Source: an uncultured Cohaesibacter sp.
Lineage (GTDB): Bacteria; Pseudomonadota; Alphaproteobacteria; Rhizobiales; Cohaesibacteraceae
Reading direction: 5' to 3'
DNA length: 64,000 bases
NCBI RefSeq assembly: GCF_963664735.1
Contig: NZ_OY761553.1
Coordinates: 1,255,303-1,319,302 of the forward strand
The translations under genes were made by a program, and so were the position numbers. The notes below the pieces were generated by a model. The model saw only the letters and a program-made list of their open reading frames with translations, did not search any database and was not told the origin of the DNA. The stretch's first letter is position 1; every line of letters begins with the position of its first letter. This document shows positions 1 through 64,000 of this stretch, in pieces.

Positions 1-986
1 TGATGCATTTCGTGGGTGCGGATCTGCAACTCGACGCGCTGCCTTCCCGGTCCGATAACCGTGGTATGGATCGAGCGATAATCGTTTGGCTTGGGCGTTG
101 AAACATAGTCCTTGAAGCGCCCGGGAACGCATGGCCAGATTGTGTGAACGATACCCAATGTCCGATAGCAGGCCTCGACATCTTGCACCAAAACCCGGAA
201 AGCATAAATATCGGACAATTGCTCGAACCCGATATTCTGACGCTGCATTTTACGGAAAATGGAATAGGCTCTCTTCTCGCGCCCACGCACGGTGGCCTTC
301 AGCCCTTTTTCAAGAAAGGTCTTCTCAAGCTCCCCTTCAATCTCGGAAATCAGGGTCTTGTTTCGCTGGCGCACTTCTTCAAGGCGTTCAGATATGGCTT
401 CATACGCTTCTGGATTGACATATTTGAACGACAGGCCTTCCAGCTCTTCACGGATATCCTGCATGCCCATACGTTCGGCCAATGGAGCATAAATATCGAT
501 GGTTTCTTGCGCAATTCTGTGTCGTTTGTGCTCTGGCACATAATGCAAGGTGCGCATATTGTGAAGACGGTCAGCCAGTTTGACGATCAGCACCCGAACA
601 TCATCCGAAATGGCCAGCAGCAGCTTGCGGATATTCTCGGCCTGTTTGGTGCGCTTGGAAACGAGATCCAATTGGCTGATCTTCGTCAACCCCTCCACCA
701 ATTTGCCAATTTCGGCCCCAAACATGGTGTCGATTTCGGTTCTGGTGGCATCAGTATCTTCAAGCGTGTCATGCAACAGGCCAACAGCAATTGTGCTGTC
801 GTCCAGCCTAAGATCCGTCAATATCCCGGCAACTTCCAAAGGGTGCACAAAATAGGGATCGCCAGAAGCACGCTTCTGCTTGCCATGTTTGCGCATGGAA
901 TAGACATAAGCCTTGTTCAAAAGGGCTTCGTCAGCATTGGGATTGTAGCTTACAACTCTTTCAACGAGTTCGTACTGACGCATCAT
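1..986 (-). CDS. rsh: Bifunctional (p)ppGpp synthetase/hydrolase RelA/SpoT, 5' part (3' end beyond window)
   Basis: Translated from the reverse strand, this starts MMRQYELVERV and continues off the left edge after about 328 residues, so only the N-terminal part is present. The HD hydrolase signature is visible (GLLHDTLEDTDA, then KLADRLHNMRTL), followed by the synthetase domain (DIYAFRVLV, NDYRSIHTTV, VELQIRT). Both activities therefore look intact: making and degrading the stringent-response alarmone (p)ppGpp in the cytoplasm. The start at 986 is chosen because the family commonly begins MMRQYE; 983 is the alternative. It lies downstream of rpoZ on the same strand, an order usual in Rhizobiales. 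Confidence 0.93.
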   Translation of the reverse strand, partial: MMRQYELVERVVSYNPNADEALLNKAYVYSMRKHGKQKRASGDPYFVHPLEVAGILTDLRLDDSTIAVGLLHDTLEDTDATRTEIDTMFGAEIGKLVEGLTKISQLDLVSKRTKQAENIRKLLLAISDDVRVLIVKLADRLHNMRTLHYVPEHKRHRIAQETIDIYAPLAERMGMQDIREELEGLSFKYVNPEAYEAISERLEEVRQRNKTLISEIEGELEKTFLEKGLKATVRGREKRAYSIFRKMQRQNIGFEQLSDIYAFRVLVQDVEACYRTLGIVHTIWPCVPGRFKDYVSTPKPNDYRSIHTTVIGPGRQRVELQIRTHEMH

Positions 987-1179
987 GGTGGAGAAGAGAC
1001 CTCAATTGTTAAATCCACAAAAGTCTCGGCACAGGTAGTTTGGCACCAAGAAAACCCGGCAAGTAAAATACTTTAATACTGAAAGCGGTTTCTTTCCAAC
1101 AAAGACAAAACCAGAAAGCCAACGAACGACTCCAGCGCGTACCGGACTGCCAGAATTGCAGAACAAAGTAAAAAAGCCA

Positions 1180-1212
1180 ATAAAAAAGGCGGACTTATGA
1201 CAGCCGCCTTAA
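1180..1212 (-). terminator. Rho-independent terminator after rpoZ
   Basis: On the minus strand AAGGCGG and CCGCCTT form a stem around an 11-base loop and are followed by a run of T. It lies just 3' of the rpoZ stop codon and separates rpoZ from rsh. Confidence 0.75.
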
Positions 1213-1239
1213 TTAATTCGATTGTGTAACCACAATTGA

Positions 1240-1644
1240 TTAGTCGTCGTTGCGATCCGGCGGCACCAGACTTTCCAAGCCGCGCAGAAGTTCCTCTTCA
1301 GACATCTGGTCGAAGACAACTTCATTTTTGGTCTCGCCAATAACGCCTTCATATTCAGTGGTTGCTGCTTCATCAGCAGTAATCAGCTGTACTTCTTCGG
1401 TTTCAGGCTCATCAACTTCGACATATTTCTGAAGCGAATGAATGAGGTCCTCTTTCAAGTCACCCGGAGAAACGGTTTCGTCAGCGATTTCTCTCAGAGC
1501 AACAACCGGATTCTTGTCATTGTCACGATCGACCGTAATCGAAGAGCCACTAGAAATCATGCGCGCACGATGACCGGAAAGCAGCACGAGCTCGAAACGA
1601 TTCTCAACCTTATCAACGCAGTCCTCAACAGTGACGCGTGCCAT
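1240..1644 (-). CDS. rpoZ: DNA-directed RNA polymerase omega subunit
   Basis: The product is 134 residues long and starts [20 protein letters not shown], the conserved omega N-terminus, with the GHRARMIS segment typical of the family. Omega binds the beta' subunit and helps assemble RNA polymerase. The frame stays open upstream to 1779, but the ATG at 1644 matches the family start and is preceded by GTAGGAG with good spacing. The C-terminal third is acidic and Glu-rich, as in other alphaproteobacterial omegas. The neighbours rsh and a LabA-like NYN gene support the call. Confidence 0.95.
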
Positions 1645-1676
1645 AGACGATCTCCTACTTGGGGGAATTTTGACCC

Positions 1677-1705
1677 TAAATAAATCGATTTTTTTTGTTT
1701 GACAA
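1677..1705 (-). promoter_or_regulatory. Putative sigma70-type promoter of rpoZ
   Basis: On the minus strand a TTGTCA hexamer (1700-1705) lies exactly 17 bases from TATTTA (1677-1682). The transcript would begin about 25 bases before the rpoZ ATG. The -10 is imperfect, so this is a prediction only. Confidence 0.4.
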
Positions 1706-2016
1706 GGGCGAACCTTGGTAAAATATGGAATGAAACCGATTTCAGGAATTTTTGTAAAAGTTTTGGACACCAAATACATGGTAACCTTATTGTGTTTTCG
1801 TTTATAATCTGTTTTTCTTAGTGGTTATCGAATATATTTTTGTATAAAGTAAGAATCGATTTGATTTTGAGACAAAGCACTCCATTGTTTCGAATAGCTA
1901 AAAATTACAGCTTTGCTTTGTTAATCTAGTATTAATTATAGAGATTCTATGAAGCCTGACTATATGTGTAGCGCTAATCCCGAAATTAGATCCAATGAAA
2001 AACCAGCATAAAGGGT
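1706..2016. other. AT-rich divergent intergenic region between rpoZ and the NYN gene
   Basis: About 310 bases with no convincing ORF or RNA gene. It is strongly AT-rich and should hold the promoter of the NYN-domain gene. I see no clear operator dyad. Confidence 0.5.
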
Positions 2017-2022
2017 GTGTCC

Positions 2023-2613
2023 GTGTTTGATCCTAGAGAAAAAGTTGCATTATTTATAGACGGGGCCAATCTGTACGCAACGACTAAGACTCTTGGCTTC
2101 GATATCGACTATAAGCGACTTTTAAGAGAATTTCGTGGTAAAGGTTATCTTCTGAGAACCTATTACTACACTGCTCTTGCAGAAGATCAGGAGTATTCCT
2201 CCATTCGACCTTTGATTGATTGGTTGGATTATAACGGATACCATGTCGTTACCAAGCCTACCAAAGAATTTACTGACTCTGCAGGGCGCAGAAAAATCAA
2301 AGGTAACATGGATATCGAACTGACCATTGACGCAATGGAACTGGTCGACCATGTAGACCACTTCGTTATCTTCTCAGGTGATGGTGATTTCCGTAAATTG
2401 GTTGAAGCTCTACAGCGCCGCGGCCGTAAAGTCAGCGTTGTTTCGACCATGTCTACACAGCCACCAATGATTGCCGATGAGCTTCGTCGTCAGGCAGACC
2501 ACTTCATCGATTTGGCACATATTGCCGATCGTATTGGTCGTGATCCCGGTGAACGTCCTCAGCGCATGCCTGTGCAGAATGACTACGAAGACGGCGAATA
2601 TGATGACGATTGA
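2023..2613 (+). CDS. LabA-like NYN-domain protein (DUF88)
   Basis: About 196 residues with a PIN-like NYN domain. The acidic active-site positions are visible in FIDGANLY near the N-terminus, MDIELTIDAMEL in the middle and FSGDGDFRKLVEAL after it, which suggests a metal-dependent RNase fold. The substrate is unknown. An in-frame GTG at 2017 could extend it by two codons, but AAAGGG at 2010-2015 is spaced correctly for the GTG at 2023, and homologues as I recall them start with FDPREK. The Asp/Glu-rich tail (NDYEDGEYDDD) is typical. It is divergent from rpoZ and rsh, a conserved alphaproteobacterial arrangement. Confidence 0.85.
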   Translation: MFDPREKVALFIDGANLYATTKTLGFDIDYKRLLREFRGKGYLLRTYYYTALAEDQEYSSIRPLIDWLDYNGYHVVTKPTKEFTDSAGRRKIKGNMDIELTIDAMELVDHVDHFVIFSGDGDFRKLVEALQRRGRKVSVVSTMSTQPPMIADELRRQADHFIDLAHIADRIGRDPGERPQRMPVQNDYEDGEYDDD

Positions 2614-2643
2614 TTTTCAGCCAGTCTGATATCTGAAAGTTAT

Positions 2644-2674
2644 AAAGCCCCGCACGAAGTGCGAGGCTTTTTAT
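2644..2674 (+). terminator. Rho-independent terminator after the NYN gene
   Basis: GCCCCGCAC and GTGCGAGGC form a stem with a GAA loop followed by TTTTTA. It is convergent with the dipeptidase gene. Confidence 0.85.
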
Positions 2675-2714
2675 TTATCCATTATCTAGCCTGCCATGAC
2701 CTTATTGCTTCTGG

Positions 2715-3755
2715 CTATATCCCGGATCTTTCAAGGAAGGACAGCCAGTTCTCATGGGCGATTTTTGCAATGAGCGCTTCACCAAACGCACGTTCATGCA
2801 TCCGTTCAATCAAAGCCTCATTACCAAGGCAGGAACCGATTTTACTCGGCACTGTTGTCCCATCGAAATCAGAGCCAAGCCCGACCCCTTCTTCTCCCAG
2901 CTTTTCAACCAGATAAGCGAGGTGGTCGACCATGACGTCCAGATCCATGTCGACCTTGGATTTGTCTCCGTCTGAGCGCAGGAACCCGACAGAATAATTC
3001 AACCCCACGAGACCCTTGCTCTCTTCAATTGCCGCCAATTGCTTGTCGGTCAGGTTTCGGCGAGAACCACAAAGAGCGTGAACGTTGGAGTGGGTCGCGA
3101 GCATCGGCTTATCAGTGAGTGCAGCCACATCCCAAAAACCCTTTTCGTTCATATGAGAAAGGTCGATCAAAATGCTGAGTTTGTTGCATTGCCGCACCAG
3201 TTCCTTGCCCAAATCCGTCAGGCCCGGCCCGGAATCAGGACTTCCTGGAAAATCGAAGGGCACGCCATGACCAAAAATGTTACTGCGGCTCCAAACAGGA
3301 CCAATCGAACGCAGGCCAGCATCGTGCAAATCTTCAAGAGCCTTGAAGTCAGCATCAATCGCTTCGGCGCCTTCAATATGGAACATGATGGCAAGCACCT
3401 TGTCTGCCATGGCCTGCTTGATATCGGCACTTGAAAGACAGATGCGAATTTCACCATTGGACTCCGCGGCCAGCTTTTTGCCGCGCTCCATCATCGCCTT
3501 GGTCAGATCCAACGCATAAGGCTGCTCTATCTCTTTTGTCATCTCCTGAAAGCTCGGCTTATCACCGAGTTTACCGACAGGAGGCACGAATAGAGCAAAC
3601 AAGCCGCCTGCAAAATTACTCTTTTTCGCTTTTGGCAAATCGATATTGAGTTTTTCGCTGCCTTCGATAAAGGATAGCGGATTTCCTTCTCGCTCGGCCA
3701 TTTCCAGCCGCAGCAGGGTATCATTGTGACCGTCAAATACCGGCACTGTGTTCAT
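2715..3755 (-). CDS. Membrane dipeptidase (peptidase family M19)
   Basis: A 346-residue zinc dipeptidase of the renal dipeptidase family, which hydrolyses dipeptides. Metal-site motifs are visible: the N-terminal HxD in FDGHNDTLL, the bridging Glu region FHIEGAEA, and the histidines in IDLSHMNEKG and LATHSNVHALCGSRRNLTD, followed by GLGSDFDGT. No signal peptide is seen, so it is probably cytoplasmic. It is the last gene of a co-directional set with a glutamine amidotransferase and AzlC/AzlD, which suggests a role in peptide or amino acid turnover. Confidence 0.92.
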   Translation of the reverse strand: MNTVPVFDGHNDTLLRLEMAEREGNPLSFIEGSEKLNIDLPKAKKSNFAGGLFALFVPPVGKLGDKPSFQEMTKEIEQPYALDLTKAMMERGKKLAAESNGEIRICLSSADIKQAMADKVLAIMFHIEGAEAIDADFKALEDLHDAGLRSIGPVWSRSNIFGHGVPFDFPGSPDSGPGLTDLGKELVRQCNKLSILIDLSHMNEKGFWDVAALTDKPMLATHSNVHALCGSRRNLTDKQLAAIEESKGLVGLNYSVGFLRSDGDKSKVDMDLDVMVDHLAYLVEKLGEEGVGLGSDFDGTTVPSKIGSCLGNEALIERMHERAFGEALIAKIAHENWLSFLERSGI

Positions 3756-3833
3756 GGCTTCTTTGCCTTTCTTTATCGCATTCAGTCTTCGCAGCCAATT
3801 AGCTCCAGATGAGCCCTATTGGCAAGCCCGGAC

Positions 3834-4562
3834 CTAGTCGCGCGGTTGTTTGAAAAACCGCACCATCCATTTAGCAACCCTTGCCGAGTCAACAGGATCT
3901 TCAACATGAGCCAAGGCCTCGTCAGCATCATCTACCGACATTTCATGGCCGCGGCGTTTGAGAAGCATTGTCTTTACATTCTCGCTTGAGAGTTCGGGAT
4001 GAAGCTGCATCGACAGCCCCGCGTTGCCATAGGCGATCATGCCATTTGGACAAAAATCATTGCCTGCAAGCAAGCAACCGCTTTCTGGCAAAACTGTGAC
4101 CTGATCCTGATGGCTTGCTTGCAGGGAAAACTCTTCAACCCCTTCATCTAACCATCCCGGACGATCATCACCATCTTGATAGACATTATAGCGATGAACA
4201 GCAGCTCCCCATTTACCAGACGGTGCCTTTTGAACCGTGCCGCCCATAGCAGTTGCCATGATCTGGTGTCCAAAGCAAATACCAATGGTCGGCGTCTTGG
4301 CTGCGATGGCGTCTCTTATCAACGCTTCCAGTGTCAGCATCCAAGGAAGCTTCTCGTAGGCGCTGTGAAGCGAACCGGTCACAATCCAGCCTTCACATTC
4401 CTTTGCCGAGGCTGGGAACTCATCTTCATAAACCAAATATTTTTTAAAAGTCAGTTCAGGATCCTGCTTGAGCAGCAAGTCCTTGAACATGGTATCGAAT
4501 GTACCAAATTTGGCGGCAATATCATCCGGCAATGGACCGGCCACCAATATACCAATTATCAT
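3834..4562 (-). CDS. Class I glutamine amidotransferase-like protein (GMP synthase-like domain)
   Basis: A 242-residue stand-alone GATase1 domain. The nucleophile is Cys96 in GICFGHQ and the partner His/Glu pair lies in QLHPELS (His188, Glu190), so the triad looks complete. Such free-standing domains are often annotated as GMP synthase-like and the acceptor substrate is usually unknown. It starts about 48 bases after azlD and ends about 78 bases before the M19 dipeptidase on the same strand, so the four genes may be one operon. Gamma-glutamyl compound handling is a guess from context only. Confidence 0.85.
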   Translation of the reverse strand: MIIGILVAGPLPDDIAAKFGTFDTMFKDLLLKQDPELTFKKYLVYEDEFPASAKECEGWIVTGSLHSAYEKLPWMLTLEALIRDAIAAKTPTIGICFGHQIMATAMGGTVQKAPSGKWGAAVHRYNVYQDGDDRPGWLDEGVEEFSLQASHQDQVTVLPESGCLLAGNDFCPNGMIAYGNAGLSMQLHPELSSENVKTMLLKRRGHEMSVDDADEALAHVEDPVDSARVAKWMVRFFKQPRD

Positions 4563-4610
4563 TATATACGCTCCGTGTGGTGGACGTTGCCAAAGGAGCT
4601 GAGTTCAGCG

Positions 4611-4907
4611 TCAGCCTGTGATCTGGCGAAGAAGTGCCACTGTGACCGTCCCGATTATAACCATCCATATAATGGAAACACGCAAGCCCGCAAGAACTGC
4701 TACGGCAAAAGCAGCCCATTCGTTCGGTCCGCCCTCAACAATTGCGGGAGCAACCAGGGTCGTCAACACTGCAGCAGGCACAGCATCCAGCCCGGCCTGA
4801 ACGCGAGGATGGATACGCTCGAACCGCGTCAGGATGACATGGCCGCCGATGCGGGTCAGATAGGTCACAATGGCCCCGCCAATGATGATCCAGAAGGTCG
4901 TTGACAT
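4611..4907 (-). CDS. azlD: AzlD-family branched-chain amino acid transport subunit
   Basis: A 98-residue, very hydrophobic protein with three or four predicted membrane helices and the family segment TYLTRIGGHVIL. It is the small partner of AzlC; AzlCD complexes export branched-chain amino acids or their analogues. The ATG overlaps the azlC stop by one base (TAATG) after a run of G that can act as ribosome binding site, which indicates translational coupling. Confidence 0.88.
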   Translation of the reverse strand: MSTTFWIIIGGAIVTYLTRIGGHVILTRFERIHPRVQAGLDAVPAAVLTTLVAPAIVEGGPNEWAAFAVAVLAGLRVSIIWMVIIGTVTVALLRQITG

Positions 4908-5689
4908 TATTCCCCCCTGCCCTGACTTGAGCCATTCATCACAACCGAATCGGACTTTGCCTCACCAAGCGGTCCCTTTGGCAATGGCGCAAACAGCGCC
5001 GCAGTCAGGATGCCCGCAGCAGCCCCGATAGAAACGTGCCATGGAGAGCCGACCGTTTTGCTTGCGATGATAGAAGCAACCGCGCTCACAGCTACGACAG
5101 GAAACCAGAAGGGCCTCTTCCTGAAACTCATCAATAGCGCCATGAAATAGACCGGCATCAGTACATCGATGCCCCAGGCTCTAGAGTCTTCGAGAAAATT
5201 ACCAAATATGGTCCCTAGCCAGGTCATAAAGACCCAACCAATATAGACCACCGCGACCATGCCCATATACCAGGAGAACTGGATTTCTTCGCCTTGTTCA
5301 ACTCGGCGCTCCGTCTCTGCATATGCCGGATCGACCAGAAAGAAAAAGCCAAAAATCCGATTTGCCCATGACCACTTTTCGACATTCTGCCCGAGCGAAG
5401 CTGAGTAGAGGATGTGCCGAAAATTGACTGCAAAAATCGACAAAACAACAATCCAGGCAGGAATATGCTGTCCGAACAGATTAAGCCCCACCAACTGGCT
5501 GGCACCGGCGAAAACGGTCGCACTCATGAGCACGGCATCGCGCACGGACATGCCTCCGTCGACCGCCAAGGCACCAAACAATGCACCAAACGGTCCGGCG
5601 GTAATAACCACAGGAATACCGAGCCTTGCTCCCTTCAGGAACAGACGCGTCGGTGTCATACTATCATCAGGCAATCTTTTTCCAGTCAT
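4907..5689 (-). CDS. azlC: AzlC family branched-chain amino acid permease
   Basis: About 260 residues, several membrane helices, with the AzlC core ITAGPFGALFGALA and SATVFAGASQLVGL. It forms the large subunit of the AzlCD exporter. The frame stays open to a TTG at 5707; I place the start at the ATG at 5689, though an ATG at 5659 that would begin MTPTRLF is equally plausible. The Shine-Dalgarno signal is weak for all of them. Followed directly by azlD with a one-base overlap. Confidence 0.88.
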   Translation of the reverse strand: MTGKRLPDDSMTPTRLFLKGARLGIPVVITAGPFGALFGALAVDGGMSVRDAVLMSATVFAGASQLVGLNLFGQHIPAWIVVLSIFAVNFRHILYSASLGQNVEKWSWANRIFGFFFLVDPAYAETERRVEQGEEIQFSWYMGMVAVVYIGWVFMTWLGTIFGNFLEDSRAWGIDVLMPVYFMALLMSFRKRPFWFPVVAVSAVASIIASKTVGSPWHVSIGAAAGILTAALFAPLPKGPLGEAKSDSVVMNGSSQGRGE

Positions 5690-5883
5690 CCCTTGTCTAT
5701 AAGGCAAAGAATGGCTGGCGTCTTATCAATTGTTTTGGTGCTAATCATAAAGGTAAGTGATAAGTTGCTGTCTTTGCTGAAAAAGACAGCATGAGCCGAT
5801 GCCATAGCGGGGCTGTTTCTCAAACAATTGAGTGCGGTCGACGCTTTGCAATTACCGAGAAAGCACGAAGCAAAGATCGCCTT

Positions 5884-6294
5884 TTAGTGCTCATATTTAC
5901 AACGACTATGGTCTGCCAGACTTTCAATTACTGAGCAATTTGCCACGCACTCCCCTTCACAGTGAGACATGCGTTCCAGTTCGGTCTCCAAGCGCTTCAG
6001 CCTGATAATTCTATCGCGAACATCTGCCAGATGGCGCGTCAGGATATCATCCGCTCGCTTGCAGGTGCGTGTTTCATCCTCTTTCAGCGCAAGCAACGAC
6101 TTGATGTCATCGAGATGGAATCCAAGATCCCGCGCATGCTTGATGAAACTCAGGCGCTTCAAATCATTCGGTTCATAGCGTCTTTGGTTGCCTTCGCTGC
6201 GATCTGCAGGAGAAATGAGACCGATTTGCTCATAATATCTTATTGTTGGCACTTTCACGCCGCTGTTCTTCGAGAGCTTTCCGATCGTTAGCAT
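5884..6294 (-). CDS. MerR-family metal-responsive transcriptional regulator
   Basis: A 136-residue MerR protein. The N-terminal winged helix-turn-helix is clear (IGKLSKNSGVKVPTIRYYEQ, then LISPADR). Metal-binding features are Cys78 at the start of the long dimerisation helix and a Cys-rich C-terminus (HCEGECVANC and SRCKYEH), a layout like ZntR, CadR or PbrR. It is divergent from a CDF-type transporter whose promoter carries a MerR-type dyad in a 19-bp spacer, so it very likely activates that gene in response to a divalent metal. Which metal cannot be read from the sequence. Confidence 0.9.
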   Translation of the reverse strand: MLTIGKLSKNSGVKVPTIRYYEQIGLISPADRSEGNQRRYEPNDLKRLSFIKHARDLGFHLDDIKSLLALKEDETRTCKRADDILTRHLADVRDRIIRLKRLETELERMSHCEGECVANCSVIESLADHSRCKYEH

Positions 6295-6336
6295 TTTACA
6301 TTACCCACATTTTTGACATTTCTGCATGATTTGCGC

Positions 6337-6367
6337 TTGAAGCTATAGTGACTAGAGCAATTATAGT
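6337..6367 (+). promoter_or_regulatory. MerR-type promoter and operator of the CDF gene
   Basis: A -35 TTGAAG (6337-6342) and a -10 TATAGT (6362-6367) are separated by 19 bp, the overlong spacer typical of MerR-activated promoters. Inside the spacer is the dyad CTATAGT-G-ACTAGAG (6343-6357), with six of seven arm positions matching. Transcription should begin near 6374, which excludes the in-frame start at 6348 for the next gene. Confidence 0.8.
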
Positions 6368-6407
6368 CCCGCTCGTCACAATTTTTCAATATCAAAGGAA
6401 AGTCACG

Positions 6408-7205
6408 ATGAGCGAAACATGCAAAAGTGAGAAGGACGGTTCTTCGTGCTGTTGCAGTGGTTCAACACACACCCACAAACATCATGAACATCATGAAACA
6501 GGTTGTGGTTGCGGTACGGCAAGCGACGCGTCCAACTCAGATGCACATCATCATCATACAGATGATGATGGCTGTGGTTCAGCATGCGGATGCAAAGGCA
6601 ATCCTGTCTTTGACGGCGTAGACAAGCGCTACAAGGCCATTCTCTGGATCGTCATTGCTCTCAATGGTTCCATGTTTCTTGTTGAGTTGATTGCAGGTAG
6701 GCTCGCAGGCTCGCAGGCACTTCAGGCGGACGCGCTCGACTTTCTGGGCGACTTTCTAACCTATGGAATAAGCCTTGCTGTCATCGGTATGAGCTTGCGC
6801 ACGCGGTCTACGGCAGCGCTTGTGAAGGGCATCAGCCTTCTTGGCATGGGACTTTGGATTTTCGCTTCAACGCTCTATCAAATTTTGTATCTTGAAGTAC
6901 CGCGCGCAGAACTAATGGGGATCATCAGCATAATGGCTCTTGCGACAAATGTTGGCTCGGTTCTGTTGCTCAGGCGCTACAAAGACGGCGACGCCAATGT
7001 TCGCTCCGTCTGGCTGTGTTCACGCAATGATGCGATTGGCAACATTGCAGTTATGGCCGCCAGTCTGATGGTGTTTGTAACCAGCTCTGCACTGCCAGAC
7101 ATTGTGGTTGCATTGGTTATGGCCGGTCTGTTCTTGCGCTCTGCCCAACTTATTCTTGTACAGTCTGGCCGTGAATTTCGACAGAGTTATGCAAAACTTG
7201 TTTGA
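6408..7205 (+). CDS. CDF-family heavy-metal cation transporter with Cys/His-rich N-terminus
   Basis: A 265-residue inner membrane protein of the cation diffusion facilitator type, expected to export a divalent metal by proton antiport. The first 60 residues are packed with metal ligands (SSCCCSG, THTHKHHEHHE, DAHHHH, CGSACGCKG), followed by about six membrane helices. The helix 2 and helix 5 signatures appear as LQADALDFLGDF and SRNDAIGN. Residues usually His in zinc members are Asp/Asn here, which may alter metal choice, and the usual cytosolic C-terminal domain is absent. The ATG at 6408 follows AAAGGA and lies downstream of the MerR-type promoter. It is divergent from the merR-type gene. 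Confidence 0.88.
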   Translation: MSETCKSEKDGSSCCCSGSTHTHKHHEHHETGCGCGTASDASNSDAHHHHTDDDGCGSACGCKGNPVFDGVDKRYKAILWIVIALNGSMFLVELIAGRLAGSQALQADALDFLGDFLTYGISLAVIGMSLRTRSTAALVKGISLLGMGLWIFASTLYQILYLEVPRAELMGIISIMALATNVGSVLLLRRYKDGDANVRSVWLCSRNDAIGNIAVMAASLMVFVTSSALPDIVVALVMAGLFLRSAQLILVQSGREFRQSYAKLV

Positions 7206-7332
7206 ATCGGAGAAAATTCAACGAAATCTGGCGTTAATTTGTCCGCAGACAATGGATTTATCCGCTCTCTGTATGTATTAGGTCAGTTACGGCTAATATA
7301 AGAGCATATTCTATGCTGGAAGGACTGATCCG

Positions 7333-7902
7333 ATGCGCAATCTTCTGACTGGAACCGTATTACTGGCTTTCACCCTGCTTCCGTCTTACGGGTTTGCCAG
7401 TCCATTGTCTCAACAGTTGGAAGAAGCTGAAGCTTTATTGACTTCCCAAGATCCCGCCGCGGCATTTGATAAGCTGGATTCCATCGTGGAGACCTTTTGG
7501 CAGCACTCCCCGATGATTGTTCGCAAAGCAGCTTTTGTAAGCGAGATTTCAGGTTATGGCAGTTTTAAGGTAAAAGACCCAGTATTCAAGCCGGATGAGT
7601 CTCAGATGATCTATCTGGAACCAGTTGCCTTTTCTTATGGCAAAACGTCTGAGGGCGGAGCAATTGCCAGTTGGAGCGTTGATTATTCGCTCACCGGGAA
7701 AGGCGATGCCGTCCTGTTTGACAAGAAGGATTTCGTCCAGCTCAGCGTGCCACTGACCAAGCATAACCGAGAGATTCATCTCAAGATGATCATCAATCTC
7801 ACCGGCATGAAACCCGGGGACTATACATCGCATTATGTGCTGAAAGACGCAAATTCAGATAAAACCGCGCAGTTTTCTCTTCCCTTTACCATCGTGGAAT
7901 GA
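7333..7902 (+). CDS. Secreted/periplasmic protein of unknown function
   Basis: A 189-residue protein with a clear Sec signal peptide (MRNLLTGTVLLAFTLLPSYGFAS, cleavage probably after FAS). The mature part starts with a helical stretch (QLEEAEALLTSQDPAAAFDKLD) and then looks beta-rich. I do not recognise a family. It ends with LPFTIVE, like a beta-sandwich edge. It has its own upstream region and no obvious partner; the co-directional metal transporter upstream ends 127 bases earlier. Confidence 0.75.
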   Translation: MRNLLTGTVLLAFTLLPSYGFASPLSQQLEEAEALLTSQDPAAAFDKLDSIVETFWQHSPMIVRKAAFVSEISGYGSFKVKDPVFKPDESQMIYLEPVAFSYGKTSEGGAIASWSVDYSLTGKGDAVLFDKKDFVQLSVPLTKHNREIHLKMIINLTGMKPGDYTSHYVLKDANSDKTAQFSLPFTIVE

Positions 7903-7946
7903 TCTAGACCCGCGGCTGACTCTGGACTTTTCCGTCCCTTGTGAAA

Positions 7947-8318
7947 CTACCAACGAATGGTGGGGCGCAGGCTCGCAGTCTCCACTTCTGCAGGCAAGTT
8001 TGATTTGGCAATGTCATTGCCAATTTCAGCCATTTCGATAGAAATCAGACTGATCATCAGATCCGCACCGACGACTGTTGCGCCAATTCCCAGACAAAGC
8101 ACCAGGCAGTATAGGCAAGACTGAATAGCAAGATGTCCGATTTGGATTGCCTTGAGGGCGCGCAGGACCTTAATCTTGAAATATCTTGATTGACGCCTTG
8201 GTTTCCGCTTGGCCATTTCGAACCAGTCAACGAAAAGCTCTGACGATGTCAGAAGCGATATCGCTCTGTCAGATTTTGTAGATATCCGGTTCCGAAATTC
8301 CTCGTCCCACGCAGTCAT
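7947..8318 (-). CDS. Small membrane protein of unknown function
   Basis: A 123-residue protein with a basic middle (MAKRKPRRQSRYFKIKVLR) followed by a long hydrophobic segment around residues 60-90 (HLAIQSCLYCLVLCLGIGATV), so probably one or two membrane helices. No recognised domain. It is convergent with the secreted protein gene upstream. Coding status is supported by length and a plausible start but not by homology I can name. Confidence 0.5.
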   Translation of the reverse strand: MTAWDEEFRNRISTKSDRAISLLTSSELFVDWFEMAKRKPRRQSRYFKIKVLRALKAIQIGHLAIQSCLYCLVLCLGIGATVVGADLMISLISIEMAEIGNDIAKSNLPAEVETASLRPTIRW

Positions 8319-8625
8319 TCTAAGCCCCTGTCACCACCTTATTATCTCGATCATCGTTTAGACCGTGGATTGAATAAGGTTAGGATGGCAAAGAAGCCTA
8401 TTTCAAAGATAAACACTGAGGTAGAGATTGAATATCAGTTCGACATTTTAAAAGCATGGTTCAATTTTGGTTAATTCTCGTTGCTAGGTATTAGAAAACT
8501 ATTGACTAACTTTTCACATTGGAATGAAAGAGCCGCTTCAATGTAAACAAAATACTTCCCGCCATGCTTACAATGGGATTAACACATCACGGCCAGCATC
8601 TATTTGTCTTTGAGCGGGAGATCGA
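8319..8625. other. Intergenic stretch without recognised features
   Basis: About 300 bases between two small minus-strand genes. It is AT-rich, with no convincing ORF, RNA gene or strong terminator visible. Confidence 0.4.
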
Positions 8626-8988
8626 TCACTGATTGTCTTTCGGCAGGCTCATTACGGCAGCCCCCATGGCAACGCTGCAAATCGTAATGAGCAATCCAAA
8701 GAATAGCAGGGCGATCGGAATTAACGGGTTTTCACTATTGAAAATCAAATCCTGAAGACCTGCAGCATTTGTTATCAGCAAGCCACAAGTGATCAAAACA
8801 GTCACAACAAACCCTATGAGCCAATTGATCGCCAACAGGCGTATCAACGGGTTCTTGATGATGCCCTTCACGCCACTTTCTTGCCGACGAGAAGGCGGTA
8901 CGAGGTTTGTTATGGGCATAGAGATCCAATCATCATGAAGCGAAGCCTCCTCTGGTTTGAAGAGGCGCCTCTCGGGAACTACATTCAA
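8626..8988 (-). CDS. Small two-helix membrane protein of unknown function
   Basis: A 120-residue protein. The first 45 residues are polar, followed by two hydrophobic helices (about 52-75 and 88-112: LLAINWLIGFVVTVLITCGL and IPIALLFFGLLITICSVAM). The fold resembles small inner-membrane proteins of unknown function; no motif allows a functional call. It is divergent from the padR-type gene with about 200 bases between them. Confidence 0.55.
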   Translation of the reverse strand: MNVVPERRLFKPEEASLHDDWISMPITNLVPPSRRQESGVKGIIKNPLIRLLAINWLIGFVVTVLITCGLLITNAAGLQDLIFNSENPLIPIALLFFGLLITICSVAMGAAVMSLPKDNQ

Positions 8989-9077
8989 TACACCGCAATT
9001 ATAGTCAGTTTTCCCAATCTGTAAATCTCGCTATAAGGCTGACTTGATTCACGACCATAAGAAACCGTCAATTCCAC

Positions 9078-9126
9078 CTATATTGGTTTGATATATGCTC
9101 TGGACTTCTATATTGGCTTGATATAT
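9078..9126 (+). repeat. Two direct copies of an AT-rich box upstream of the first padR gene (putative operator)
   Basis: The 19-base element CTATATTGGTTTGATATAT (9078-9096) recurs as CTATATTGGCTTGATATAT (9108-9126), one mismatch, with starts 30 bases apart (about three helical turns). Each copy has TATAT and ATATA arms seven bases apart. A position just upstream of a PadR gene suggests an autoregulatory site. Confidence 0.6.
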
Positions 9127-9193
9127 ATACTTTAGATATAGACAACGTAAACACAACTGTAAAATCTACATACACGCACCGTTGGATCACCGC

Positions 9194-9775
9194 ATGAATG
9201 TTCGCAGCATTTGCCTTGCCATTCTCTTTTGTTCGGACAGAACCGGATATGATATTCGGAAGTTTTCGACCGAAGGGAATTTTAGCTTTTTCATCGATGC
9301 GTCGTTCGGATCCATCTATCCGGCTCTCAACAAGATGGAAAGCGAAGGCCTTGTAACGGGACGCCATGTTTCAGAGGAAGGCAAGCCGGCACGCAAGATT
9401 TATTCGATCACGGAGGCTGGCCGGGATGTCTTGTTTCACGAGCTTTTGCAGCCTCATCGGCCAGATATTTTCAAATCAGAGTTCCTACTTATATCGCTGT
9501 TTGCCAGACTAATCGGTCCAGAGGCCATACAATCAGCGATTGATAGACAATTAGCGATGTTACATGAAGAACTTGCAATCATTTCTTCATGTGAAGAATC
9601 CGATCTCAAGAACAGCCCGGAAAGCGGCAAATATGCCCCCAACGAGTTGGACCACCAAGCTGCCAATTGGGCGAAAAACTACGGCGTCTATTGTGTTCAG
9701 GCGAGCATTGACTATCTGAAGATGCATGGCAACGCATTGGTTGAAATCGCGAAAGCCAGCCAGTCACATCAATAA
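9194..9775 (+). CDS. PadR-family transcriptional regulator
   Basis: A 193-residue PadR regulator. The N-terminal winged helix is clear (MNVRSICLAILFCSDRTGYD, then GSIYPALNKMESEGLV and the wing GKPARKIYSITEAGRDVL), followed by a helical C-terminal dimerisation domain. The ATG at 9194 is preferred to the TTG at 9182 because family members start MNVR. It lies 128 bases upstream of a membrane fusion protein and RND pump on the same strand with no terminator between, so it probably regulates the pump and itself through the repeats at 9078-9126. Confidence 0.9.
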   Translation: MNVRSICLAILFCSDRTGYDIRKFSTEGNFSFFIDASFGSIYPALNKMESEGLVTGRHVSEEGKPARKIYSITEAGRDVLFHELLQPHRPDIFKSEFLLISLFARLIGPEAIQSAIDRQLAMLHEELAIISSCEESDLKNSPESGKYAPNELDHQAANWAKNYGVYCVQASIDYLKMHGNALVEIAKASQSHQ

Positions 9776-9903
9776 TAATAACTTAAAGCGCTCAACTCAT
9801 AAGACACAACCGCGTCGCGGCAGATTTGATCAGCTCGCGACAACACGATGATATTTCGATAGCTGCTCAGCAAGCAGGAGCTACCAAAGCGAGGGATTAT
9901 TTC

Positions 9904-11028
9904 ATGGCGTTGCGACTTAAGGGCTCATATGGCCTGGCGCTGCTATGTACGGCAGGGATTGTCGGATGGATGGCCACAGGCAAAGCAGTGTTTAGCGGAC
10001 AAGAAACCGCAGATTCTACCCCACCACCGGCGGTCCGCAATCAGGCACAGGAAACCGGTGCATTCCGCGTGGCTGTTCGCCATTTCAAGGCCCAACCAAG
10101 ACAACTGGATCTAACCATTCGAGGGCGCACGGAAGCGGACACGAAAGTAACTGTTCGAGCAGAAACCTCTGCTATCGTGCGAAGCATCAATGTCAAGAAA
10201 GGTCAGTGGGTCCACAAGAATGACCTACTCTGCAAGCTTGATGTTGGGTCTCGCGAAGCCAATCTGGCCAAGGCAAAAGCAGCTTTGGAGCAAGCAGAGT
10301 TTGATCTTTCAGCCAAAGAACAATTGGCAACGAAGGGCTTTGCATCCAAAACACAACTGGCCTCTCTGCGCGCCGCACGAGACGCAGCGCTCGCTGGCGT
10401 CAAGGAAGCCCGTCTGGAACTGGACCGCACCAATATTTTGGCGCCGAAAAAGGGCATGGTGCAAGGAGACCTCGCTGAGGTTGGCGATCAGCTGAGCAGT
10501 GGCGGAGCCTGTGCTGTGTTGATGGATCCCGATCCTATGCTTGTGGTCGGGCAGGTTTCCGAGCGCGATATTTCGCAGGTGGAAGTCGGTAACAAGGCCG
10601 ATATAACCCTTGTAACGGGCGAAAAGTCCGAAGGCCGTGTGCGATTTGTCAGTTCAGCTTCGGACGTCGAAACCCGCACATTTCTGGTGGAAATGGAAAT
10701 CCCGAACCCGGATCGTAGCCTCAGGGACGGCGTTACCGCTGTTGCAGAGCTGAAGCTGCCTCCGATCAAGGCTCATCTTGTCAGCCCGGCCTATTTGACT
10801 CTCTCAGACGAGGGTATCGTCGGAGCCATGCAGGTCATTGATAACAAAGCTCAATTTACTCCCGTTCATATCATTTCCAATGATGAATCCGGAATTTGGA
10901 TTACAGGTTTGCCCGAGGAAGCCGATATCATCACGGTCGGTCAGGAATATGTGAAATCCGGACACGAAGTTGTCGCCGTCAGTGTTGATGAGCTAAACAA
11001 GACAGATGCAAACGGGGAGTCCAAGTGA
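9904..11028 (+). CDS. RND efflux periplasmic adaptor (HlyD/AcrA-type membrane fusion protein)
   Basis: A 374-residue membrane fusion protein that links the inner membrane RND pump to an outer membrane channel. An N-terminal membrane anchor (GLALLCTAGIVGWMATGKAV) precedes the lipoyl half-motif VTVRAETSAIVRSINVKKG, a helical hairpin (ANLAKAKAALEQAEFDLSAK and LASLRAARDAALAG), the second lipoyl half (TNILAPKKGMVQGDLAEVGD) and a beta-barrel domain. The ATG at 9904 follows GAGGG at good spacing; the longer frame from a TTG at 9826 lacks a site. Its stop overlaps the start of the RND gene (TGATG). Confidence 0.92.
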   Translation: MALRLKGSYGLALLCTAGIVGWMATGKAVFSGQETADSTPPPAVRNQAQETGAFRVAVRHFKAQPRQLDLTIRGRTEADTKVTVRAETSAIVRSINVKKGQWVHKNDLLCKLDVGSREANLAKAKAALEQAEFDLSAKEQLATKGFASKTQLASLRAARDAALAGVKEARLELDRTNILAPKKGMVQGDLAEVGDQLSSGGACAVLMDPDPMLVVGQVSERDISQVEVGNKADITLVTGEKSEGRVRFVSSASDVETRTFLVEMEIPNPDRSLRDGVTAVAELKLPPIKAHLVSPAYLTLSDEGIVGAMQVIDNKAQFTPVHIISNDESGIWITGLPEEADIITVGQEYVKSGHEVVAVSVDELNKTDANGESK

Positions 11029-14000
11029 TGCAAAGCACTCTGGAAGCCATTCTTCGCGCCCGAAGGGTCGTCATGACTCTGATGTTTGTGCTGCTGCTTG
11101 GTGGGATCATCAGTTACATCTCGGTGCCCAAGGAAGCCAACCCGGACATTGACATCCCGATTTTCTATATCTCGGTGACGCAGCAAGGCATTTCGCCTGA
11201 GGATTCTGTGCGGCTTCTCGTCAAGCCATTAGAGAACAAACTGCAAAGCCTTGATGGGCTCAAGGAAATGACAAGCTTTGCTTCTGAGGGGCACGGCGGT
11301 GTGTTGCTGGAATTCACCGTTGATTTCGACAAGGATGCGGCGCTAGCGGATGTTCGTGACAAGGTAGATCAGGCCAAGGCGGAAATGCCGACAGACGCGG
11401 ACGAGCCAACCATTTCAGAGATGAACATGTCACAGCAGCCAACTCTGTATGTGACATTGTCGGGCGCGGTACCGGAGCGCACGCTTTATCAACATGCCCG
11501 CCAGTTGAAAGACGACATTGAGGGCATCTCGTCAGTTCTTGAAGCCAACCTGTCCGGTAACCGTGACGAGTTGTTGGAAGTGGAGATCGATCAGCTTCGC
11601 CTTGAATCCTACAATGTGACCCAAACAGAACTGATCAATGCGGTAACACTCAACAACCAGCTCGTGCCAGCAGGCTTTTTGGACAATGGCAAAGGGCGGT
11701 TCAATCTCAAGGTTCCCGGCCTCATTGAAGATGCTCAGGATGTCTATTCCATTCCCATCAAGCAGAATGGTGAAGGTGTTGTAACACTTGGCGACATTGC
11801 CACGATCAAACGAACATTCAAAGATCCGACCACGATCACGCGAGTGAATGGCAATGCGGCCATTACCATCGAGGTGTCAAAAAGGTTGGGCACCAACATC
11901 ATCGAAAACAACGATGCTGTTCGTCAGGTCGTTCATGACGTCACGAGCGATTGGAATCCTGCGATTAATGTTCGCTTCCTTCTCGATCAGGCCGAGCCGG
12001 TCAACGACACATTGGGCTCTCTGGAATCCTCTATCATGACCGCTATCGCACTTGTCATGATGTTGGTGCTGGCGGCACTCGGGTTCCGCTCGGCTTTGAT
12101 GATCGGCATCGCCATTCCAACATCATTCATGATGGGCTTCCTCATTCTGTCATTGCTTGGCATGACGTTGAACACGATGGTCATGTATGGGCTTGTGCTC
12201 ACTGTGGGCATGCTGGTGGATGGCGCAATCGTTATCGTTGAATATGCCGATCGTAAGGTCGCCGAGGGCATGCCGAGGCAAGAGGCCTATATCAGGGCTG
12301 CCAAGCTCATGTTCTGGCCGATTGCTGCTTCGACCGGAACGACGCTGGCCGCCTTCCTGCCGATGCTGCTTTGGCCAGGCATTATCGGGGAATTCATGAG
12401 CTATCTGCCGATTACGGTGATTATCGTGCTTTCCTCGGCTCTTTTGACTGCCATGGTGTTTCTGCCTGTTATTGGCGGCTTTATCGGTAAGCGATCGGCA
12501 ACACAGGAAGAAATCGACAATGCCAAACACCTGTCTGGCGGCCACCATTTCAACCCCAAGGAAGTTGTCGGTCTAACGGGGGTTTATGCAAGATTTTTGC
12601 ATATGCTGGTACGCCATCCGGCGGGCAACATCGTTGCCATCGTCGGTGTGATCGTCATCATGTTCGCCATTGTCAGTCCGTTCTTTTTCTTTGGCAAAGA
12701 GTTCAAGGCAGAACTGTTCGTCAACGAAGAACCACGCTACGCAATGGTCTATGTTTCGGCACGAGGCAATATGTCCGCGCAGGAAAGCCGGGATATTGTC
12801 AAGAATGTTGAAGACGAGATTTTGCAGGTAAAAGGTGTCAAGGATGTTGTCGCTACCTCCGCCCCGTCTGGCACAAGCAGTGGCGGCAACAGTCTGAGCT
12901 CAGACAGCAGTCGGCCGTCCGATGCAATCGGCTCGCTTGCTCTGGAACTTTCGGACTTCTGCTGCCGCAGACCGGCTGAGGACATTTTCAGCGAGATACG
13001 CGAGCGAACCGGCAAATATCCGGGCATTCTTGTAGCCGTTGCAAAAACAGAGGAAGGCCCTCCAACGGGCAAGGATATCAACCTTGAAATCACATCGAGC
13101 AACTATGAGCTTGTTTCCCATATCACAGGCCTCGTCCGCGATCACGTCGATGGTGTTTCCAATCTGGTAGATATCGAAGACGGGCGCCCCCTGCCCGGCA
13201 TTGAATGGGAACTGAATATCGACCGCGAACAAGCGGGCCGCTACAACGCATCCATTGCCACAGTCGGCTCCATGGTTCAGCTCCTGACCAACGGCGTGAT
13301 GATCGGCAAATATCGGCCAGATGACTCCGAAGATGAAGTCGACATTCGCGTCCGATTGCCCAAAGAGCAACGCAATCTCGATCATCTGGATGAACTGAAG
13401 TTGCCGACAAGCAACGGTCTTGTTCCGATCAGCAATTTTGTGAAGGTGGAAGCACGACAAAAGGTCTCTTCGATCACGCGCAAGGATGGTTTCTATGCCA
13501 TGAGCGTCAAGGCAACGGTTGATCAAAGCGATGGCACAACAGTCGATGCAAAGGTGCGTGAGATAGATGACTGGATCAAGGCACAGGATTGGCCCAAGGG
13601 CGTGACATTCAAATTCCGCGGGGCCGATGAAGACCAGAAGGAATCCGGTCAGTTCCTCGCAAAGGCGGCTGTTGCTGCGCTGTTCATCATGGCGATGATT
13701 CTCATCACCCAGTTCAACAGCTTCTATCAGACAGCATTGACGCTGATGACGGTGATCTTCTCCATCTTCGGCGTGCTGCTCGGGATTGTCGTAACAGGTC
13801 AAACCTTCTCGATCATCATGACAGGTACAGGCGTTATGGCTTTGGCCGGTATCGTGGTGAACAATGCCATTGTTCTTATAGATACCTATAACCGTTTCCG
13901 TTCAGAGAAGGTTGAAGTGGTCGAAGCCGTGATCAAAACGGCGGCTCAGAGAATTCGTCCAATTCTTCTGACGACCATTACCACGATTGCAGGCCTGATC

Positions 14001-14252
14001 CCCATGGCAACGGGTATCAATCTGGACTTCTTCAATCGCGTGATTGCTGTTGGTTCGATTACAGCGGCCTGGTGGATCCAGCTTTCCACCGCGGTTATCG
14101 CCGGACTTGGGTTTTCAACCATCCTGACCCTGATCCTGATCCCGGTGCTGTTGGCCTTTCCGACGGTCACTTTGAAACCGATGTTCGGGTTTATTGCAAG
14201 AATGCTGCGGCTGAAACGTTCTCGCCGAGCGGTTCCGGGAGCGGCAGAATAG
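11028..14252 (+). CDS. RND-family efflux transporter permease (AcrB/HAE1-like)
   Basis: A 1074-residue inner membrane proton-driven pump, the usual length for the family, with two homologous halves of membrane helices and large periplasmic loops. It starts at the ATG at 11028, overlapping the adaptor stop by one base. The helix 4 proton-relay motif is GMLVDGAIVIVEYADRK: Asp398 is present but the second acidic residue of the usual DD pair is Gly, a variant seen in some alphaproteobacterial pumps. The second half ends with the conserved GIVVNNAIVLIDTYNRF and QRIRPILLTTITTIAGLIPM. The substrate cannot be predicted and no outer membrane channel gene is adjacent. Confidence 0.93.
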   Translation: MQSTLEAILRARRVVMTLMFVLLLGGIISYISVPKEANPDIDIPIFYISVTQQGISPEDSVRLLVKPLENKLQSLDGLKEMTSFASEGHGGVLLEFTVDFDKDAALADVRDKVDQAKAEMPTDADEPTISEMNMSQQPTLYVTLSGAVPERTLYQHARQLKDDIEGISSVLEANLSGNRDELLEVEIDQLRLESYNVTQTELINAVTLNNQLVPAGFLDNGKGRFNLKVPGLIEDAQDVYSIPIKQNGEGVVTLGDIATIKRTFKDPTTITRVNGNAAITIEVSKRLGTNIIENNDAVRQVVHDVTSDWNPAINVRFLLDQAEPVNDTLGSLESSIMTAIALVMMLVLAALGFRSALMIGIAIPTSFMMGFLILSLLGMTLNTMVMYGLVLTVGMLVDGAIVIVEYADRKVAEGMPRQEAYIRAAKLMFWPIAASTGTTLAAFLPMLLWPGIIGEFMSYLPITVIIVLSSALLTAMVFLPVIGGFIGKRSATQEEIDNAKHLSGGHHFNPKEVVGLTGVYARFLHMLVRHPAGNIVAIVGVIVIMFAIVSPFFFFGKEFKAELFVNEEPRYAMVYVSARGNMSAQESRDIVKNVEDEILQVKGVKDVVATSAPSGTSSGGNSLSSDSSRPSDAIGSLALELSDFCCRRPAEDIFSEIRERTGKYPGILVAVAKTEEGPPTGKDINLEITSSNYELVSHITGLVRDHVDGVSNLVDIEDGRPLPGIEWELNIDREQAGRYNASIATVGSMVQLLTNGVMIGKYRPDDSEDEVDIRVRLPKEQRNLDHLDELKLPTSNGLVPISNFVKVEARQKVSSITRKDGFYAMSVKATVDQSDGTTVDAKVREIDDWIKAQDWPKGVTFKFRGADEDQKESGQFLAKAAVAALFIMAMILITQFNSFYQTALTLMTVIFSIFGVLLGIVVTGQTFSIIMTGTGVMALAGIVVNNAIVLIDTYNRFRSEKVEVVEAVIKTAAQRIRPILLTTITTIAGLIPMATGINLDFFNRVIAVGSITAAWWIQLSTAVIAGLGFSTILTLILIPVLLAFPTVTLKPMFGFIARMLRLKRSRRAVPGAAE

Positions 14253-14288
14253 CAACGCTTCTCAGCATCACGTCAAACTTAAGCAAAA

Positions 14289-14317
14289 GCCCATCGGTTC
14301 TGCCGGTGGGCTTTTTT
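14289..14317 (+). terminator. Rho-independent terminator after the RND pump
   Basis: GCCCATCGG and CCGGTGGGC form a nine-pair stem (one wobble) around a five-base loop, followed by TTTTTT. Confidence 0.9.
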
Positions 14318-14325
14318 CAAAAACA

Positions 14326-14389
14326 TATTTAAGATATATCTTGACATGAGACAGGTGACGGACTATTTAAGATATAACTTAGTTATATC
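14326..14389 (+). promoter_or_regulatory. Operator-like repeats and inverted repeat before the second padR gene
   Basis: The box TATTTAAGATATATCTT (14326-14342) recurs as TATTTAAGATATAACTT (14364-14380), 38 bases apart. The first contains the perfect palindrome AAGATATATCTT. The second overlaps a perfect 9-bp inverted repeat GATATAACT-T-AGTTATATC (14371-14389). The position just before a PadR gene suggests autoregulation. Confidence 0.65.
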
Positions 14390-14403
14390 GAAAGGAAATC
14401 ACC

Positions 14404-15192
14404 ATGTATGAACATGAAGAATTTTCTGCACGTCAGGGCGAAGGCCGCGGAAATCGCAGGACAGCCGGTCGACTTTTCGGAAGAGGAAGAGGTCGCCGCA
14501 ATGGCTTTGGTGCAGACTTTGAACAAAATGAGCAAGAATGCCAGTTTGAGACAGAAGAGACACTAGAAGCTCGTGGCCGTGGGTTTGGGGGCAAACGCAA
14601 ACAAGAACGCAAACACGTCCATATGGCTGAATGGCTGGCCTCAGGAGGTGGACCGTTCCATCCTCCCTTCAAAGGCGGACGCTTTGGCCGTGGAAACGGA
14701 GGCGGTGGAGAAGGTCGCAGACGCGGACGTCTTTTGGCGCAAGGTGATATTCGCACCCTGTGTCTCTGGCTCATCGAACAAACCCCTCGTCATGGTTATG
14801 ACGTCATCAAGGAAATTGAAGCTCTGACCAATGGTTTCTACGCACCGAGCCCCGGAGTCGTTTACCCGACCCTCACCTATCTGGAAGAGGCTAACTACAC
14901 CGAGGTGCAGAGCGAAAACAACAAGAAGCAATATGCCATTACAGCCGAAGGCACCCAGTATCTCAACGAAAACAGAGAACAGGCCGAGCGCATTATCGAC
15001 TATCTGAAAGGTCTTGGTGAACGCGCCAAAAAGGCAGAAAAAGAAGCGGCTTCTCTTGAGACAGATCTACCAAGAAGCGTAGAAGCGGCATTTTTGAATC
15101 TGAAAGAAATCGCGGCAGAAAAGATCAAAAACGATCCTTCAGCTTCCACGCAAATCGTGCAAAAGCTCCTGAGCTTGGCTGACGAACTTTAA
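14404..15192 (+). CDS. PadR-family regulator with long Gly/Arg-rich N-terminal extension
   Basis: A 262-residue protein. Residues 1-110 are low complexity, rich in Gly, Arg and Glu (GRGRGRRNGFG, RGRGFGGKRK, GRGNGGGGEGRRRGR) and probably disordered. Residues about 110-190 are a PadR winged helix (RTLCLWLIEQTPRHGYDVIK, PGVVYPTLTYLEE, wing KKQYAITAEG), followed by a helical C-terminal part. The ATG at 14404 follows AAAGGAAA. The operator-like repeats immediately upstream suggest self-repression; the adjacent RND operon is a likely second target. The extension is not part of the usual PadR architecture. Confidence 0.88.
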   Translation: MYEHEEFSARQGEGRGNRRTAGRLFGRGRGRRNGFGADFEQNEQECQFETEETLEARGRGFGGKRKQERKHVHMAEWLASGGGPFHPPFKGGRFGRGNGGGGEGRRRGRLLAQGDIRTLCLWLIEQTPRHGYDVIKEIEALTNGFYAPSPGVVYPTLTYLEEANYTEVQSENNKKQYAITAEGTQYLNENREQAERIIDYLKGLGERAKKAEKEAASLETDLPRSVEAAFLNLKEIAAEKIKNDPSASTQIVQKLLSLADEL

Positions 15193-15202
15193 AATCAGAG
15201 AA

Positions 15203-15225
15203 ACCGGCTCCCTGAGCCGTTTTTC
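15203..15225 (+). terminator. Rho-independent terminator after the second padR gene
   Basis: CGGCTC and GAGCCG form a stem with a CCT loop followed by TTTTT. A second, longer inverted repeat (ATGGCCCTGTTTCC with its partner, 15241-15279) follows in the convergent gap before pssA. Confidence 0.7.
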
Positions 15226-15290
15226 AAAGCGACTATTTTGATGGCCCTGTTTCCTGCTTTTGCAAGGGAACGGGGCCATTGCTTTTGTGT

Positions 15291-16163
15291 CTAGCCACGA
15301 TTTTCGTCAGTATCTTCGCTCACGAGCTGATCTGCGACCAGATCTTCCTCAGGCAACTGGCTATCATGTTGATGCCATGACCTGCGCGCGAAAGGTATAG
15401 ATAGCAGATAAAGCACGACAAGCACCGTCATCGTGATCCACGGATAGGAAAAGAGGATGGCGACAGTGGCAACGACACCCAAGATGAGGGGCAACACATT
15501 GGCTCGAGGAATGCGCAATCCCACCGTCTTGCCCGAATAGGTCGGCACCGTTGAAACAACAAGCATCGCGATGATCAGGGTATAGATCAGCACGACAGGC
15601 GCGGCCAAATCGGTGTGTGGCAAGCCAGACAATTCCAAATAGATTGGCGCCAGAACTGACAGAGCTCCGGCAGGAGCCGGAACACCAACAAAGAAGTTCT
15701 TCTTCCATGATGGCTGACTACGATCGTCCAACGCGACATTGAAACGGGCCAGACGCAAAACCATCGCGATGGCGAACAGCAAAGAGCCGATCCAGCCGAT
15801 GGATTGAAAAGCGTGCAATATCCAGACATGCAAAATAAGGGCCGGAGCGACACCGAAATTGACGAAATCGGTCAGTGAATCCAACTCTGCACCAAAGCGC
15901 GATGTGCCCTTGAGCATGCGGGCCACGCGCCCATCGATGCCATCAAGAAAGGCAGCCGCAGCAATGGAAACCAACGCTGTTTCAAAACGTCCGTCAATTG
16001 CCATACGTATACCGGTGAGACCGGCACATAAGGCCATGAGCGTTACCAGATTGGGGGCGATCAGGCGAAATGGCACGGCCTTGAAACGTTGTTTGGGGCT
16101 GCTCTCGTCCGGATCAAAAGATTGAAACGGATTGTTTATGCCATGATCCGGATCTTCTACCAT
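15291..16163 (-). CDS. pssA: CDP-diacylglycerol-serine O-phosphatidyltransferase
   Basis: A 290-residue integral membrane CDP-alcohol phosphatidyltransferase. The catalytic motif DG-x2-AR-x8-G-x3-D-x3-D is present as DGRVARMLKGTSRFGAELDS, continuing into LTD. It makes phosphatidylserine from CDP-diacylglycerol and serine. The preceding gene on the strand is psd, which decarboxylates the product, so the two genes give phosphatidylethanolamine. The spacing of about 70 bases fits one transcript. Confidence 0.93.
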   Translation of the reverse strand: MVEDPDHGINNPFQSFDPDESSPKQRFKAVPFRLIAPNLVTLMALCAGLTGIRMAIDGRFETALVSIAAAAFLDGIDGRVARMLKGTSRFGAELDSLTDFVNFGVAPALILHVWILHAFQSIGWIGSLLFAIAMVLRLARFNVALDDRSQPSWKKNFFVGVPAPAGALSVLAPIYLELSGLPHTDLAAPVVLIYTLIIAMLVVSTVPTYSGKTVGLRIPRANVLPLILGVVATVAILFSYPWITMTVLVVLYLLSIPFARRSWHQHDSQLPEEDLVADQLVSEDTDENRG

Positions 16164-16233
16164 TTTCGGTTTATGCCTTGTTGTTTATCTTTACGCTCAA
16201 TATCTGACGCTTAAAACGCTATCTTGTTTGGGC

Positions 16234-16935
16234 TCATTGTTCCCGATGAGCGCCAATATCGGCTTGAGGCCCTTCCATATTCGCCAGAATGGATTCACCT
16301 GCAATCATGGTTTGACCTTCCACGACGCTAGGCACAATGTGCGCTGGCAAATAGACGTCTACCCTGCTGCCAAACCGGATGAGGCCAAAGCGTTCGCCGA
16401 CTGGCAGTTCTTCACCATCTTCGGACCAGCAGACGATGCGCCTTGCAACAAGGCCTGCAATCTGCGTCACACCAACAAGACCATAGTCCGTGTCGAGCAA
16501 AAGGCTGTTGCGCTCGTTGTCTTCACTGGCCTTGTCCAGTTCTGCATTGAGAAACTTACCGGGCTTATAGGCCACCTTCAACACCTTGCCGTTGATAGGA
16601 GCGCGGTTCACATGAACGTTGAAGACATTCATGAAAACAGATACGCGCATCATGGGCTCGTTGCTAAGGCCAAGCTCCTTTGGCGGGATTGCGAGGCCTA
16701 CGCCGGAGACGATACCGTCGGCCGGAGAGATGACAAGACCCTTTTTAAGAGGCGTTACGCGCGCCGGATCACGGAAGAAATAGCAGCACCAGAGCGTGAG
16801 AAAAAGACCAATCCAGAATAGAGCGGAGACGAACCAGCCCAGAATGACCGTGGCCACAGCAAATATGGCAATGAATTTATGTCCTTCGGGATGAATGGGA
16901 ACCACGCTCTTGCGAATGGAATCAATGATTGTCAC
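16234..16935 (-). CDS. psd: Phosphatidylserine decarboxylase (short, archaeal-type proenzyme)
   Basis: A 233-residue proenzyme that converts phosphatidylserine to phosphatidylethanolamine at the inner membrane. The self-cleavage site that generates the pyruvoyl group is Gly189-Ser190 in [13 protein letters not shown], and the conserved [14 protein letters not shown] segment is present. Two hydrophobic segments lie near the N-terminus (about residues 20-53). Length and motif match the short psd form of alphaproteobacteria. Followed by pssA on the same strand. Confidence 0.93.
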
Positions 16936-17148
16936 TGGTTTCTACCTTTCTTCCCAACGATACGTGCATCCTAGATTGGATTGATGCCAGGGGCCAGGAC
17001 CGATAAAGGATGCGTATCAATACTAAGCGAAAATCGCTCGATTTGAAGACAGCTTTTAACGTACCTTTTCAGCTACGCCAAGCCACCATACACATTCTGC
17101 GCAAGTTCCTGACGATAAACCATGGTTTAAGATGCGTTTTGGGGCCAA

Positions 17149-17820
17149 TCACTCGTCGCCAGATGCAATTTGTTCCATGCTCACAATAGTCGCCCCGCTG
17201 ATTGATACATGATGATCGATCAGGTTTTCCTGCTGCACAGTGAGTTTGACACTGCGCGGATATAGGGGAGCGGCTCTATCGTTAAGTATCGGGATGTGCC
17301 AACCATCCGTCTCTTCGACAAAACGCTTAACACCAGATTCGCCGAATTTATCCAGAAATCCTTGCAACACCGCATCGATATAGGACTGCAATATAGGGAA
17401 ATGGATGTCCGAAGCGTTATTCAAAGCTGGCTGGCCGACATAAATATAAGACTGCACAAGATCACTGAGCGGCTGCTCGCTTTGCATATCCTCTGCTTTG
17501 ATGGATACCCGCGAATAATGGGCTTCGCGCAAATCCACTTCCGGCAAATGGTCCTTGCGATCAAAAACCAGTAATCCGTCACAAAAGGCATCGGCGCTGG
17601 GCGTTACCGACAAGGCAACTGCGCCGAGCAATCCCATGGATTTTCTTTGCGGGCTTGCATCCCAGATTGACCAATGGCGACGATATCCCCTAAGGCGGAC
17701 CGCTATGCCAAAGCTGTCTTCATTTCTTGTTTTGTCATTGACGAGAGAGCCATAACCAAAATACGCCACCCATTCATCAGGTGCCGCGAGAACATCTTCC
17801 AATTTCACAATAATTTCCAT
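17149..17820 (-). CDS. Gamma-glutamylcyclotransferase-like protein
   Basis: A 223-residue protein with the cyclotransferase-fold start WVAYFGYGSLVNDKTR, the substrate-binding YGSL loop seen in GGCT, ChaC and BtrG proteins. These release 5-oxoproline from gamma-glutamyl compounds such as glutathione fragments. It is the third gene in a minus-strand run after glutathione reductase and a GNAT acetyltransferase (gaps of 14 and 56 bases), so a role in glutathione or gamma-glutamyl turnover is plausible. The catalytic Glu cannot be assigned with confidence by eye. Confidence 0.75.
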   Translation of the reverse strand: MEIIVKLEDVLAAPDEWVAYFGYGSLVNDKTRNEDSFGIAVRLRGYRRHWSIWDASPQRKSMGLLGAVALSVTPSADAFCDGLLVFDRKDHLPEVDLREAHYSRVSIKAEDMQSEQPLSDLVQSYIYVGQPALNNASDIHFPILQSYIDAVLQGFLDKFGESGVKRFVEETDGWHIPILNDRAAPLYPRSVKLTVQQENLIDHHVSISGATIVSMEQIASGDE

Positions 17821-17876
17821 TTCAGGATAATGATAAAGGTGCGCTTGCCCTTGTCTGTCAAACAGGATTTCAAGCC

Positions 17877-18434
17877 TTAAAGCCTCTGCTGCATCCAGAT
17901 TTTCAAGAGATCGAGCTTTAAAACCGGATCATATTTGACAGAGCGCTCGATTTCAACAAAACCCTGTTTCAAATAAAAGGAAATAGCCCTTTGATTTTGT
18001 TCCCAGACTTCCAGATTAAGGATATTGATGCCCTCGGCTTTTAATGCGCCGCGAACCGCATCAATCAGGGTCGATGCGACACCCTTTCCCTGCCAATCTG
18101 GATGAACCCAAAGGTCCGAGAGATAACTCTCACTGATCTGATAGCCGCAAAAACCCGCGATTTCCCCGCCAACATCGGCGATTAGAAGCGGCTCGCCCCT
18201 AACTTCATTTTTCAAAGATGAAATAAGATAGAGACGAAATGCCGCCTCCAACTCGAATAATTGCTGCTCGGAAAAATCGGGCAAGCAGACACCGATGGTG
18301 CTAGCCCAAGAGCGGAGGCCGCAAACCGTTGCAGGGTCTATATCCTCAGGCCTGATAGAGCGAAGAGTAAACGCCGCTGGGCGTTGCCCTCGCGCCGTGC
18401 TTTCTTCTTCGCTCTTGCTTGTCAGCGTCGCCAT
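17877..18434 (-). CDS. GNAT-family N-acetyltransferase
   Basis: About 185 residues. The acetyl-CoA-binding motif A is clear (LSDLWVHPDWQGKGVASTLI, with the QGKGVAS pyrophosphate loop), followed by LNLEVWEQNQRAISFYLKQG, the usual motif B. The acceptor is unknown. The start is taken as the ATG at 18434; a GTG one codon upstream is possible. It lies 14 bases after the gor stop, so it is almost surely cotranscribed with gor. Confidence 0.88.
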   Translation of the reverse strand: MATLTSKSEEESTARGQRPAAFTLRSIRPEDIDPATVCGLRSWASTIGVCLPDFSEQQLFELEAAFRLYLISSLKNEVRGEPLLIADVGGEIAGFCGYQISESYLSDLWVHPDWQGKGVASTLIDAVRGALKAEGINILNLEVWEQNQRAISFYLKQGFVEIERSVKYDPVLKLDLLKIWMQQRL

Positions 18435-18448
18435 CACGGGTCTCAGCG

Positions 18449-19822
18449 CTATTTGCGGATCCGTTTGGATGGCTCTTTCATGGTCACCAGTTCTTCCGCA
18501 GCCGTAGGGTGGACAGCAACGGTTGCGTCGAAGTCTGCCTTTGTTGCCCCCATCTTGACTGCAATACCAAGCAATTGGGACATCTCTCCGGCATCCGGAC
18601 CGAGAATGTGGCAGCCCACCACTTTGTTCGTATCTGCTGCGACGATAATTTTCATGAGCATTTTTTCGTCATTGCCAGCCAGCGTATTCTTCATTGGCCG
18701 GAATTTGGCCATATAGATATCGAGATTACCAAAGGCTGCAACCGCTTCCACCTCGGTCATTCCCACTGTACCGATCTCTGGCTGAGTGAAAACAGCGGTG
18801 GCGATATTGCTATAATCCATGGTTGTCGGATTGTCGTTGAACAGCGTTTCAGCCAGTGCCGCGCCTTCACGGATGGCAACAGGGGTAAGATTCACGCGAT
18901 CGGTTACATCGCCCACCGCAAAAATATGATCGACGTTGGTACGGTTATATTCATCGACCTTGATGGCTCCATTCTTTGCCAGCGCAACACCAACGGTATC
19001 AAGCCCCAGCCCCGTCGTATAAGGCGAGCGTCCGATGGCACAAAGAACCTGATCGGCCTCAAGGGTGCGTCCCGCTATGGTCTTTACCGTTAGGCCACTG
19101 TCGGTTCTGTCCAGTGAAGCAAGGTTGTCCTGCGTTATGATGCGAATACCGGCATTTTCCATTTCTTCGTGCAGAGTGGCCCGGATATCATCGTCAAAGC
19201 CTCTTAGGATTTCCTCACCGCGGTAAAGAACCGTAGTTTCAGCACCCAGACCATTAAAGATGCATGCGAACTCAAGGGCAATATAGCCTGCGCCAACCAC
19301 AACAACACGTTTTGGCATCTCTTCAAGATTGAACACTTCATTGGACGTAATGAGGTTCTCCACACCGGGAAGATCCTGCGGCATGTTTGGTCGGCCGCCG
19401 GTGGCAACGAGAATATATTTTGCCGTTACATGGCGTTCTTCGCCTGCGAGCCAAATCCGGTGCGGAGCCTGAATTTCGGCACGGGACTGGATGATTTCCA
19501 CATCGTGGCGTTCAAGATTCTTGATGTAAAGACCATTGAGGCGAGAGATCTCCGCATCCTTGCGCTCTATGAGGGTTTTCCAGTCGAAGGATGTCTCTCC
19601 AACTGTCCATCCAAAACCAGCAGCATCCTTGAAGTCGTGAGCAAATTTTGAAGCATAAACCATCAGCTTTTTGGGAACGCAGCCGCGAATGACACAGGTG
19701 CCCCCTACCCGATATTCCTCGGCAACGGCAACTTTGGCCCCATGAGTAGCGGCCATGCGAGCTGCCCTTACGCCGCCGGAACCTGCGCCAATCACAAACA
19801 AATCATAGTCAAATTCACTCAT
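18449..19822 (-). CDS. gor: Glutathione-disulfide reductase
   Basis: A 457-residue flavoprotein disulfide reductase that reduces GSSG with NADPH in the cytoplasm. The FAD-binding GAGSGGVRAAR is followed by the redox Cys pair GGTCVIRGCVPKK (Cys43 and Cys48), the NAD(P)H-binding VVGAGYIALEFA, and the C-terminal active-site VHPTAAEE. The start is set at the ATG giving MSEFDYD because GAGG lies seven bases before it; an ATG two codons upstream is too close to the site. First gene of a likely gor-GNAT-cyclotransferase operon. Confidence 0.95.
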   Translation of the reverse strand: MSEFDYDLFVIGAGSGGVRAARMAATHGAKVAVAEEYRVGGTCVIRGCVPKKLMVYASKFAHDFKDAAGFGWTVGETSFDWKTLIERKDAEISRLNGLYIKNLERHDVEIIQSRAEIQAPHRIWLAGEERHVTAKYILVATGGRPNMPQDLPGVENLITSNEVFNLEEMPKRVVVVGAGYIALEFACIFNGLGAETTVLYRGEEILRGFDDDIRATLHEEMENAGIRIITQDNLASLDRTDSGLTVKTIAGRTLEADQVLCAIGRSPYTTGLGLDTVGVALAKNGAIKVDEYNRTNVDHIFAVGDVTDRVNLTPVAIREGAALAETLFNDNPTTMDYSNIATAVFTQPEIGTVGMTEVEAVAAFGNLDIYMAKFRPMKNTLAGNDEKMLMKIIVAADTNKVVGCHILGPDAGEMSQLLGIAVKMGATKADFDATVAVHPTAAEELVTMKEPSKRIRK

Positions 19823-20025
19823 TTTCATGCCTCATAAAACTGTTTTACCCGCGCAGACTTCAAATCTGACCCAAGCGCCTTGATCGGGACCATCTGTATT
19901 GTTTGATATCAACATAAGCAGGAGGTTCGCGATTGGAAGAGCATGCACCAATTATTTCGCAAAATTCGCAGATAGATGAGTAAAAAACCACAAAACGCAT
20001 CACATCGCGCACCACGTGCCTGCAA

Positions 20026-20063
20026 AATAAAAGGCACGCAGCCAGCCAGCCCCGTGCCTTTTA
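20026..20063 (-). terminator. Rho-independent terminator after the DUF2059 gene
   Basis: On the minus strand AAAAGGCACG and CGTGCCTTTT form a ten-pair stem followed by ATTTTG. It closes the rpiA-DUF2059 transcript before gor. Confidence 0.75.
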
Positions 20064-20092
20064 TCAAACAAACTTGAGATAACCTATTCTCA

Positions 20093-20641
20093 CTATTCCG
20101 AGAATTTATATCCCTTCTTGTTGAGTTCTTCTTTCGCGGTCTTGACGATGACATTCGTCATGATGGCGGTAAATTCTTGCAGGCCACGGATTGATTCACC
20201 CATGATACGCGGCTGATAGTTCGCAAATTTCTGACCCGTTGGGGTCTTGAAAAAGGCAAGAATTTCCCTCAGCTCATCTTCCTTGAGATAGCGCGTCCAG
20301 GCAAGTGCGACGGATCTGGCGAGATCGCCATTGTCTTCCTTGTATTTGGTCGTAATCTCATCAACAGAGGCAATGATGTCTTTCTGTGCAGAAGGATTCT
20401 CTCTGATCAGCCATTTCTTGGCATTCAGCGCAATCCCTTTGAGCGTTTCTTCATAGTTAGGCAGCGTGCCGGATTGCTTCACAACCTCTACAGCAGCCTC
20501 CATGTGAGTATCAACTGGCAGAGCTTGCTCCGCCTTGGAATTTTCAGCCTTTGCGTTGGCATCTTGAGCCAAAGCCGACGCAGACATGCCAGCGCAAAGA
20601 ACAGCAGCAGAGAGCATGGTAGCAAGGGCGGATTTTTTCAT
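20093..20641 (-). CDS. DUF2059-family periplasmic protein
   Basis: A 182-residue protein with a Sec signal peptide (MKKSALATMLSAAVLCAGMS, cleavage after ALA). The C-terminal half carries the DUF2059 pattern, with LKEDELREILAFFKTPTGQK followed by FANYQPRI. The function of this family is unknown. It follows rpiA on the minus strand with about 50 bases between and is closed by a terminator. The same rpiA-DUF2059-gor order is, as I recall, common in Rhizobiales. Confidence 0.85.
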   Translation of the reverse strand: MKKSALATMLSAAVLCAGMSASALAQDANAKAENSKAEQALPVDTHMEAAVEVVKQSGTLPNYEETLKGIALNAKKWLIRENPSAQKDIIASVDEITTKYKEDNGDLARSVALAWTRYLKEDELREILAFFKTPTGQKFANYQPRIMGESIRGLQEFTAIMTNVIVKTAKEELNKKGYKFSE

Positions 20642-20690
20642 GTTTCAGTCCTTTTGCGAAAATCCTATGATTTAAAACTGTCGGTGTGCC

Positions 20691-21389
20691 TTAGCAGGCG
20701 GGCTCGATGATAGAAACCCCGTCCTCTCCGGCGACAACTGCTTTGGAGGCGATGCCAATGAACAAACCGGTTTCCACAACGCCCGGTATCGCCCTCAATG
20801 CCATATCCAGACCCTCTACATCTGAAATACGGCCAAATGTTGCATCGATGATATAATGCTTTCCGTCGGTCACAAAATTAGTTCCATCGGCTGCCTTTCG
20901 CTGAACAAGAGCGCCCTGCATGCCATATTTTGCACAAACCTTTTGCAACGCAATCATGGTAGAACCCAGACCAAAAGGCATGACCTCGATTGGCAGCGGG
21001 AAAGCTCCAAGAGCGTCGACAAGCTTGGTTTTATCAGCGATGACGATCATGTTCGAGGATGCGGTCGCCACGATCTTTTCCCGGAGCAAAGCTCCACCAC
21101 CACCTTTGATAAGGCGCATCTGCGGGTCAATTTCATCGGCACCATCTACAGTCAGATCAAGCTCTGGCGTTTCTTCGAGCGTTGTCAGCGGAACACCGTT
21201 CTTTTTGCACAACTCGGCTGTTCGCTCAGAGGTGGGCACGCCGATGACAGTCATGCCAGCGGCCACTTTCTCGCCGAGCAACTCAACAAAATGAAGCGCT
21301 GTGGAACCTGTTCCAATTCCGAGTTTCATACCATCTTCAACAAATTCCAGTGCGGCCGCTGCGGCCTGTCTTTTCAGCTGTTCACTCAT
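20691..21389 (-). CDS. rpiA: Ribose-5-phosphate isomerase A
   Basis: A 232-residue enzyme interconverting ribose 5-phosphate and ribulose 5-phosphate in the pentose phosphate pathway. Conserved elements are [19 protein letters not shown] near the N-terminus, [20 protein letters not shown] with the catalytic acids, and [10 protein letters not shown]. Length and start are typical. It is divergent from gph and followed by a DUF2059 gene. Confidence 0.95.
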
Positions 21390-21745
21390 AATCGTTCAAT
21401 CTTGTCTGTAAGGTCTTTCGGACTAAAGCATTCCGTTGGTTCTGCGCCGCCATCTGGACGGTAAAAATCAGCGAGCGAGTTAATTTGTAGCAGAGACACA
21501 ACCGTACAAGTACGAGTAGTTCTCTCTTCCATGTCGCTCATATCACGCAACAGGCCCAACGCCAAGTGTTCAAAGGGTCTCCAGGCCCTGTCATGAATCC
21601 GTTTAGCATTTATTCTAGTCTGTCACATACTAAATAATATAGGCTGATTCGACAGGTCAGCTTTTGCACGCTATGGCCAAATTGCCATATTTTGCATTAC
21701 ACTCAGTGTGCTTGAGCTAGAAGACCGTTTTATGGATTTTTGTAA
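21390..21745. other. Divergent intergenic region between rpiA and gph
   Basis: About 355 bases without a convincing ORF. No tRNA or riboswitch consensus was recognised. It must hold the promoters of rpiA and gph. Confidence 0.4.
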
Positions 21746-22438
21746 ATGACCATTGGCCCATTTTCTTGTGTTCTTTTCGATCTGGACGGTACGCTGGTTG
21801 ACACTGCGCCTGATCTCACAGGTGCCCTCAATCACGTTCTCGCGCTCAATAACCTTGAGCCCTTTTCCGTTGAAAAAGTCAGGAACACTGTTGGGTTCGG
21901 TGCCAGAATTACGATCGAGCGCAGCTTTGCTCATTACGGCCAATCAATTGAAGGCGACGCTCTCGATATCGCTCACGCTCAGTTTCTTGCCCATTATAGT
22001 GAGAATATTTGCAAAGACAGTCGGCTTTTTCCCGGTGTTGACGATGTGTTGAACCGTTTTAGAGCTGCCAGTGTTCAGATGGCCGTTTGCACCAACAAGA
22101 CAGAGCATCTATCGATTGATCTGCTAGATCAGATTGGCGTCCGGCCTTTGTTTGATACGATATGTGGCTCAGACACTGTCCCAAACAAGAAGCCGCACCC
22201 TGACCACATTTACTCCGCAGTCAATCGTGCTGGCGGCACGTGCGAGACAGCCATCATGATTGGAGACAGTCAGGCAGATGTCCTGTCAGCACGCGCAGCA
22301 GGCCTGCCGGTTATCGTCATGAGCTATGGCTACACATCGATCCCGTCAGAAGATCTGGGAGCTGATCTGGTACTCGACGATTTCTCCGATATTCCCGATG
22401 TCCTGGCCAACTGGGAATTGCAACCGCAAACAGATTAG
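21746..22438 (+). CDS. gph: Phosphoglycolate phosphatase (HAD superfamily)
   Basis: A 230-residue HAD hydrolase. Motif I is FDLDGTLVDTAPDL with both catalytic Asp residues, motif II VCTNKTEH, and motif III/IV KPHPDHIY and MIGDSQADVLSARAAG. It dephosphorylates 2-phosphoglycolate arising from oxidative damage or photorespiration-like reactions. The helical cap fits Gph. Adjacent and divergent to rpiA, a common alphaproteobacterial arrangement. Confidence 0.92.
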   Translation: MTIGPFSCVLFDLDGTLVDTAPDLTGALNHVLALNNLEPFSVEKVRNTVGFGARITIERSFAHYGQSIEGDALDIAHAQFLAHYSENICKDSRLFPGVDDVLNRFRAASVQMAVCTNKTEHLSIDLLDQIGVRPLFDTICGSDTVPNKKPHPDHIYSAVNRAGGTCETAIMIGDSQADVLSARAAGLPVIVMSYGYTSIPSEDLGADLVLDDFSDIPDVLANWELQPQTD

Positions 22439-22451
22439 GTGCAGCGCTTCA

Positions 22452-23105
22452 TCAGACAGTCTGCATCGCTTCGACTGCCGCGATGATTTGCCCTTTCACA
22501 TTATTGATGTGGCTCGATAAAATCCGGCCCGCCAGATGAATATCTTTCATGTGCGCGGCGTCAATCATGGCCTGATGCTCTCGATGGGCCCGAGCCAGCG
22601 CATCACTGGAAAGCGACAAATGAAGGCGCACATACCTGTCCGCATTGTCGTGCACTCTTTTGATGATCTTGATTGTCGTCGGCTTTTCCGCAGAACGGTA
22701 AAGAGCTTCGTGGAATTGCCAGTTGAGAGGCCCCCACTCCTTCAGCGGTGCCCTGCGCATATCCTCAAGCAATGCCTGCGCTTCTTCGAAATCCTCTTTT
22801 GTGATCGACGGAATTGCATGCTCAAACAGCCACACTTCTAGCATTGTTCTGATTTCAAAAAGCTCTTCAATCTCGGACGGCTTCAGCCGCGTGACTTCTG
22901 CCCCCTTGTGCGAAACAAGCGTAATCAGTCCTTCAGCCTCTAGCAGTCGCAGCGCCTCGCGGACAGGAATTCGGCTAACACCAAGTTCATGAGCCACGGC
23001 TTCCTGACGAACCTGCTCTCCTTCTTTCAATTGGCCATTCAGAATTCGATTACGCAGTTCATCTGCGACAATATTCGTCGTCGTTCTTCTTTTGATTTGG
23101 GGCAT
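22452..23105 (-). CDS. GntR-family transcriptional regulator (FadR subfamily, FCD domain)
   Basis: A 217-residue regulator. The winged helix lies near residues 12-80 (ADELRNRILNGQLKEGEQVR, VAHELGVSRIPVREALRLLE, ITLVSHKGAEV). The C-terminal all-helical FCD domain follows (EIEELFEIRTMLEVWLFEHA, then a His-rich pocket including REHQAMIDA and LSSHINNVKG). Such proteins sense carboxylates or related small acids. It is convergent with gph and upstream in direction from nothing obvious; its target is not evident, though fumC lies next on the same strand. Confidence 0.9.
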   Translation of the reverse strand: MPQIKRRTTTNIVADELRNRILNGQLKEGEQVRQEAVAHELGVSRIPVREALRLLEAEGLITLVSHKGAEVTRLKPSEIEELFEIRTMLEVWLFEHAIPSITKEDFEEAQALLEDMRRAPLKEWGPLNWQFHEALYRSAEKPTTIKIIKRVHDNADRYVRLHLSLSSDALARAHREHQAMIDAAHMKDIHLAGRILSSHINNVKGQIIAAVEAMQTV

Positions 23106-23253
23106 TTGGCGTTTTCCAAATAGTCTTCACGGTTTATTGCGGGGTACCGTGTGTCAGTTTGTTTCATTGAAAAAACGCTATCATGAAAAAATCAAATAGG
23201 TCGAGAACAAATGATATAAAATATCCATTTTTAAATACTGCTTTTCTCGACCT

Positions 23254-23300
23254 CCCGAGAATTGCCCCAATGGGATGCAGATCACTGCTCAATTCTCGGG
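23254..23300. repeat. 11-bp perfect inverted repeat between fumC and the GntR gene
   Basis: CCCGAGAATTG (23254-23264) pairs perfectly with CAATTCTCGGG (23290-23300) across a 25-base loop. It is 3' of fumC and 5' of the gntR-type gene. No T-run follows on either strand, so an mRNA-stabilising hairpin or a regulator site are both possible. Confidence 0.5.
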
Positions 23301-23354
23301 ATTTTGCCTAATTTTCAGCTATCTAGAAAATCATCCTGTATAAGGGTCCCAACA

Positions 23355-24746
23355 TCACTCCGGCGCGATCATTTTTTCCGGACGAACCCAGGCGTCATAA
23401 TCTTGAGCCGAAACAAAGCCCAGATTAACCGCCTCCTCTTTGAGGGTGGTTCCATTCTTATGAGCGGTTTTGGCAATTTTTGTTGCGTTGTCATAGCCGA
23501 TGTGCGGTGCAAGGGCCGTCACCAGCATGAGTGAACGTTGCATCAAAGCATTGATCTGCTCTTCGTTTGCCTTGATACCAACCACGCATTTGTCCGTGAA
23601 ACTGTGCGCCACATCGGTGAGCAGCCTGATGGACTGAATGGTGTTATAGGCAATGATCGGCTTGAACACATTCAACTCGAAATGCCCTTGCGAGCCAGCC
23701 ATTGAAACGGCAGCATTGTTGCCCATGACTTGAGTGCAGACCATTGTCATGGCCTCGCATTGGGTCGGGTTGACCTTGCCGGGCATGATGGAAGAACCGG
23801 GCTCATTTTCTGGCAGAGAAATCTCGCCAAGGCCGGAACGTGGACCGGAACCAAGCAGACGAATGTCGCTTGCGATTTTGAAGAGGCTTACCGCCAGACT
23901 GTTCAGCATGCCATGCGCTTCTACCATGGCGTCGTGGGTTGCCAAGGCTTCAAACTTGTTTGGAGCAGAAATGAACGGCAAACCAGTGTATGAGGCCACT
24001 TCTTCTGCGAATTTATCGGCAAAGCCGATTTTGGCATTAAGACCCGTTCCGACAGCGGTTCCCCCTTGCGCAAGGGCATAAAGCGCAGGCAAAGCACTCG
24101 ATACTCGACGAATGCCGTTTTCGACCATTGCTGTATAGCCGGAAAATTCCTGTCCCAAAGTCAACGGCGTGGCATCCTGCAAGTGAGTTCGCCCGATCTT
24201 GATGATGTCCTTGAAGCTCTCGGACTTTTCGGCCAAAGCGGCCTGAAGCTTTTCAAGCGCCGGAACCAAGCTATTCTTGATCTCTTCTGCGGCTGCAATA
24301 TGCATCGCCGTCGGGAAAGTATCGTTTGAGGACTGGCTACGGTTGCAGTGGTCATTGGGATGAACAGGCTTCTTGGATCCCAATTCACCGCCAAGCAGCT
24401 CAATGGCCCGGTTCGAGATTACCTCATTGGCATTCATGTTTGACTGGGTGCCCGAGCCTGTCTGCCAGACAGAAAGAGGAAAATGGTCGTTCAGTTTACC
24501 TTCAGCCACTTCAGAGGCTGCGCTTATGATTGCATTTCCGATTTCAGGTTCGATATTGTCGAGCGCCAGATTGGCGCGAGCCGCAGATAGCTTGATAATG
24601 CCGAGTGCCCGGATGATTGGTGCGGGCATTGTTTCCTGACCGATTGGGAAATTTATCAAAGACCGCGCTGTTTGGGCTCCATAATATTTATCTGAAGGGA
24701 CTTCCAACGGACCAAACGAATCTGTTTCCACGCGCATTTTGCTCAT
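23355..24746 (-). CDS. fumC: Class II fumarate hydratase
   Basis: A 463-residue oxygen-stable, iron-free fumarase of the TCA cycle. The superfamily signature [16 protein letters not shown] is present, as are the [17 protein letters not shown] segment, the [13 protein letters not shown] stretch and [12 protein letters not shown] with the catalytic His. Length is typical. A class I fumarase gene lies about 1 kb to the right, so the genome has both types. Confidence 0.96.
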
Positions 24747-24930
24747 AATTCTCTCCCGTCCTTGAAATTGGACACTGGTGTTTGCCGGTAAAAAGCCTTC
24801 ACGCCTTTACCGCTTCAAAATTCTTTCGACGCTATCTGGTGGTCCAGTCAAAAGAGGTAGGTCCGTTATTAAATTTGATATCTCAAATCGCGACGTCAAG
24901 TGTTTGCGTGATCTTTCATTTGGAAAGTAC

Positions 24931-24962
24931 AAAAAAAGGCCACCTGCGAGGAGATGACCTTA
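24931..24962 (-). terminator. Rho-independent terminator after the DsrE-like gene
   Basis: On the minus strand AAGGTCATCT and AGGTGGCCTT pair over ten positions around a CCTCGC loop and are followed by TTTTTT. Confidence 0.85.
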
Positions 24963-24989
24963 TCGTTTGCAAATCAGTTCTGCTGACTT

Positions 24990-25364
24990 TTAGGTTAGCT
25001 GCAAGCTGCCCTTTGCACCCATCAGCATCGGAATAACTTCTTCTGCGCTGATCACCTGCATGCGTTCGTCGATTTCCTCCTCGGAAACCCCATTGTGAAT
25101 CATACAGGCTTTGCAAACAAGAATCTGACCGCCCTGTTTGAAGAATTCTTCTTGCAATGGAAGAGCTGGTTGGAACGGAGCCCCAATATCAATCCCTTCC
25201 AATGCACCCTTTTTGGCTAAATGCACTGCATCCACCATCAACATGATCGTTGCGCTGTGGCCTTGGGCAAGGGCCTGAACACCCATTGTATAGGCGACGG
25301 TTACCTTGTTTGGATCATCTGCATTACTAAAGAGCGTGCTAACATAATCAGTCTGCTTGACCAT
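24990..25364 (-). CDS. DsrE/DsrF-like family protein
   Basis: A 124-residue protein with the DsrE-type alpha/beta fold pattern (TVAYTMGVQALAQGHSATIM, then QGGQILVCKACMIHNGV). A Cys pair (VCKAC) sits where sulfur-relay members keep their active Cys. Relatives handle persulfide sulfur, but a stand-alone copy without dsr or tus genes cannot be given a function. It lies between the two fumarase genes with its own terminator and is divergent from the class I fumarase. Confidence 0.75.
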   Translation of the reverse strand: MVKQTDYVSTLFSNADDPNKVTVAYTMGVQALAQGHSATIMLMVDAVHLAKKGALEGIDIGAPFQPALPLQEEFFKQGGQILVCKACMIHNGVSEEEIDERMQVISAEEVIPMLMGAKGSLQLT

Positions 25365-25767
25365 CGATTTGTCCTTGTAAATATCTGAAATGCCGATTTT
25401 CGTTTAACAGCGACCAAAAAATGCGTTCTGTTAAATCTGGTATATTATTTATTTCTTACATTCGAATATTTCAAGAAAACAAATTGCCACAGTCCCAAAA
25501 GCTCGCAGCAAGCGGGGCGGACTTTTCACTCCGATTTTTTAATTTTTTTATCCGCCACGTCAGAAATGCACAAAATTTGGGATCGGCTTTACCATAAGAA
25601 GGACTTGAATTTAAACGCAAAGCCCGTCACGAATGGCTCTACCGGATTCTCCTTTGCACAGGCGTGACACCAATCAATGACAGGCCACACCAATGATGCA
25701 ATCAGATCACCATATAACTTGAGTCTGGCGGGACCACCGTCATCGGAACTGCAACCAAGGACCGAAA
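25365..25767. other. Divergent intergenic region before the class I fumarase
   Basis: About 400 bases without a convincing gene. The left part is AT-rich. It contains the promoters of the DsrE-like gene and the class I fumarase gene. I see no clear operator. Confidence 0.4.
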
Positions 25768-27387
25768 ATGAGCACTAATGGATATAAGCTCTTTCCCATG
25801 GGAAAGGATGAGACCCCTTATCGCAAATTGACCTCTGACTATGTGTCTGTTGAGTCTTTCAAGGGCAAAGATGTTCTTGTGGTGGAAGAAGAAGGCATCC
25901 GCCTTTTGTGCGAACAGGCATTTATTGATATTTCACACCTTCTGCGCCCAGCACATCTGGCTCAGCTGAAGAAAATTCTGGAAGACGAAGAAGCAACCCA
26001 GAATGACAAATTCGTTGCACTGGACCTTCTCAAAAACGCAAACATCGCGTCTGCTGGCGTTCTTCCAATGTGTCAGGACACCGGCACCGGCATTGTCGTT
26101 GGCAAAAAAGGCAAGAATGTCTGGATTGAAGGCGACGAAGAAGGCGCTCTGAGCCAAGGCGTTTTTGATGCATATAACAAGAAGAACCTGCGCTACAGCC
26201 AGCTTGCTCCTCTGACCATGTATGAGGAAAAGAACACAGCAAACAACCTGCCAGCTCAGATCGACATTTTCTCCGAAGGCGAAGATGCCTACAAGTTCCT
26301 GTTCATGGCAAAAGGTGGCGGCTCTGCAAACAAGACCTTCCTTTATCAAGGCACGCCTTCCCTGTTGACCAAAGACCGTCTTCTTGCTTTCCTCGAAGAA
26401 AAAATCAAGACCCTTGGCACGGCTGCTTGCCCTCCATATCACCTTGCCATCACCATTGGCGGCCTTTCTGCCGAACTGAACCTGAAGACGACCAAATTGG
26501 CTTCCGCTCACTATTATGATGAGTTGCCAACCGAAGGTTCCGAGATGGCGAACGCCTTCCGTGACGTTGAAATGGAGCAGGAAATCCTCAAACTCGCTCA
26601 AGGCACCAGCATTGGCGCCCAGTTCGGCGGCAAGTATTTCTGCCACGATGTTCGCGTTATTCGCCTGCCTCGCCATGGCGCCTCCTTGCCGATTTCTATC
26701 GGTGTATCCTGTTCCGCAGACCGTCAGTGCAAAGGCAAGATCACCAAAGACGGTATTTTCCTGGAAGAGCTGGAAACCAACCCAGCACAGTATCTGCCAG
26801 AAATTGACGAAGAAGGGCTCGGCGGTGACGTGGTCAAGATTGACCTGAACCAGCCAATGGCCGAGCAGCTCGCCGTTTTGACCAAATATCCGGTCAAGAC
26901 CCGCCTGTCTCTCTCTGGTCCGCTTATTGTTGCCCGTGACCTGGCTCATGCCAAGATTCGTGCGCGCCTTGAAGCTGGCGAACCTATGCCAGACTATCTC
27001 AAGAACCATCCGGTTTATTATGCAGGCCCGGCCAAGACCCCGTCCAACTATGCATCTGGCTCCTTCGGCCCAACCACAGCAGGCCGTATGGACAGCTTCG
27101 TGGATCAGTTCCAGTCATTTGGAGGTTCCATGATCATGCTCGCCAAAGGCAACCGCTCTCAGGCTGTTACCAATGCATGTAAAGAGCATGGCGGTTTCTA
27201 TCTTGGTTCTATCGGCGGCGCAGCTGCTCGCCTGGCACAAGATTGCATCAAGAAAGTCGAATGCATCGAATATCCAGAACTTGGAATGGAAGCCGTTTGG
27301 CGCATTGAAGTTGAAGACTTCCCAGCATTCATCATCGTTGATGACAAAGGCAACGACTTCTTTGAAGAACTCAATCTTGGCCACTAA
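25768..27387 (+). CDS. Class I fumarate hydratase (4Fe-4S, homodimeric)
   Basis: A 539-residue iron-sulfur fumarase close in length to E. coli FumA/FumB. Probable cluster ligands are Cys102 in [12 protein letters not shown] and the Cys residues of [13 protein letters not shown], and the N-terminal and C-terminal fumarase domains are contiguous, as in the single-chain form. The C-terminal part contains [20 protein letters not shown]. It interconverts fumarate and malate and is oxygen sensitive, unlike FumC encoded nearby. It has its own promoter region and terminator. Confidence 0.94.
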
Positions 27388-27423
27388 TTTGAGCTAAGCT
27401 CTGCCTTGTATCTGACAAAATTG

Positions 27424-27450
27424 GGGCCCGATATTTTTCGGGCCCTTTTA
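27424..27450 (+). terminator. Rho-independent terminator after class I fumarase
   Basis: GGGCCCGA and TCGGGCCC form a perfect eight-pair stem around a six-base loop followed by TTTTA. Confidence 0.9.
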
Positions 27451-27949
27451 TTCTTGAGATTGACTAAACATATTCTGGTCATATATAATTAAAATACTAG
27501 ATTTCATATAGTTATAAAAATATTTTAACGCATTGCATTAAGTTTGGTCTGATAACGACTTCACCACCCAATTTTCAAGACTTTCAATGGGCCCAAAAAT
27601 TCAACACAATTTTGGTTAATCGAATCATTTATCGCCTCATCCTCATTTTGCCAGCAAACACAATCGCTACCCGTGATAGTAAAAACCCGTCACGCTAATC
27701 CATTTACATCCCAAGGTAGTGTTTCCAAATGTGTATGTTGCAAAAGCACAACAAGTATGAGCGTCATTCCCAAAAAAACGAATTTGTGATCGCATCATTT
27801 CTTAAAAGGACTTGCGTAGTTACGACATATTTAGAAAATAGCCGTAACGCTGCAATGGCGAAATTTAAATCCGGCTTTGCTAACACCGGAACAGCACGCA
27901 AATGCTGTGTACGCGGGGCCTGACAATTAATTGAATTCGGGACAAACTA
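27451..27949. other. AT-rich intergenic region before the L,D-transpeptidase gene
   Basis: About 500 bases. A 64-codon frame at 27729-27923 has no recognisable features and is probably not a gene. No RNA gene was recognised. Confidence 0.4.
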
Positions 27950-28552
27950 ATGCAAAAACTGCTCACTCTTGGCGCCAGTCTGCTTATCGGCCTTGCCGTT
28001 ACAGTCACCACAGCCAATGCATCAAAATATTTTGATCCAGATACTCGTACCTGGAAAGACGTCAACGGCTATGCTCACGGCGGCAAATCCCCGATTAAAC
28101 GCAAGACCGTTACCTATTCCGGTCCATTCGCGAAATCGGCACAAGGCACGATCGTAATCAATACCAAAGAGCGCCGCCTTTATTATTTAATGGGTGATGG
28201 CAAGGCCATGAAATATGGCATCGGCGTCGGTCGTCCCGGTTTTCAGTGGACAGGCAACCATCGCGTAACCCGCAAGGCTGAATGGCCGGGCTGGACCCCT
28301 CCACCGGCAATGCGCAAGCGTGTTCCAAACCTGCCTGCATATATGGAAGGTGGACCGAACAACCCACTTGGTGCCCGTGCCATGTATATTGGCTCCACAA
28401 TCTATCGCATTCATGGCTCCAACGAGCCTTGGAGCATTGGGCAGGCAGTTTCTTCAGGCTGCATTCGTCTGGCCAACGAGGACGTTATCGATCTTTATGA
28501 ACGCGTAAAGGTTGGTGCTCAGGTCCACGTTATTCAGGCAAACCAGAAATAG
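27950..28552 (+). CDS. L,D-transpeptidase (YkuD/ErfK family)
   Basis: A 200-residue exported enzyme with a signal peptide (MQKLLTLGASLLIGLAVTVT, cleavage after ANA). The YkuD domain spans about residues 65-196: it starts TIVINTKERRLYYL and the catalytic motif is HGSNEPWSIGQAVSSGCIRL with His155 and Cys171. It makes 3-3 peptidoglycan cross-links or attaches envelope proteins in the periplasm. It is monocistronic with a strong terminator. Small YkuD proteins of this type are multicopy in Rhizobiales. Confidence 0.93.
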   Translation: MQKLLTLGASLLIGLAVTVTTANASKYFDPDTRTWKDVNGYAHGGKSPIKRKTVTYSGPFAKSAQGTIVINTKERRLYYLMGDGKAMKYGIGVGRPGFQWTGNHRVTRKAEWPGWTPPPAMRKRVPNLPAYMEGGPNNPLGARAMYIGSTIYRIHGSNEPWSIGQAVSSGCIRLANEDVIDLYERVKVGAQVHVIQANQK

Positions 28553-28574
28553 GCCTGATCTATTTACTGTTTCG

Positions 28575-28605
28575 AAAGCCGGCTCTCATCAAGCCGGCTT
28601 TTTTA
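28575..28605 (+). terminator. Rho-independent terminator after the L,D-transpeptidase gene
   Basis: AAAGCCGGCT and AGCCGGCTTT pair over ten positions, followed by TTTTA. Confidence 0.9.
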
Positions 28606-28653
28606 TTGGCTCTGACAAAGCAGGATGATCGTGCAGAACAGCAGTCTCAAACA

Positions 28654-29010
28654 TCAATCGCGAGAAAGCCCCTGCTGCTCCAGTTCTTTTAGATAACCCG
28701 CCCAAATATCTGCCTTGTTTTCTCCTGATTGTTTGAAATAGTCCCAAGTGAAATAGCCGGAGCTATGACGGTCGGTAAAATGAAGCCGAACGGCATAGTT
28801 TCCAACTGGCTCCACCTTCATGATTTCGACATTACGCTTGCCACCTACCGTCTTCTTTTCGCTGGGATTGTGCCCCTGCACTTCTGCGCTGGGCGAGGTA
28901 ACACGCAGAAACTCTGCGGAGAATTCATAAGCGCTGCCATCGTCAAACGCCACTTTGAGCGCGCTTTTGTCCTTATTCAGGCGTATTTCTGTGGGCCATG
29001 CATTTGCCAT
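28654..29010 (-). CDS. DUF971-family protein (GBBH-like N-terminal domain)
   Basis: About 118 residues matching the DUF971 pattern: TEIRLNKDKSALKVAFDDGS, a middle EIMKVEPVGNYAVRLHFTD and the ending SGYFTWDYF. The domain is also found at the N-terminus of gamma-butyrobetaine hydroxylases and alone near Mrp/ApbC-type genes. The ATG at 29010 follows AAAGGG; a GTG three codons upstream is inside that site and is unlikely. It is divergent from moaA. Mrp is encoded 2.5 kb away, which may be functionally relevant. Confidence 0.85.
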   Translation of the reverse strand: MANAWPTEIRLNKDKSALKVAFDDGSAYEFSAEFLRVTSPSAEVQGHNPSEKKTVGGKRNVEIMKVEPVGNYAVRLHFTDRHSSGYFTWDYFKQSGENKADIWAGYLKELEQQGLSRD

Positions 29011-29270
29011 TTGAGGCACCCTTTTGTCATTTACTAAAATGGATCCCGGTATCTACCAGACTTAGGAGGCGCTTTGGCTTGCGTCAATATGATGAATTCA
29101 TCCCGTTCACGCTGGGCCACACCAATTGTAGAATTTCTCAATTGTATGTGATGCCATTTGAATGTCCGGATTTTCAGTCATTCTTTGATTGACTCCAAAC
29201 GGGGACTTAGTGAAAACTCTGACACGTTAAAGATGGGTATGTCGTTCATAAATTAGTTTTGGAAATTTCT

Positions 29271-30299
29271 ATGCAAATCAGCACATCGAACCACAATCAG
29301 ACTGCGTCCTTGGTCGACCCATTTGGTCGTTCCATCTCCTATTTGCGCCTCTCGGTTACGGATCGTTGTGATTTTCGCTGTGTCTATTGTATGGCCGAGA
29401 ATATGCATTTTCTGCCAAAAGCCGAGATACTAACCCTTGAAGAACTCGATCGCCTTTCAACCCTTTTCATTGAACAGGGCGTGCGGCGGCTCAGACTGAC
29501 CGGTGGAGAGCCTTTGGTGCGCAAAGGCATCATGACCCTCATATCTTCGCTTTCCAGACATCTGGACAGCGGCGCACTCGACGAATTGACCCTGACGACA
29601 AACGGCTCCCAGCTTTCCCGCTTTGCTGCGGATTTGGCATCCGCTGGCGTTCGCCGGATCAACATTTCTCTGGACACGCTCAAGGAGAATCGTTTTCGTT
29701 CAATTACGCGATGGGGACGCTTTGCCCAAGTGCTTGATGGCATTGAATCTGCTCTGTCACATGGCTTGAAAATCAAGCTCAATGTCGTAGCACTCCGTGG
29801 TGTGAACGAAGACGAATATGACGACATGATCCGCTTTTGTCACGAGCGGGGCATGGACCTGACTTTCATCGAGACCATGCCACTGGGCGAGATCGATCAT
29901 GATCGCACAGACATGTATCTGCCTCTTACTGACGTGAAGAAAGCGCTGGAACAAAGCTGGCCCCTTTCGCCCTCAACGCACAAGACCGGCGGCCCGGCCC
30001 GTTATTTCACGGTAAATGAAACCGGCGGACGCATTGGTTTCATCACGCCGCTCAGCCACAATTTTTGTGAGAGCTGTAACCGTGTCAGGATAACTTGCAC
30101 CGGCAAACTCTATATGTGTCTGGGGCAGGAAGATGAAGCGGATCTCAGAAGTGCCTTGCGATCTTCTGAGGCGAATGCCACCCTTTTACGAGCTATACAG
30201 AACGCGATCGCGCGAAAGCCAAAGGGGCATGATTTTGTAATTGACAGAGACCATAATCGTCCGTCTATTGGCAGATATATGTCCGTCACCGGTGGCTAG
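29271..30299 (+). CDS. moaA: GTP 3',8-cyclase (molybdenum cofactor biosynthesis MoaA)
   Basis: A 342-residue radical SAM enzyme that starts molybdopterin synthesis from GTP. The N-terminal radical SAM cluster motif is CDFRCVYC (Cys33, Cys37, Cys40) and the C-terminal second cluster is [20 protein letters not shown]. The [11 protein letters not shown] loop is also typical. The C-terminal tail has [11 protein letters not shown], close to the expected Gly-Gly end. The ATG at 29271 is preferred to a TTG four codons upstream. The moco genes mobA and mobB lie 2.6 kb downstream. Confidence 0.95.
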
Positions 30300-30363
30300 A
30301 TGTTGGCGAGAGCTTTTTTGCGCACCTAACCGCTAACCGGTATCCTTCTAAAAGGTCTTTTTT

Positions 30364-31368
30364 ATGGCTCTCAGTCCTAACGGCAAATCAGCTGGCCGCG
30401 ATAATGTGTCCCCTTCTGCTGACAAGGGAAACCTTTATGGCATCATGGTCATGCAGATTTCGGTCTTTAGCTTTGGCACCAACGACGTGTTCAACAAGCT
30501 CGTGGGCGATGGTCTCGCAACTGGACAAATGATTTTCTTTCGCGGAATTTGCGCAACCGTGCTGGTTTTGCTGCTCTGCGTAATGTTGCGGCAATTGAAA
30601 TATCTCAATCAGAGCCTTAACCCCATCCTGCTCGTCAGGGGCATGTGCGAAACCCTCTCGGCGATTGGTTGTCTGATGGCGATCAAATATCTGCCTTTTG
30701 CCAATGTCTATGCAATTCTGCAAGCCATTCCATTGGCGACCACTGCAGCAGCGGCCTTACTTCTTGGAGAACAGGTTGGTCCGCGCAGGTGGATCGCCGT
30801 TCTCATCGGGTTTGTGGGTGTTTTGGCGATTGTGCGACCGGGTCTCGATGGCTTCAACTTCTATTCCCTGTTCGCGGTTGCTGCGGTTATCTTCGCGGCG
30901 GCAAGAGACCTTGTGACACGCAAGATCCGGTCAGACATTTCCCTGTGGGTCGTTACGCTCACGACGATGGTCGTTTCTACCATTGGCGGCGGCATTCTCT
31001 CACTGGTGCAAGTCTCGGTTACCGGGGATCAAGGTTGGTTGCCCCTATCCTCTCAGAATCTCCTGTTCCTGGCTGGCGCAGCGCTGTTTCTCACCCTCGG
31101 ACAATTTTATGTTTCCATTGCCATGCAAAATGGTGAAGTGTCCGTCGTCTCCTCCTTCCGTTATGTCTCCATGCCGATCGCGCTGATCTATGGATATTTA
31201 ATCTGGCATGAGGTTCCGGACATGCTAACCTGGTTCGGCATTTTTCTCATTCTGGTGTCTGGCATCTACACGATTTACAGAGAGCGCAAAGTCGCACTGT
31301 TGCAAAAGCAGGGTAAAAGAGACGGAGACCCGACAGAATTACCAGCGGCACGCACCGGTTTTGAATGA
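30364..31368 (+). CDS. DMT-superfamily (EamA) transporter
   Basis: A 334-residue membrane protein with about ten predicted helices in two EamA repeats. The first repeat includes FSFGTNDVFNKLVGDGLATG and FANVYAILQAIPLATTAAAA; the second includes VVSSFRYVSMPIALIYGYL. Substrate unknown; relatives export amino acids or metabolites. It lies 64 bases after moaA on the same strand and may be cotranscribed with it. Followed by a strong bidirectional terminator. Confidence 0.9.
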   Translation: MALSPNGKSAGRDNVSPSADKGNLYGIMVMQISVFSFGTNDVFNKLVGDGLATGQMIFFRGICATVLVLLLCVMLRQLKYLNQSLNPILLVRGMCETLSAIGCLMAIKYLPFANVYAILQAIPLATTAAAALLLGEQVGPRRWIAVLIGFVGVLAIVRPGLDGFNFYSLFAVAAVIFAAARDLVTRKIRSDISLWVVTLTTMVVSTIGGGILSLVQVSVTGDQGWLPLSSQNLLFLAGAALFLTLGQFYVSIAMQNGEVSVVSSFRYVSMPIALIYGYLIWHEVPDMLTWFGIFLILVSGIYTIYRERKVALLQKQGKRDGDPTELPAARTGFE

Positions 31369-31426
31369 GTGGACTGGTTTGGCGAAGTCGCCTAACCGCT
31401 GAAGACACATCTAGACAAGATCAATT

Positions 31427-31469
31427 TAAAAAGCTCTCCCCTCTTATGCCGGAAGGGAGAGCTTTTTAT
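31427..31469. terminator. Bidirectional rho-independent terminator between the EamA gene and mrp
   Basis: AAAAAGCTCTCCC and GGGAGAGCTTTTT form a long stem around a 14-base loop, with A and T runs on both flanks, so it can stop both convergent genes. Confidence 0.9.
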
Positions 31470-32623
31470 CATTCCATAACAATGGATGGAGCAGATCTTG
31501 ATACACTGGCTATATTTTGCATCATAGCATGGGCGATCTGCAGATATATTGCCGTATGATCACTCTCAGGCTCGGAAACGACAATAGGGTCGCCCGCGTC
31601 GGAACCCTCACGAATATCCATATGCAGCGGAATTTCGCCAATGAACGGAATGCCGATTTCGGCTGCGGTTTCGCGCGCTCCACCATGGCCAAAGATATCG
31701 TGACGAGAGCCGCATGTCGGACAAGTGAAGTAGCTCATATTTTCCACCAATCCGAGGATGGGTATCTCGACTTTGCGGAACATCGCAATGCCCTTGCGTG
31801 CATCAATAAGGGCCAAATCCTGCGGGGTGGAAACGATAACCGAGCCTGTCAGCGGCACTTGCTGGGCCATTGTCAGCTGAATGTCGCCGGTTCCCGGAGG
31901 CATGTCGACCACCAAAACATCCAGTTCCCCTTCTACATCCCAGTTCACATCACGGATCATCTGAGTGAGGGCAGAAACAGCCATGGGGCCACGCCACACC
32001 ATTGGCGTATCAGGGTCGACCAGCAATCCGATGGACATGGCCATCAGCCCGTAAGCCTTGATCGGGTTCATGCGTCGTGAATTGGCAACTGCTGTTGGCC
32101 GTTCTGTGATTTTGAGCAGACGCGGAATGGATGGGCCATAAACGTCGGCGTCCAGAATACCGACTTTCAAACCATTGGCCTGAAGTGCCAGAGCCAGATT
32201 GACCGCAGTGGTTGATTTACCGACGCCGCCTTTGGCTGAGGACACAGCAATGATCTGCTTGACCCCGGAGATTTCAATCTGGCTTGGCCCTTTGGCGTGA
32301 GGTTGATTGGTTTTTGTAGGCTGGCTTTGTGGAGCAGCCCCTTTTGGGGCCGCTGCAGGAGGCTCCTGCTGCGAAGCCGGTTGCTTCTCAGCGGTTAAGA
32401 CCACCATGGCCTTCTCGACACCTTCCAGAGAAAGTACGACATCTTCAGCCTGTTCCCGCAATTGCTCAAATGACTGCGCCTTTTCTGCAGGCACAGAGAT
32501 GGAAAATACCACCGAGCTGTCTTTGACGATGATATCTGAAACCATTCCCGCCGAGACAATGTCCTTCTCTTCAGGGCTTGGCTTCAATCCTCTCAGAACT
32601 TGCAAAATCTTTTCTTCAGTCAA
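31469..32623 (-). CDS. apbC: Mrp/ApbC/NBP35-type iron-sulfur cluster carrier ATPase
   Basis: About 384 residues. An N-terminal MIP18-like domain (ILQVLRGLKPSPEEKDIVSA) is followed by a Pro/Ala/Gln-rich linker and a P-loop domain with the deviant Walker A SSAKGGVGKSTTAVNLALAL and the CxxC cluster-binding pair FTCPTCGSRHDIFGHGG. It carries or inserts Fe-S clusters in the cytoplasm. The start is uncertain because the frame has no good ATG: candidates are TTG at 32683, GTG at 32653 and TTG at 32623. The last follows GAG by six bases and gives LTEEKILQVL, which matches the family start best. An out-of-frame ATG lies nearby. Confidence 0.88.
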   Translation of the reverse strand: MTEEKILQVLRGLKPSPEEKDIVSAGMVSDIIVKDSSVVFSISVPAEKAQSFEQLREQAEDVVLSLEGVEKAMVVLTAEKQPASQQEPPAAAPKGAAPQSQPTKTNQPHAKGPSQIEISGVKQIIAVSSAKGGVGKSTTAVNLALALQANGLKVGILDADVYGPSIPRLLKITERPTAVANSRRMNPIKAYGLMAMSIGLLVDPDTPMVWRGPMAVSALTQMIRDVNWDVEGELDVLVVDMPPGTGDIQLTMAQQVPLTGSVIVSTPQDLALIDARKGIAMFRKVEIPILGLVENMSYFTCPTCGSRHDIFGHGGARETAAEIGIPFIGEIPLHMDIREGSDAGDPIVVSEPESDHTAIYLQIAHAMMQNIASVSRSAPSIVME

Positions 32624-32901
32624 AGATTGCTCATTTTTATTTTTCCAAAACACAACGCACCATTTCACTTGGTTTGAAATCAATCATATGTCTAATAGCT
32701 GTAACTCTTTGCGCTTCACGTCAAGAGCAAAGCCATCAAGCTGTGCGAATTAGTCGCCATCGCCTTTGAACTTGTAAACTGGCAATGCAGCTGAGCAAAT
32801 TGACAAAATTCAGTTTATAGTTGCTCTTCTTCACGTCACTCACATAAAATTGCTCACGATAATTTTCATCAATCTGACAGGAAACAGGAATTCATAGTGC
32901 G

Positions 32902-33564
32902 ATGCCCAGTTCTACGCCAAAGATGCCGACGGTATTAGCAGTCGTTCTTGCTGGCGGGCGCTCACAACGCATGAAAGGCGTCAAGAAATCACAGATCAAC
33001 CTTGCAGGCATGCGATTGATCGAGCATTGCGTATCACGGCTCAGTCAACAAAACGATGACCTTGTCATAAGTGCAAATGAGGACGTGGGAACGATTCCGG
33101 CAGCTCTTGCAATTTTTCCAGACACAGTGGAAGGCTTTGCCGGGCCACTGGCGGGAATTCTGGCCGCCATGCGTTGGGCACAAGCGCGAAACAAATATGA
33201 CTATGTTGTCAGCGTTGCAGTGGATACGCCTTTCTTTCCTGATGACCTGCTGCAACAGTTTCTCGCCATAAGCTTAGGCAATGGGTCACGCCCCGTCATC
33301 GCCAGATCTGCTCATCGCATTCACCCCACATTCGGCCTCTGGTCAGTCGCTCTGGCGGATGCGTTGGAAGATTTTCTTTTGGCAGGTGAGCGGAAAATGC
33401 TTGTGTGGGCGGATCGATGTCATAGCATTTACGCAGACTTTCAACTAATTACAATGAATGGACAATCCATTGATCCCTTCTTTAACATCAACTTCCCGGA
33501 AGATATCCAGAGAGCTGAAGAGCTGTCTCGGTTGCTTATAAAGGTGGACAAACAAGATGTCTGA
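32902..33564 (+). CDS. mobA: Molybdenum cofactor guanylyltransferase
   Basis: A 220-residue nucleotidyltransferase that attaches GMP to molybdopterin, giving the guanine dinucleotide cofactor. The N-terminal signature is LAVVLAGGRSQRMKG, with VSVAVDTPFFPDDLL carrying the metal-binding Asp. The start at 32902 fits the usual length. Its end overlaps mobB by eight bases. Confidence 0.92.
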   Translation: MPSSTPKMPTVLAVVLAGGRSQRMKGVKKSQINLAGMRLIEHCVSRLSQQNDDLVISANEDVGTIPAALAIFPDTVEGFAGPLAGILAAMRWAQARNKYDYVVSVAVDTPFFPDDLLQQFLAISLGNGSRPVIARSAHRIHPTFGLWSVALADALEDFLLAGERKMLVWADRCHSIYADFQLITMNGQSIDPFFNINFPEDIQRAEELSRLLIKVDKQDV

Positions 33565-34123
33565 CCAAAACGCGTCAACACTCTCCAGCGACAATGGGCT
33601 TGAAACACACGGCCATAAAGTGTTCGGCGTCACAGGCTGGAAGAACTCCGGTAAAACGACGCTCGTGACGCGGCTTATCAAGACACTGACGGATCGAGGA
33701 TACCGTATTTCTTCGGTAAAACACGCCCATCACCAATGTGATATCGACAAAGAAGGAACTGACAGCTTTCGCCATCGAGAAGCAGGTTCTGGCGAGGTTG
33801 CCTTGGTTGCTGCAGGCACTCGCTGGGCCATCATGCATGAATGCAGGAACGAAGAGGAGCCTCGGCTTAGTGATATTCTGGCGCGGCTTGCCCCTTGCGA
33901 TCTGGTGATGGTGGAAGGTTTCAAACGCGAACCCTTCCCCAAAATCGAGGTCCGCAGAGCAGATGCTAAAAACACCGAACCTCTTGCCGTGACGGATCAT
34001 CATATAGAGGCTGTGGCAAGCGAAGACCCCGACAGTTTGGATCTACCGCCAAACCTCAAACAGTTTCAGCTTGATGATGTCGAATTGATCGCAGACTTTG
34101 TTATCAACACCATGGATCTTTAG
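33557..34123 (+). CDS. mobB: Molybdopterin-guanine dinucleotide biosynthesis adaptor MobB
   Basis: A 188-residue GTP-binding protein that assists MobA. The P-loop GVTGWKNSGKTTLVTRL is near residue 27, and SVKHAHHQCDIDKEGTDSFR matches the family. The start overlaps the mobA end, showing coupling. The C-terminal part is ordinary for the family. Confidence 0.93.
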   Translation: MSDQNASTLSSDNGLETHGHKVFGVTGWKNSGKTTLVTRLIKTLTDRGYRISSVKHAHHQCDIDKEGTDSFRHREAGSGEVALVAAGTRWAIMHECRNEEEPRLSDILARLAPCDLVMVEGFKREPFPKIEVRRADAKNTEPLAVTDHHIEAVASEDPDSLDLPPNLKQFQLDDVELIADFVINTMDL

Positions 34124-34354
34124 AATTGTCGCAAAAACGACATTTTGCAAACCGACCGGCAAATCCACGACATTTATTGCAGCGCATCGGCAAAATGCTA
34201 CTTTCGTTCCGCAATTGATGTTTTTGTTAGCAAATTTTCGTTGTGAAATCTTGACGAATGATCAAAGACTTACCCCAGCATGGCCGAGGACTGAGCTTCA
34301 TCCGTAGCCCCGGTCATCTTACCCATTCATTTGATCTCAAACGGGACAGGTTTC

Positions 34355-35131
34355 ATGAAACTCACTTCAAAAATCGCAATCGCGGCAACCGCTCTTCTCG
34401 TTGCTTGCGGTAGTGCATCTGCTGGCGAGAAAGTTCGTATCGGCATTGATGGCGCTTACCCTCCGTTCAACCAGCTATCTGCTGCTGGTGAACTCTCCGG
34501 CTTCGATGTTGACATTTCCAACGCCCTTTGCGACGAAATGAAAGCCGACTGCGAATTTGTTATTCAGGACTGGGACGGCATGATTCCGGCGCTTATTGCT
34601 GGTAAAATCGACGCCGTTGTTGCTTCCATGTCGATCACTCCGGATCGTCTTAAGAAAGTCGACTTTTCTAAAAAATACTACAACACCCCTCCAGGAATCG
34701 CAGTTCTCAAGGACAGCAAGCTTGAAGGCAAGAATGTTGAGGAGCTCAAGGGTCTGACCATTGGCGCCCAGGTTTCGACGACACATTCTGATTATGCAGA
34801 AAAGAAAATCCCGGACATCGACCTACGCCTCTATCCAACACCGGATGAATATAAAATGGATCTCGAATCCGGTCGCGTGGATGCCGTTATCGATGACAGC
34901 GTTGTCCTTTCAGAATGGGTCAAATCAGAAGCAGGCGCATGCTGCAAAATGCTGATGCAGTTGAAACCTGTTCCAGAAATCAACGGAGAAGGCGCAGGCA
35001 TCGCAGTGAAGAAGGGTAACACCGAATTGGCCGACAAATTCACGGCAGCTATTGCGGCTATTCGTGAGAACGGTAAGTATATGGAAATCAACAATAAATA
35101 TTTTGATTTCGATGTATACGGTGGCGATTGA
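34355..35131 (+). CDS. Amino acid ABC transporter substrate-binding protein (HisJ/ArgT-like), copy 1
   Basis: A 258-residue family 3 solute-binding protein. After the signal peptide come VRIGIDGAYPPFNQLSAAGE, DGMIPALIAGKIDAVVASMS and the end NKYFDFDVYGGD, which closely resembles HisJ/ArgT, so the ligand is likely a basic amino acid. The signal segment contains LVAC, which fits a lipobox, so a lipoprotein is possible. The ATG at 34355 is chosen over a TTG at 34331. A second paralogue follows, then two permeases. No ATPase is encoded nearby. Confidence 0.92.
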   Translation: MKLTSKIAIAATALLVACGSASAGEKVRIGIDGAYPPFNQLSAAGELSGFDVDISNALCDEMKADCEFVIQDWDGMIPALIAGKIDAVVASMSITPDRLKKVDFSKKYYNTPPGIAVLKDSKLEGKNVEELKGLTIGAQVSTTHSDYAEKKIPDIDLRLYPTPDEYKMDLESGRVDAVIDDSVVLSEWVKSEAGACCKMLMQLKPVPEINGEGAGIAVKKGNTELADKFTAAIAAIRENGKYMEINNKYFDFDVYGGD

Positions 35132-35590
35132 TCAATCGCGTTTGATTGCCGGGCTTCAATTTGCCCGGCAATTTGCCATCAAGACGCAATCAATCATGCA
35201 ATTTTACGCTTTCCTCTCCCCTAAGCAACTCTCCCACTCGTGAAAATTGCCCAATTTTTGAACTAAACTGCAACCTGAAATTACTTTTCAACCGTTTCCA
35301 CTTTGAAATGCTTGCACAGAACTGGCTTACAAGAGAAATTTTCTGTCTTATTAAAATAATATTATAATATTTTATTTCGCAATCGTCTAAAATTTGGGCA
35401 AAATTGCTTCCTGAATAGAATTTAGGAGGATTGTCTGTTGTCAAATCCGGCAAAATAGTGGGAATATGCAACCCAAGCGGCAACTTTCCGCCCAATCCAG
35501 AGAGGCCTAATCATAGGCTCGATATTGTATGACCCTTAGGGAAGTCTTCCGAAGGTCAGATTCTATACAATATACATGAGGGAATTTATA
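35132..35590. other. Intergenic region between the two binding protein genes, with a hairpin
   Basis: About 460 bases, very AT-rich in the middle. A hairpin TTGCCGGGC/GCCCGGCAA (35146-35171) follows the first gene. No T-run follows it. No ORF of interest was found. The promoter of the second binding protein is probably within 35300-35570. Confidence 0.5.
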
Positions 35591-36388
35591 ATGCGTCTTT
35601 TCAATAAACTTGCCATTGCAGCAACCGCATTGATGATGGTTGCCGGTGGCGCACAGGCTGCAGACAAGCTTCTGATCGGTACAGAGGGTGCTTATCCTCC
35701 GTTCAACGAATTGACCGCTGATGGCAAACTGATCGGTTTCGACATCGACATGGCAAACGCGCTTTGCGACGAAATGAAGGTCGAGTGCGAATTTGTTGTT
35801 CAGGATTGGGACGGCATGATCCCAGCCCTTATTGCAGGCAAATTCGATGCCGTGATTGCCTCCATGTCCATTACGCCAGATCGTCTGAAAAAAGTAGATT
35901 TCTCCAAGAAATACTATAACACCCCGGGCGCTCTGGCTGTTCCAAAAGACTCCAAGCTGGCTAAAATTTCTCCAGACGATCTGCCCGGTGCAATCGCAGA
36001 GCTCAAAGGGCTGACTATTGGTGCGCAGTCTTCTACGACCCACTCCAACTTTGCAGAACAGAAACTCAAGGATGTTGAGTTGAAGCTTTACCCAACTTCT
36101 GACGAATACAAGCTCGACCTTGAAGCCGGTCGTCTTGATGGCGTCACCGACGACGTTGTGGTTCTGGACGAATGGGTAAAATCTGAAAACGGTTCTTGCT
36201 GCAAGATCCAGGGCACCTTCCCTGCCATTCCGGAAATTTATGGCCAGGGCGCAGGCATTGCAGTGCGCAAGGGCGAAACCGACCTTGCTGACAAATTCTC
36301 TGCTGCCATCAAAGCAATCCGTGCCAATGGCAAGTATAAAGAAATCAACGACAAGTATTTTGATTTTGACGTCTATGGTGGCGAATAA
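35591..36388 (+). CDS. Amino acid ABC transporter substrate-binding protein (HisJ/ArgT-like), copy 2
   Basis: A 265-residue paralogue of the preceding gene, with long shared stretches such as FVVQDWDGMIPALIAGKFDA and VDFSKKYYNTPGALAVPKDS. The signal peptide ends GGAQAAD, a normal Sec site with no lipobox Cys, unlike copy 1. It has an extra insertion near residues 125-135 (AKISPDDLPGAIAELKG) compared with copy 1. The ATG at 35591 follows GAGGGA at good spacing. The C-terminus is DKYFDFDVYGGE. The permeases follow after a hairpin that probably lowers their expression relative to this protein. Confidence 0.93.
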   Translation: MRLFNKLAIAATALMMVAGGAQAADKLLIGTEGAYPPFNELTADGKLIGFDIDMANALCDEMKVECEFVVQDWDGMIPALIAGKFDAVIASMSITPDRLKKVDFSKKYYNTPGALAVPKDSKLAKISPDDLPGAIAELKGLTIGAQSSTTHSNFAEQKLKDVELKLYPTSDEYKLDLEAGRLDGVTDDVVVLDEWVKSENGSCCKIQGTFPAIPEIYGQGAGIAVRKGETDLADKFSAAIKAIRANGKYKEINDKYFDFDVYGGE

Positions 36389-36405
36389 TCAATACGGTAA
36401 ATCCA

Positions 36406-36430
36406 AGCCCGGCAGCATCCCTGCCGGGCT
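36406..36430 (+). promoter_or_regulatory. Intercistronic hairpin between binding protein and permease genes
   Basis: AGCCCGGCAG and CTGCCGGGCT pair perfectly around a CATCC loop. Only a short T-containing stretch follows (CTTCATTT). In transport operons such hairpins stabilise the binding protein mRNA or attenuate the permeases. Confidence 0.65.
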
Positions 36431-36454
36431 CTTCATTTAAGCTGGCAGCAAATT

Positions 36455-37162
36455 ATGGATTATCTGACACTCCTTTCTTTCGGAGCCACAGGATGGGGCG
36501 ACGAGATCGCTCATGGCGTTCTCTATACTGTTTCCCTAGGCGTATGTACTTTGCCGGTGGGGTTGTTCATGGGGTTTTTCCTCGCTCTGGGCATCAACTC
36601 CAAAGAACCAAGCATTCAGAGAGCCGCAAAACTCTTCACAATCATTTTCCGCGGCCTACCTGAACTTCTTACGCTGTTTATTGTTTATTATGGCGGTCAG
36701 ATTCTTCTTAATCTGCTTTTTCAGAAAGTGTTGGGCACCAGCATTGAGGTTAATTCCTTCTTCGCCGGTATGGTCGCATTGGCCTTTGTCTTCTCTTCTT
36801 ACGCCAGCGAAGTTTTTCTATCGGCCTTCAAGGGCATACCGCAGGGACAATATGAAGGCGCTTTCGCGTTGGGCTTGCCGTGGTTAAAAACCATGCGTCT
36901 GGTCATTGTGCCTCAGTTGATCAAACTAGCCCTGCCCGGCCTGTCGAACCTCTGGCTCATCCTGTTGAAAGATACCTCGCTGGTATCGGTCATTGGCCTT
37001 ACAGACACCATGCACGCCACCGGGCTTGCAGCGCGCAATACAAAGGAAGCCTTCTTCTTCTTTGCGCTCGCCTGCGTGGTCTATCTGGTCCTTACCTTCA
37101 TCTCCTCAGTTGCGCTTGAGGCCATCGAAAAACGCGGTCGTCGCGGGGAGCTGAAATCATGA
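36455..37162 (+). CDS. Amino acid ABC transporter permease (HisQ-like)
   Basis: A 235-residue inner membrane permease with about five helices. The polar amino acid permease signature is RGLPELLTLFIVYYGGQI and the EAA-type loop is EGAFALGLPWLKTMRLVIVPQ. It forms a heterodimer with the next gene product. Its stop overlaps the next start (ATGA). Confidence 0.93.
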   Translation: MDYLTLLSFGATGWGDEIAHGVLYTVSLGVCTLPVGLFMGFFLALGINSKEPSIQRAAKLFTIIFRGLPELLTLFIVYYGGQILLNLLFQKVLGTSIEVNSFFAGMVALAFVFSSYASEVFLSAFKGIPQGQYEGAFALGLPWLKTMRLVIVPQLIKLALPGLSNLWLILLKDTSLVSVIGLTDTMHATGLAARNTKEAFFFFALACVVYLVLTFISSVALEAIEKRGRRGELKS

Positions 37163-38016
37163 GCATGCAAACAAGCTTCGTTTCTTCCGCCATTATTGAG
37201 GCCCGACCTCGTCCAGACAGCATGAGAAGCAAGTTTTTCTCATGTGGCAAAATCACCGGATATTTTCTGCTTGCAATCTGGATTTCATTTTTTGTCGGGA
37301 TCATCTGGTTTTTGTACGATAGCTATGACCCGGATTATATGGCTCGCTATTGGCCCAAGTATCTTTATGGCTTCTTGACAACCATCGAGCTTGTTGCAAT
37401 GTCCGTGGTGCTCGGCGGCGTGCTTTCCTTGCCGGTCGCGTTTGGCCGCATGTCAAAGGTCAAGCTATTTAATCGCATAGCCTTCGGATATATCTACTTT
37501 TTCCGAGGCACCCCGCTTCTGGCACAGCTGTTTCTTCTCTATTACGGCTTTGGTCAATTCCGGCATTTCTGGCAAGACATCAATATGTGGTGGCTGTTCC
37601 GCGACAGCTGGTCTATCGCCCTCTTGTCCTTCACGCTGAACACTGCGGCCTATCAGGCGGAAATTCTGCGCGGTGCGATCATGAATGTCCCCAAAGGTCA
37701 GATTGAGGGTGCTCAAAGCTTGGGCCTGCCCAAAGCAGTTACTTTCTTCAAAGTCGTCCTGCCACAGGCTCTGATTGTTGCACTTCGTCCCTATGGCAAC
37801 GAATTCATTCTGATGATCAAGGGCTCTGCTGTCGTCTCGATCATTTCTGTGTATGATCTCATGGGGGAAACACGTCGCGCCTTTTCGCAGACTTACGATT
37901 TCCAGGCCTATATTTACGCAGCTGTTTTTTATCTTGTTTGTGTCGAAATCATCCGGCGCCTGTGGGATGTGATCGAAATTCGACTGACACGCCATTTGCG
38001 GCGCGATAACGACTAA
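37159..38016 (+). CDS. Amino acid ABC transporter permease (HisM-like)
   Basis: A 285-residue permease with the family segment FFRGTPLLAQLFLLYYGFGQ and an EAA loop EGAQSLGLPKAVTFFKVVLPQ. The N-terminus has an extra polar extension of about 35 residues before the first helix. It pairs with the HisQ-like protein. The operon ends here with a terminator, so the ATPase must be encoded elsewhere or shared with another transporter. Confidence 0.93.
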   Translation: MSMQTSFVSSAIIEARPRPDSMRSKFFSCGKITGYFLLAIWISFFVGIIWFLYDSYDPDYMARYWPKYLYGFLTTIELVAMSVVLGGVLSLPVAFGRMSKVKLFNRIAFGYIYFFRGTPLLAQLFLLYYGFGQFRHFWQDINMWWLFRDSWSIALLSFTLNTAAYQAEILRGAIMNVPKGQIEGAQSLGLPKAVTFFKVVLPQALIVALRPYGNEFILMIKGSAVVSIISVYDLMGETRRAFSQTYDFQAYIYAAVFYLVCVEIIRRLWDVIEIRLTRHLRRDND

Positions 38017-38031
38017 GTCGGAACATGCTTC

Positions 38032-38064
38032 AAGGCTCGAGGGTTCCTTCCCCGAGCCTTTTCA
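38032..38064 (+). terminator. Rho-independent terminator after the ABC permease genes
   Basis: GGCTCGAGGG and CCCCGAGCC form a stem with a TTCCTT loop followed by TTTTCACTTT. Confidence 0.8.
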
Positions 38065-38255
38065 CTTTGTCGTTTCGCTAAAGTGCCGCAATTTGGCACG
38101 ACTTCCGTGCATTCATCCCCTTTGAGCGGGTCTGCCTTGTGCGCTTTCAGTGCCAGTTGCGCTAAACCGTCATTTTATCAGTGACAAAGCGGCCTCGTCT
38201 TGCTAGTTCACTGAACCAAAGACAATTCCAATTATCGTTGTAAATAGAGAAGACC

Positions 38256-40328
38256 ATGCCAGACCTTCTGCTTGAGCTATTTTCCGAAGAAATCCCGGCC
38301 CGCATGCAGCGCCGGGCCGCTGAAGACTTGAAAAAACTGATCACCGGAGGTCTGGTGGAAGCCGGTTTGACCTATGAAGGCGCTCGAGAGTTTGCGACCC
38401 CACGCCGCCTAACGCTTTCCATCACCGGACTAACCGCTTCGTCACCCGACATTTCAGAAGAGCGTAAAGGGCCACGCGTTGGTGCACCGGAGAAAGCGCT
38501 TGAAGGCTTTTTGCGCGGAGCTGGCCTTTCTTCCATTGATGAAGCAACGGTGCAGTCGGACCCGAAAAAGGGTGATTTCTACGTTGCCATCATCAAAAAG
38601 CCCGGCCGCAAGGCCGAGGAAATTATCGCAGATCTCGTTCCCGATGTTGTTCGCAAGTTTCCTTGGCCAAAGAGCCAGAAATGGGGACTGGCTGGCGAAG
38701 GAGCCCTGCGCTGGGTTCGCCCATTGCACACCATTCTTTGCACGCTCTCTGTTGAAGGAGAAGGGTCTGAAGTGGTGCCGTTCAGTGTCGAAGGCATTGA
38801 AAGTGGCAATGTCACCCAAGGTCATCGTTTCCATGGCAAAGAGACTTTCGCCGTAAAACGCTTTGAAGACTATGAAGCAGGGCTTCGCGCTCGTAAGGTT
38901 ATTCTCGATCTGGACGAGCGCAAAGAGATCATTCTGAACGATGCACGGACGCTTGCTTTCGCTCAGGGTCTTGAATTGGTTGAAGATATGGGGCTTCTGG
39001 AAGAAGTCGCTGGGCTCGTTGAATGGCCAGTGGCATTGATGGGCTCTTTTGAGGAAACATTCCTTGATATTCCTGATGAAGTGATCCAGACCACCATTCG
39101 CGAAAACCAGAAATGCTTTGTTCTTAAAGATGCCAAGAGCGGCAAACTGGCCAACAAGTTCATTCTGGTCTCAAACCTCATTGCTCCAGATGGTGGCAAG
39201 ACAATCGTGGCTGGTAACGAAAAGGTTGTTCGAGCACGCTTGTCCGATGCCAAATTCTTCTGGGAAACCGACCTTAAAACCGGCCTCGAAACGCGCCTTT
39301 ACAAGCTCGACACGATGGTGTTCCACGAAAAATTGGGCACTCAGAGCGAGCGCGTCCAACGCTTGATTGACCTTTCTGAAGAGCTGGCCCCTGCGGTTGG
39401 CGCTGATGTGGCGTTGGCTGGTCGTGCCGCCAAGCTTGCCAAGGCTGACCTTGTCACGGATATGGTGTTCGAATTTACCGAACTTCAAGGCTTGATGGGC
39501 CGTTACTATGCTTTGGCGCAGAACGAAGATTCAACGGTCGCCGATGCCATCGAGATGCATTACAAGCCTCAAGGTCCGAGTGATGTAGTCCCAACTGAGC
39601 CGGTATCTGTAGCCGTTGCCTTGGCCGATAAGCTCGACCTGCTCACCGGTTTCTGGGCAATCGACGAGAAACCAACGGGTTCGAAAGATCCCTTTGCTCT
39701 GCGCCGCGCAGCTCTGGGTGTGATCCGAATTCTGGTCGACAATGATATCCGCCTTCATTTGCTGGAAATTTTCGCCAAGGCACGGGCCGATTTCGCGCAG
39801 AGCGATGATCTTCTTTCATTCTTTGCAGATCGCCTGAGTGTCTATCTGAAGGACAAAGGCGCCCGTCATGATCTGATCGACGCAGTGTTCGCTTTGGGTG
39901 GACAAGACGATATCGTGATGATTGCCAAACGCGTAGAGGCCCTGAGTTCTTTCCTCTCCAGTGATGACGGCAGTAATTTGCTTGCCGGTTATCGTCGTGC
40001 GGTCAATATCTTGCGCGCCGAGGAAAAGAAATCCGGAACAAGCTTTGAGGGTGTCATCGAAGGGTCCCATCTGCTTGAACCTGAGGAAATCGCCCTCGCC
40101 TCTGCGATTGAAAAGGCACGACTCGCTGCTGAAGAAGCCGTTGCTGCCGAAGACTTTGAAGCGGCCATGTCTGCCCTTGCCACATTGCGGGCTCCGGTCG
40201 ATGCCTTCTTTGACAAAGTTCTCGTGAATGATGAACGCGCAGAAGTACGAGAGAACCGTCTGAAGATGCTGACGCAGATACGCGCAACCACATTGACCGT
40301 GGCTGATTTCTCAAAAATTGCCGGTTAA
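38256..40328 (+). CDS. glyS: Glycine-tRNA ligase beta subunit
   Basis: A 690-residue beta chain of the alpha2beta2 glycyl-tRNA synthetase. The N-terminus [20 protein letters not shown] is diagnostic, and the HD-like stretch and C-terminal anticodon-binding region ([20 protein letters not shown]) are in place. The alpha subunit gene glyQ usually precedes glyS, but here about 240 bases with no gene and then the ABC operon lie upstream, so glyQ must be elsewhere. Confidence 0.96.
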
Positions 40329-40342
40329 TCTAGTTTAGTTTC

Positions 40343-40374
40343 AAGGGCGGCCAACCAGCCGCCCTTATTTTTTG
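40343..40374 (+). terminator. Rho-independent terminator after glyS
   Basis: AAGGGCGGC and GCCGCCCTT form a perfect nine-pair stem with a CAACCA loop, followed by ATTTTTT. Confidence 0.92.
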
Positions 40375-40415
40375 TTGGAACAGTCCGTTCCGCTCTAACG
40401 ATGTGAGGATTTATA

Positions 40416-41288
40416 ATGGCCAAAGTTACATTTCTGGGTCTCGGCGTTATGGGCTACCCAATGGCAGCTCATCTTCTGCATAAGGGCGGTCATGAGGTGA
40501 CTGTTTACAACCGCACTGCGGCCAAGGCCGAAAAGTGGGTCGCGGAGCATGGCGGAGCCATGGCCACGACGCCCGCAGAGGCCTCTGAAGGTGCAGATTT
40601 TGTTTTCTGCTGTGTGGGAAATGATGACGACTTGCGCGAAGTGACCATCGGCGAAGCCGGTGCTTTTACCACCATGAAAGATGGCTCGATATTTATCGAC
40701 AACACCACAGCGAGCGCAAAGGTGGCTCGTGAGCTATATGAAGTGGCCAAAGCACAGAATGTCGGGTTCATTGACGCGCCAGTTTCTGGCGGCCAAGCCG
40801 GCGCGGAGAACGGCGTTCTGACGGTTATGTGCGGTGGTGATGAAGACATCTTCGCAACGGCGAAGCCGGTCATTGAGTCCTATGCTCGCATGGTCGGGCT
40901 GATGGGCCCGTCTGGCTCGGGCCAATTGACAAAGATGGTCAATCAGATTTGTATTGCGGGTCTGGTGCAGGCTCTGTCTGAAGGTGTGCACTTTGCCAAA
41001 GAAGCCGGACTTGATGTGGAAGCCGTTGTTGATGTTATCTCCAAAGGGGCGGCAGGGTCATGGCAGATGGAAAATCGCGCTCCCACAATGGCCAAGGGCG
41101 AATTCGAATTCGGCTTTGCAGTTGACTGGATGAGAAAGGATCTGGCGATCGTTCTCGATGAAGCGCGCAGCAACGGTGCTCATTTGCCGGTTACTGCTGC
41201 TGTTGATCAGTTCTACAGCCAAGTGCAGAGCATGGGCGGCAATCGCTGGGACACATCCTCTCTGATTGCTCTTCTCGACCGAAAGTAA
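40416..41288 (+). CDS. NAD(P)-dependent beta-hydroxyacid dehydrogenase (3-hydroxyisobutyrate dehydrogenase family)
   Basis: A 290-residue oxidoreductase. The Rossmann loop is FLGLGVMGYPMAAHL and the substrate-binding motif is IDAPVSGGQAGAENG, with the catalytic Lys region QLTKMVNQICIAG. Family members act on 3-hydroxyisobutyrate, tartronate semialdehyde or succinic semialdehyde; the sequence does not decide. It stands alone with its own ribosome binding site (GAGG) and terminator. Confidence 0.92.
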   Translation: MAKVTFLGLGVMGYPMAAHLLHKGGHEVTVYNRTAAKAEKWVAEHGGAMATTPAEASEGADFVFCCVGNDDDLREVTIGEAGAFTTMKDGSIFIDNTTASAKVARELYEVAKAQNVGFIDAPVSGGQAGAENGVLTVMCGGDEDIFATAKPVIESYARMVGLMGPSGSGQLTKMVNQICIAGLVQALSEGVHFAKEAGLDVEAVVDVISKGAAGSWQMENRAPTMAKGEFEFGFAVDWMRKDLAIVLDEARSNGAHLPVTAAVDQFYSQVQSMGGNRWDTSSLIALLDRK

Positions 41289-41337
41289 ACGGCAATAGTC
41301 ATTGCTTTTGAAGGCTTGATTAAGCCAAGAACCGCAT

Positions 41338-41372
41338 AAGCCCGCACCTGTTTTCAGGTTGCGGGCTTTTCA
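41338..41372 (+). terminator. Rho-independent terminator after the dehydrogenase gene
   Basis: AAGCCCGCACCTG and CAGGTTGCGGGCTT pair with a small bulge around a TTTT loop, followed by TT. Confidence 0.88.
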
Positions 41373-41402
41373 TCTAGATCAGGTTCAAGCGGCCATGAAC
41401 GT

Positions 41403-41873
41403 TTATTTTTCAGGAAGATAATTCAGGGGAAGCGCCGTGGTATATTTTATCTGTTCCATGGCGAACGTTGTCGAAATATCGCCCACCTCAATGCGCGCAA
41501 TCAGCTTCTTATAGAAGGCATCATAAGCATCGATGTCAGGAACCACGACCCGGAGCAAATAGTCCACCTGCCCGGCCATGCGATAGAACTCGACCACTTC
41601 TGGAAAATCTCTGATAACATCGGCAAACCGTTTCAGCCAGTCGGACGAATGCTCATTTGTGGTAACGGCCACGAAGGCGGTCACTTTCGTGTTCACCTTG
41701 TCCGGATCTAGCAAAACGACGCGGCCGGTGATGACCCCTTCTTCCTCCATTTTCTGAATACGTCGCCAACAGGGTGTTGTAGAAAGGCCAACGCGGCGCC
41801 CGATCTCGGCTACGGGCATTGTGGCATCTTCCTGCAATATCTGCAGAATCCGTCTATCCAGGCGATCAAGCAT
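41403..41873 (-). CDS. Lrp/AsnC-family transcriptional regulator
   Basis: A 156-residue regulator. The N-terminal helix-turn-helix is LDRLDRRILQILQEDATMPV followed by AEIGRRVGLSTTPCWRRIQK, and the C-terminal RAM domain has the GQVDYLLRVVVPDIDAYDAF pattern. It senses amino acids and binds DNA as an octamer or dimer array. No obvious adjacent target gene; it is convergent with the dehydrogenase. Confidence 0.93.
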   Translation of the reverse strand: MLDRLDRRILQILQEDATMPVAEIGRRVGLSTTPCWRRIQKMEEEGVITGRVVLLDPDKVNTKVTAFVAVTTNEHSSDWLKRFADVIRDFPEVVEFYRMAGQVDYLLRVVVPDIDAYDAFYKKLIARIEVGDISTTFAMEQIKYTTALPLNYLPEK

Positions 41874-42045
41874 GGTTTTCTCCGGTCCTAGGGGATTCGC
41901 GCTTCATTTTGTGCTAGACAAAGCTTTCATGGAAATCATTGCACGTAGAAACTCTAGCGAAAGAAATTTCTAATATCAATGTCATAATTCCGCAATCGCC
42001 GATCATACTTTTGTATACGCGCAGAATGGAAGAAAATATTTTCCA

Positions 42046-42708
42046 CTAGTCGTCCAGAAGCTGATGCACTTGCGCTTGCAAAAACGGCAGAATATCCTGC
42101 TCAAACCATGGGTTCTTTTTCATCCACGCTGTATTGCGCCATGAAGGATGCGGTAAAGGCAAGATTCTTGGCTTTGATTGATCGAACCAGATCTCTTTTC
42201 CTTTCATGACGGTTTGCGTCAGGGTCTTTTCTCTTCGATCTTTCAAATGAAATTTTTGAGCATACTGGCCAATGGCAAGAATCACCTCGATTTGAGGCAT
42301 GGACGAGAAGATTTCATCATGCCAGGCCTTTACGCATTCCTTTCGCGGAGGAAGGTCTCCGCCTTTATCATCGTAACCAGGAAAACAGAAGCCCATGGGA
42401 ACAATTGCGATTTTGCTGATATCATAGAAAACCTCCCGCTCAATACCCATCCAGTGTCGCAGTCTGTCGCCCGAAGGATCGTTAAAGGGAATACCCGTTT
42501 GAAAAACCCGCATGCCGGGCGCCTGTCCTGCGATACAAATTTTGGCGGAAGATGACAGGCACACAACAGGTTTCGGCTCGAGCTGCATGGGCTCTGCCTC
42601 AGGACAGCTGCGGCAGATATTACAGGCCAAAATGCGATCTCTGAGATTTGCCAATTTCTCGTTAACGATTAGCTTTGAATTTGAATGATGGGGTGTTTCG
42701 GTGATCAT
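42046..42708 (-). CDS. Uracil-DNA glycosylase family protein
   Basis: A 220-residue protein of the UDG superfamily. The first motif appears as IAGQAPGMRVFQTGIPFNDP and the second as LPLPHPSWRN, near residues 59 and 195. A Cys trio lies at residues 29-35 (CNICRSC), but I see no matching C-terminal Cys pair, so a 4Fe-4S cluster as in family 4 enzymes is doubtful. It is probably a base-excision repair enzyme or a divergent relative. No linked repair gene. Confidence 0.82.
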   Translation of the reverse strand: MITETPHHSNSKLIVNEKLANLRDRILACNICRSCPEAEPMQLEPKPVVCLSSSAKICIAGQAPGMRVFQTGIPFNDPSGDRLRHWMGIEREVFYDISKIAIVPMGFCFPGYDDKGGDLPPRKECVKAWHDEIFSSMPQIEVILAIGQYAQKFHLKDRREKTLTQTVMKGKEIWFDQSKPRILPLPHPSWRNTAWMKKNPWFEQDILPFLQAQVHQLLDD

Positions 42709-42887
42709 GCATCAAGCTTATAATTATTCAAACATTTCAGTCATCTACTGAGTTCTACGAGAGAATTTTAGTATCCGAGTTTTGCCACATTAATTCTTGA
42801 TTAACCATCTTTTTCAGCAGGATTTTAATACAAATAAGAAATGATACCAATGAGAGCATTTTATATAAAAACCTAAGGGCGTCACGC

Positions 42888-44414
42888 ATGGCCGGTGTCT
42901 TCAGCACTAAACGGTCAAAAGATACGAGAGAAGTGAACAGTGCCCGCGCAGCAAAACGCCGCGCGGTGCTGCGCACTGTCCATGACGTGCGCGAACAGCT
43001 CAACAACAAAAATGGCTATCGTCCCTCATTTCGATATGAACTGATGATGATGTATGCGGAAAACAGGGTTTCCGCGACATTTGCCATGCCCGTTCTCTTC
43101 CTGATTTGTGCTGCGATTTCAACGCTCTGGACGACACCCCTCTATTCTCTCATTTGGGCATTTTCCGCGCTTGTGGTTCATTCGATCAAAACTCTGCTCT
43201 GCCATAGCTTCAAAAAGCACTCCGAAGGTGAAATCTCTCTCAAGACGTGGCAAAGCCGCATTCTCACATTTGAAGCTGTGGGAGGGCTTATCTGGGCAAG
43301 CATTCTATTGCTGCCAACGGCCAAGGATGCAGGATATCTGGAAGAATATCAGTTTGCAGTCATGCTGGTCGTTATCGCCGTAACAACCATGTTGAATTTT
43401 CCGATTCCCGCTGCAGTTTGGGCAGGATCATTGCCAATCGCTCTGGTTATCAACCATTCGATTCTGGTCTATTCCAGCGAAATCGACACCACGCTCTCCC
43501 TGATGTCTATCGGCGCGATTTTCTTTTTTATCCTGCTGTCCAAAAGGCTTTATAATTCTACCTTGGCCATGCTCAACTTCAGGCTTGAAAAAGACTTCCT
43601 GATCACCGAGCTTGAACAGGCAAAAGCAGTATCTGATGAATCCCGTCGTCAGGCCGAAGAGGCAAACACCGCCAAAAGCCGTTTTCTGGCAACCATGAGC
43701 CACGAACTTCGCACTCCTCTCAATGCGATCCTTGGTTTTTCTGAAATGATGAAAAACGAAGTCTTTGGCCCCATGCCAAATGACAAGTACAAGGAATATG
43801 CCAACGACATCCATTCTTCTGGAAGCCATCTGCTCAACCTGATCAACGAAATTCTCGACCTGTCACGCATTGAAGCGGGTCGCTACAAGCTCAATGAAGA
43901 AGCTGTTTCTCTGGCCAACATTGCAGAAGATTGCGAAAACCTTTTGCGTATCAGGGCAAAGGCCAAGGACGTTACTATAAGACTGGATGTCGAAAGCTCT
44001 TTGCCTCGGCTTTGGGCGGATGAGCGCGCAGTCCGCCAGATAGCGCTCAATTTGCTCACAAATGCTGTTAAATTTACCCCCAACGGGGGCAGCATCACTC
44101 TGACAGTAAAGGCCACAGAGAATGGTGGGCAGTTGGTTTCGATTTCCGATACCGGCATTGGCATTCCAGAGCATGAAATCGAAACCGTGCTGAGTGCCTT
44201 CGGTCAAGGATCAGCAGCAATCCAAAGCGCCGAAGAAGGATCTGGCTTGGGACTTTCCATCGTACAGGCCCTCGTCAGCATGCATGACGGCAAATTCGAC
44301 TTGAAATCGGAATTGCGCAAAGGGACAACCGTAACGGCGACCTTCCCTCCCAACCGCGTTATGGAGGTCATGCAGCCAAAGAAAAACCGTATCCGGCTGA
44401 AACGTGCCGTTTAG
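42888..44414 (+). CDS. Membrane histidine kinase, DivJ/PleC-type dimerisation domain
   Basis: A 508-residue sensor kinase. About six hydrophobic segments lie between residues 65 and 220, followed by a coiled coil (about 230-262). The H-box is FLATMSHELRTPLNAILGFS with His272, and the following EMMKNEVFGPM stretch is characteristic of the PleC/DivJ/PdhS group that controls the response regulator DivK. The ATPase domain has N, G1 and G2 boxes (NLLTNAVKFTPNGG, SDTGIGIP, GSGLGLSIV). No response regulator lies next to it, as expected for that group. Cell-cycle function is inferred, not shown. Confidence 0.88.
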   Translation: MAGVFSTKRSKDTREVNSARAAKRRAVLRTVHDVREQLNNKNGYRPSFRYELMMMYAENRVSATFAMPVLFLICAAISTLWTTPLYSLIWAFSALVVHSIKTLLCHSFKKHSEGEISLKTWQSRILTFEAVGGLIWASILLLPTAKDAGYLEEYQFAVMLVVIAVTTMLNFPIPAAVWAGSLPIALVINHSILVYSSEIDTTLSLMSIGAIFFFILLSKRLYNSTLAMLNFRLEKDFLITELEQAKAVSDESRRQAEEANTAKSRFLATMSHELRTPLNAILGFSEMMKNEVFGPMPNDKYKEYANDIHSSGSHLLNLINEILDLSRIEAGRYKLNEEAVSLANIAEDCENLLRIRAKAKDVTIRLDVESSLPRLWADERAVRQIALNLLTNAVKFTPNGGSITLTVKATENGGQLVSISDTGIGIPEHEIETVLSAFGQGSAAIQSAEEGSGLGLSIVQALVSMHDGKFDLKSELRKGTTVTATFPPNRVMEVMQPKKNRIRLKRAV

Positions 44415-44434
44415 GTCCGGCTTGGCGCTTCATT

Positions 44435-44469
44435 GCAGAACGACAATCGCAATTGACGTTCTGCTTTTT
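44435..44469 (+). terminator. Rho-independent terminator after the histidine kinase
   Basis: GCAGAACG and CGTTCTGC form an eight-pair outer stem with a further inner pairing, followed by TTTTT. Confidence 0.85.
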
Positions 44470-44494
44470 CGGCTCGGCGAGTATTCACTGCGCC

Positions 44495-45350
44495 TTATGC
44501 GGCAGCCAGTATCGAGACACCAAGCAATATGGTGCAAGACCAAATGAGACGGGATTTCAAATTCCCCTCCCCCAAAAGAACACTGCCCAATAGAACGGAA
44601 AGCACTACGCTCACTTCCCTGATCGGAGCAATATAGATGACCGGAGTAAAGGTCATTGCGACCAGCGCCAATATGTAGGCCAACGGGTTGAAGATGGCGA
44701 TGATCAGCAGCCCTGCTTTGTGTTCGGTCCAAAGCTTTCTGACTTCATTTCTTCTGCTGGCAGCAACGGGCGCCAGCAATAGGCCTCGACCCACGCTTGA
44801 GCTGTAGTCCAACAGCAAGGGCGGCAGTGCCAAAACGGAAACCGCATAGGCATCCCAAACAGTGTAGCTACCGATGATTGCTCCTGCCCCCACGCCAAAA
44901 AGCAGCGAAGTGGCTTGCGCCGCAGATCTGATTTTCAACCCGCCTGCCAACATCAATACGCCGAAGATTATGACCAGGGCCCCGAGAACGCTTTGGGCGG
45001 TTACCTGCTCTCCTAACAACAGAACCGCAAAAATGGTCGAAAGCATCGGTCCGGTTGCACGCGCGATCGGATAAACGACGGAGAGATCCCCTGTTCGGTA
45101 TCCTTTCTGAAGCAATAGAAAATAGCCCAGATGAAGGATACAGCTGGCAATGATGAAACCAATATTTACCGCTGTAAATTCCGGCAAGGTGGAAAAGAAA
45201 TAGACTGCCAGGGGGCTGTAGATGATGACCGGTACCACAGAAAACGTCCAAACGAGTTCCGGGCCAGCATTGATCCGCTTTACGAAGAAGTTCCAAGTGG
45301 CATGACAAAAATGCTGCTGCGAGGACCAGCAGAAAACCAAGAAGGGACAT
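44495..45350 (-). pseudogene. DMT-superfamily (EamA) transporter, frameshifted near its N-terminus
   Basis: The main frame (281 codons to 45340) gives a ten-helix EamA transporter from HATWNFFVKRINAGPEL onward, but lacks a proper start. A second frame starts at an ATG at 45350, preceded by AGG, and reads MSLLGFLLVLAAAFL before running out of frame. Joining the two across one extra base near 45303-45311, next to a run of five T on the minus strand, gives the normal N-terminus LAAAFLHATWNFFVKR. It is either a recent frameshift mutation or a sequencing error at the homopolymer. The rest looks undamaged. Confidence 0.75.
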
Positions 45351-45583
45351 GAATTGACCTTTCAATACTAAGGATTGGATGCACGTCGAGCGTGCCCTTT
45401 CCATCCCCCCTAGTATTTTGGTCTTTCAGGTGTCTGCCCACTTGGGCTCATAGCAGCGCTCGGTCCAGACCTGCGATTGCAGCGGAACCCTAGCTGAACA
45501 TGGATAGGCTCTTTGAGAGCTATCAGGCCTTGGCGGCTCTGTAAATCGTTTGTCTAATAGTCGCTCTCAAATGGTAGATACAA

Positions 45584-45608
45584 CAAAGCCGGCATCGAGC
45601 CGGCTTTG
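45584..45608 (-). terminator. Hairpin terminator after cobT
   Basis: AAAGCCGGC and GCCGGCTTT form a perfect nine-pair stem with a five-base loop; the T-run after it is weak (TTTGTTGT). Confidence 0.6.
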
Positions 45609-45637
45609 AAAGATCTGAAGCTCAGATGGCACAAGGC

Positions 45638-46651
45638 CTAGAGGCCGATGTCGGCGAATGTTGCCATACCGTTATGTGCCTGGCAGGCAGCCTTGGCAAT
45701 ACCTGCGGCGATAGCGGCGCCGGTGCCCTCGCCAAGACGCATACCAAGATCGAGCAATGCGGTTTTGCCCATAGCATTAAGTGCGTTGCGATGTGCGCCT
45801 TCTGCCGAACAATGGGAGAAGATGCAATGATCAAGCGTACGTGGGTCAAGCTTGTGCAGCACAGCGACCGCAGCCGTCGTGTTGAAGCCATCAACGATAA
45901 CCGGCACGTTGTTGATGCGAGCTGCCAAAACAGCGCCAGCCATGGCGGCAAACTCACGGCCACCAAGACGAGCGAGAACTTCGAGCGGATTGTCCAGATG
46001 ATCCTTGTGGGTTTCCAGAGCCTTTTTGACAACGTCGACTTTGCGCTTCACGCCTTCATCGTCAACGCCAGAACCGCGTCCACACCAGTCTTCGGCAGAA
46101 CCACCAAACAGGGCTGCAAAGATCGCTGCGGAAATGGTGGTGTTGCCAATGCCCATTTCGCCAAGGCACAACAGATCCGTTCCACCTGCGATTGCTTCCA
46201 TGCCATAAGCCATTGTGGCGACGCAGTCTTTTTCAGACATGGCAGGCTCTACCGTGATGTCTCCGGTAGGATGGTCGATAGCGAGTTCAAAGACTTTCAA
46301 GCCAAGATCGAAAGCCGTGCAAAGCTGGTTGATCGCAGCGCCACCCTTGGCGAAATTTTCAACCATGATCTGGTTCAGCTCATTTGGAAAAGCAGAAACA
46401 CTGTGCTTTGCAATACCATGCTGAGCAGCAAAAACACCGACCAGAGGCCGCAAAATCTGAGGTTTTTCCCGGTTCTGCCAGATGGCGACCCACTCAGCCA
46501 GTTCTTCCAGTTTGCCCAGAGAACCTGCTGGCTTTGTCAAGACTGCTTCCCGCTCACGGACCTTTGCACGAAGCTCTTCATCCGGAGATGGCATCTTATC
46601 CAACAATGCCAGAATATCGTCAAACGGAAGAGCGGAAGAAGAAGGAATCAT
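45638..46651 (-). CDS. cobT: Nicotinate-nucleotide-dimethylbenzimidazole phosphoribosyltransferase
   Basis: A 337-residue enzyme that makes alpha-ribazole phosphate, the lower ligand precursor of cobalamin. Conserved segments are KPAGSLGKLEELAEWVA, GVFAAQHGIAKHSVSAFP and GEMGIGNTTISAAIFAAL, and the C-terminal GMRLGEGTGAAIAAGI. The start and length are typical. It is divergent from cobS; both belong to the nucleotide loop branch. Confidence 0.95.
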   Translation of the reverse strand: MIPSSSALPFDDILALLDKMPSPDEELRAKVREREAVLTKPAGSLGKLEELAEWVAIWQNREKPQILRPLVGVFAAQHGIAKHSVSAFPNELNQIMVENFAKGGAAINQLCTAFDLGLKVFELAIDHPTGDITVEPAMSEKDCVATMAYGMEAIAGGTDLLCLGEMGIGNTTISAAIFAALFGGSAEDWCGRGSGVDDEGVKRKVDVVKKALETHKDHLDNPLEVLARLGGREFAAMAGAVLAARINNVPVIVDGFNTTAAVAVLHKLDPRTLDHCIFSHCSAEGAHRNALNAMGKTALLDLGMRLGEGTGAAIAAGIAKAACQAHNGMATFADIGL

Positions 46652-46913
46652 TTTTCATAACCTTTTTGATTTGTCCGAGCCGCAGTCAGGCAAGTGTAAC
46701 CAAACCGCGGACAAAAATGATAAATCTGAAATATAAACTGCTTGGAACACTCAAGTTCACACTGTTTACTTATAAGATGCAAATGTCATTTAAAAGCACT
46801 TGCCTTGCTTCATCGAATTTGCTCATTTCAGATCATTCTTGCCACGAGATATAAAGAGCAGTCTTTTGCGGAGCAATACGCAATTGCCACGAAAGCCCCA
46901 TAGGGAGGATCAA

Positions 46914-47777
46914 ATGTCCGAAATGTCCACGCCAAATGGAAATGGCTCTCCAATTAAGAGTGCTATCCAATATGTTGCCACTTGGTGGCAAGACATTCTG
47001 GATTGTTTTGCCTTCTTTACTCGCCTTCCGGTTCCGTCATTTTTCGGGGAAGCCAACCAGAATTTGCCCAAGATGCGCAGAACATCAAGAGCTATGCCGA
47101 TCATCGGTTTGATTCTCGCTTTTCTGGCATTGATCCCTGCGACAGTCTTCGACGTCCTTGCGATGACATCCCCTCTGCCATCATTTCTGCTCGCCTGCAT
47201 GACCATTGCTGCCATGTCCATTGTCACCGGCGGATTGCACGAAGATGGCTTGGCCGATGTTGCCGATGGATTTTGGGGTGGTCATACAATTGCGCGCAAA
47301 CTCGAAATCATGAAAGATAGCCGTTTGGGAAGCTATGGTGCGACTGCACTTTGCATGTCACTGTTGATGCGTATCAGCATAGTTTCGTATCTCTTTGAAA
47401 ATTATGGTGTAACGCGCGGAGGACTGGCCTATCTGGCTGCGGGCGTCGTTTCGCGTGTTCCCCTCATGCATGTGTGGCATACGCTCCCTGCGGCACGCAT
47501 GAACGGGCTCTCAGCAAGTCTGGGGCGTCCTTCCACGACTTCTTATGGCATAGCAATCGGCATGGGCGCCATAGCAACAGCCTTGCTTGTTGTGCCCGTG
47601 TTCGGTCTGGCCTCTGGTTTGTCGGCATTTGTTATGATTGTCATTGCCAGCCTTGTCATGGCGCATTTGGCAAAAAGCCATATCAAGGGACAAACTGGTG
47701 ATGTTTTGGGGGCATCCCAGCAAGTGGGAGAAATCCTCTTTGGCATCGGCTTGCTGCTTTTTGCTTCAATCGGATAG
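46914..47777 (+). CDS. cobS: Adenosylcobinamide-GDP ribazoletransferase (cobalamin synthase)
   Basis: A 287-residue membrane enzyme joining adenosylcobinamide-GDP and alpha-ribazole. The family motif GGLHEDGLADVADGFWGG is present, and KLEIMKDSRLGSYGATAL follows. Several membrane helices are predicted. The ATG at 46914 follows GGGAGG; the longer open frame to 46800 starts at a TTG with no site. It is divergent from cobT. Confidence 0.95.
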   Translation: MSEMSTPNGNGSPIKSAIQYVATWWQDILDCFAFFTRLPVPSFFGEANQNLPKMRRTSRAMPIIGLILAFLALIPATVFDVLAMTSPLPSFLLACMTIAAMSIVTGGLHEDGLADVADGFWGGHTIARKLEIMKDSRLGSYGATALCMSLLMRISIVSYLFENYGVTRGGLAYLAAGVVSRVPLMHVWHTLPAARMNGLSASLGRPSTTSYGIAIGMGAIATALLVVPVFGLASGLSAFVMIVIASLVMAHLAKSHIKGQTGDVLGASQQVGEILFGIGLLLFASIG

Positions 47778-47886
47778 CTTCTATTGGTTCTTGGTAACCC
47801 TTGAACGGATCAGACCCCTGGCCCATGGATATGGGGCAAGTGACCCACTATATGTTACAAAGTGATGTCTTTGAGGGAGATACGGT

Positions 47887-48573
47887 TTGTTCTATGTCTT
47901 GATGGCAATAGTGATAACGGCGGTTGCTGTGTTGATGTACAATCATCAGGCAGGCGAGCTTTTCGGTTATCCAATCGAATCTATCGGCAGTGTTGCTCTG
48001 CTTTCCACTTTGCTTCTCTTTTTGACATCACGAGGATCTTCAAAATGGAAAAACACGCCTGTCAGATATGCAAAGCATTTCCTTGTCTGGTTGGCATTGG
48101 GCGTGGTCTTGATCCTTGCCTATAGCTTCAAGGACGATGCCCGCTCGCTGGTTGATCGTTTTGCAAGCGAACTGATCCCCGGCACAGCGATTGTTGCAGA
48201 AGATGGATCGGTTACATTCAAGCGCGCATCAGACGGACATTTTCAAGTGAAGGCTTCAGTCAATGGAGCAACGATTTCGATGCTTGTTGATAGCGGCGCC
48301 AGCGCCGTGGTGCTGACTGCAAAAGATGCCAAAGCCATTGGGCTTGATACTTCGGCTCTTTCCTACACAACGCCTGTGACCACAGCCAATGGTCGGGCGT
48401 TTACAGCGCCAATCATTCTGGACCGGATCTCGGTCGGCGGCATCGAGGCACGAACTGTGCGTGCCATGGTAGCGCAAGAAGGATCCTTGCGGGGAAGTCT
48501 TCTGGGAATGAGCTATCTGGATAGGCTGGGCAGCTGGAGCGTGAGCGGCGATCGCATTACATTGACGCGCTAA
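47887..48573 (+). CDS. Retropepsin-like clan AA aspartic protease, membrane-anchored (TIGR02281-type)
   Basis: A 228-residue protein. Three hydrophobic helices fill the first 80 residues, followed by an exported or cytoplasmic retropepsin-like domain with the active-site motif MLVDSGASAVVLT and the later GSLLGMSYLDRLG. Such proteins are common in alphaproteobacteria and their substrate is unknown. The TTG at 47887 is chosen because GGGAG lies upstream at the right distance; an ATG at 47902 would drop five residues. It follows cobS and is convergent with dusA. Confidence 0.85.
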   Translation: MFYVLMAIVITAVAVLMYNHQAGELFGYPIESIGSVALLSTLLLFLTSRGSSKWKNTPVRYAKHFLVWLALGVVLILAYSFKDDARSLVDRFASELIPGTAIVAEDGSVTFKRASDGHFQVKASVNGATISMLVDSGASAVVLTAKDAKAIGLDTSALSYTTPVTTANGRAFTAPIILDRISVGGIEARTVRAMVAQEGSLRGSLLGMSYLDRLGSWSVSGDRITLTR

Positions 48574-48602
48574 ATCCGCCTGCGGCTTTCGCCTCGACTC
48601 CT

Positions 48603-49559
48603 TCACCTTAATGCATCAAGTGCTTCTAAAACCAATGCGGACGTTGCCTCAGGCTTTACTGATTCCACGGTCAGAATCTGACGCCAGCGTTTTGCGCCCG
48701 GGCGGCTTTGAAACAGGCCAATCATGTGGCGTGTTACCTGACTGACCCGCCCACCTCTGGCAACATGCTCATCAATATAGGGCATCATTCCTTCTGCTGC
48801 CGCAAACGGGTCGATAGCCTCACCAACCCCGAACAGGTCACTATCAACACGGGCCAATAAAGCCGGATTCTGATAAGCTGCCCTGCCAAGCATGACACCG
48901 TCCACATGGTCCAAATGATCAGCGCATTCATCAAGCGTTTTGATGCCGCCATTAATCGCAATGTGAACATCTGGCAATCGCTGTTTCAATCGATAGACCC
49001 GATCATAGTTGAGCGGCGGAATATCTCTGTTTTCCTTTGGGCTCAATCCCTGCAGCCAAGCCTTTCTCGCATGAACGGTCAGCCCGTCACAGCCTGCGGC
49101 CAGCACCTTGTCGACCAGCGTGTCCAGCGCCTCTTCTTCATTCTGCTCGTCAATGCCAATGCGACATTTCACGGTAACCGGAAGGTCCGTTGCTTTCTTC
49201 ATTGCGTCAACACAGCGCGCAACGAGATCCGGTTCCGCCATCAAACAGGCACCGAACATACCAGACTGCACCCGATCTGAAGGACAGCCAACATTGAGAT
49301 TAATCTCGTCATAGCCATAATCGGCACATATGCGCGTTGCTTCGGCCAGTTGGTTTGGATCAGATCCTCCGAGCTGGAGTGCAACCGGATGTTCGCTGTC
49401 GTTGAAGCCAAGCAAATGATCCCTGTCTCCATGAATAACAGCGGGTGCCGTTACCATTTCCGTATATAACAACGCCGTCTTTGAAAGCTGCCTATGAAAG
49501 AAACGACAGTGTCGGTCAGTCCATTCCATCATGGGTGCAACAGAAAACACCTTAGCCAT
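48603..49559 (-). CDS. dusA: tRNA-dihydrouridine synthase A
   Basis: A 318-residue flavoenzyme that reduces uridine 20/20a in tRNA. Conserved features are VAPMMEWTDRHCRFFHRQL, the GGSDPNQLAEATRI stretch and GYDEINLNVGCPSDRVQSG with the catalytic Cys. The start MAKVFSVAP at 49559 matches the family. The frame continues to another ATG at 49619 that adds 20 residues without a family match; this extension could be due to integration of the adjacent island at the 5' end of the gene, and it may or may not be translated. Confidence 0.94.
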   Translation of the reverse strand: MAKVFSVAPMMEWTDRHCRFFHRQLSKTALLYTEMVTAPAVIHGDRDHLLGFNDSEHPVALQLGGSDPNQLAEATRICADYGYDEINLNVGCPSDRVQSGMFGACLMAEPDLVARCVDAMKKATDLPVTVKCRIGIDEQNEEEALDTLVDKVLAAGCDGLTVHARKAWLQGLSPKENRDIPPLNYDRVYRLKQRLPDVHIAINGGIKTLDECADHLDHVDGVMLGRAAYQNPALLARVDSDLFGVGEAIDPFAAAEGMMPYIDEHVARGGRVSQVTRHMIGLFQSRPGAKRWRQILTVESVKPEATSALVLEALDALR

Positions 49560-49657
49560 TGATTTATATTGTTCTTTTATATTTTCCAATGACTTAAGTT
49601 CCTTTTCAAGTCGTACCATTCGCAGCCAGTCTGGCCCAATATTATCTAATTTTGCCC

Positions 49658-49692
49658 ATGTTGTACTGTTATGTTGTACTGTTATGTTGTAC
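49658..49692 (+). repeat. 13-bp tandem repeat, about 2.7 copies
   Basis: The unit ATGTTGTACTGTT occurs at 49658-49670 and 49671-49683, followed by a partial ATGTTGTAC (49684-49692). It lies between dusA and the integrase remnant. It is exact, so it is recent or under constraint. Confidence 0.75.
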
Positions 49693-49714
49693 CAACTTAA
49701 ACAAAGTCGTACTC

Positions 49715-49980
49715 ATGGGAACCATATCCGAGCGCAAGCGCAAAAACGGTTCATCCGTCTTTCTTGCGCAGATCGTCATAAAGCGTGATGGCAAAATTGT
49801 CTACTACGAGAAAAATACACTTGATCGAAAACAAACAGCTGAAAAGCGGCCTGCAAAGCGCGAGAACAAGGTTTGGAAGAATGGTTGCAACGCCGAGAGA
49901 GCCTGTTTTCTCTGGATAATTTCACCCCAGACGTACATGCAGCTCTAACTGCCTTAAAGCGAGTTGCGGCATTTAGATGA
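49715..49980 (+). pseudogene. Remnant of a tyrosine-recombinase-type integrase N-terminus (copy 1)
   Basis: From the ATG at 49715 the frame reads MGTISERKRKNGSSVFLAQI followed by VIKRDGKIVYYE, the typical beginning of phage and island integrases (arm-binding domain). After about 48 codons the frame degenerates; one frame over, EQGLEEWLQRRESLFSLDNF continues to a stop at 49978-49980. No catalytic domain follows, so this is a broken and truncated gene. It lies about 155 bases from the 5' end of dusA, a known island insertion target. Confidence 0.65.
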
Positions 49981-50099
49981 AGGCAACCTAAACCTCAGGC
50001 CTCTCCTGAAAACTGGTAGAGACTTGGGGCGTAGGTTCCTTTTTAAAAGAAAAACTCTGTGAAGAATGAACAACACCTATGCTATAGCCAACGCCAGCC

Positions 50100-51875
50100 C
50101 TAGAATAACGGATGGTCTTTCATGTAGGCAAAAGCTCTGGCGGGTACAAGGTACTCAACCTCTTTCCACTTATCCTCTTTTATCAGCTTTCTGACCTTGG
50201 AAGCACTTATGGGATTTCCATCGCTGGCGGTTTTTCTTGGAATAATCGTAAGTTCGATCCCATAGTGTGGCATGGTAGCAGCCATATGCTCGTTATATTG
50301 CCGGGTGACACTGCATGTCGGCTCTTCGCCAAGAAAAATCTTGGTTACGTTTAAGCAGGGAGCGATATATTCGCCGAAATAGAAAGACTCCAGACTGAAA
50401 TCGACATTCTCCGATCTCTCGTCGTCCTTCACGAAATATTCCGGGGCAATATATTCCGAACAAATGAATTTCCCCCCCTTTAGAACGGAGATATTGCCGT
50501 AATCGGAACAAACTTCACTGACCATATTGAAGCGATCAACAAATTTTACTGCGCTCTTATCTTCTTCAATAACAAGCACATAAAGATGGTCCACATGACT
50601 AGCCGCATACTCGATCAGTGACAAATGACCTTTGGTGATGGGATTGCAGTTCACCGCCACACTGCCAAAAACAAAGCCTTCCCGAGGCGGCTTCGGCGCA
50701 TATTTATTGTCTTTCAAATATTCACAATATTGCTTGAGATTAGAGCCTTCAAATTCCTTTGCCTCAATCGCACAAAGTATTTGACGATGGACCTCCAACA
50801 AGTGATTGGCAAAGCATAAGAGTTTGTCGTCAATTTGCGAATTTGAGCAAGTGGGCTCGTCAAATGACAGCTTAAGGCGACTCGCCACTTCTTGTGCTCC
50901 CGAGGGCAGAAGATGGGAGCTATCGAAAAAGTGTTCGGGGTCCAGGATAATCTCGCAGTCGGCAACAGAAGTTTCGGTAAACGGAAGTGCAAAAAAGACA
51001 GTATCACCACGAAGAAAATTACAAGTCAGCAAGCGCGACAAAACATCAATAAGATTGACACCCCCCATACCATGATTGAAGACCCTGACTTTTCGGTTAT
51101 TCACCAAGGATGAAAAACAGCTGGGAACCGTCTCGGTATCTTTGAGCCAAGCGCCAAAAACTTCCGAAGCACCAAAGAAATGACATGTGCGGGACCAATC
51201 TTTGGACATATTGGGAACGGTTTTGCGCACCCCATCATTGATATTGGCATATTGAGATTTGTGATCCCGATTGATTAGGCGACCCCTGAAAACGAATTTT
51301 CCCGGCAAGTTCGTTACATATTTTGGGGTATTTCTTTTCCGTTTAATGCCATTTCGGCTATCGGTTACTTCTTGGCGAATCCTGTCTTTGTGATAGCCCG
51401 CATTTTTGCAAACCGTCTTGTAAGTAATCAAATTGACACCGATCGCTTCAAGGCGATGTCGTAAAACGCGAATCCAATCCTCAAGATCAATAGTATTCTG
51501 TATTCCCGCCCCCAAACAGCGAAGGCTATCATATGTTTTGAGGTTTTCCGGGATTGTATTAAAATCGAGACGAGAAGCGATTGCTTTGGTCACAGCTTCT
51601 GCTTCTTGCCAAGTATAAATATCCTCTAACATATTGGAAAAACCGGGTGCGAACGGCGTTAAGCTTGAATCAGCTCGCCCACATCGGAAATCGGTGTAAG
51701 GGACAGGTCCTTGACCATAAACGAGATCACCGATCATGGCCAATTCGTCTTTTAGGCCATAAAGAAAAACGTGATCATTACTTTTTCTCGCCAACAAAGA
51801 CCGAGTAGAAATCCGTTTTTTTGACGAAATAGACCATGCGTGCTGGCTAATTTTTTTAAGAAATGGGATGTTCAT
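50100..51875 (-). CDS. Orphan fusion of an SGNH-hydrolase-like domain and a CitC (citrate lyase ligase)-type nucleotidyltransferase
   Basis: A 591-residue protein with three parts. Residues 1-225 are not recognised. Residues about 230-340 look SGNH-like: FFGASEVFG (Ser237 in the block I position), FNHGMGGVNLIDVLSRLL, and FFDSSHLLPSGAQEVA with an Asp318-x-x-His321 block V. Residues about 400-591 match the C-terminal domain of [citrate (pro-3S)-lyase] ligase: FGSVAVNCNPITKGHLSLIE with the HxGH-like nucleotide site, FLGEEPTCSVTRQYNEHM and ISASKVRKLI. CitC adenylylates and acetylates the citrate lyase acyl carrier, but no citCDEF genes are seen. It is intact, AT-rich compared with neighbours, and flanked by integrase remnants, so it was probably acquired by transfer. 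The actual substrate is unknown. Confidence 0.7.
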   Translation of the reverse strand: MNIPFLKKISQHAWSISSKKRISTRSLLARKSNDHVFLYGLKDELAMIGDLVYGQGPVPYTDFRCGRADSSLTPFAPGFSNMLEDIYTWQEAEAVTKAIASRLDFNTIPENLKTYDSLRCLGAGIQNTIDLEDWIRVLRHRLEAIGVNLITYKTVCKNAGYHKDRIRQEVTDSRNGIKRKRNTPKYVTNLPGKFVFRGRLINRDHKSQYANINDGVRKTVPNMSKDWSRTCHFFGASEVFGAWLKDTETVPSCFSSLVNNRKVRVFNHGMGGVNLIDVLSRLLTCNFLRGDTVFFALPFTETSVADCEIILDPEHFFDSSHLLPSGAQEVASRLKLSFDEPTCSNSQIDDKLLCFANHLLEVHRQILCAIEAKEFEGSNLKQYCEYLKDNKYAPKPPREGFVFGSVAVNCNPITKGHLSLIEYAASHVDHLYVLVIEEDKSAVKFVDRFNMVSEVCSDYGNISVLKGGKFICSEYIAPEYFVKDDERSENVDFSLESFYFGEYIAPCLNVTKIFLGEEPTCSVTRQYNEHMAATMPHYGIELTIIPRKTASDGNPISASKVRKLIKEDKWKEVEYLVPARAFAYMKDHPLF

Positions 51876-52070
51876 TTAAGTAACTGCAATTGAACAGCCG
51901 CTCACGACAAAGCGGCTAAATGGACAACGGAGATGTTGCAAAGAGTGTTTCTTCTAATTTCCACATATTTCTATTTTCATTTTCAGAAACTTATTTATGC
52001 AACTCATATCTGTCAATCCAGCATGCATCGCGAGCGCAACTCTTAAGTGGATTAGCCATTATGCCGGGCG
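51876..52070. other. AT-rich gap of the decayed island
   Basis: About 200 bases upstream of the CitC-like gene without an ORF I can support. It contains the presumed promoter of that gene, and a small hairpin AGCCGCT/AGCGGCT near 51896-51916. Confidence 0.4.
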
Positions 52071-52401
52071 ATTTGGTCGACCACCGTCGCCACCGTTGTC
52101 GTGTTCTCACTCGGTCTTTGTTGCCAGCGCCAGCCAAGCCATGCTCAACGCCTTGCCAAAAGGCGGGTTAATTTGGTTGTTGATGGAGATACCTACTGGC
52201 TCAGGGGCATCAAATACCGCCTCAAAGACGTTGATACTCACGAAATTAACGGGACTTGCTCAGGAGAACCGCGCTTAACTACCAATGCCACCAGAGCCTT
52301 ATCAGGCATTGGAAGCAATGGCGTTCATGTCAGGGTTTGTAAACTACACAGACAAACGCCGCCAAGCCTCGCAGAAGGAACACAAGGCGTTTTGGGTGTG
52401 A
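52071..52401 (+). pseudogene. Remnant of a staphylococcal-nuclease-like (thermonuclease family) gene
   Basis: In the frame of 52101 a hydrophobic signal-like stretch (TTVATVVVFSLGLCC) leads into VNLVVDGDTYWLRGIKYRL and KDVDTHEINGTCSGE, which matches the start of an SNase domain (DGDT and the region up to the first catalytic Arg/Glu). Homology fades after TNATRAL, and the frame ends at 52433 without the second half of the domain. A short frame from an ATG at 52285 to 52401 (38 codons) overlaps it. I read this as a truncated, frameshifted relic. Confidence 0.5.
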
Positions 52402-52469
52402 CTATCGCCACCACGGACACAAAAAATCTTTGAAATAATGGTAATTGCTAAAGCTGCCTAATTTTGGAT

Positions 52470-52580
52470 TCAGCTTTCAAGCGTTGAATCCGCAGCAAGC
52501 ATGTTTTGCTGCACCCGTTTTGCTTGCACAGATCGTCATAAAACGTGATTGCGCGATTGTTCAGTTTAGCTGTAATTCTG
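52470..52580 (+). pseudogene. Remnant of an integrase N-terminus (copy 2)
   Basis: The segment 52511-52560 aligns without gaps to 49751-49800 (offset 2760) with 40 of 50 identical bases, including the ten-base block GATCGTCATA. It encodes PVLLAQIVIKRDCAIVQ, matching SVFLAQIVIKRDGKIVY of the first remnant. No start or downstream domain survives. Two diverged integrase relics therefore bracket the CitC-like gene. Confidence 0.6.
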
Positions 52581-52641
52581 CCCGGTATTTCTCTTTTCTG
52601 CATTCTTCTTCGCAGAAGATCAGATGCAAGATCCGAAATGT

Positions 52642-54111
52642 TTAAACATTACTGTTGGCCACTTCAATCAGCCCGTCGACATCCATATGTTGAGCAAAAT
52701 GATCGGCCAGAGCATCGAGTGTCCGATCAACACCGCTTTGATAGCCTTGACCGGAAGCTGTTTGACCAAGTGACGCCAGAAAGGCGGCACGGAACTGATC
52801 ATCGTTGAACAGCCCATGAATATAGCTCCCCATGATATGACCATCTGAGGAAATGGCGCCCTCGTGAATACCATCGATTTTAAAAATCGGTCGGGTGCGA
52901 TCTGGCCCATCGCTACGTCCAACATGGATTTCATAGCCGTTCATTGCAGTCCCGCTTTGAACATGGAAGCCAGAAACCTGAACGGTTCTCTTCTCGCCCG
53001 CCATAACGGTATCGATGTCAAGCAGTCCCAAGCCTTCGCAGACCGCGCCCTTTTGTGTTTCAACGCCTTCGGGATCCATAATGCGCTTGCCCAACATCTG
53101 ATAACCACCGCAAAGACCAAGCACGAAACCGCCACGGCGTACGATGGCCTTGATGTCGATGTTCCAGCCTTCGCTCTTCATGGCTTCCAGATCACCAATC
53201 GTCGATTTCGAACCCGGCAAAATCACAAGATCAGTATCAAGTGGAATTGTCTCGCCGCGCTTTACCATGGTCAGTGCAACGCAGCTTTCGGATTTGAGCG
53301 CATCCAGATCGTCAAAGTTGGCTATGCGTGGCAAAATAGGAACGGCGATTTTGAGGGCCTTGCCTTTATGGATTTGAGGGACATCGCGCCCCAGATCTTC
53401 GCTGTCTTCGGCGGGCAAGCGCACTGCGTCATTGAACCATGGAAGAACACCAAAATCAGGCCAGCCGGTATGTTTGGTTATGATCTCCAGACCGGATGTG
53501 AAGAGGGATGAATCGCCGCGGAACTTATTGATAACATACCCCTTTACCAACGCCTTGTCCGATGGGCTCAACAGATGATGCGTGCCGACTAGAGAGGCGA
53601 TTACACCGCCGCGATCGATATCGCCAATCAGGATGACGGGCAGTTTTGCCGCTTCGGCAAAGCCCATGTTGGCGATGTCCCCATTGCGCAAGTTCACTTC
53701 CGATGCACTGCCCGCCCCTTCAACAACAACAAAATCAGCCTGTTCGCAAAGAATGTTATAGGACTCCATTACCGACGTCAGAAGCGAGTGTTTACTCTGG
53801 CTGTAGTTGCGAGCCTGCATCTGGCCGACCACTTTGCCTTGCACCACTACCTGACTGCCAACATTGGTTTGCGGCTTGAGCAGCACCGGGTTCATGTGAA
53901 CACTTGGCTCCAGCCCGCAAGCCAATGCCTGCAGTGCCTGAGCGCGTCCGATCTCTCCCCCTTCCGGGGTTACTGCGGCATTGTTCGACATATTTTGCGG
54001 CTTGAAGGGAGCCACTTTATATCCCTGCCGCTTGAGATAACGACAAAAGCCAGCGACCAACATGGACTTTCCGACGTTGGAACCTGTTCCCTGAAACATG
54101 ATGGCTGGCAT
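52642..54111 (-). CDS. cobQ: Cobyric acid synthase
   Basis: A 489-residue glutamine-dependent amidase that amidates side chains b, d, e and g of adenosylcobyrinic acid a,c-diamide. The N-terminal P-loop-like GTGSNVGKSMLVAG and the C-terminal GATase domain with nucleophile FVLGLCGGYQMLG are present, with GSYIHGLF near the end. It is the downstream-most gene of the minus-strand cob run in this window and adjoins the decayed island. Confidence 0.96.
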   Translation of the reverse strand: MPAIMFQGTGSNVGKSMLVAGFCRYLKRQGYKVAPFKPQNMSNNAAVTPEGGEIGRAQALQALACGLEPSVHMNPVLLKPQTNVGSQVVVQGKVVGQMQARNYSQSKHSLLTSVMESYNILCEQADFVVVEGAGSASEVNLRNGDIANMGFAEAAKLPVILIGDIDRGGVIASLVGTHHLLSPSDKALVKGYVINKFRGDSSLFTSGLEIITKHTGWPDFGVLPWFNDAVRLPAEDSEDLGRDVPQIHKGKALKIAVPILPRIANFDDLDALKSESCVALTMVKRGETIPLDTDLVILPGSKSTIGDLEAMKSEGWNIDIKAIVRRGGFVLGLCGGYQMLGKRIMDPEGVETQKGAVCEGLGLLDIDTVMAGEKRTVQVSGFHVQSGTAMNGYEIHVGRSDGPDRTRPIFKIDGIHEGAISSDGHIMGSYIHGLFNDDQFRAAFLASLGQTASGQGYQSGVDRTLDALADHFAQHMDVDGLIEVANSNV

Positions 54112-54180
54112 TAAGATAATTCCTGTCTTGCTTAAACCGTCATACTCAAGACGGCGGTCTTATATCTTTATTTGGTACTT

Positions 54181-54966
54181 TCAACTTGCGGCGGGGGCTG
54201 TATCAATCCATTCAAGGATTGGCCCCAATTCGCTGAATTCCGGGCTTTCAGGCAAGTGCGGCCGTTTGACCATGATCACGGGAATATGCAATTCTCTGGC
54301 AGCAAGCATTTTGTGCGATGCTTTTTCGGCTCCGGAATTTTTGGTCACCAGATAGTCAACCTCATATTCGCGGAAAAGAGCCGTTTCCTCTTCAACGGAC
54401 CGCCCCGGCATGCCCTTGATGAAAGTGGCGGAGTGAAAGAGATGTTCTTCGGCTTCAGCGATGCTTCGGATGACGAATTTGCAATCCTTGCGCCCGGCAA
54501 AAGGCGCGATGGACTGACGCCCAACCGAAAGGAACACGGTCACACCCGTCGGCAGCGCGGCGGCTGCATCACGGAGCGTATCAACCACGGTCCAGTCATC
54601 ATCGCCGGTTTCGGTCCATTCGTGCCGCACAAATCGAGCCAGAGGAACCTTGCCCTCCTTGGAGGCCTTGACGGCATTGCTGGAAATAACTGTTGCATAG
54701 GGGTGTGTCGCATCAATCAGCAAATCGACACCATGGTCTTTGAGATAGGCCTGCAAGCCTTCCACCCCACCGAAGCCGCCCATGCGGAAATGGAAATTAT
54801 CACTATCAATCCCCATTCGGCTGCGAAGCACCTCTTCGGCCTTGCTCCCCAGCACACCAGCAAGTGAATAGGTAACGTCATGATTTGTTTTCGTTATCAG
54901 GGCTTCCAACAGCTCGCGGGCTTCTGCTGTGCCGCCCAGAAGGAGAATATGGCGTTGCTTGGTCAT
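54181..54966 (-). CDS. cobK: Precorrin-6A/cobalt-precorrin-6A reductase
   Basis: A 261-residue NADPH-dependent reductase of the corrin ring. The N-terminal ILLLGGTAEARELLEAL Rossmann-like start and the LIDATHPYATVISSNAVKAS and KGMPGRSVEEE segments match CobK/CbiJ. Its start overlaps the cbiD stop (ATGA) and it lies 69 bases before cobQ on the same strand. Confidence 0.93.
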   Translation of the reverse strand: MTKQRHILLLGGTAEARELLEALITKTNHDVTYSLAGVLGSKAEEVLRSRMGIDSDNFHFRMGGFGGVEGLQAYLKDHGVDLLIDATHPYATVISSNAVKASKEGKVPLARFVRHEWTETGDDDWTVVDTLRDAAAALPTGVTVFLSVGRQSIAPFAGRKDCKFVIRSIAEAEEHLFHSATFIKGMPGRSVEEETALFREYEVDYLVTKNSGAEKASHKMLAARELHIPVIMVKRPHLPESPEFSELGPILEWIDTAPAAS

Positions 54967-56096
54967 GGAGCGGGCTCCAGTTGGTCATAGGTAAGAATCT
55001 CGGACTGCGCAAGGAGTGTACCATCCCTCGCGATTAGGACAATATCGAGAGCAATTTCGCTTTTCCCTAAAATAATCAACGCTTGCCGTTGCGCCAAATT
55101 TGCCACGTATGTTGCGATATCAATTCGGGCTTCGGTGCAAAGCTGCAAAACAGCAAGGGCAGTGTTGGCCAGCCGTATTTCTTCAATAAGGGCTGCCTCA
55201 CCTCCGAGGATTTTCACCTGTTCGGCCATCCAGTCAAAGTCAACCTGACTCCTGCCCGAATGCAGATCCATATGTCCGGCAGCCAATTTTGTCAGCTTGG
55301 CAAAGCCGCCGCCAACAGTCACCCGCGCCACAGGATTGCGCCGTAAATATTTGAGCATGCCACCGACGAAATCGCCCATGTCCAACATGGCATATTCGGG
55401 CAGATTATAGAGCCCGCGCACGGTCTTTTCAGAAGTTGAACCAGTGCAGCCAGCAACATGTCCCTGCCCTTCGGCGCGCGCGACATCGATGCCGCGCTGG
55501 ATGGAATGAATCCACGCAGAACAGGAAAAAGGAACCACAATGCCGGTCGTCCCCAAAATCGAAATGCCACCGACGATACCGAGGCGCGGGTTCCATGTAT
55601 GCTTTGCCAGTTTTTCCCCGTTGCGCACCGAGATGGTGATATCGACATCCGGAGCAAAACCATGTTCCTTGGCCAAGTCTTCGACGACACCAATCATTAG
55701 CTGGCGAGGCACAGGATTGATTGCAGGCTCACCGACAGGAATTGGCAGACCGGGACGCGTCACGGTTCCAACTCCGGAACCAGCAAAGAAACGAACGCCA
55801 GAGCCAACTGGCCCGAACCGCACTTTCGACAGAATGAGGGCACCGTGCGTCACATCGGGATCGTCACCGGCATCCTTGATGATTCCCGCTTCGGCAAAGC
55901 CCTCTTCAAGCCGCTCACAATCGAGTGCAAATGCGGGCGTTTGACCCTTTGGAAGCGTGATGGAAACAGGGTCGGGAAAGCGCGAAGAAACCAGCGCACC
56001 AAGTGCTGCTTTTGTAGCCGCAGTGGCGCAGGCGCCAGTTGTCCAACCCCGCCGTAAATTTGCCTTTTCCGGTGCTTTTTCCGTGTAATCTGTCAT
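54963..56096 (-). CDS. cbiD: Cobalt-precorrin-5B C1-methyltransferase CbiD
   Basis: A 377-residue protein. The diagnostic N-terminus RRGWTTGACATAATKAAL is present, and GSGVGTVTRPGLPIPVGEPA, VTGG-like GIVGGISILGTTGIV and VTVGGGFAKLTKLAAG follow. CbiD adds the C1 methyl group in the anaerobic pathway, where it does the job of CobF in the aerobic route. It starts opposite cobA, leaving about 65 bases between the two divergent starts. Confidence 0.95.
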   Translation of the reverse strand: MTDYTEKAPEKANLRRGWTTGACATAATKAALGALVSSRFPDPVSITLPKGQTPAFALDCERLEEGFAEAGIIKDAGDDPDVTHGALILSKVRFGPVGSGVRFFAGSGVGTVTRPGLPIPVGEPAINPVPRQLMIGVVEDLAKEHGFAPDVDITISVRNGEKLAKHTWNPRLGIVGGISILGTTGIVVPFSCSAWIHSIQRGIDVARAEGQGHVAGCTGSTSEKTVRGLYNLPEYAMLDMGDFVGGMLKYLRRNPVARVTVGGGFAKLTKLAAGHMDLHSGRSQVDFDWMAEQVKILGGEAALIEEIRLANTALAVLQLCTEARIDIATYVANLAQRQALIILGKSEIALDIVLIARDGTLLAQSEILTYDQLEPAP

Positions 56097-56161
56097 GGAC
56101 TTAGGTATATAGTGGAGCCAATCAGGACGCCATATCTAAAAGAGCCAGAGACAAAAAATAT

Positions 56162-57019
56162 ATGTTGAATTCCCCTGCCCAAGATAACTATAGCCAAATA
56201 CTGTTTGATGGTCTTCCGGAGTTTAAACCTGGATGGGTTTGGCTCGTTGGTGGCGGGCCAGGCGACCGGGGACTTTTGACACTTCACGCGGTCAATGCTT
56301 TGCGTCAAGCCGATGCGATTATCTATGACGCATTGGTCGACAAAGCCCTCCTCTCTTTCGCTCGTCCAGACATTCTCGTCGAGTTTGCTGGCAAGCGTGG
56401 TGGAAGGCCCTCTTCGAAGCAAAAAGATATCAATCTGCGCCTCATAGAGCTGGCGCAAGAAGGCAAGCGGGTGTTGCGCTTCAAGGGTGGTGACCCGTTC
56501 ATATTCGGTCGTGGTGGCGAAGAAGCCTTGCAGCTTGTTGAAGCCGGTGTTCCCTTCAGGGTCGTTCCGGGCATTACGGCGGGCATCGGAGGCCTCTGCT
56601 ATGCAGGTATTCCTGCCACCCACAGAGATATCAACCAGTCGGTTACGTTCCTCACCGGTCATGATCACACCGGAGAAATGCCAACCGCCCTTAACTGGGA
56701 CGGGATCGCCAAGGGGTCTCAGGTGATTGTCATGTATATGGCGATGAAGCATCTTCACGGTATTACGCAAAAGCTTATGGATGCAGGCCGAGATCCCGAA
56801 GAAGGGGCAGCCGTCATATGCAATGCCTCCACCCCCAGACAGGAAGTCTTGACGTCGACCTTGGCCCATATCGCAGACGACGCACACAATTCCAATATGG
56901 AACCTCCGGCAGTTGTCGTCATTGGCAATGTGGTCAAGTTGCGCGAGGGGCTCGATTGGCTTGGCTTTGTCAAAGAAGGCAAATCTCTCATAGCAGATCC
57001 TCTTGGTCTCAAGTCCTGA
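56162..57019 (+). CDS. cobA: Uroporphyrinogen-III C-methyltransferase
   Basis: A 285-residue SAM-dependent enzyme that dimethylates uroporphyrinogen III to precorrin-2, the entry to corrins and siroheme. Signature motifs are VWLVGGGPGDRGLLTLHAV, the KRVLRFKGGDPFIFGRGGEE loop and VVPGITAGIGG. It is a single-domain CobA, not fused to CysG oxidase/chelatase. It is divergent from cbiD and followed by cobB after 17 bases. Confidence 0.96.
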   Translation: MLNSPAQDNYSQILFDGLPEFKPGWVWLVGGGPGDRGLLTLHAVNALRQADAIIYDALVDKALLSFARPDILVEFAGKRGGRPSSKQKDINLRLIELAQEGKRVLRFKGGDPFIFGRGGEEALQLVEAGVPFRVVPGITAGIGGLCYAGIPATHRDINQSVTFLTGHDHTGEMPTALNWDGIAKGSQVIVMYMAMKHLHGITQKLMDAGRDPEEGAAVICNASTPRQEVLTSTLAHIADDAHNSNMEPPAVVVIGNVVKLREGLDWLGFVKEGKSLIADPLGLKS

Positions 57020-57036
57020 GCAGATTGGCCGGTTTC

Positions 57037-58380
57037 ATGAATGAGCCCTTGCAAAATTCCCTTGGCTTGATCTTGGCAGCAAGCAGTTCCAATGCGGGCA
57101 AGACAACGCTCTCCCTTGGCTTGCAACGACTTTTCCTTCGCAAAGGGATAACGGTTGCTCCGGCCAAATGCGGCCCGGACTATATTGACCCGGCTTTTCA
57201 CGCCGTCGCCTCAGGCCATGCTTCCATCAATCTTGACCCTTGGGCAATGTCTGCGCCAGATCTCAGGGCAAGAGCCAGACAGCAAAGTGCGCTTGGCAAT
57301 CTCTTGTTTGTTGAAGGAGTCATGGGACTGTTTGATGGCGCGGCCAATGGGCAGGGATCAACGGCGACGCTCGCGCACGCATTGGGACTTCCTGTCATCC
57401 TTGTGCTCGATGTCAAAGGGCAGGCGCAAACCGCGGCAGCGATCGCCAAAGGCATTTGCGATTTCGACCCGAACGTTACAATTGGCGGAATCCTGCTTAA
57501 TCGTGTCGGTTCATTTGCGCATGAGCATCTGTTACGCGAAGCCTTTGCTCCCCTTGATCTTCCCATCGTTGGAGCGGTTCGAGGATCAGACAGCCTGCGT
57601 CTTCCATCCCGCCATCTGGGGCTTGTGCAAGCGGGAGAACACAATGCACTTGATGGCATGATCAACACAATTGCCGACCATATGGCAGACAATGTTGATC
57701 TTGACCTTATCCTGAAGATCGCGAAGAAGACTGAATGTCAACCTGATGTTTCATCTCCGGCCTCATGTTCTCAGAACAAGTTGCCACCGCTTGGACAACG
57801 CATCGCCATTGCGCGAGATGAAGCTTTCAGCTTTATCTACCCTCATCTCCTTAATGATTGGAAAGAACAAGGGGCTGAGCTTTCCTTCTTCTCCCCACTT
57901 GCAAATGAAGCGCCCTCTTCTGATGCCGATGCAATCTATCTCCCGGGTGGCTATCCGGAGCTGCATCTTGAAAAGCTTTCTTCAGCGCTCACTTTCAAAC
58001 AAGCAATGCATGATGCGTCCAAGCGCGGTATCCTGATTTTCGGTGAGTGCGGCGGCTATATGACCCTTGGCCGGTCCATTATCTCGGCGGGTGGCATTGA
58101 GGCGCCTATGCTGGGCCTCTTGCCGATCACCACCAGTTTTGCCGAAACCAAGCTTTCTCTTGGCTATCGCAAATTGTCTCACAGCTCTGCGCTGCCTTGG
58201 CCGGAAACCTTGGCCGCACATGAATTCCACTACGCGACGATAAAAGAGATGGGAGAGACCGAACTACTCTTTTCAGCAAAAACGGCGGCAGATCGAGACT
58301 TGCCATCAATGGGACAACGGGTCGGTTCCGTTCACGGCTCCTTTGCCCATATCATCGCCCCATTGAACAATAAGCAGTGA
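57037..58380 (+). CDS. cobB: Cobyrinate a,c-diamide synthase
   Basis: A 447-residue ATP-dependent glutamine amidotransferase acting on side chains a and c. The P-loop ASSSNAGKTTLSLGLQRL is followed by AKCGPDYIDPAFHAVAS, and the GATase domain carries the nucleophile IFGECGGYMTLG and ends GSVHGSFAHI. The ATG at 57037 gives the conserved start; the open frame upstream to 56818 lies inside cobA. Homologous to CbiA in the anaerobic pathway, so the name does not decide the route. Confidence 0.94.
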   Translation: MNEPLQNSLGLILAASSSNAGKTTLSLGLQRLFLRKGITVAPAKCGPDYIDPAFHAVASGHASINLDPWAMSAPDLRARARQQSALGNLLFVEGVMGLFDGAANGQGSTATLAHALGLPVILVLDVKGQAQTAAAIAKGICDFDPNVTIGGILLNRVGSFAHEHLLREAFAPLDLPIVGAVRGSDSLRLPSRHLGLVQAGEHNALDGMINTIADHMADNVDLDLILKIAKKTECQPDVSSPASCSQNKLPPLGQRIAIARDEAFSFIYPHLLNDWKEQGAELSFFSPLANEAPSSDADAIYLPGGYPELHLEKLSSALTFKQAMHDASKRGILIFGECGGYMTLGRSIISAGGIEAPMLGLLPITTSFAETKLSLGYRKLSHSSALPWPETLAAHEFHYATIKEMGETELLFSAKTAADRDLPSMGQRVGSVHGSFAHIIAPLNNKQ

Positions 58381-58412
58381 AAAGAGAGGCTCAAAGCCTC
58401 TCAGTCTTTCTT
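58381..58412. terminator. Hairpin between convergent cobB and cobM
   Basis: GAGAGGCT and AGCCTCTC form an eight-pair stem with a CAA loop, followed by AGTCTTTCTT. It overlaps the cobM stop codon. Confidence 0.7.
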
Positions 58413-59177
58413 GTTTGCCTTCTTGGGCAAGCGCAGAATATGTTCGAACTCTGCGTCATAGAGTTTGGATTCTTCAAAATCCTGAGCTCCCAAGGCAGGG
58501 CCGACAAGAATGAGCGCCGTGCGGGTCAGCTTGGACTCGCGGATTTTTGCCTTGAGCGTTCCCAATGTGGCGCGAATGAACATCTGGTCTGGCCAGCCAA
58601 CTCTATAAGCGATGATCGCAGGACAATCCTCGCCATAATGAGGTGTCAGTTCCCGCTCAATGTGAGTTGCATTGCGTACGGACAAATGGATTGCCATGGT
58701 TGCACCTGATTGACCGAGAATATCAAGGCTCTCCCGTTCCGGCATGGAAGAGGATTTCATTGCCGTGCGCGTCAAGATAATCGACTGGGCGATACCGGGG
58801 ATGGTCAGCTCTGTTCCCAATGCTGCAGCAGCGGCAGCGAAGGCTGGCACGCCGGGCACCACTTCATAAGGGATTTCAAGCGCGTTCAATCTGCGCATCT
58901 GCTCGGCAATTGCACCATAGATTGAAGGGTCACCCGAATGCACACGGGCAACATCTTTGCCCTCTGCATGCGAAAGCGTGATGTCTTCAATGATTTCATC
59001 AAGGTTCATAGCCGCCGTGTCTTTAACGAGAGCCCCTTCCGGCGCTTCGGCTACGGTTGCTTCAGGCACCAATGAACCGGCATATAGGCACACAGGGCAC
59101 CGCTGGATCAGCCTTAGGCCACGCACTGTTATCAGATCCGGGGCGCCGGGGCCTGCACCAATAAAATAGACAGTCAT
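58401..59177 (-). CDS. cobM: Precorrin-4/cobalt-precorrin-4 C11-methyltransferase
   Basis: A 258-residue SAM-dependent methyltransferase. The N-terminus VYFIGAGPGAPDLITVRGLR and VARVHSGDPSIYGAIAEQMR match the CobM/CbiF group. It methylates C11 of the corrin precursor. Its start overlaps the end of the cbiG-cobJ gene by four bases (ATGA). Confidence 0.93.
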   Translation of the reverse strand: MTVYFIGAGPGAPDLITVRGLRLIQRCPVCLYAGSLVPEATVAEAPEGALVKDTAAMNLDEIIEDITLSHAEGKDVARVHSGDPSIYGAIAEQMRRLNALEIPYEVVPGVPAFAAAAAALGTELTIPGIAQSIILTRTAMKSSSMPERESLDILGQSGATMAIHLSVRNATHIERELTPHYGEDCPAIIAYRVGWPDQMFIRATLGTLKAKIRESKLTRTALILVGPALGAQDFEESKLYDAEFEHILRLPKKANKKD

Positions 59178-61036
59178 TCCCTGTTTTCTCCATCAATTCT
59201 TTTTGCATATCCGCGTGGTGTATAGGCCATCCAGCCATCATCACCGCAGGAGCGATCACCGGAACGCCAAGCTCTGGACTGGGATGAACCGACCAGAACT
59301 ACGGTCAACATATCAACTTCTTCTATGTCGAGAGTGGCGAGCGTGCGCATTTTGAGCTCTTCATCGGGACGTCCGAGATTTGAGGCCAGCAACACCGGCG
59401 TTTCTGCTGGCCGCTTGGTCAGCAAAATTTCTTTCGCTCTTAAAAGCTGCGTTCTGCGCTTCTTGGAAACGGGATTATAGAAGGCAATAACGAAATCCCC
59501 TTCTGCCGCGGCCTTGACGCGCTGCTCGATGGTTTCCCATGGTGTCAACAGATCGGAAAGAGAGATCGTGCAGAAATCATGGCCAAGTAAAGCACCAAAG
59601 CGCGCAGATGCGGCCTGCAATGCAGAAATCCCGGGCACATGCGTAAGCGCTACACGCTTTGCGTCGTCCGAAACGCCACCATTTTCCGCGTCCCGATCCA
59701 ACAGCTCCATGACCAAAGCCCCCATGGCATAGATACCACCATCCCCGGAGCAGATGAGCGCGACATCGTAGCCCTTGCCAGCCTCTTCCAAAGCATAGCG
59801 GCAGCGATCTTTTTCACTGCCCATCGGGAAATCGCATCGGCGTTCATCGTCGGCCATAGGGCCGAGCAGGTCGAGATAGAATTTATAACCGACAAGCTTT
59901 TCTGCACCGGCGATCAGGTTGGTAGCCTGCGGCGTGCGCCAATTAGGAGTGCCGGGACCAATACCGATGACCGCAAGAGACCCACGCTTCTTGCCGGGAA
60001 ACTCGTTGGTAAACGGCTCGTTGGCCAACCCGATTGCACAGGTGACCCGTTGAGATTTCTGCTTTGCAACCAGCAGAGAGCCCTCAGGTCCAACAGCTGC
60101 GAGGGCAGCCCCTTCAGCCACACCATGACAACCAACCTCGGCGAAAACCACGTCCGATGGCGTTTCCAAGTCTTCCTTTTCGGCTTCAAGTTCGGATGCC
60201 GAGAAAAAGCGAACCGGCACACCAAAATACTCGGCAGCTTGATGAATGCCATCTTCATCCATTTTCACATCGATAGATGCCAACATACCAACAGCTTCTG
60301 CAGCTAGGCTGTTATCCTCCAGAACCTTTTCGATATGCGCAATCAAATCCGCAGCAGCGACACCCCGCTCACAGCCAACGCCGATGGCCAGCTTTTGCGG
60401 ACAATAGGTCAAGCCTGTTTGCGATGCTGCTTCAGGCACTGGCGAAAAGCTGACATCAAGGCTGATTGCAGCATTGTCCGAACGTGCCAGTTCGCTATTG
60501 TCCAGCCATTCCAACTCGGCAGCAACAGATACGGCTTCGCCATCGACGATACGCGCCATTACGGGTGCGGCCATCTTTGGGTAAAGAAGCTTCCAGCCTT
60601 TGGGCGGATTGTCCAATGCAACCCGATAGCGGCAGTCGCCAGCCGTGGTCACCGCGGCATGAGCCTTCAGGGCATCAGCCAGCAAATGCGCCATATCGTT
60701 TGCTCCGTGGTGCCCACCAAGCAGAGGGACCACCGACGAACCATCACGCGCGACTGCAAGAACTGGCGGTTCGTCAAACTTGCTATCGAGCAGTGGCGCA
60801 AGAGCACGAATAACGATGCCGCTGGCATAAAGTGCGATGATGGCACGCCCTTCGCAGAACAATCCCTTAAGATGGCTTAGACTGTCGACAAAGGATACAT
60901 CAAATCCATCAATGCCGCCTTTGCCGTGCAGCTCGACCGGATGGCCAGCACTCTTGAGCGCGGTCTTGATTGACAAAGCGAGATCGCTAGCCGCTGCGCT
61001 TGGGCAGACAATAGCAACGGGGATCAGTTTTTCCAT
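59174..61036 (-). CDS. CbiG-CobJ fusion: cobalt-precorrin-5A hydrolase / precorrin-3B C17-methyltransferase
   Basis: A 620-residue two-enzyme protein. The N-terminal about 340 residues are CbiG: an N-terminal domain (GIVIRALAPLLDSKFDEPPV, LGGHHGANDMAHLLADALKA), a central part and a C-terminal domain (LAIGVGCERGVAAADLIAHI). The remainder is CobJ/CbiH: LAVIGIGPGTPNWRTPQATN, VALICSGDGGIYAMGALVME and FVIAFYNPVSKKRRTQLLRA. It combines ring contraction chemistry at C17 with opening of the lactone and release of the two-carbon unit. Such fusions are known. Its start overlaps the cobI stop by 13 bases. Confidence 0.92.
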   Translation of the reverse strand: MEKLIPVAIVCPSAAASDLALSIKTALKSAGHPVELHGKGGIDGFDVSFVDSLSHLKGLFCEGRAIIALYASGIVIRALAPLLDSKFDEPPVLAVARDGSSVVPLLGGHHGANDMAHLLADALKAHAAVTTAGDCRYRVALDNPPKGWKLLYPKMAAPVMARIVDGEAVSVAAELEWLDNSELARSDNAAISLDVSFSPVPEAASQTGLTYCPQKLAIGVGCERGVAAADLIAHIEKVLEDNSLAAEAVGMLASIDVKMDEDGIHQAAEYFGVPVRFFSASELEAEKEDLETPSDVVFAEVGCHGVAEGAALAAVGPEGSLLVAKQKSQRVTCAIGLANEPFTNEFPGKKRGSLAVIGIGPGTPNWRTPQATNLIAGAEKLVGYKFYLDLLGPMADDERRCDFPMGSEKDRCRYALEEAGKGYDVALICSGDGGIYAMGALVMELLDRDAENGGVSDDAKRVALTHVPGISALQAASARFGALLGHDFCTISLSDLLTPWETIEQRVKAAAEGDFVIAFYNPVSKKRRTQLLRAKEILLTKRPAETPVLLASNLGRPDEELKMRTLATLDIEEVDMLTVVLVGSSQSRAWRSGDRSCGDDGWMAYTPRGYAKRIDGENRE

Positions 61037-61743
61037 GCTTCGTCTCCGTCATAGATAAGGATCATAGAGAAGTAGGGCGCGGACGCCTCTTTCAGGTCGG
61101 CGAGCGGGACCGCCTTTTCATTTTCAAGCGTTGCCCGCTCAACATAACCGGCACGCCCCATGAGCCCCAGTTTTTCAACAAGTGCACGAATGCGCGGCAG
61201 ATGACGACCAACCTTCATGATGGCGAATGAACCACCAAGAGCCAGCCGCGCTTCCAGCTCTTCGTCGCTCATCGGGCCTGCAAGCACAGTCAGAACATCA
61301 TTGCGACTGACAAGCGGTTGTTTCAGACGACAGGCGCAGGCAACAATCGACGTAACGCCGGGGATGATCTCTGTAGAAAAGTCCGCAGCCAACCGATCAT
61401 ACAGATACATGAAAGTGCCATAGAAGAATGGGTCTCCTTCGCACAGAAAGACCACATCGTTGCCAGCTTCCAACTCGGCGCGGACATCGACAGCACCAAC
61501 GTCATAGGCATCTTGAGCAGCCTTGCGTTCTGGACGCATGGGAATTGCAATAGAGATCTCTCTGGTACCCGATGTTATATGCGCTTTGGCAATGTCGCGA
61601 GCAAAGCTGTCGCCACCTTCAGGAGCCGGATAGGCAACAACAACAGCCTCGCGAATGAGCCGCGCAGCTTTGAGTGTAATCAGTTCCGGATCCCCCGGCC
61701 CTACGCCAACTCCGTAAAGAGTTCCTTTTGGGTTATTTATCAT
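61024..61743 (-). CDS. cobI: Precorrin-2/cobalt-precorrin-2 C20-methyltransferase
   Basis: A 239-residue SAM-dependent methyltransferase acting at C20. LYGVGVGPGDPELITLKAAR near the N-terminus and DVVFLCEGDPFFYGTFMYLY are typical, with EIIPGVTSIVACACRLKQPL. The ATG at 61743 gives the conserved start MINNPKGTLYGVGVG; the frame is open further upstream, inside cobL. The start overlaps the cobL stop by one base. Confidence 0.94.
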   Translation of the reverse strand: MINNPKGTLYGVGVGPGDPELITLKAARLIREAVVVAYPAPEGGDSFARDIAKAHITSGTREISIAIPMRPERKAAQDAYDVGAVDVRAELEAGNDVVFLCEGDPFFYGTFMYLYDRLAADFSTEIIPGVTSIVACACRLKQPLVSRNDVLTVLAGPMSDEELEARLALGGSFAIMKVGRHLPRIRALVEKLGLMGRAGYVERATLENEKAVPLADLKEASAPYFSMILIYDGDEAWKN

Positions 61744-62999
61744 TATTCTGGTTTCTCGTTTTGGTCTCTGAGGCTTTTTATGAAAGCCCACTGTGTAACG
61801 GGCATGGAAGGTTTCCAGCCGAAATAGGGTCCAACCGGTGTCGCTTTGGAAATGGCCAGTCTGGTTAGCTCTCCGCCCTTCTTCTCGAATTGTTCGATGA
61901 GCAATCGCTCCGAGCCCAGGGTGACCGCATGGGCAACCAGACGTCCTCCGGGTTTGAGGGCTGCAAGGCAATAGTCGACAACCTCTTCGGACAGTCCACC
62001 ACCGATAAAGACAGCGTCGGGAGCGTCCTGCCCCTGAAGGCCATCGGGAGCGATGTCCTCGATGATTTTCAGCGAAGGGACACCGAGACAGCTGGCGTTG
62101 TGGCTTGCCAAAAGGCGCCGTTTTTCCAGCGGTTCAAGGCCTATGGCACGACAAGAGCGATGGCTTCTGAGCCATTCAATGGCAACCGAGCCACAGCCAG
62201 TGCCGATGTCCCAGAGCAAGGCTCTAGGGTGTGGCATCAATTTGGCCAAGGCGCTGGCTCGGATATCCCGTTTTGTCATCTTGCCATCATGCTCGAAGGC
62301 TTCATCAGGCAGACCGGCACTTATCGGCAACCAGTGCGTCAGTTGCTCGGGCAGCGCGATCGCCAGCACATTAAGATCGGCGAAGGACTGTCCACTCATA
62401 AGGAGTGCCTTGGCTTCCGTTTTGTAGATTTGCTCGGCATCACCGCCCAGATGCTCAAGAATGGTCAGCTGAGCGTCATCGATGCCACGCGCACAGAGTT
62501 GCTCGGCAACCTCTCTGGGAGAAGTTCCATCACGGCTGAGAACCAGCAGACGCGCACCCGGCATGTAATGCGGCAATAGAGTTTCGATGCTTCGGCCATG
62601 AATTGTAAGCTTGGCGGTTTTGTCAAGCGCCCAACCAAGACGGCTGGCGGCAATGCTGAAACTTCCGGGGAATGGCAAAACGCGCATGTCATCTGAGCTG
62701 AAGTGGCGCGATAGCGTTCCCCCAATGCCGAAATACATCGGGTCACCACTGGCGAGCACGACAACCGGCGAGCCTCTCAATGCCTCCAGTTCGTCAAAGC
62801 AATGCGAAAAAGGGGCTGGCCAACCGCGCTTCTCTGCATCTATTGCCATCTCATCAGGCATCATAGCCAGATGTCTTTCGCCGCCATAGATAACTTTCGC
62901 CTCAGCGATCAGCGACCAGGCAAGATCGCCCAGACCGTCAAGCCCGTCTTCTCCGATGCCGATCACACTCAACCATGGAGACAATTGCTGTTGGTTCAT
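61743..62999 (-). CDS. cobL: Precorrin-6Y C5,15-methyltransferase (decarboxylating), CbiE-CbiT fusion
   Basis: A 418-residue two-domain enzyme. The N-terminal half (CbiE) starts LSVIGIGEDGLDGLGDLAWS and contains VVLASGDPMYFGIGGTLSRH. The C-terminal half (CbiT) has the SAM loop LWDIGTGCGSVAIEWLRSHR. It methylates C5 and C15 and decarboxylates the C12 acetate. Fused CobL is the form usual in the aerobic pathway, though fusions occur in both. It is 12 bases after cobH. Confidence 0.94.
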   Translation of the reverse strand: MNQQQLSPWLSVIGIGEDGLDGLGDLAWSLIAEAKVIYGGERHLAMMPDEMAIDAEKRGWPAPFSHCFDELEALRGSPVVVLASGDPMYFGIGGTLSRHFSSDDMRVLPFPGSFSIAASRLGWALDKTAKLTIHGRSIETLLPHYMPGARLLVLSRDGTSPREVAEQLCARGIDDAQLTILEHLGGDAEQIYKTEAKALLMSGQSFADLNVLAIALPEQLTHWLPISAGLPDEAFEHDGKMTKRDIRASALAKLMPHPRALLWDIGTGCGSVAIEWLRSHRSCRAIGLEPLEKRRLLASHNASCLGVPSLKIIEDIAPDGLQGQDAPDAVFIGGGLSEEVVDYCLAALKPGGRLVAHAVTLGSERLLIEQFEKKGGELTRLAISKATPVGPYFGWKPSMPVTQWAFIKSLRDQNEKPE

Positions 63000-63011
63000 C
63001 TCTCTGGCCTC

Positions 63012-63692
63012 CTACATCGGTTTGTCGCTCTGACCGAGCGCAGCTATCGCCAGAGCGTTGACTGCGGCACTCGCCATGGGCGTTCCGCCACGTCTGCCCA
63101 GCATGGCGATATAGTCAAGCTCCAGCTCTGCGGCTTCATCGACCAGCGTTTGCTTGGATTCGGCAGCGCCAACAAAACCGACAGGAAAGCCAAGAACGAG
63201 AGCAGGCTTGCCCGCCCCTTCCCTCACCATTTCCAGCAAACGATACAAAGCCGTTGGCGCATTGCCGATGGCGACAATGGAGCCCTCAAGATGTGGGCGC
63301 CAAAGCTCCATGGCAGCGGCTGTTCGCGTGGTGTTGAGCTTTTGGGCAATGTCCGAGACTTCCGGACTATTCAGCGTCACCAAGATGCGGTTATGGGCAA
63401 GAGCGGCACCCGGCGCAAAGAAACGGGGCGAAATGCCGCCAGCAACCATTTGCGTATCCACCAGAATTGTGGTGCCTGATTGAAGGGCCTCGACGCCCTT
63501 GTCTGCCGCATTTGGCGAAAAGCGCAGATCGGAGACCAGATCGGTCATTCCGACAGAGTGCATAACGCGCACGGCAACCGGCTCCAGCGAAGGAGGCAAA
63601 GTGGCCAGAGCATCAGATGCTTCTTGCCTGATAATATTGAAGGAATTGGCATAAATCGCTGCCGGATCCTTCTCATAACTATGAAGGGTCAT
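63012..63692 (-). CDS. cobH: Precorrin-8X/cobalt-precorrin-8 methylmutase
   Basis: A 226-residue enzyme that moves a methyl group from C11 to C12, giving hydrogenobyrinate or cobyrinate. The catalytic His lies in VRVMHSVGMTDLVSDLRF, and TTILVDTQMVAGGI, IGNAPTALYRLLEMV and GFPVGFVGAAESK match the family. It opens the tightly spaced cobH-L-I-(cbiG-J)-M operon on the minus strand. Confidence 0.96.
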   Translation of the reverse strand: MTLHSYEKDPAAIYANSFNIIRQEASDALATLPPSLEPVAVRVMHSVGMTDLVSDLRFSPNAADKGVEALQSGTTILVDTQMVAGGISPRFFAPGAALAHNRILVTLNSPEVSDIAQKLNTTRTAAAMELWRPHLEGSIVAIGNAPTALYRLLEMVREGAGKPALVLGFPVGFVGAAESKQTLVDEAAELELDYIAMLGRRGGTPMASAAVNALAIAALGQSDKPM

Positions 63693-63710
63693 TTCTAATC
63701 ACCAAGATCG

Positions 63711-63765
63711 GGTTGCGCCACGGTGCTGACCTTGTTGTCAGGTCATGCCAAACCGTGCCGCAACC
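63711..63765. repeat. Long imperfect inverted repeat between the His-rich gene and cobH
   Basis: Three stacked arms pair across a nine-base loop: GGTTGCG/CGCAACC, CACGGT/ACCGTG and TGACC/GGTCA. There is no T-run, so it is not a standard terminator. The gap between the two genes is only 80 bases and this fills most of it. It may be an mRNA hairpin or a palindromic repeat. Confidence 0.6.
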
Positions 63766-63772
63766 TTGAGGA

Positions 63773-64000
63773 TCAATCCTTTTTGTACATGCTTTTTGGA
63801 CCTAGCGGATGGTCTGCCTGCGGGTAAGGATGGTGGTGATGATCATGGCCTTCGCCATGAGAATGCCCGTGGTCATGGCCATGATCGTGGTGGTGGTGAT
63901 GATCATGCCCGTGGTGGTCATGATCATGATCATGATCGTGGTCATGATGGTGAGAGGTGCCATGATCATGGCCGTGACCTTGGGAGTGAGCGTGGTCGTG
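63773..64000 (-). CDS. C-terminal His-rich tail of a protein running off the right edge (possible CbiX-type cobaltochelatase)
   Basis: The frame is open across the window edge and gives 75 C-terminal residues before a TGA at 63773. About half are His, in repeats such as HDHDHDHDHH and HGHDHHHHHDHGHDHGHS. It ends HHHHPYPQADHPLGPKSMYK, then KD. The end PYPxADHPLGP is what I recall from long CbiX sirohydrochlorin cobaltochelatases, which have such tails; a CobW-like GTPase or a nickel/cobalt transporter is also possible. It sits just upstream of cobH. The body of the gene is outside the window, so the identity is unconfirmed. Confidence 0.55.
   Translation of the reverse strand, partial: HDHAHSQGHGHDHGTSHHHDHDHDHDHDHHGHDHHHHHDHGHDHGHSHGEGHDHHHHPYPQADHPLGPKSMYKKD

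Follow-up and report, generated by a model that had tools for sequence, protein, structure and literature searches.

The window, that is, the whole 64,000-nucleotide stretch of DNA from an uncultured Cohaesibacter sp. that was analysed, carries on its minus strand one uninterrupted open reading frame at 50100..51875, with an ATG start and 591 codons without a stop. The encoded protein combines an SGNH-like region with a CitC-type nucleotidyltransferase domain, and homologues exist. Its N-terminal region (aa 1-193; 51297..51875) belongs to no known Pfam family, and the only relative found for it is in a homologue from an uncultured Sulfitobacter (L033). The SGNH-like domain, assigned by profile comparisons (aa 194-339; 50859..51296), contains the predicted nucleophile Ser237 of block I (FFGAS within HFFGASEVFG; codon 51165..51167) together with Asp318 (50922..50924) and His321 (50913..50915) of block V, both within FFDSSHLLPSG. 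The C-terminal domain is a CitC-type nucleotidyltransferase of the HIGH superfamily (PF08218; aa 404-585; 50121..50666), with the TxGH nucleotide-binding motif NPITKGH at aa 411-417 (50625..50645; VNCNPITKGHL near aa 408-418) and the motif ISASKVR at aa 556-562 (50190..50210); all of these features lie on the minus strand. The first-pass annotation had described such a protein, and the reading frame, the PF08218 match and the profiles bear it out, with Ser237, Asp318, His321 and NPITKGH found where it had placed them. The first 225 residues, which it had called unrecognised, match no Pfam family at E up to 5. Among 14 family proteins no 19-residue stretch exceeds a Kyte-Doolittle mean of 1.86, and the window enzyme is probably a soluble, cytosolic protein.

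The gene lies between a dus-like gene (48603..49619, minus strand) and a cobQ-like gene (52642..54111, minus strand), both named by eye; the latter is present in 18/18 genomes of the genus. The spacing between the two is about 3.0 kb in the window as against about 0.2 kb in the relatives G001 and G004, and in a third relative (G007) a gap of about 1.5 kb holds a different gene (L058 1051-1959), which looks sulfotransferase-like by eye. Twelve relatives were fetched for this comparison, and the nine without a dus-like gene in the fetched stretch were left out. Across 41 searched relatives, which include the window's own genome, the full-length protein turned up in that genome alone (1/18 within the genus); of the remaining 17 genus members, 12 match in the CitC-type part only, in frames of 346-424 aa. 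The GC content is 44.1% in the gene and 50.3% across the window. A probable remnant adjoins the gene at 52101..52433 on the plus strand: at most aa 2-78 of this frame can be aligned, to parts of genus ORFs of 132-163 aa, and the remainder is unmatched. Matches to this frame at 0.001 occur in 10/18 genomes, the window's own counted. Pfam yields nothing for it and the PDB nothing credible; it would appear to be a broken gene copy. A by-eye impression that it encodes a nuclease is unsupported by the Pfam and PDB comparisons. The spacing in relatives, the single occurrence, the lower GC and the probable remnant together support a foreign insertion of about 3.0 kb. Where a decayed island of wrecked genes had first been described, the inserted stretch stands, but one probable remnant was recognised in place of many wrecked genes. 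By eye, no clear ribosome-binding site is seen in the 70 bases upstream of the ATG, which, together with the occurrence in a single genus genome and the adjoining remnant, means that the window gene may be decaying.

The nucleotidyltransferase domain is the best-defined part of the protein. PF08218 matches it in Pfam at 176.7 bits (cut-off 20.9; 5e-52), and the generic cytidylyltransferase family barely passes its own Pfam cut-off (21.3 vs 21 bits). TIGR00124, the citrate lyase ligase equivalog, covers the C-terminal part only and reaches 153.3 of the 262.1 bits required (8e-45); five family members score 166.5-194.0 bits, and the remaining NCBIfam matches of the window protein are at 1.5e-7 or weaker. 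Of 49 near-invariant columns derived from 26 CitC sequences, the window protein retains 34, among them those of TxGH, GxEP, YN and SASxVR, and 27 are shared by all 15 fusions. Compared with solved structures, the domain profile finds phosphopantetheine adenylyltransferases nearest (2.1e-9) and weakly touches TmcAL (5y0r; 0.008). The true CitC of the window's genome has an N-terminal GNAT domain (PF00583, at its cut-off); the window protein has no Pfam match, GNAT included, in aa 1-225 or aa 186-400. A tree of 61 domains, from which nine near-identical CitC rows of the genus are excluded, separates true CitC (17 rows, support 100/99), the marine fusions (14 rows, 100/99) and a selenomonad group (29 rows, 98/87), with low support (93/59) for the order in which the three groups join. 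An earlier tree of 42 domains had set the 26 CitC apart from the 15 fusions plus the protein Smac51 (99/97), and the 15 alone did not form one group. By its place in these trees, the window nucleotidyltransferase domain is outside the true CitC clade.

Smac51 (L017 1-2736) is a 911-aa protein encoded on a deltaproteobacterium plasmid, with TPRs and a PF08218 CitC-type domain. It scores 197.7 bits against TIGR00124, and PF05636 matches it at 5.4e-5, below cut-off. It was considered as an independent SGNH fusion and rejected, as an SGNH domain was not detected in it (hhalign 1.1%). Its gene lies near genes annotated for sulfate activation.

The SGNH assignment is less straightforward. Taken alone, the window protein's SGNH region has no Pfam match, even at E 10, and Lipase_GDSL is touched by five of the 14 family members (best 0.036), the window protein not among them. 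When a profile of the 14 SGNH regions is compared with solved structures, the top seven of its 13 hits comprise entries labelled GDSL lipase, esterase or lipase, and CgnD (E 0.0022 to 0.36); the later ones are mixed, and a weak hit to TesA (0.16) is among the hits. Block I and the block V Asp and His of the family profile align with CgnD, which we take to be an SGNH protein, and D318-x-x-H321 of the window protein falls opposite FVDRVH. By hhalign, the profile also matches L014, an SGNH-type protein from a related genome (96.6%, 6e-10), which itself matches Lipase_GDSL_2 and ALGX in Pfam, both weakly and below cut-off. The window protein has the catalytic Ser after a GxS-type turn in block I, the DxxH of block V, and VFNHG as block II. 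The Asn of block II is kept in 64/64 SGNH sequences, its Gly is gone in selenomonads (VENESQ type), and by eye no block III Asn or GxND was seen. The modest E-values, the lack of Pfam support for the window protein and the departures in blocks II and III count against the SGNH call; aa 194-339 are termed SGNH-like by profile only.

Across the family, the predicted catalytic residues were counted in 14 marine-group and 50 distinct selenomonad-group sequences, a few of the 50 being pieces of one gene. Ser, Asp and His are each present in 14/14 marine sequences. In the selenomonad group the nucleophile position is occupied by Cys in 45 sequences, by Ser in three and by a gap in two, and His is kept in 49/50, the remaining one having a gap. 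Asp is kept in 22/50, including all three Ser types. The exchange of Ser for Cys with frequent release of Asp fits a working nucleophile, and an acyl intermediate on Cys would be easier to imagine for transfer than for plain ester hydrolysis.

The first-pass annotation had proposed looking for the same three-part architecture elsewhere. The SGNH and CitC-type pair does recur, rarely, and the N-terminus attached to it varies. It is common to 14 aligned proteins from two phyla and to further selenomonad genes. A scan of the genomes of 84,980 species with a two-sequence alignment query found at least 13 loci, a lower bound because the scan requires exact peptide patterns: Sulfitobacter, Leisingera, Roseovarius, Ruegeria, Thalassospira, five Vibrio/Vibrionales, two Photobacterium and one selenomonad. 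An additional family member lies on a Vibrio replicon. In the Vibrio genus of G696, eight of 196 genomes have a match of more than 700 bits; five of these had come up as hosts among the 13 loci, and ordinary CitC there reaches at most 237.5 bits. In the family of the Roseovarius genome G697 there is one match at 1e-30 among 345 genomes, G697 itself. The selenomonad family is far richer, with matches at 1e-30 in 77/189 genomes and above 300 bits in 48/189 (a table count in which some matches are parts of broken copies); part of the remaining matches are ordinary CitC. In 398 genomes of the phylum, ten frames match PF08218 above 33 bits; nine of them have an ordinary length of 342-416 aa, and the tenth is the window gene (180.1 bits, 591 aa). 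The first 400 aa match in 5/289 class genomes, and a search of phylum genomes gives matches in 6/299, with the window gene the only match over the whole length in each set. A first scan of genome contigs found no relative.

Three N-terminal kinds can be distinguished: TPR-like, the window kind and a selenomonad kind. The TPR-like kind is found in 11 proteins of Vibrio, Photobacterium, Thalassospira and roseobacters; the commonest TPR model is matched by 6/11 at E up to 1, and the best TPR E-value is 1.3e-7. The window kind comprises two sequences only, the window protein and L033, which share 33% identity there and 45% in full-length alignment. Comparison by hhalign gives no kinship between the three kinds (probabilities 0.04-0.27%). 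A phage origin was rejected: 50,697 phage records contain no fusion (three records have a partial CitC-like match), and two scans of viral contigs gave no relative in their pattern matches. A role in anti-phage defence was likewise rejected, since none of four family members tested matches PADLOC up to 0.1.

Many selenomonad copies carry a run of C in the linker between the SGNH and nucleotidyltransferase domains, and several shift frame there. In 35 of the 51 copies examined the two domains share one frame, and the other 16 are broken. After removal of three loci fetched twice, a linker run of at least 7 C is present in 11 of 13 broken and 4 of 35 intact copies (Fisher p = 3.8e-6). One of the broken copies, L111, has 13 C and its break is an in-frame stop; without it, the share of broken copies with 7 C or more is 10/12 (p = 1.0e-5). 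Runs of 7-10 C lie at the linker frame break in L125, L126, L127, L129, L131, L137-L140 and L142, whereas two broken copies, L128 (5 C) and L141 (3 C), have no such long tract. Within the SGNH and nucleotidyltransferase stretches themselves the longest run of C measures 3-5 in 51/51 copies. These counts come from mutually related copies, a subset of those in the selenomonad family of which several were chosen for being broken, and homopolymer errors are possible in the metagenome assemblies behind them. The tract would most naturally suggest phase variation, with assembly error as the other possibility. Selenomonads had first seemed to have separate SGNH and nucleotidyltransferase genes, which would have given an argument from gene fusion; this was abandoned, as the majority of junctions have the look of frame breaks within one gene. 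Tandem SGNH/CitC-type copies occur on one selenomonad contig (L125, about 9.5-17.2 kb; G1340:C35). In the linker of the window gene no comparable poly-C tract was seen.

A new role for the activating domain had first been drawn from an absence of citrate lyase genes. No such gene was seen adjoining the window gene. The genome, however, has a cluster at C1 ~1.609-1.613 Mb, about 305 kb from the window gene, in which citF and the gene of a CitD-like carrier accompany citC, a frame of 346 codons. These three are confirmed by Pfam, and citE, citG and citX are named by eye, so that the search proposed for citD, citE and citF returns candidates for all three. The original premise therefore fails, since the genome carries citrate lyase with its own CitC. 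A role outside citrate lyase still holds because most other hosts lack CitF over cut-off. CitF passes its cut-off in two of 13 genomes searched, the window's and that of Vibrio G699, and is thus absent at that level from 11 of the 12 other hosts (the host of L037 being outside the count); selenomonad G705 has one weak match below cut-off. Ordinary full-length CitC is present among the 12 other hosts in G699 only, and short PF08218 pieces at contig ends of G705 look like extra copies cut by assembly. By eye, no citrate lyase genes lie beside the homologues.

The neighbourhoods of the 13 loci were compared by eye from the first 60 residues of each neighbour, with little or part of the surroundings available for L033 (4 kb) and L043 (14 kb). 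No neighbour gene recurs except among related Vibrio; an operon partner was accordingly rejected, and there is no pointer to an acceptor. A roseobacter copy (L038) lies near genes that by eye resemble those of sialic-acid-type sugar synthesis, and one Thalassospira copy adjoins a sulfotransferase gene (PF17784); the remaining neighbourhoods offered no hint. Upstream of the nearest homologue lies a gene for a PvuRts1I-like restriction endonuclease with an SRA domain (L033 157-1038). An SPFH-domain gene adjoins the family gene in three selenomonad genomes (L129 6447-7745, L132 and L136), with a zinc-ribbon gene on the opposite side in L132 and L136; one gene of each kind was tested for its family and the others were named by eye.

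True CitC makes acetyl-AMP. As the most likely reading, we consider that the window protein may form an acyl-AMP at the expense of ATP and then transfer the acyl group to an acceptor through its SGNH-like domain; we place this slightly short of an even chance. The CitC-type domain would join ATP and a small carboxylate into acyl-AMP, acetate being the default guess taken from true CitC. The SGNH-like domain, standing in place of the GNAT domain of CitC, would take the acyl group on Ser237, or on Cys in most of the selenomonad group. The variable N-terminal region would select the acceptor to which the group is then handed, conceivably a surface-glycan precursor. We infer the formation of acyl-AMP, the covalent intermediate, transfer instead of hydrolysis, and the acceptor. 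The activating half follows from the kinship of the domain to CitC, and the transfer half from the exchange of GNAT for an SGNH-like domain together with the Ser/Cys pattern. The surface-glycan guess draws on analogy with SGNH acetyltransferases, on the sugar genes near L038 and on the Thalassospira sulfotransferase.

Other readings of the same two domains were weighed. The protein could work in the manner of CoaD or NadD, with a phosphorylated polyol or sugar acid as the nucleotide acceptor and the SGNH-like domain removing an ester from the product, so that synthesis and editing are combined. Phosphopantetheine adenylyltransferases are indeed the nearest solved relatives, and many characterised SGNH proteins hydrolyse esters. 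However, the domain is far closer to CitC, as judged by TIGR00124 at 8e-45 against 1.5e-7 or weaker for other families, it retains the GxEP and YN residues of CitC, and the replacement of Ser by Cys, with frequent loss of Asp, would in our judgement be odd in a plain esterase; we regard this reading as unlikely. Alternatively, the protein could charge a carrier protein as CitC charges CitD. In that case the SGNH-like domain, as thioesterase or esterase, would either proof-read the acyl group or set it free. This would use the same two chemistries, and an acyl carrier is the natural product of CitC; the weak hit to TesA also agrees with it. But no carrier gene was noticed by eye adjoining the homologues, and we hold this reading to be improbable. 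About equally doubtful is that the window gene is a recent arrival, useless to its host and heading for decay. Its presence in a single genus genome, the junction that is empty in two relatives and occupied by a different gene in one, the adjoining probable remnant and the lower GC would all fit such a fate, whereas the 591 open codons, the retention of all catalytic residues examined and the 45% identity to L033 argue against it. Finally, service to citrate lyase as a redundant ligase is very improbable: the genome does contain citrate lyase, but with a CitC of its own in that operon; the fusion lies outside the well-supported CitC clade and misses the TIGR00124 cut-off, and 11 of 12 other hosts have no CitF over cut-off.

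Acyl-AMP formation followed by SGNH-type transfer can be compared with known systems. The protein resembles CitC in its C-terminal nucleotidyltransferase domain, with TxGH and SASxVR motifs and most near-invariant columns; it differs in having an SGNH-like domain in place of GNAT, in its position outside the CitC clade and below the TIGR00124 cut-off, and in having no adjoining citrate lyase gene. TmcAL is an acetate-activating tRNA ligase; its family (HIGH_NTase1, PF05636) has a weak profile link to the domain, and the architecture differs. With CoaD (phosphopantetheine adenylyltransferase) the domain has HIGH-superfamily kinship and TxGH in common, and the match is far weaker than to CitC. 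Acetyltransferases of the AlgX, PatB and OatA type likewise have an SGNH domain potentially carrying an acyl group. Their acetyl group is believed to come from acetyl-CoA via a membrane partner (PMC9487903, PMC7448272). The window protein, in contrast, includes an ATP-using domain and lacks a strong hydrophobic segment. Searches of open-access papers, judged by title, turned up no publication on an SGNH-CitC fusion, and neither "nucleotidyl" nor "citrate" occurs in the available part of the main text of a review of the SGNH family (PMC9487903).

Recurring as it does in scattered marine and gut bacteria, the pair is probably used to activate a small acid and transfer it for a purpose other than citrate lyase. 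More tentatively, the family may consist of soluble, CoA-independent acyltransferases in which acyl-AMP made by the CitC-type domain would pass to the SGNH Ser or Cys, a swappable N-terminus would recognise the acceptor, and in Selenomonadaceae the poly-C tract would act as a switch for the coupling of the two domains. Three features lend themselves directly to experiment: the replacement of Ser by Cys, an N-terminus that can be swapped, and a linker that may be phase-variable. If true, CitC chemistry would operate outside citrate metabolism, and SGNH-type acyl transfer would have an ATP-driven route, as opposed to the supply from acetyl-CoA via membrane partners that the available literature describes.
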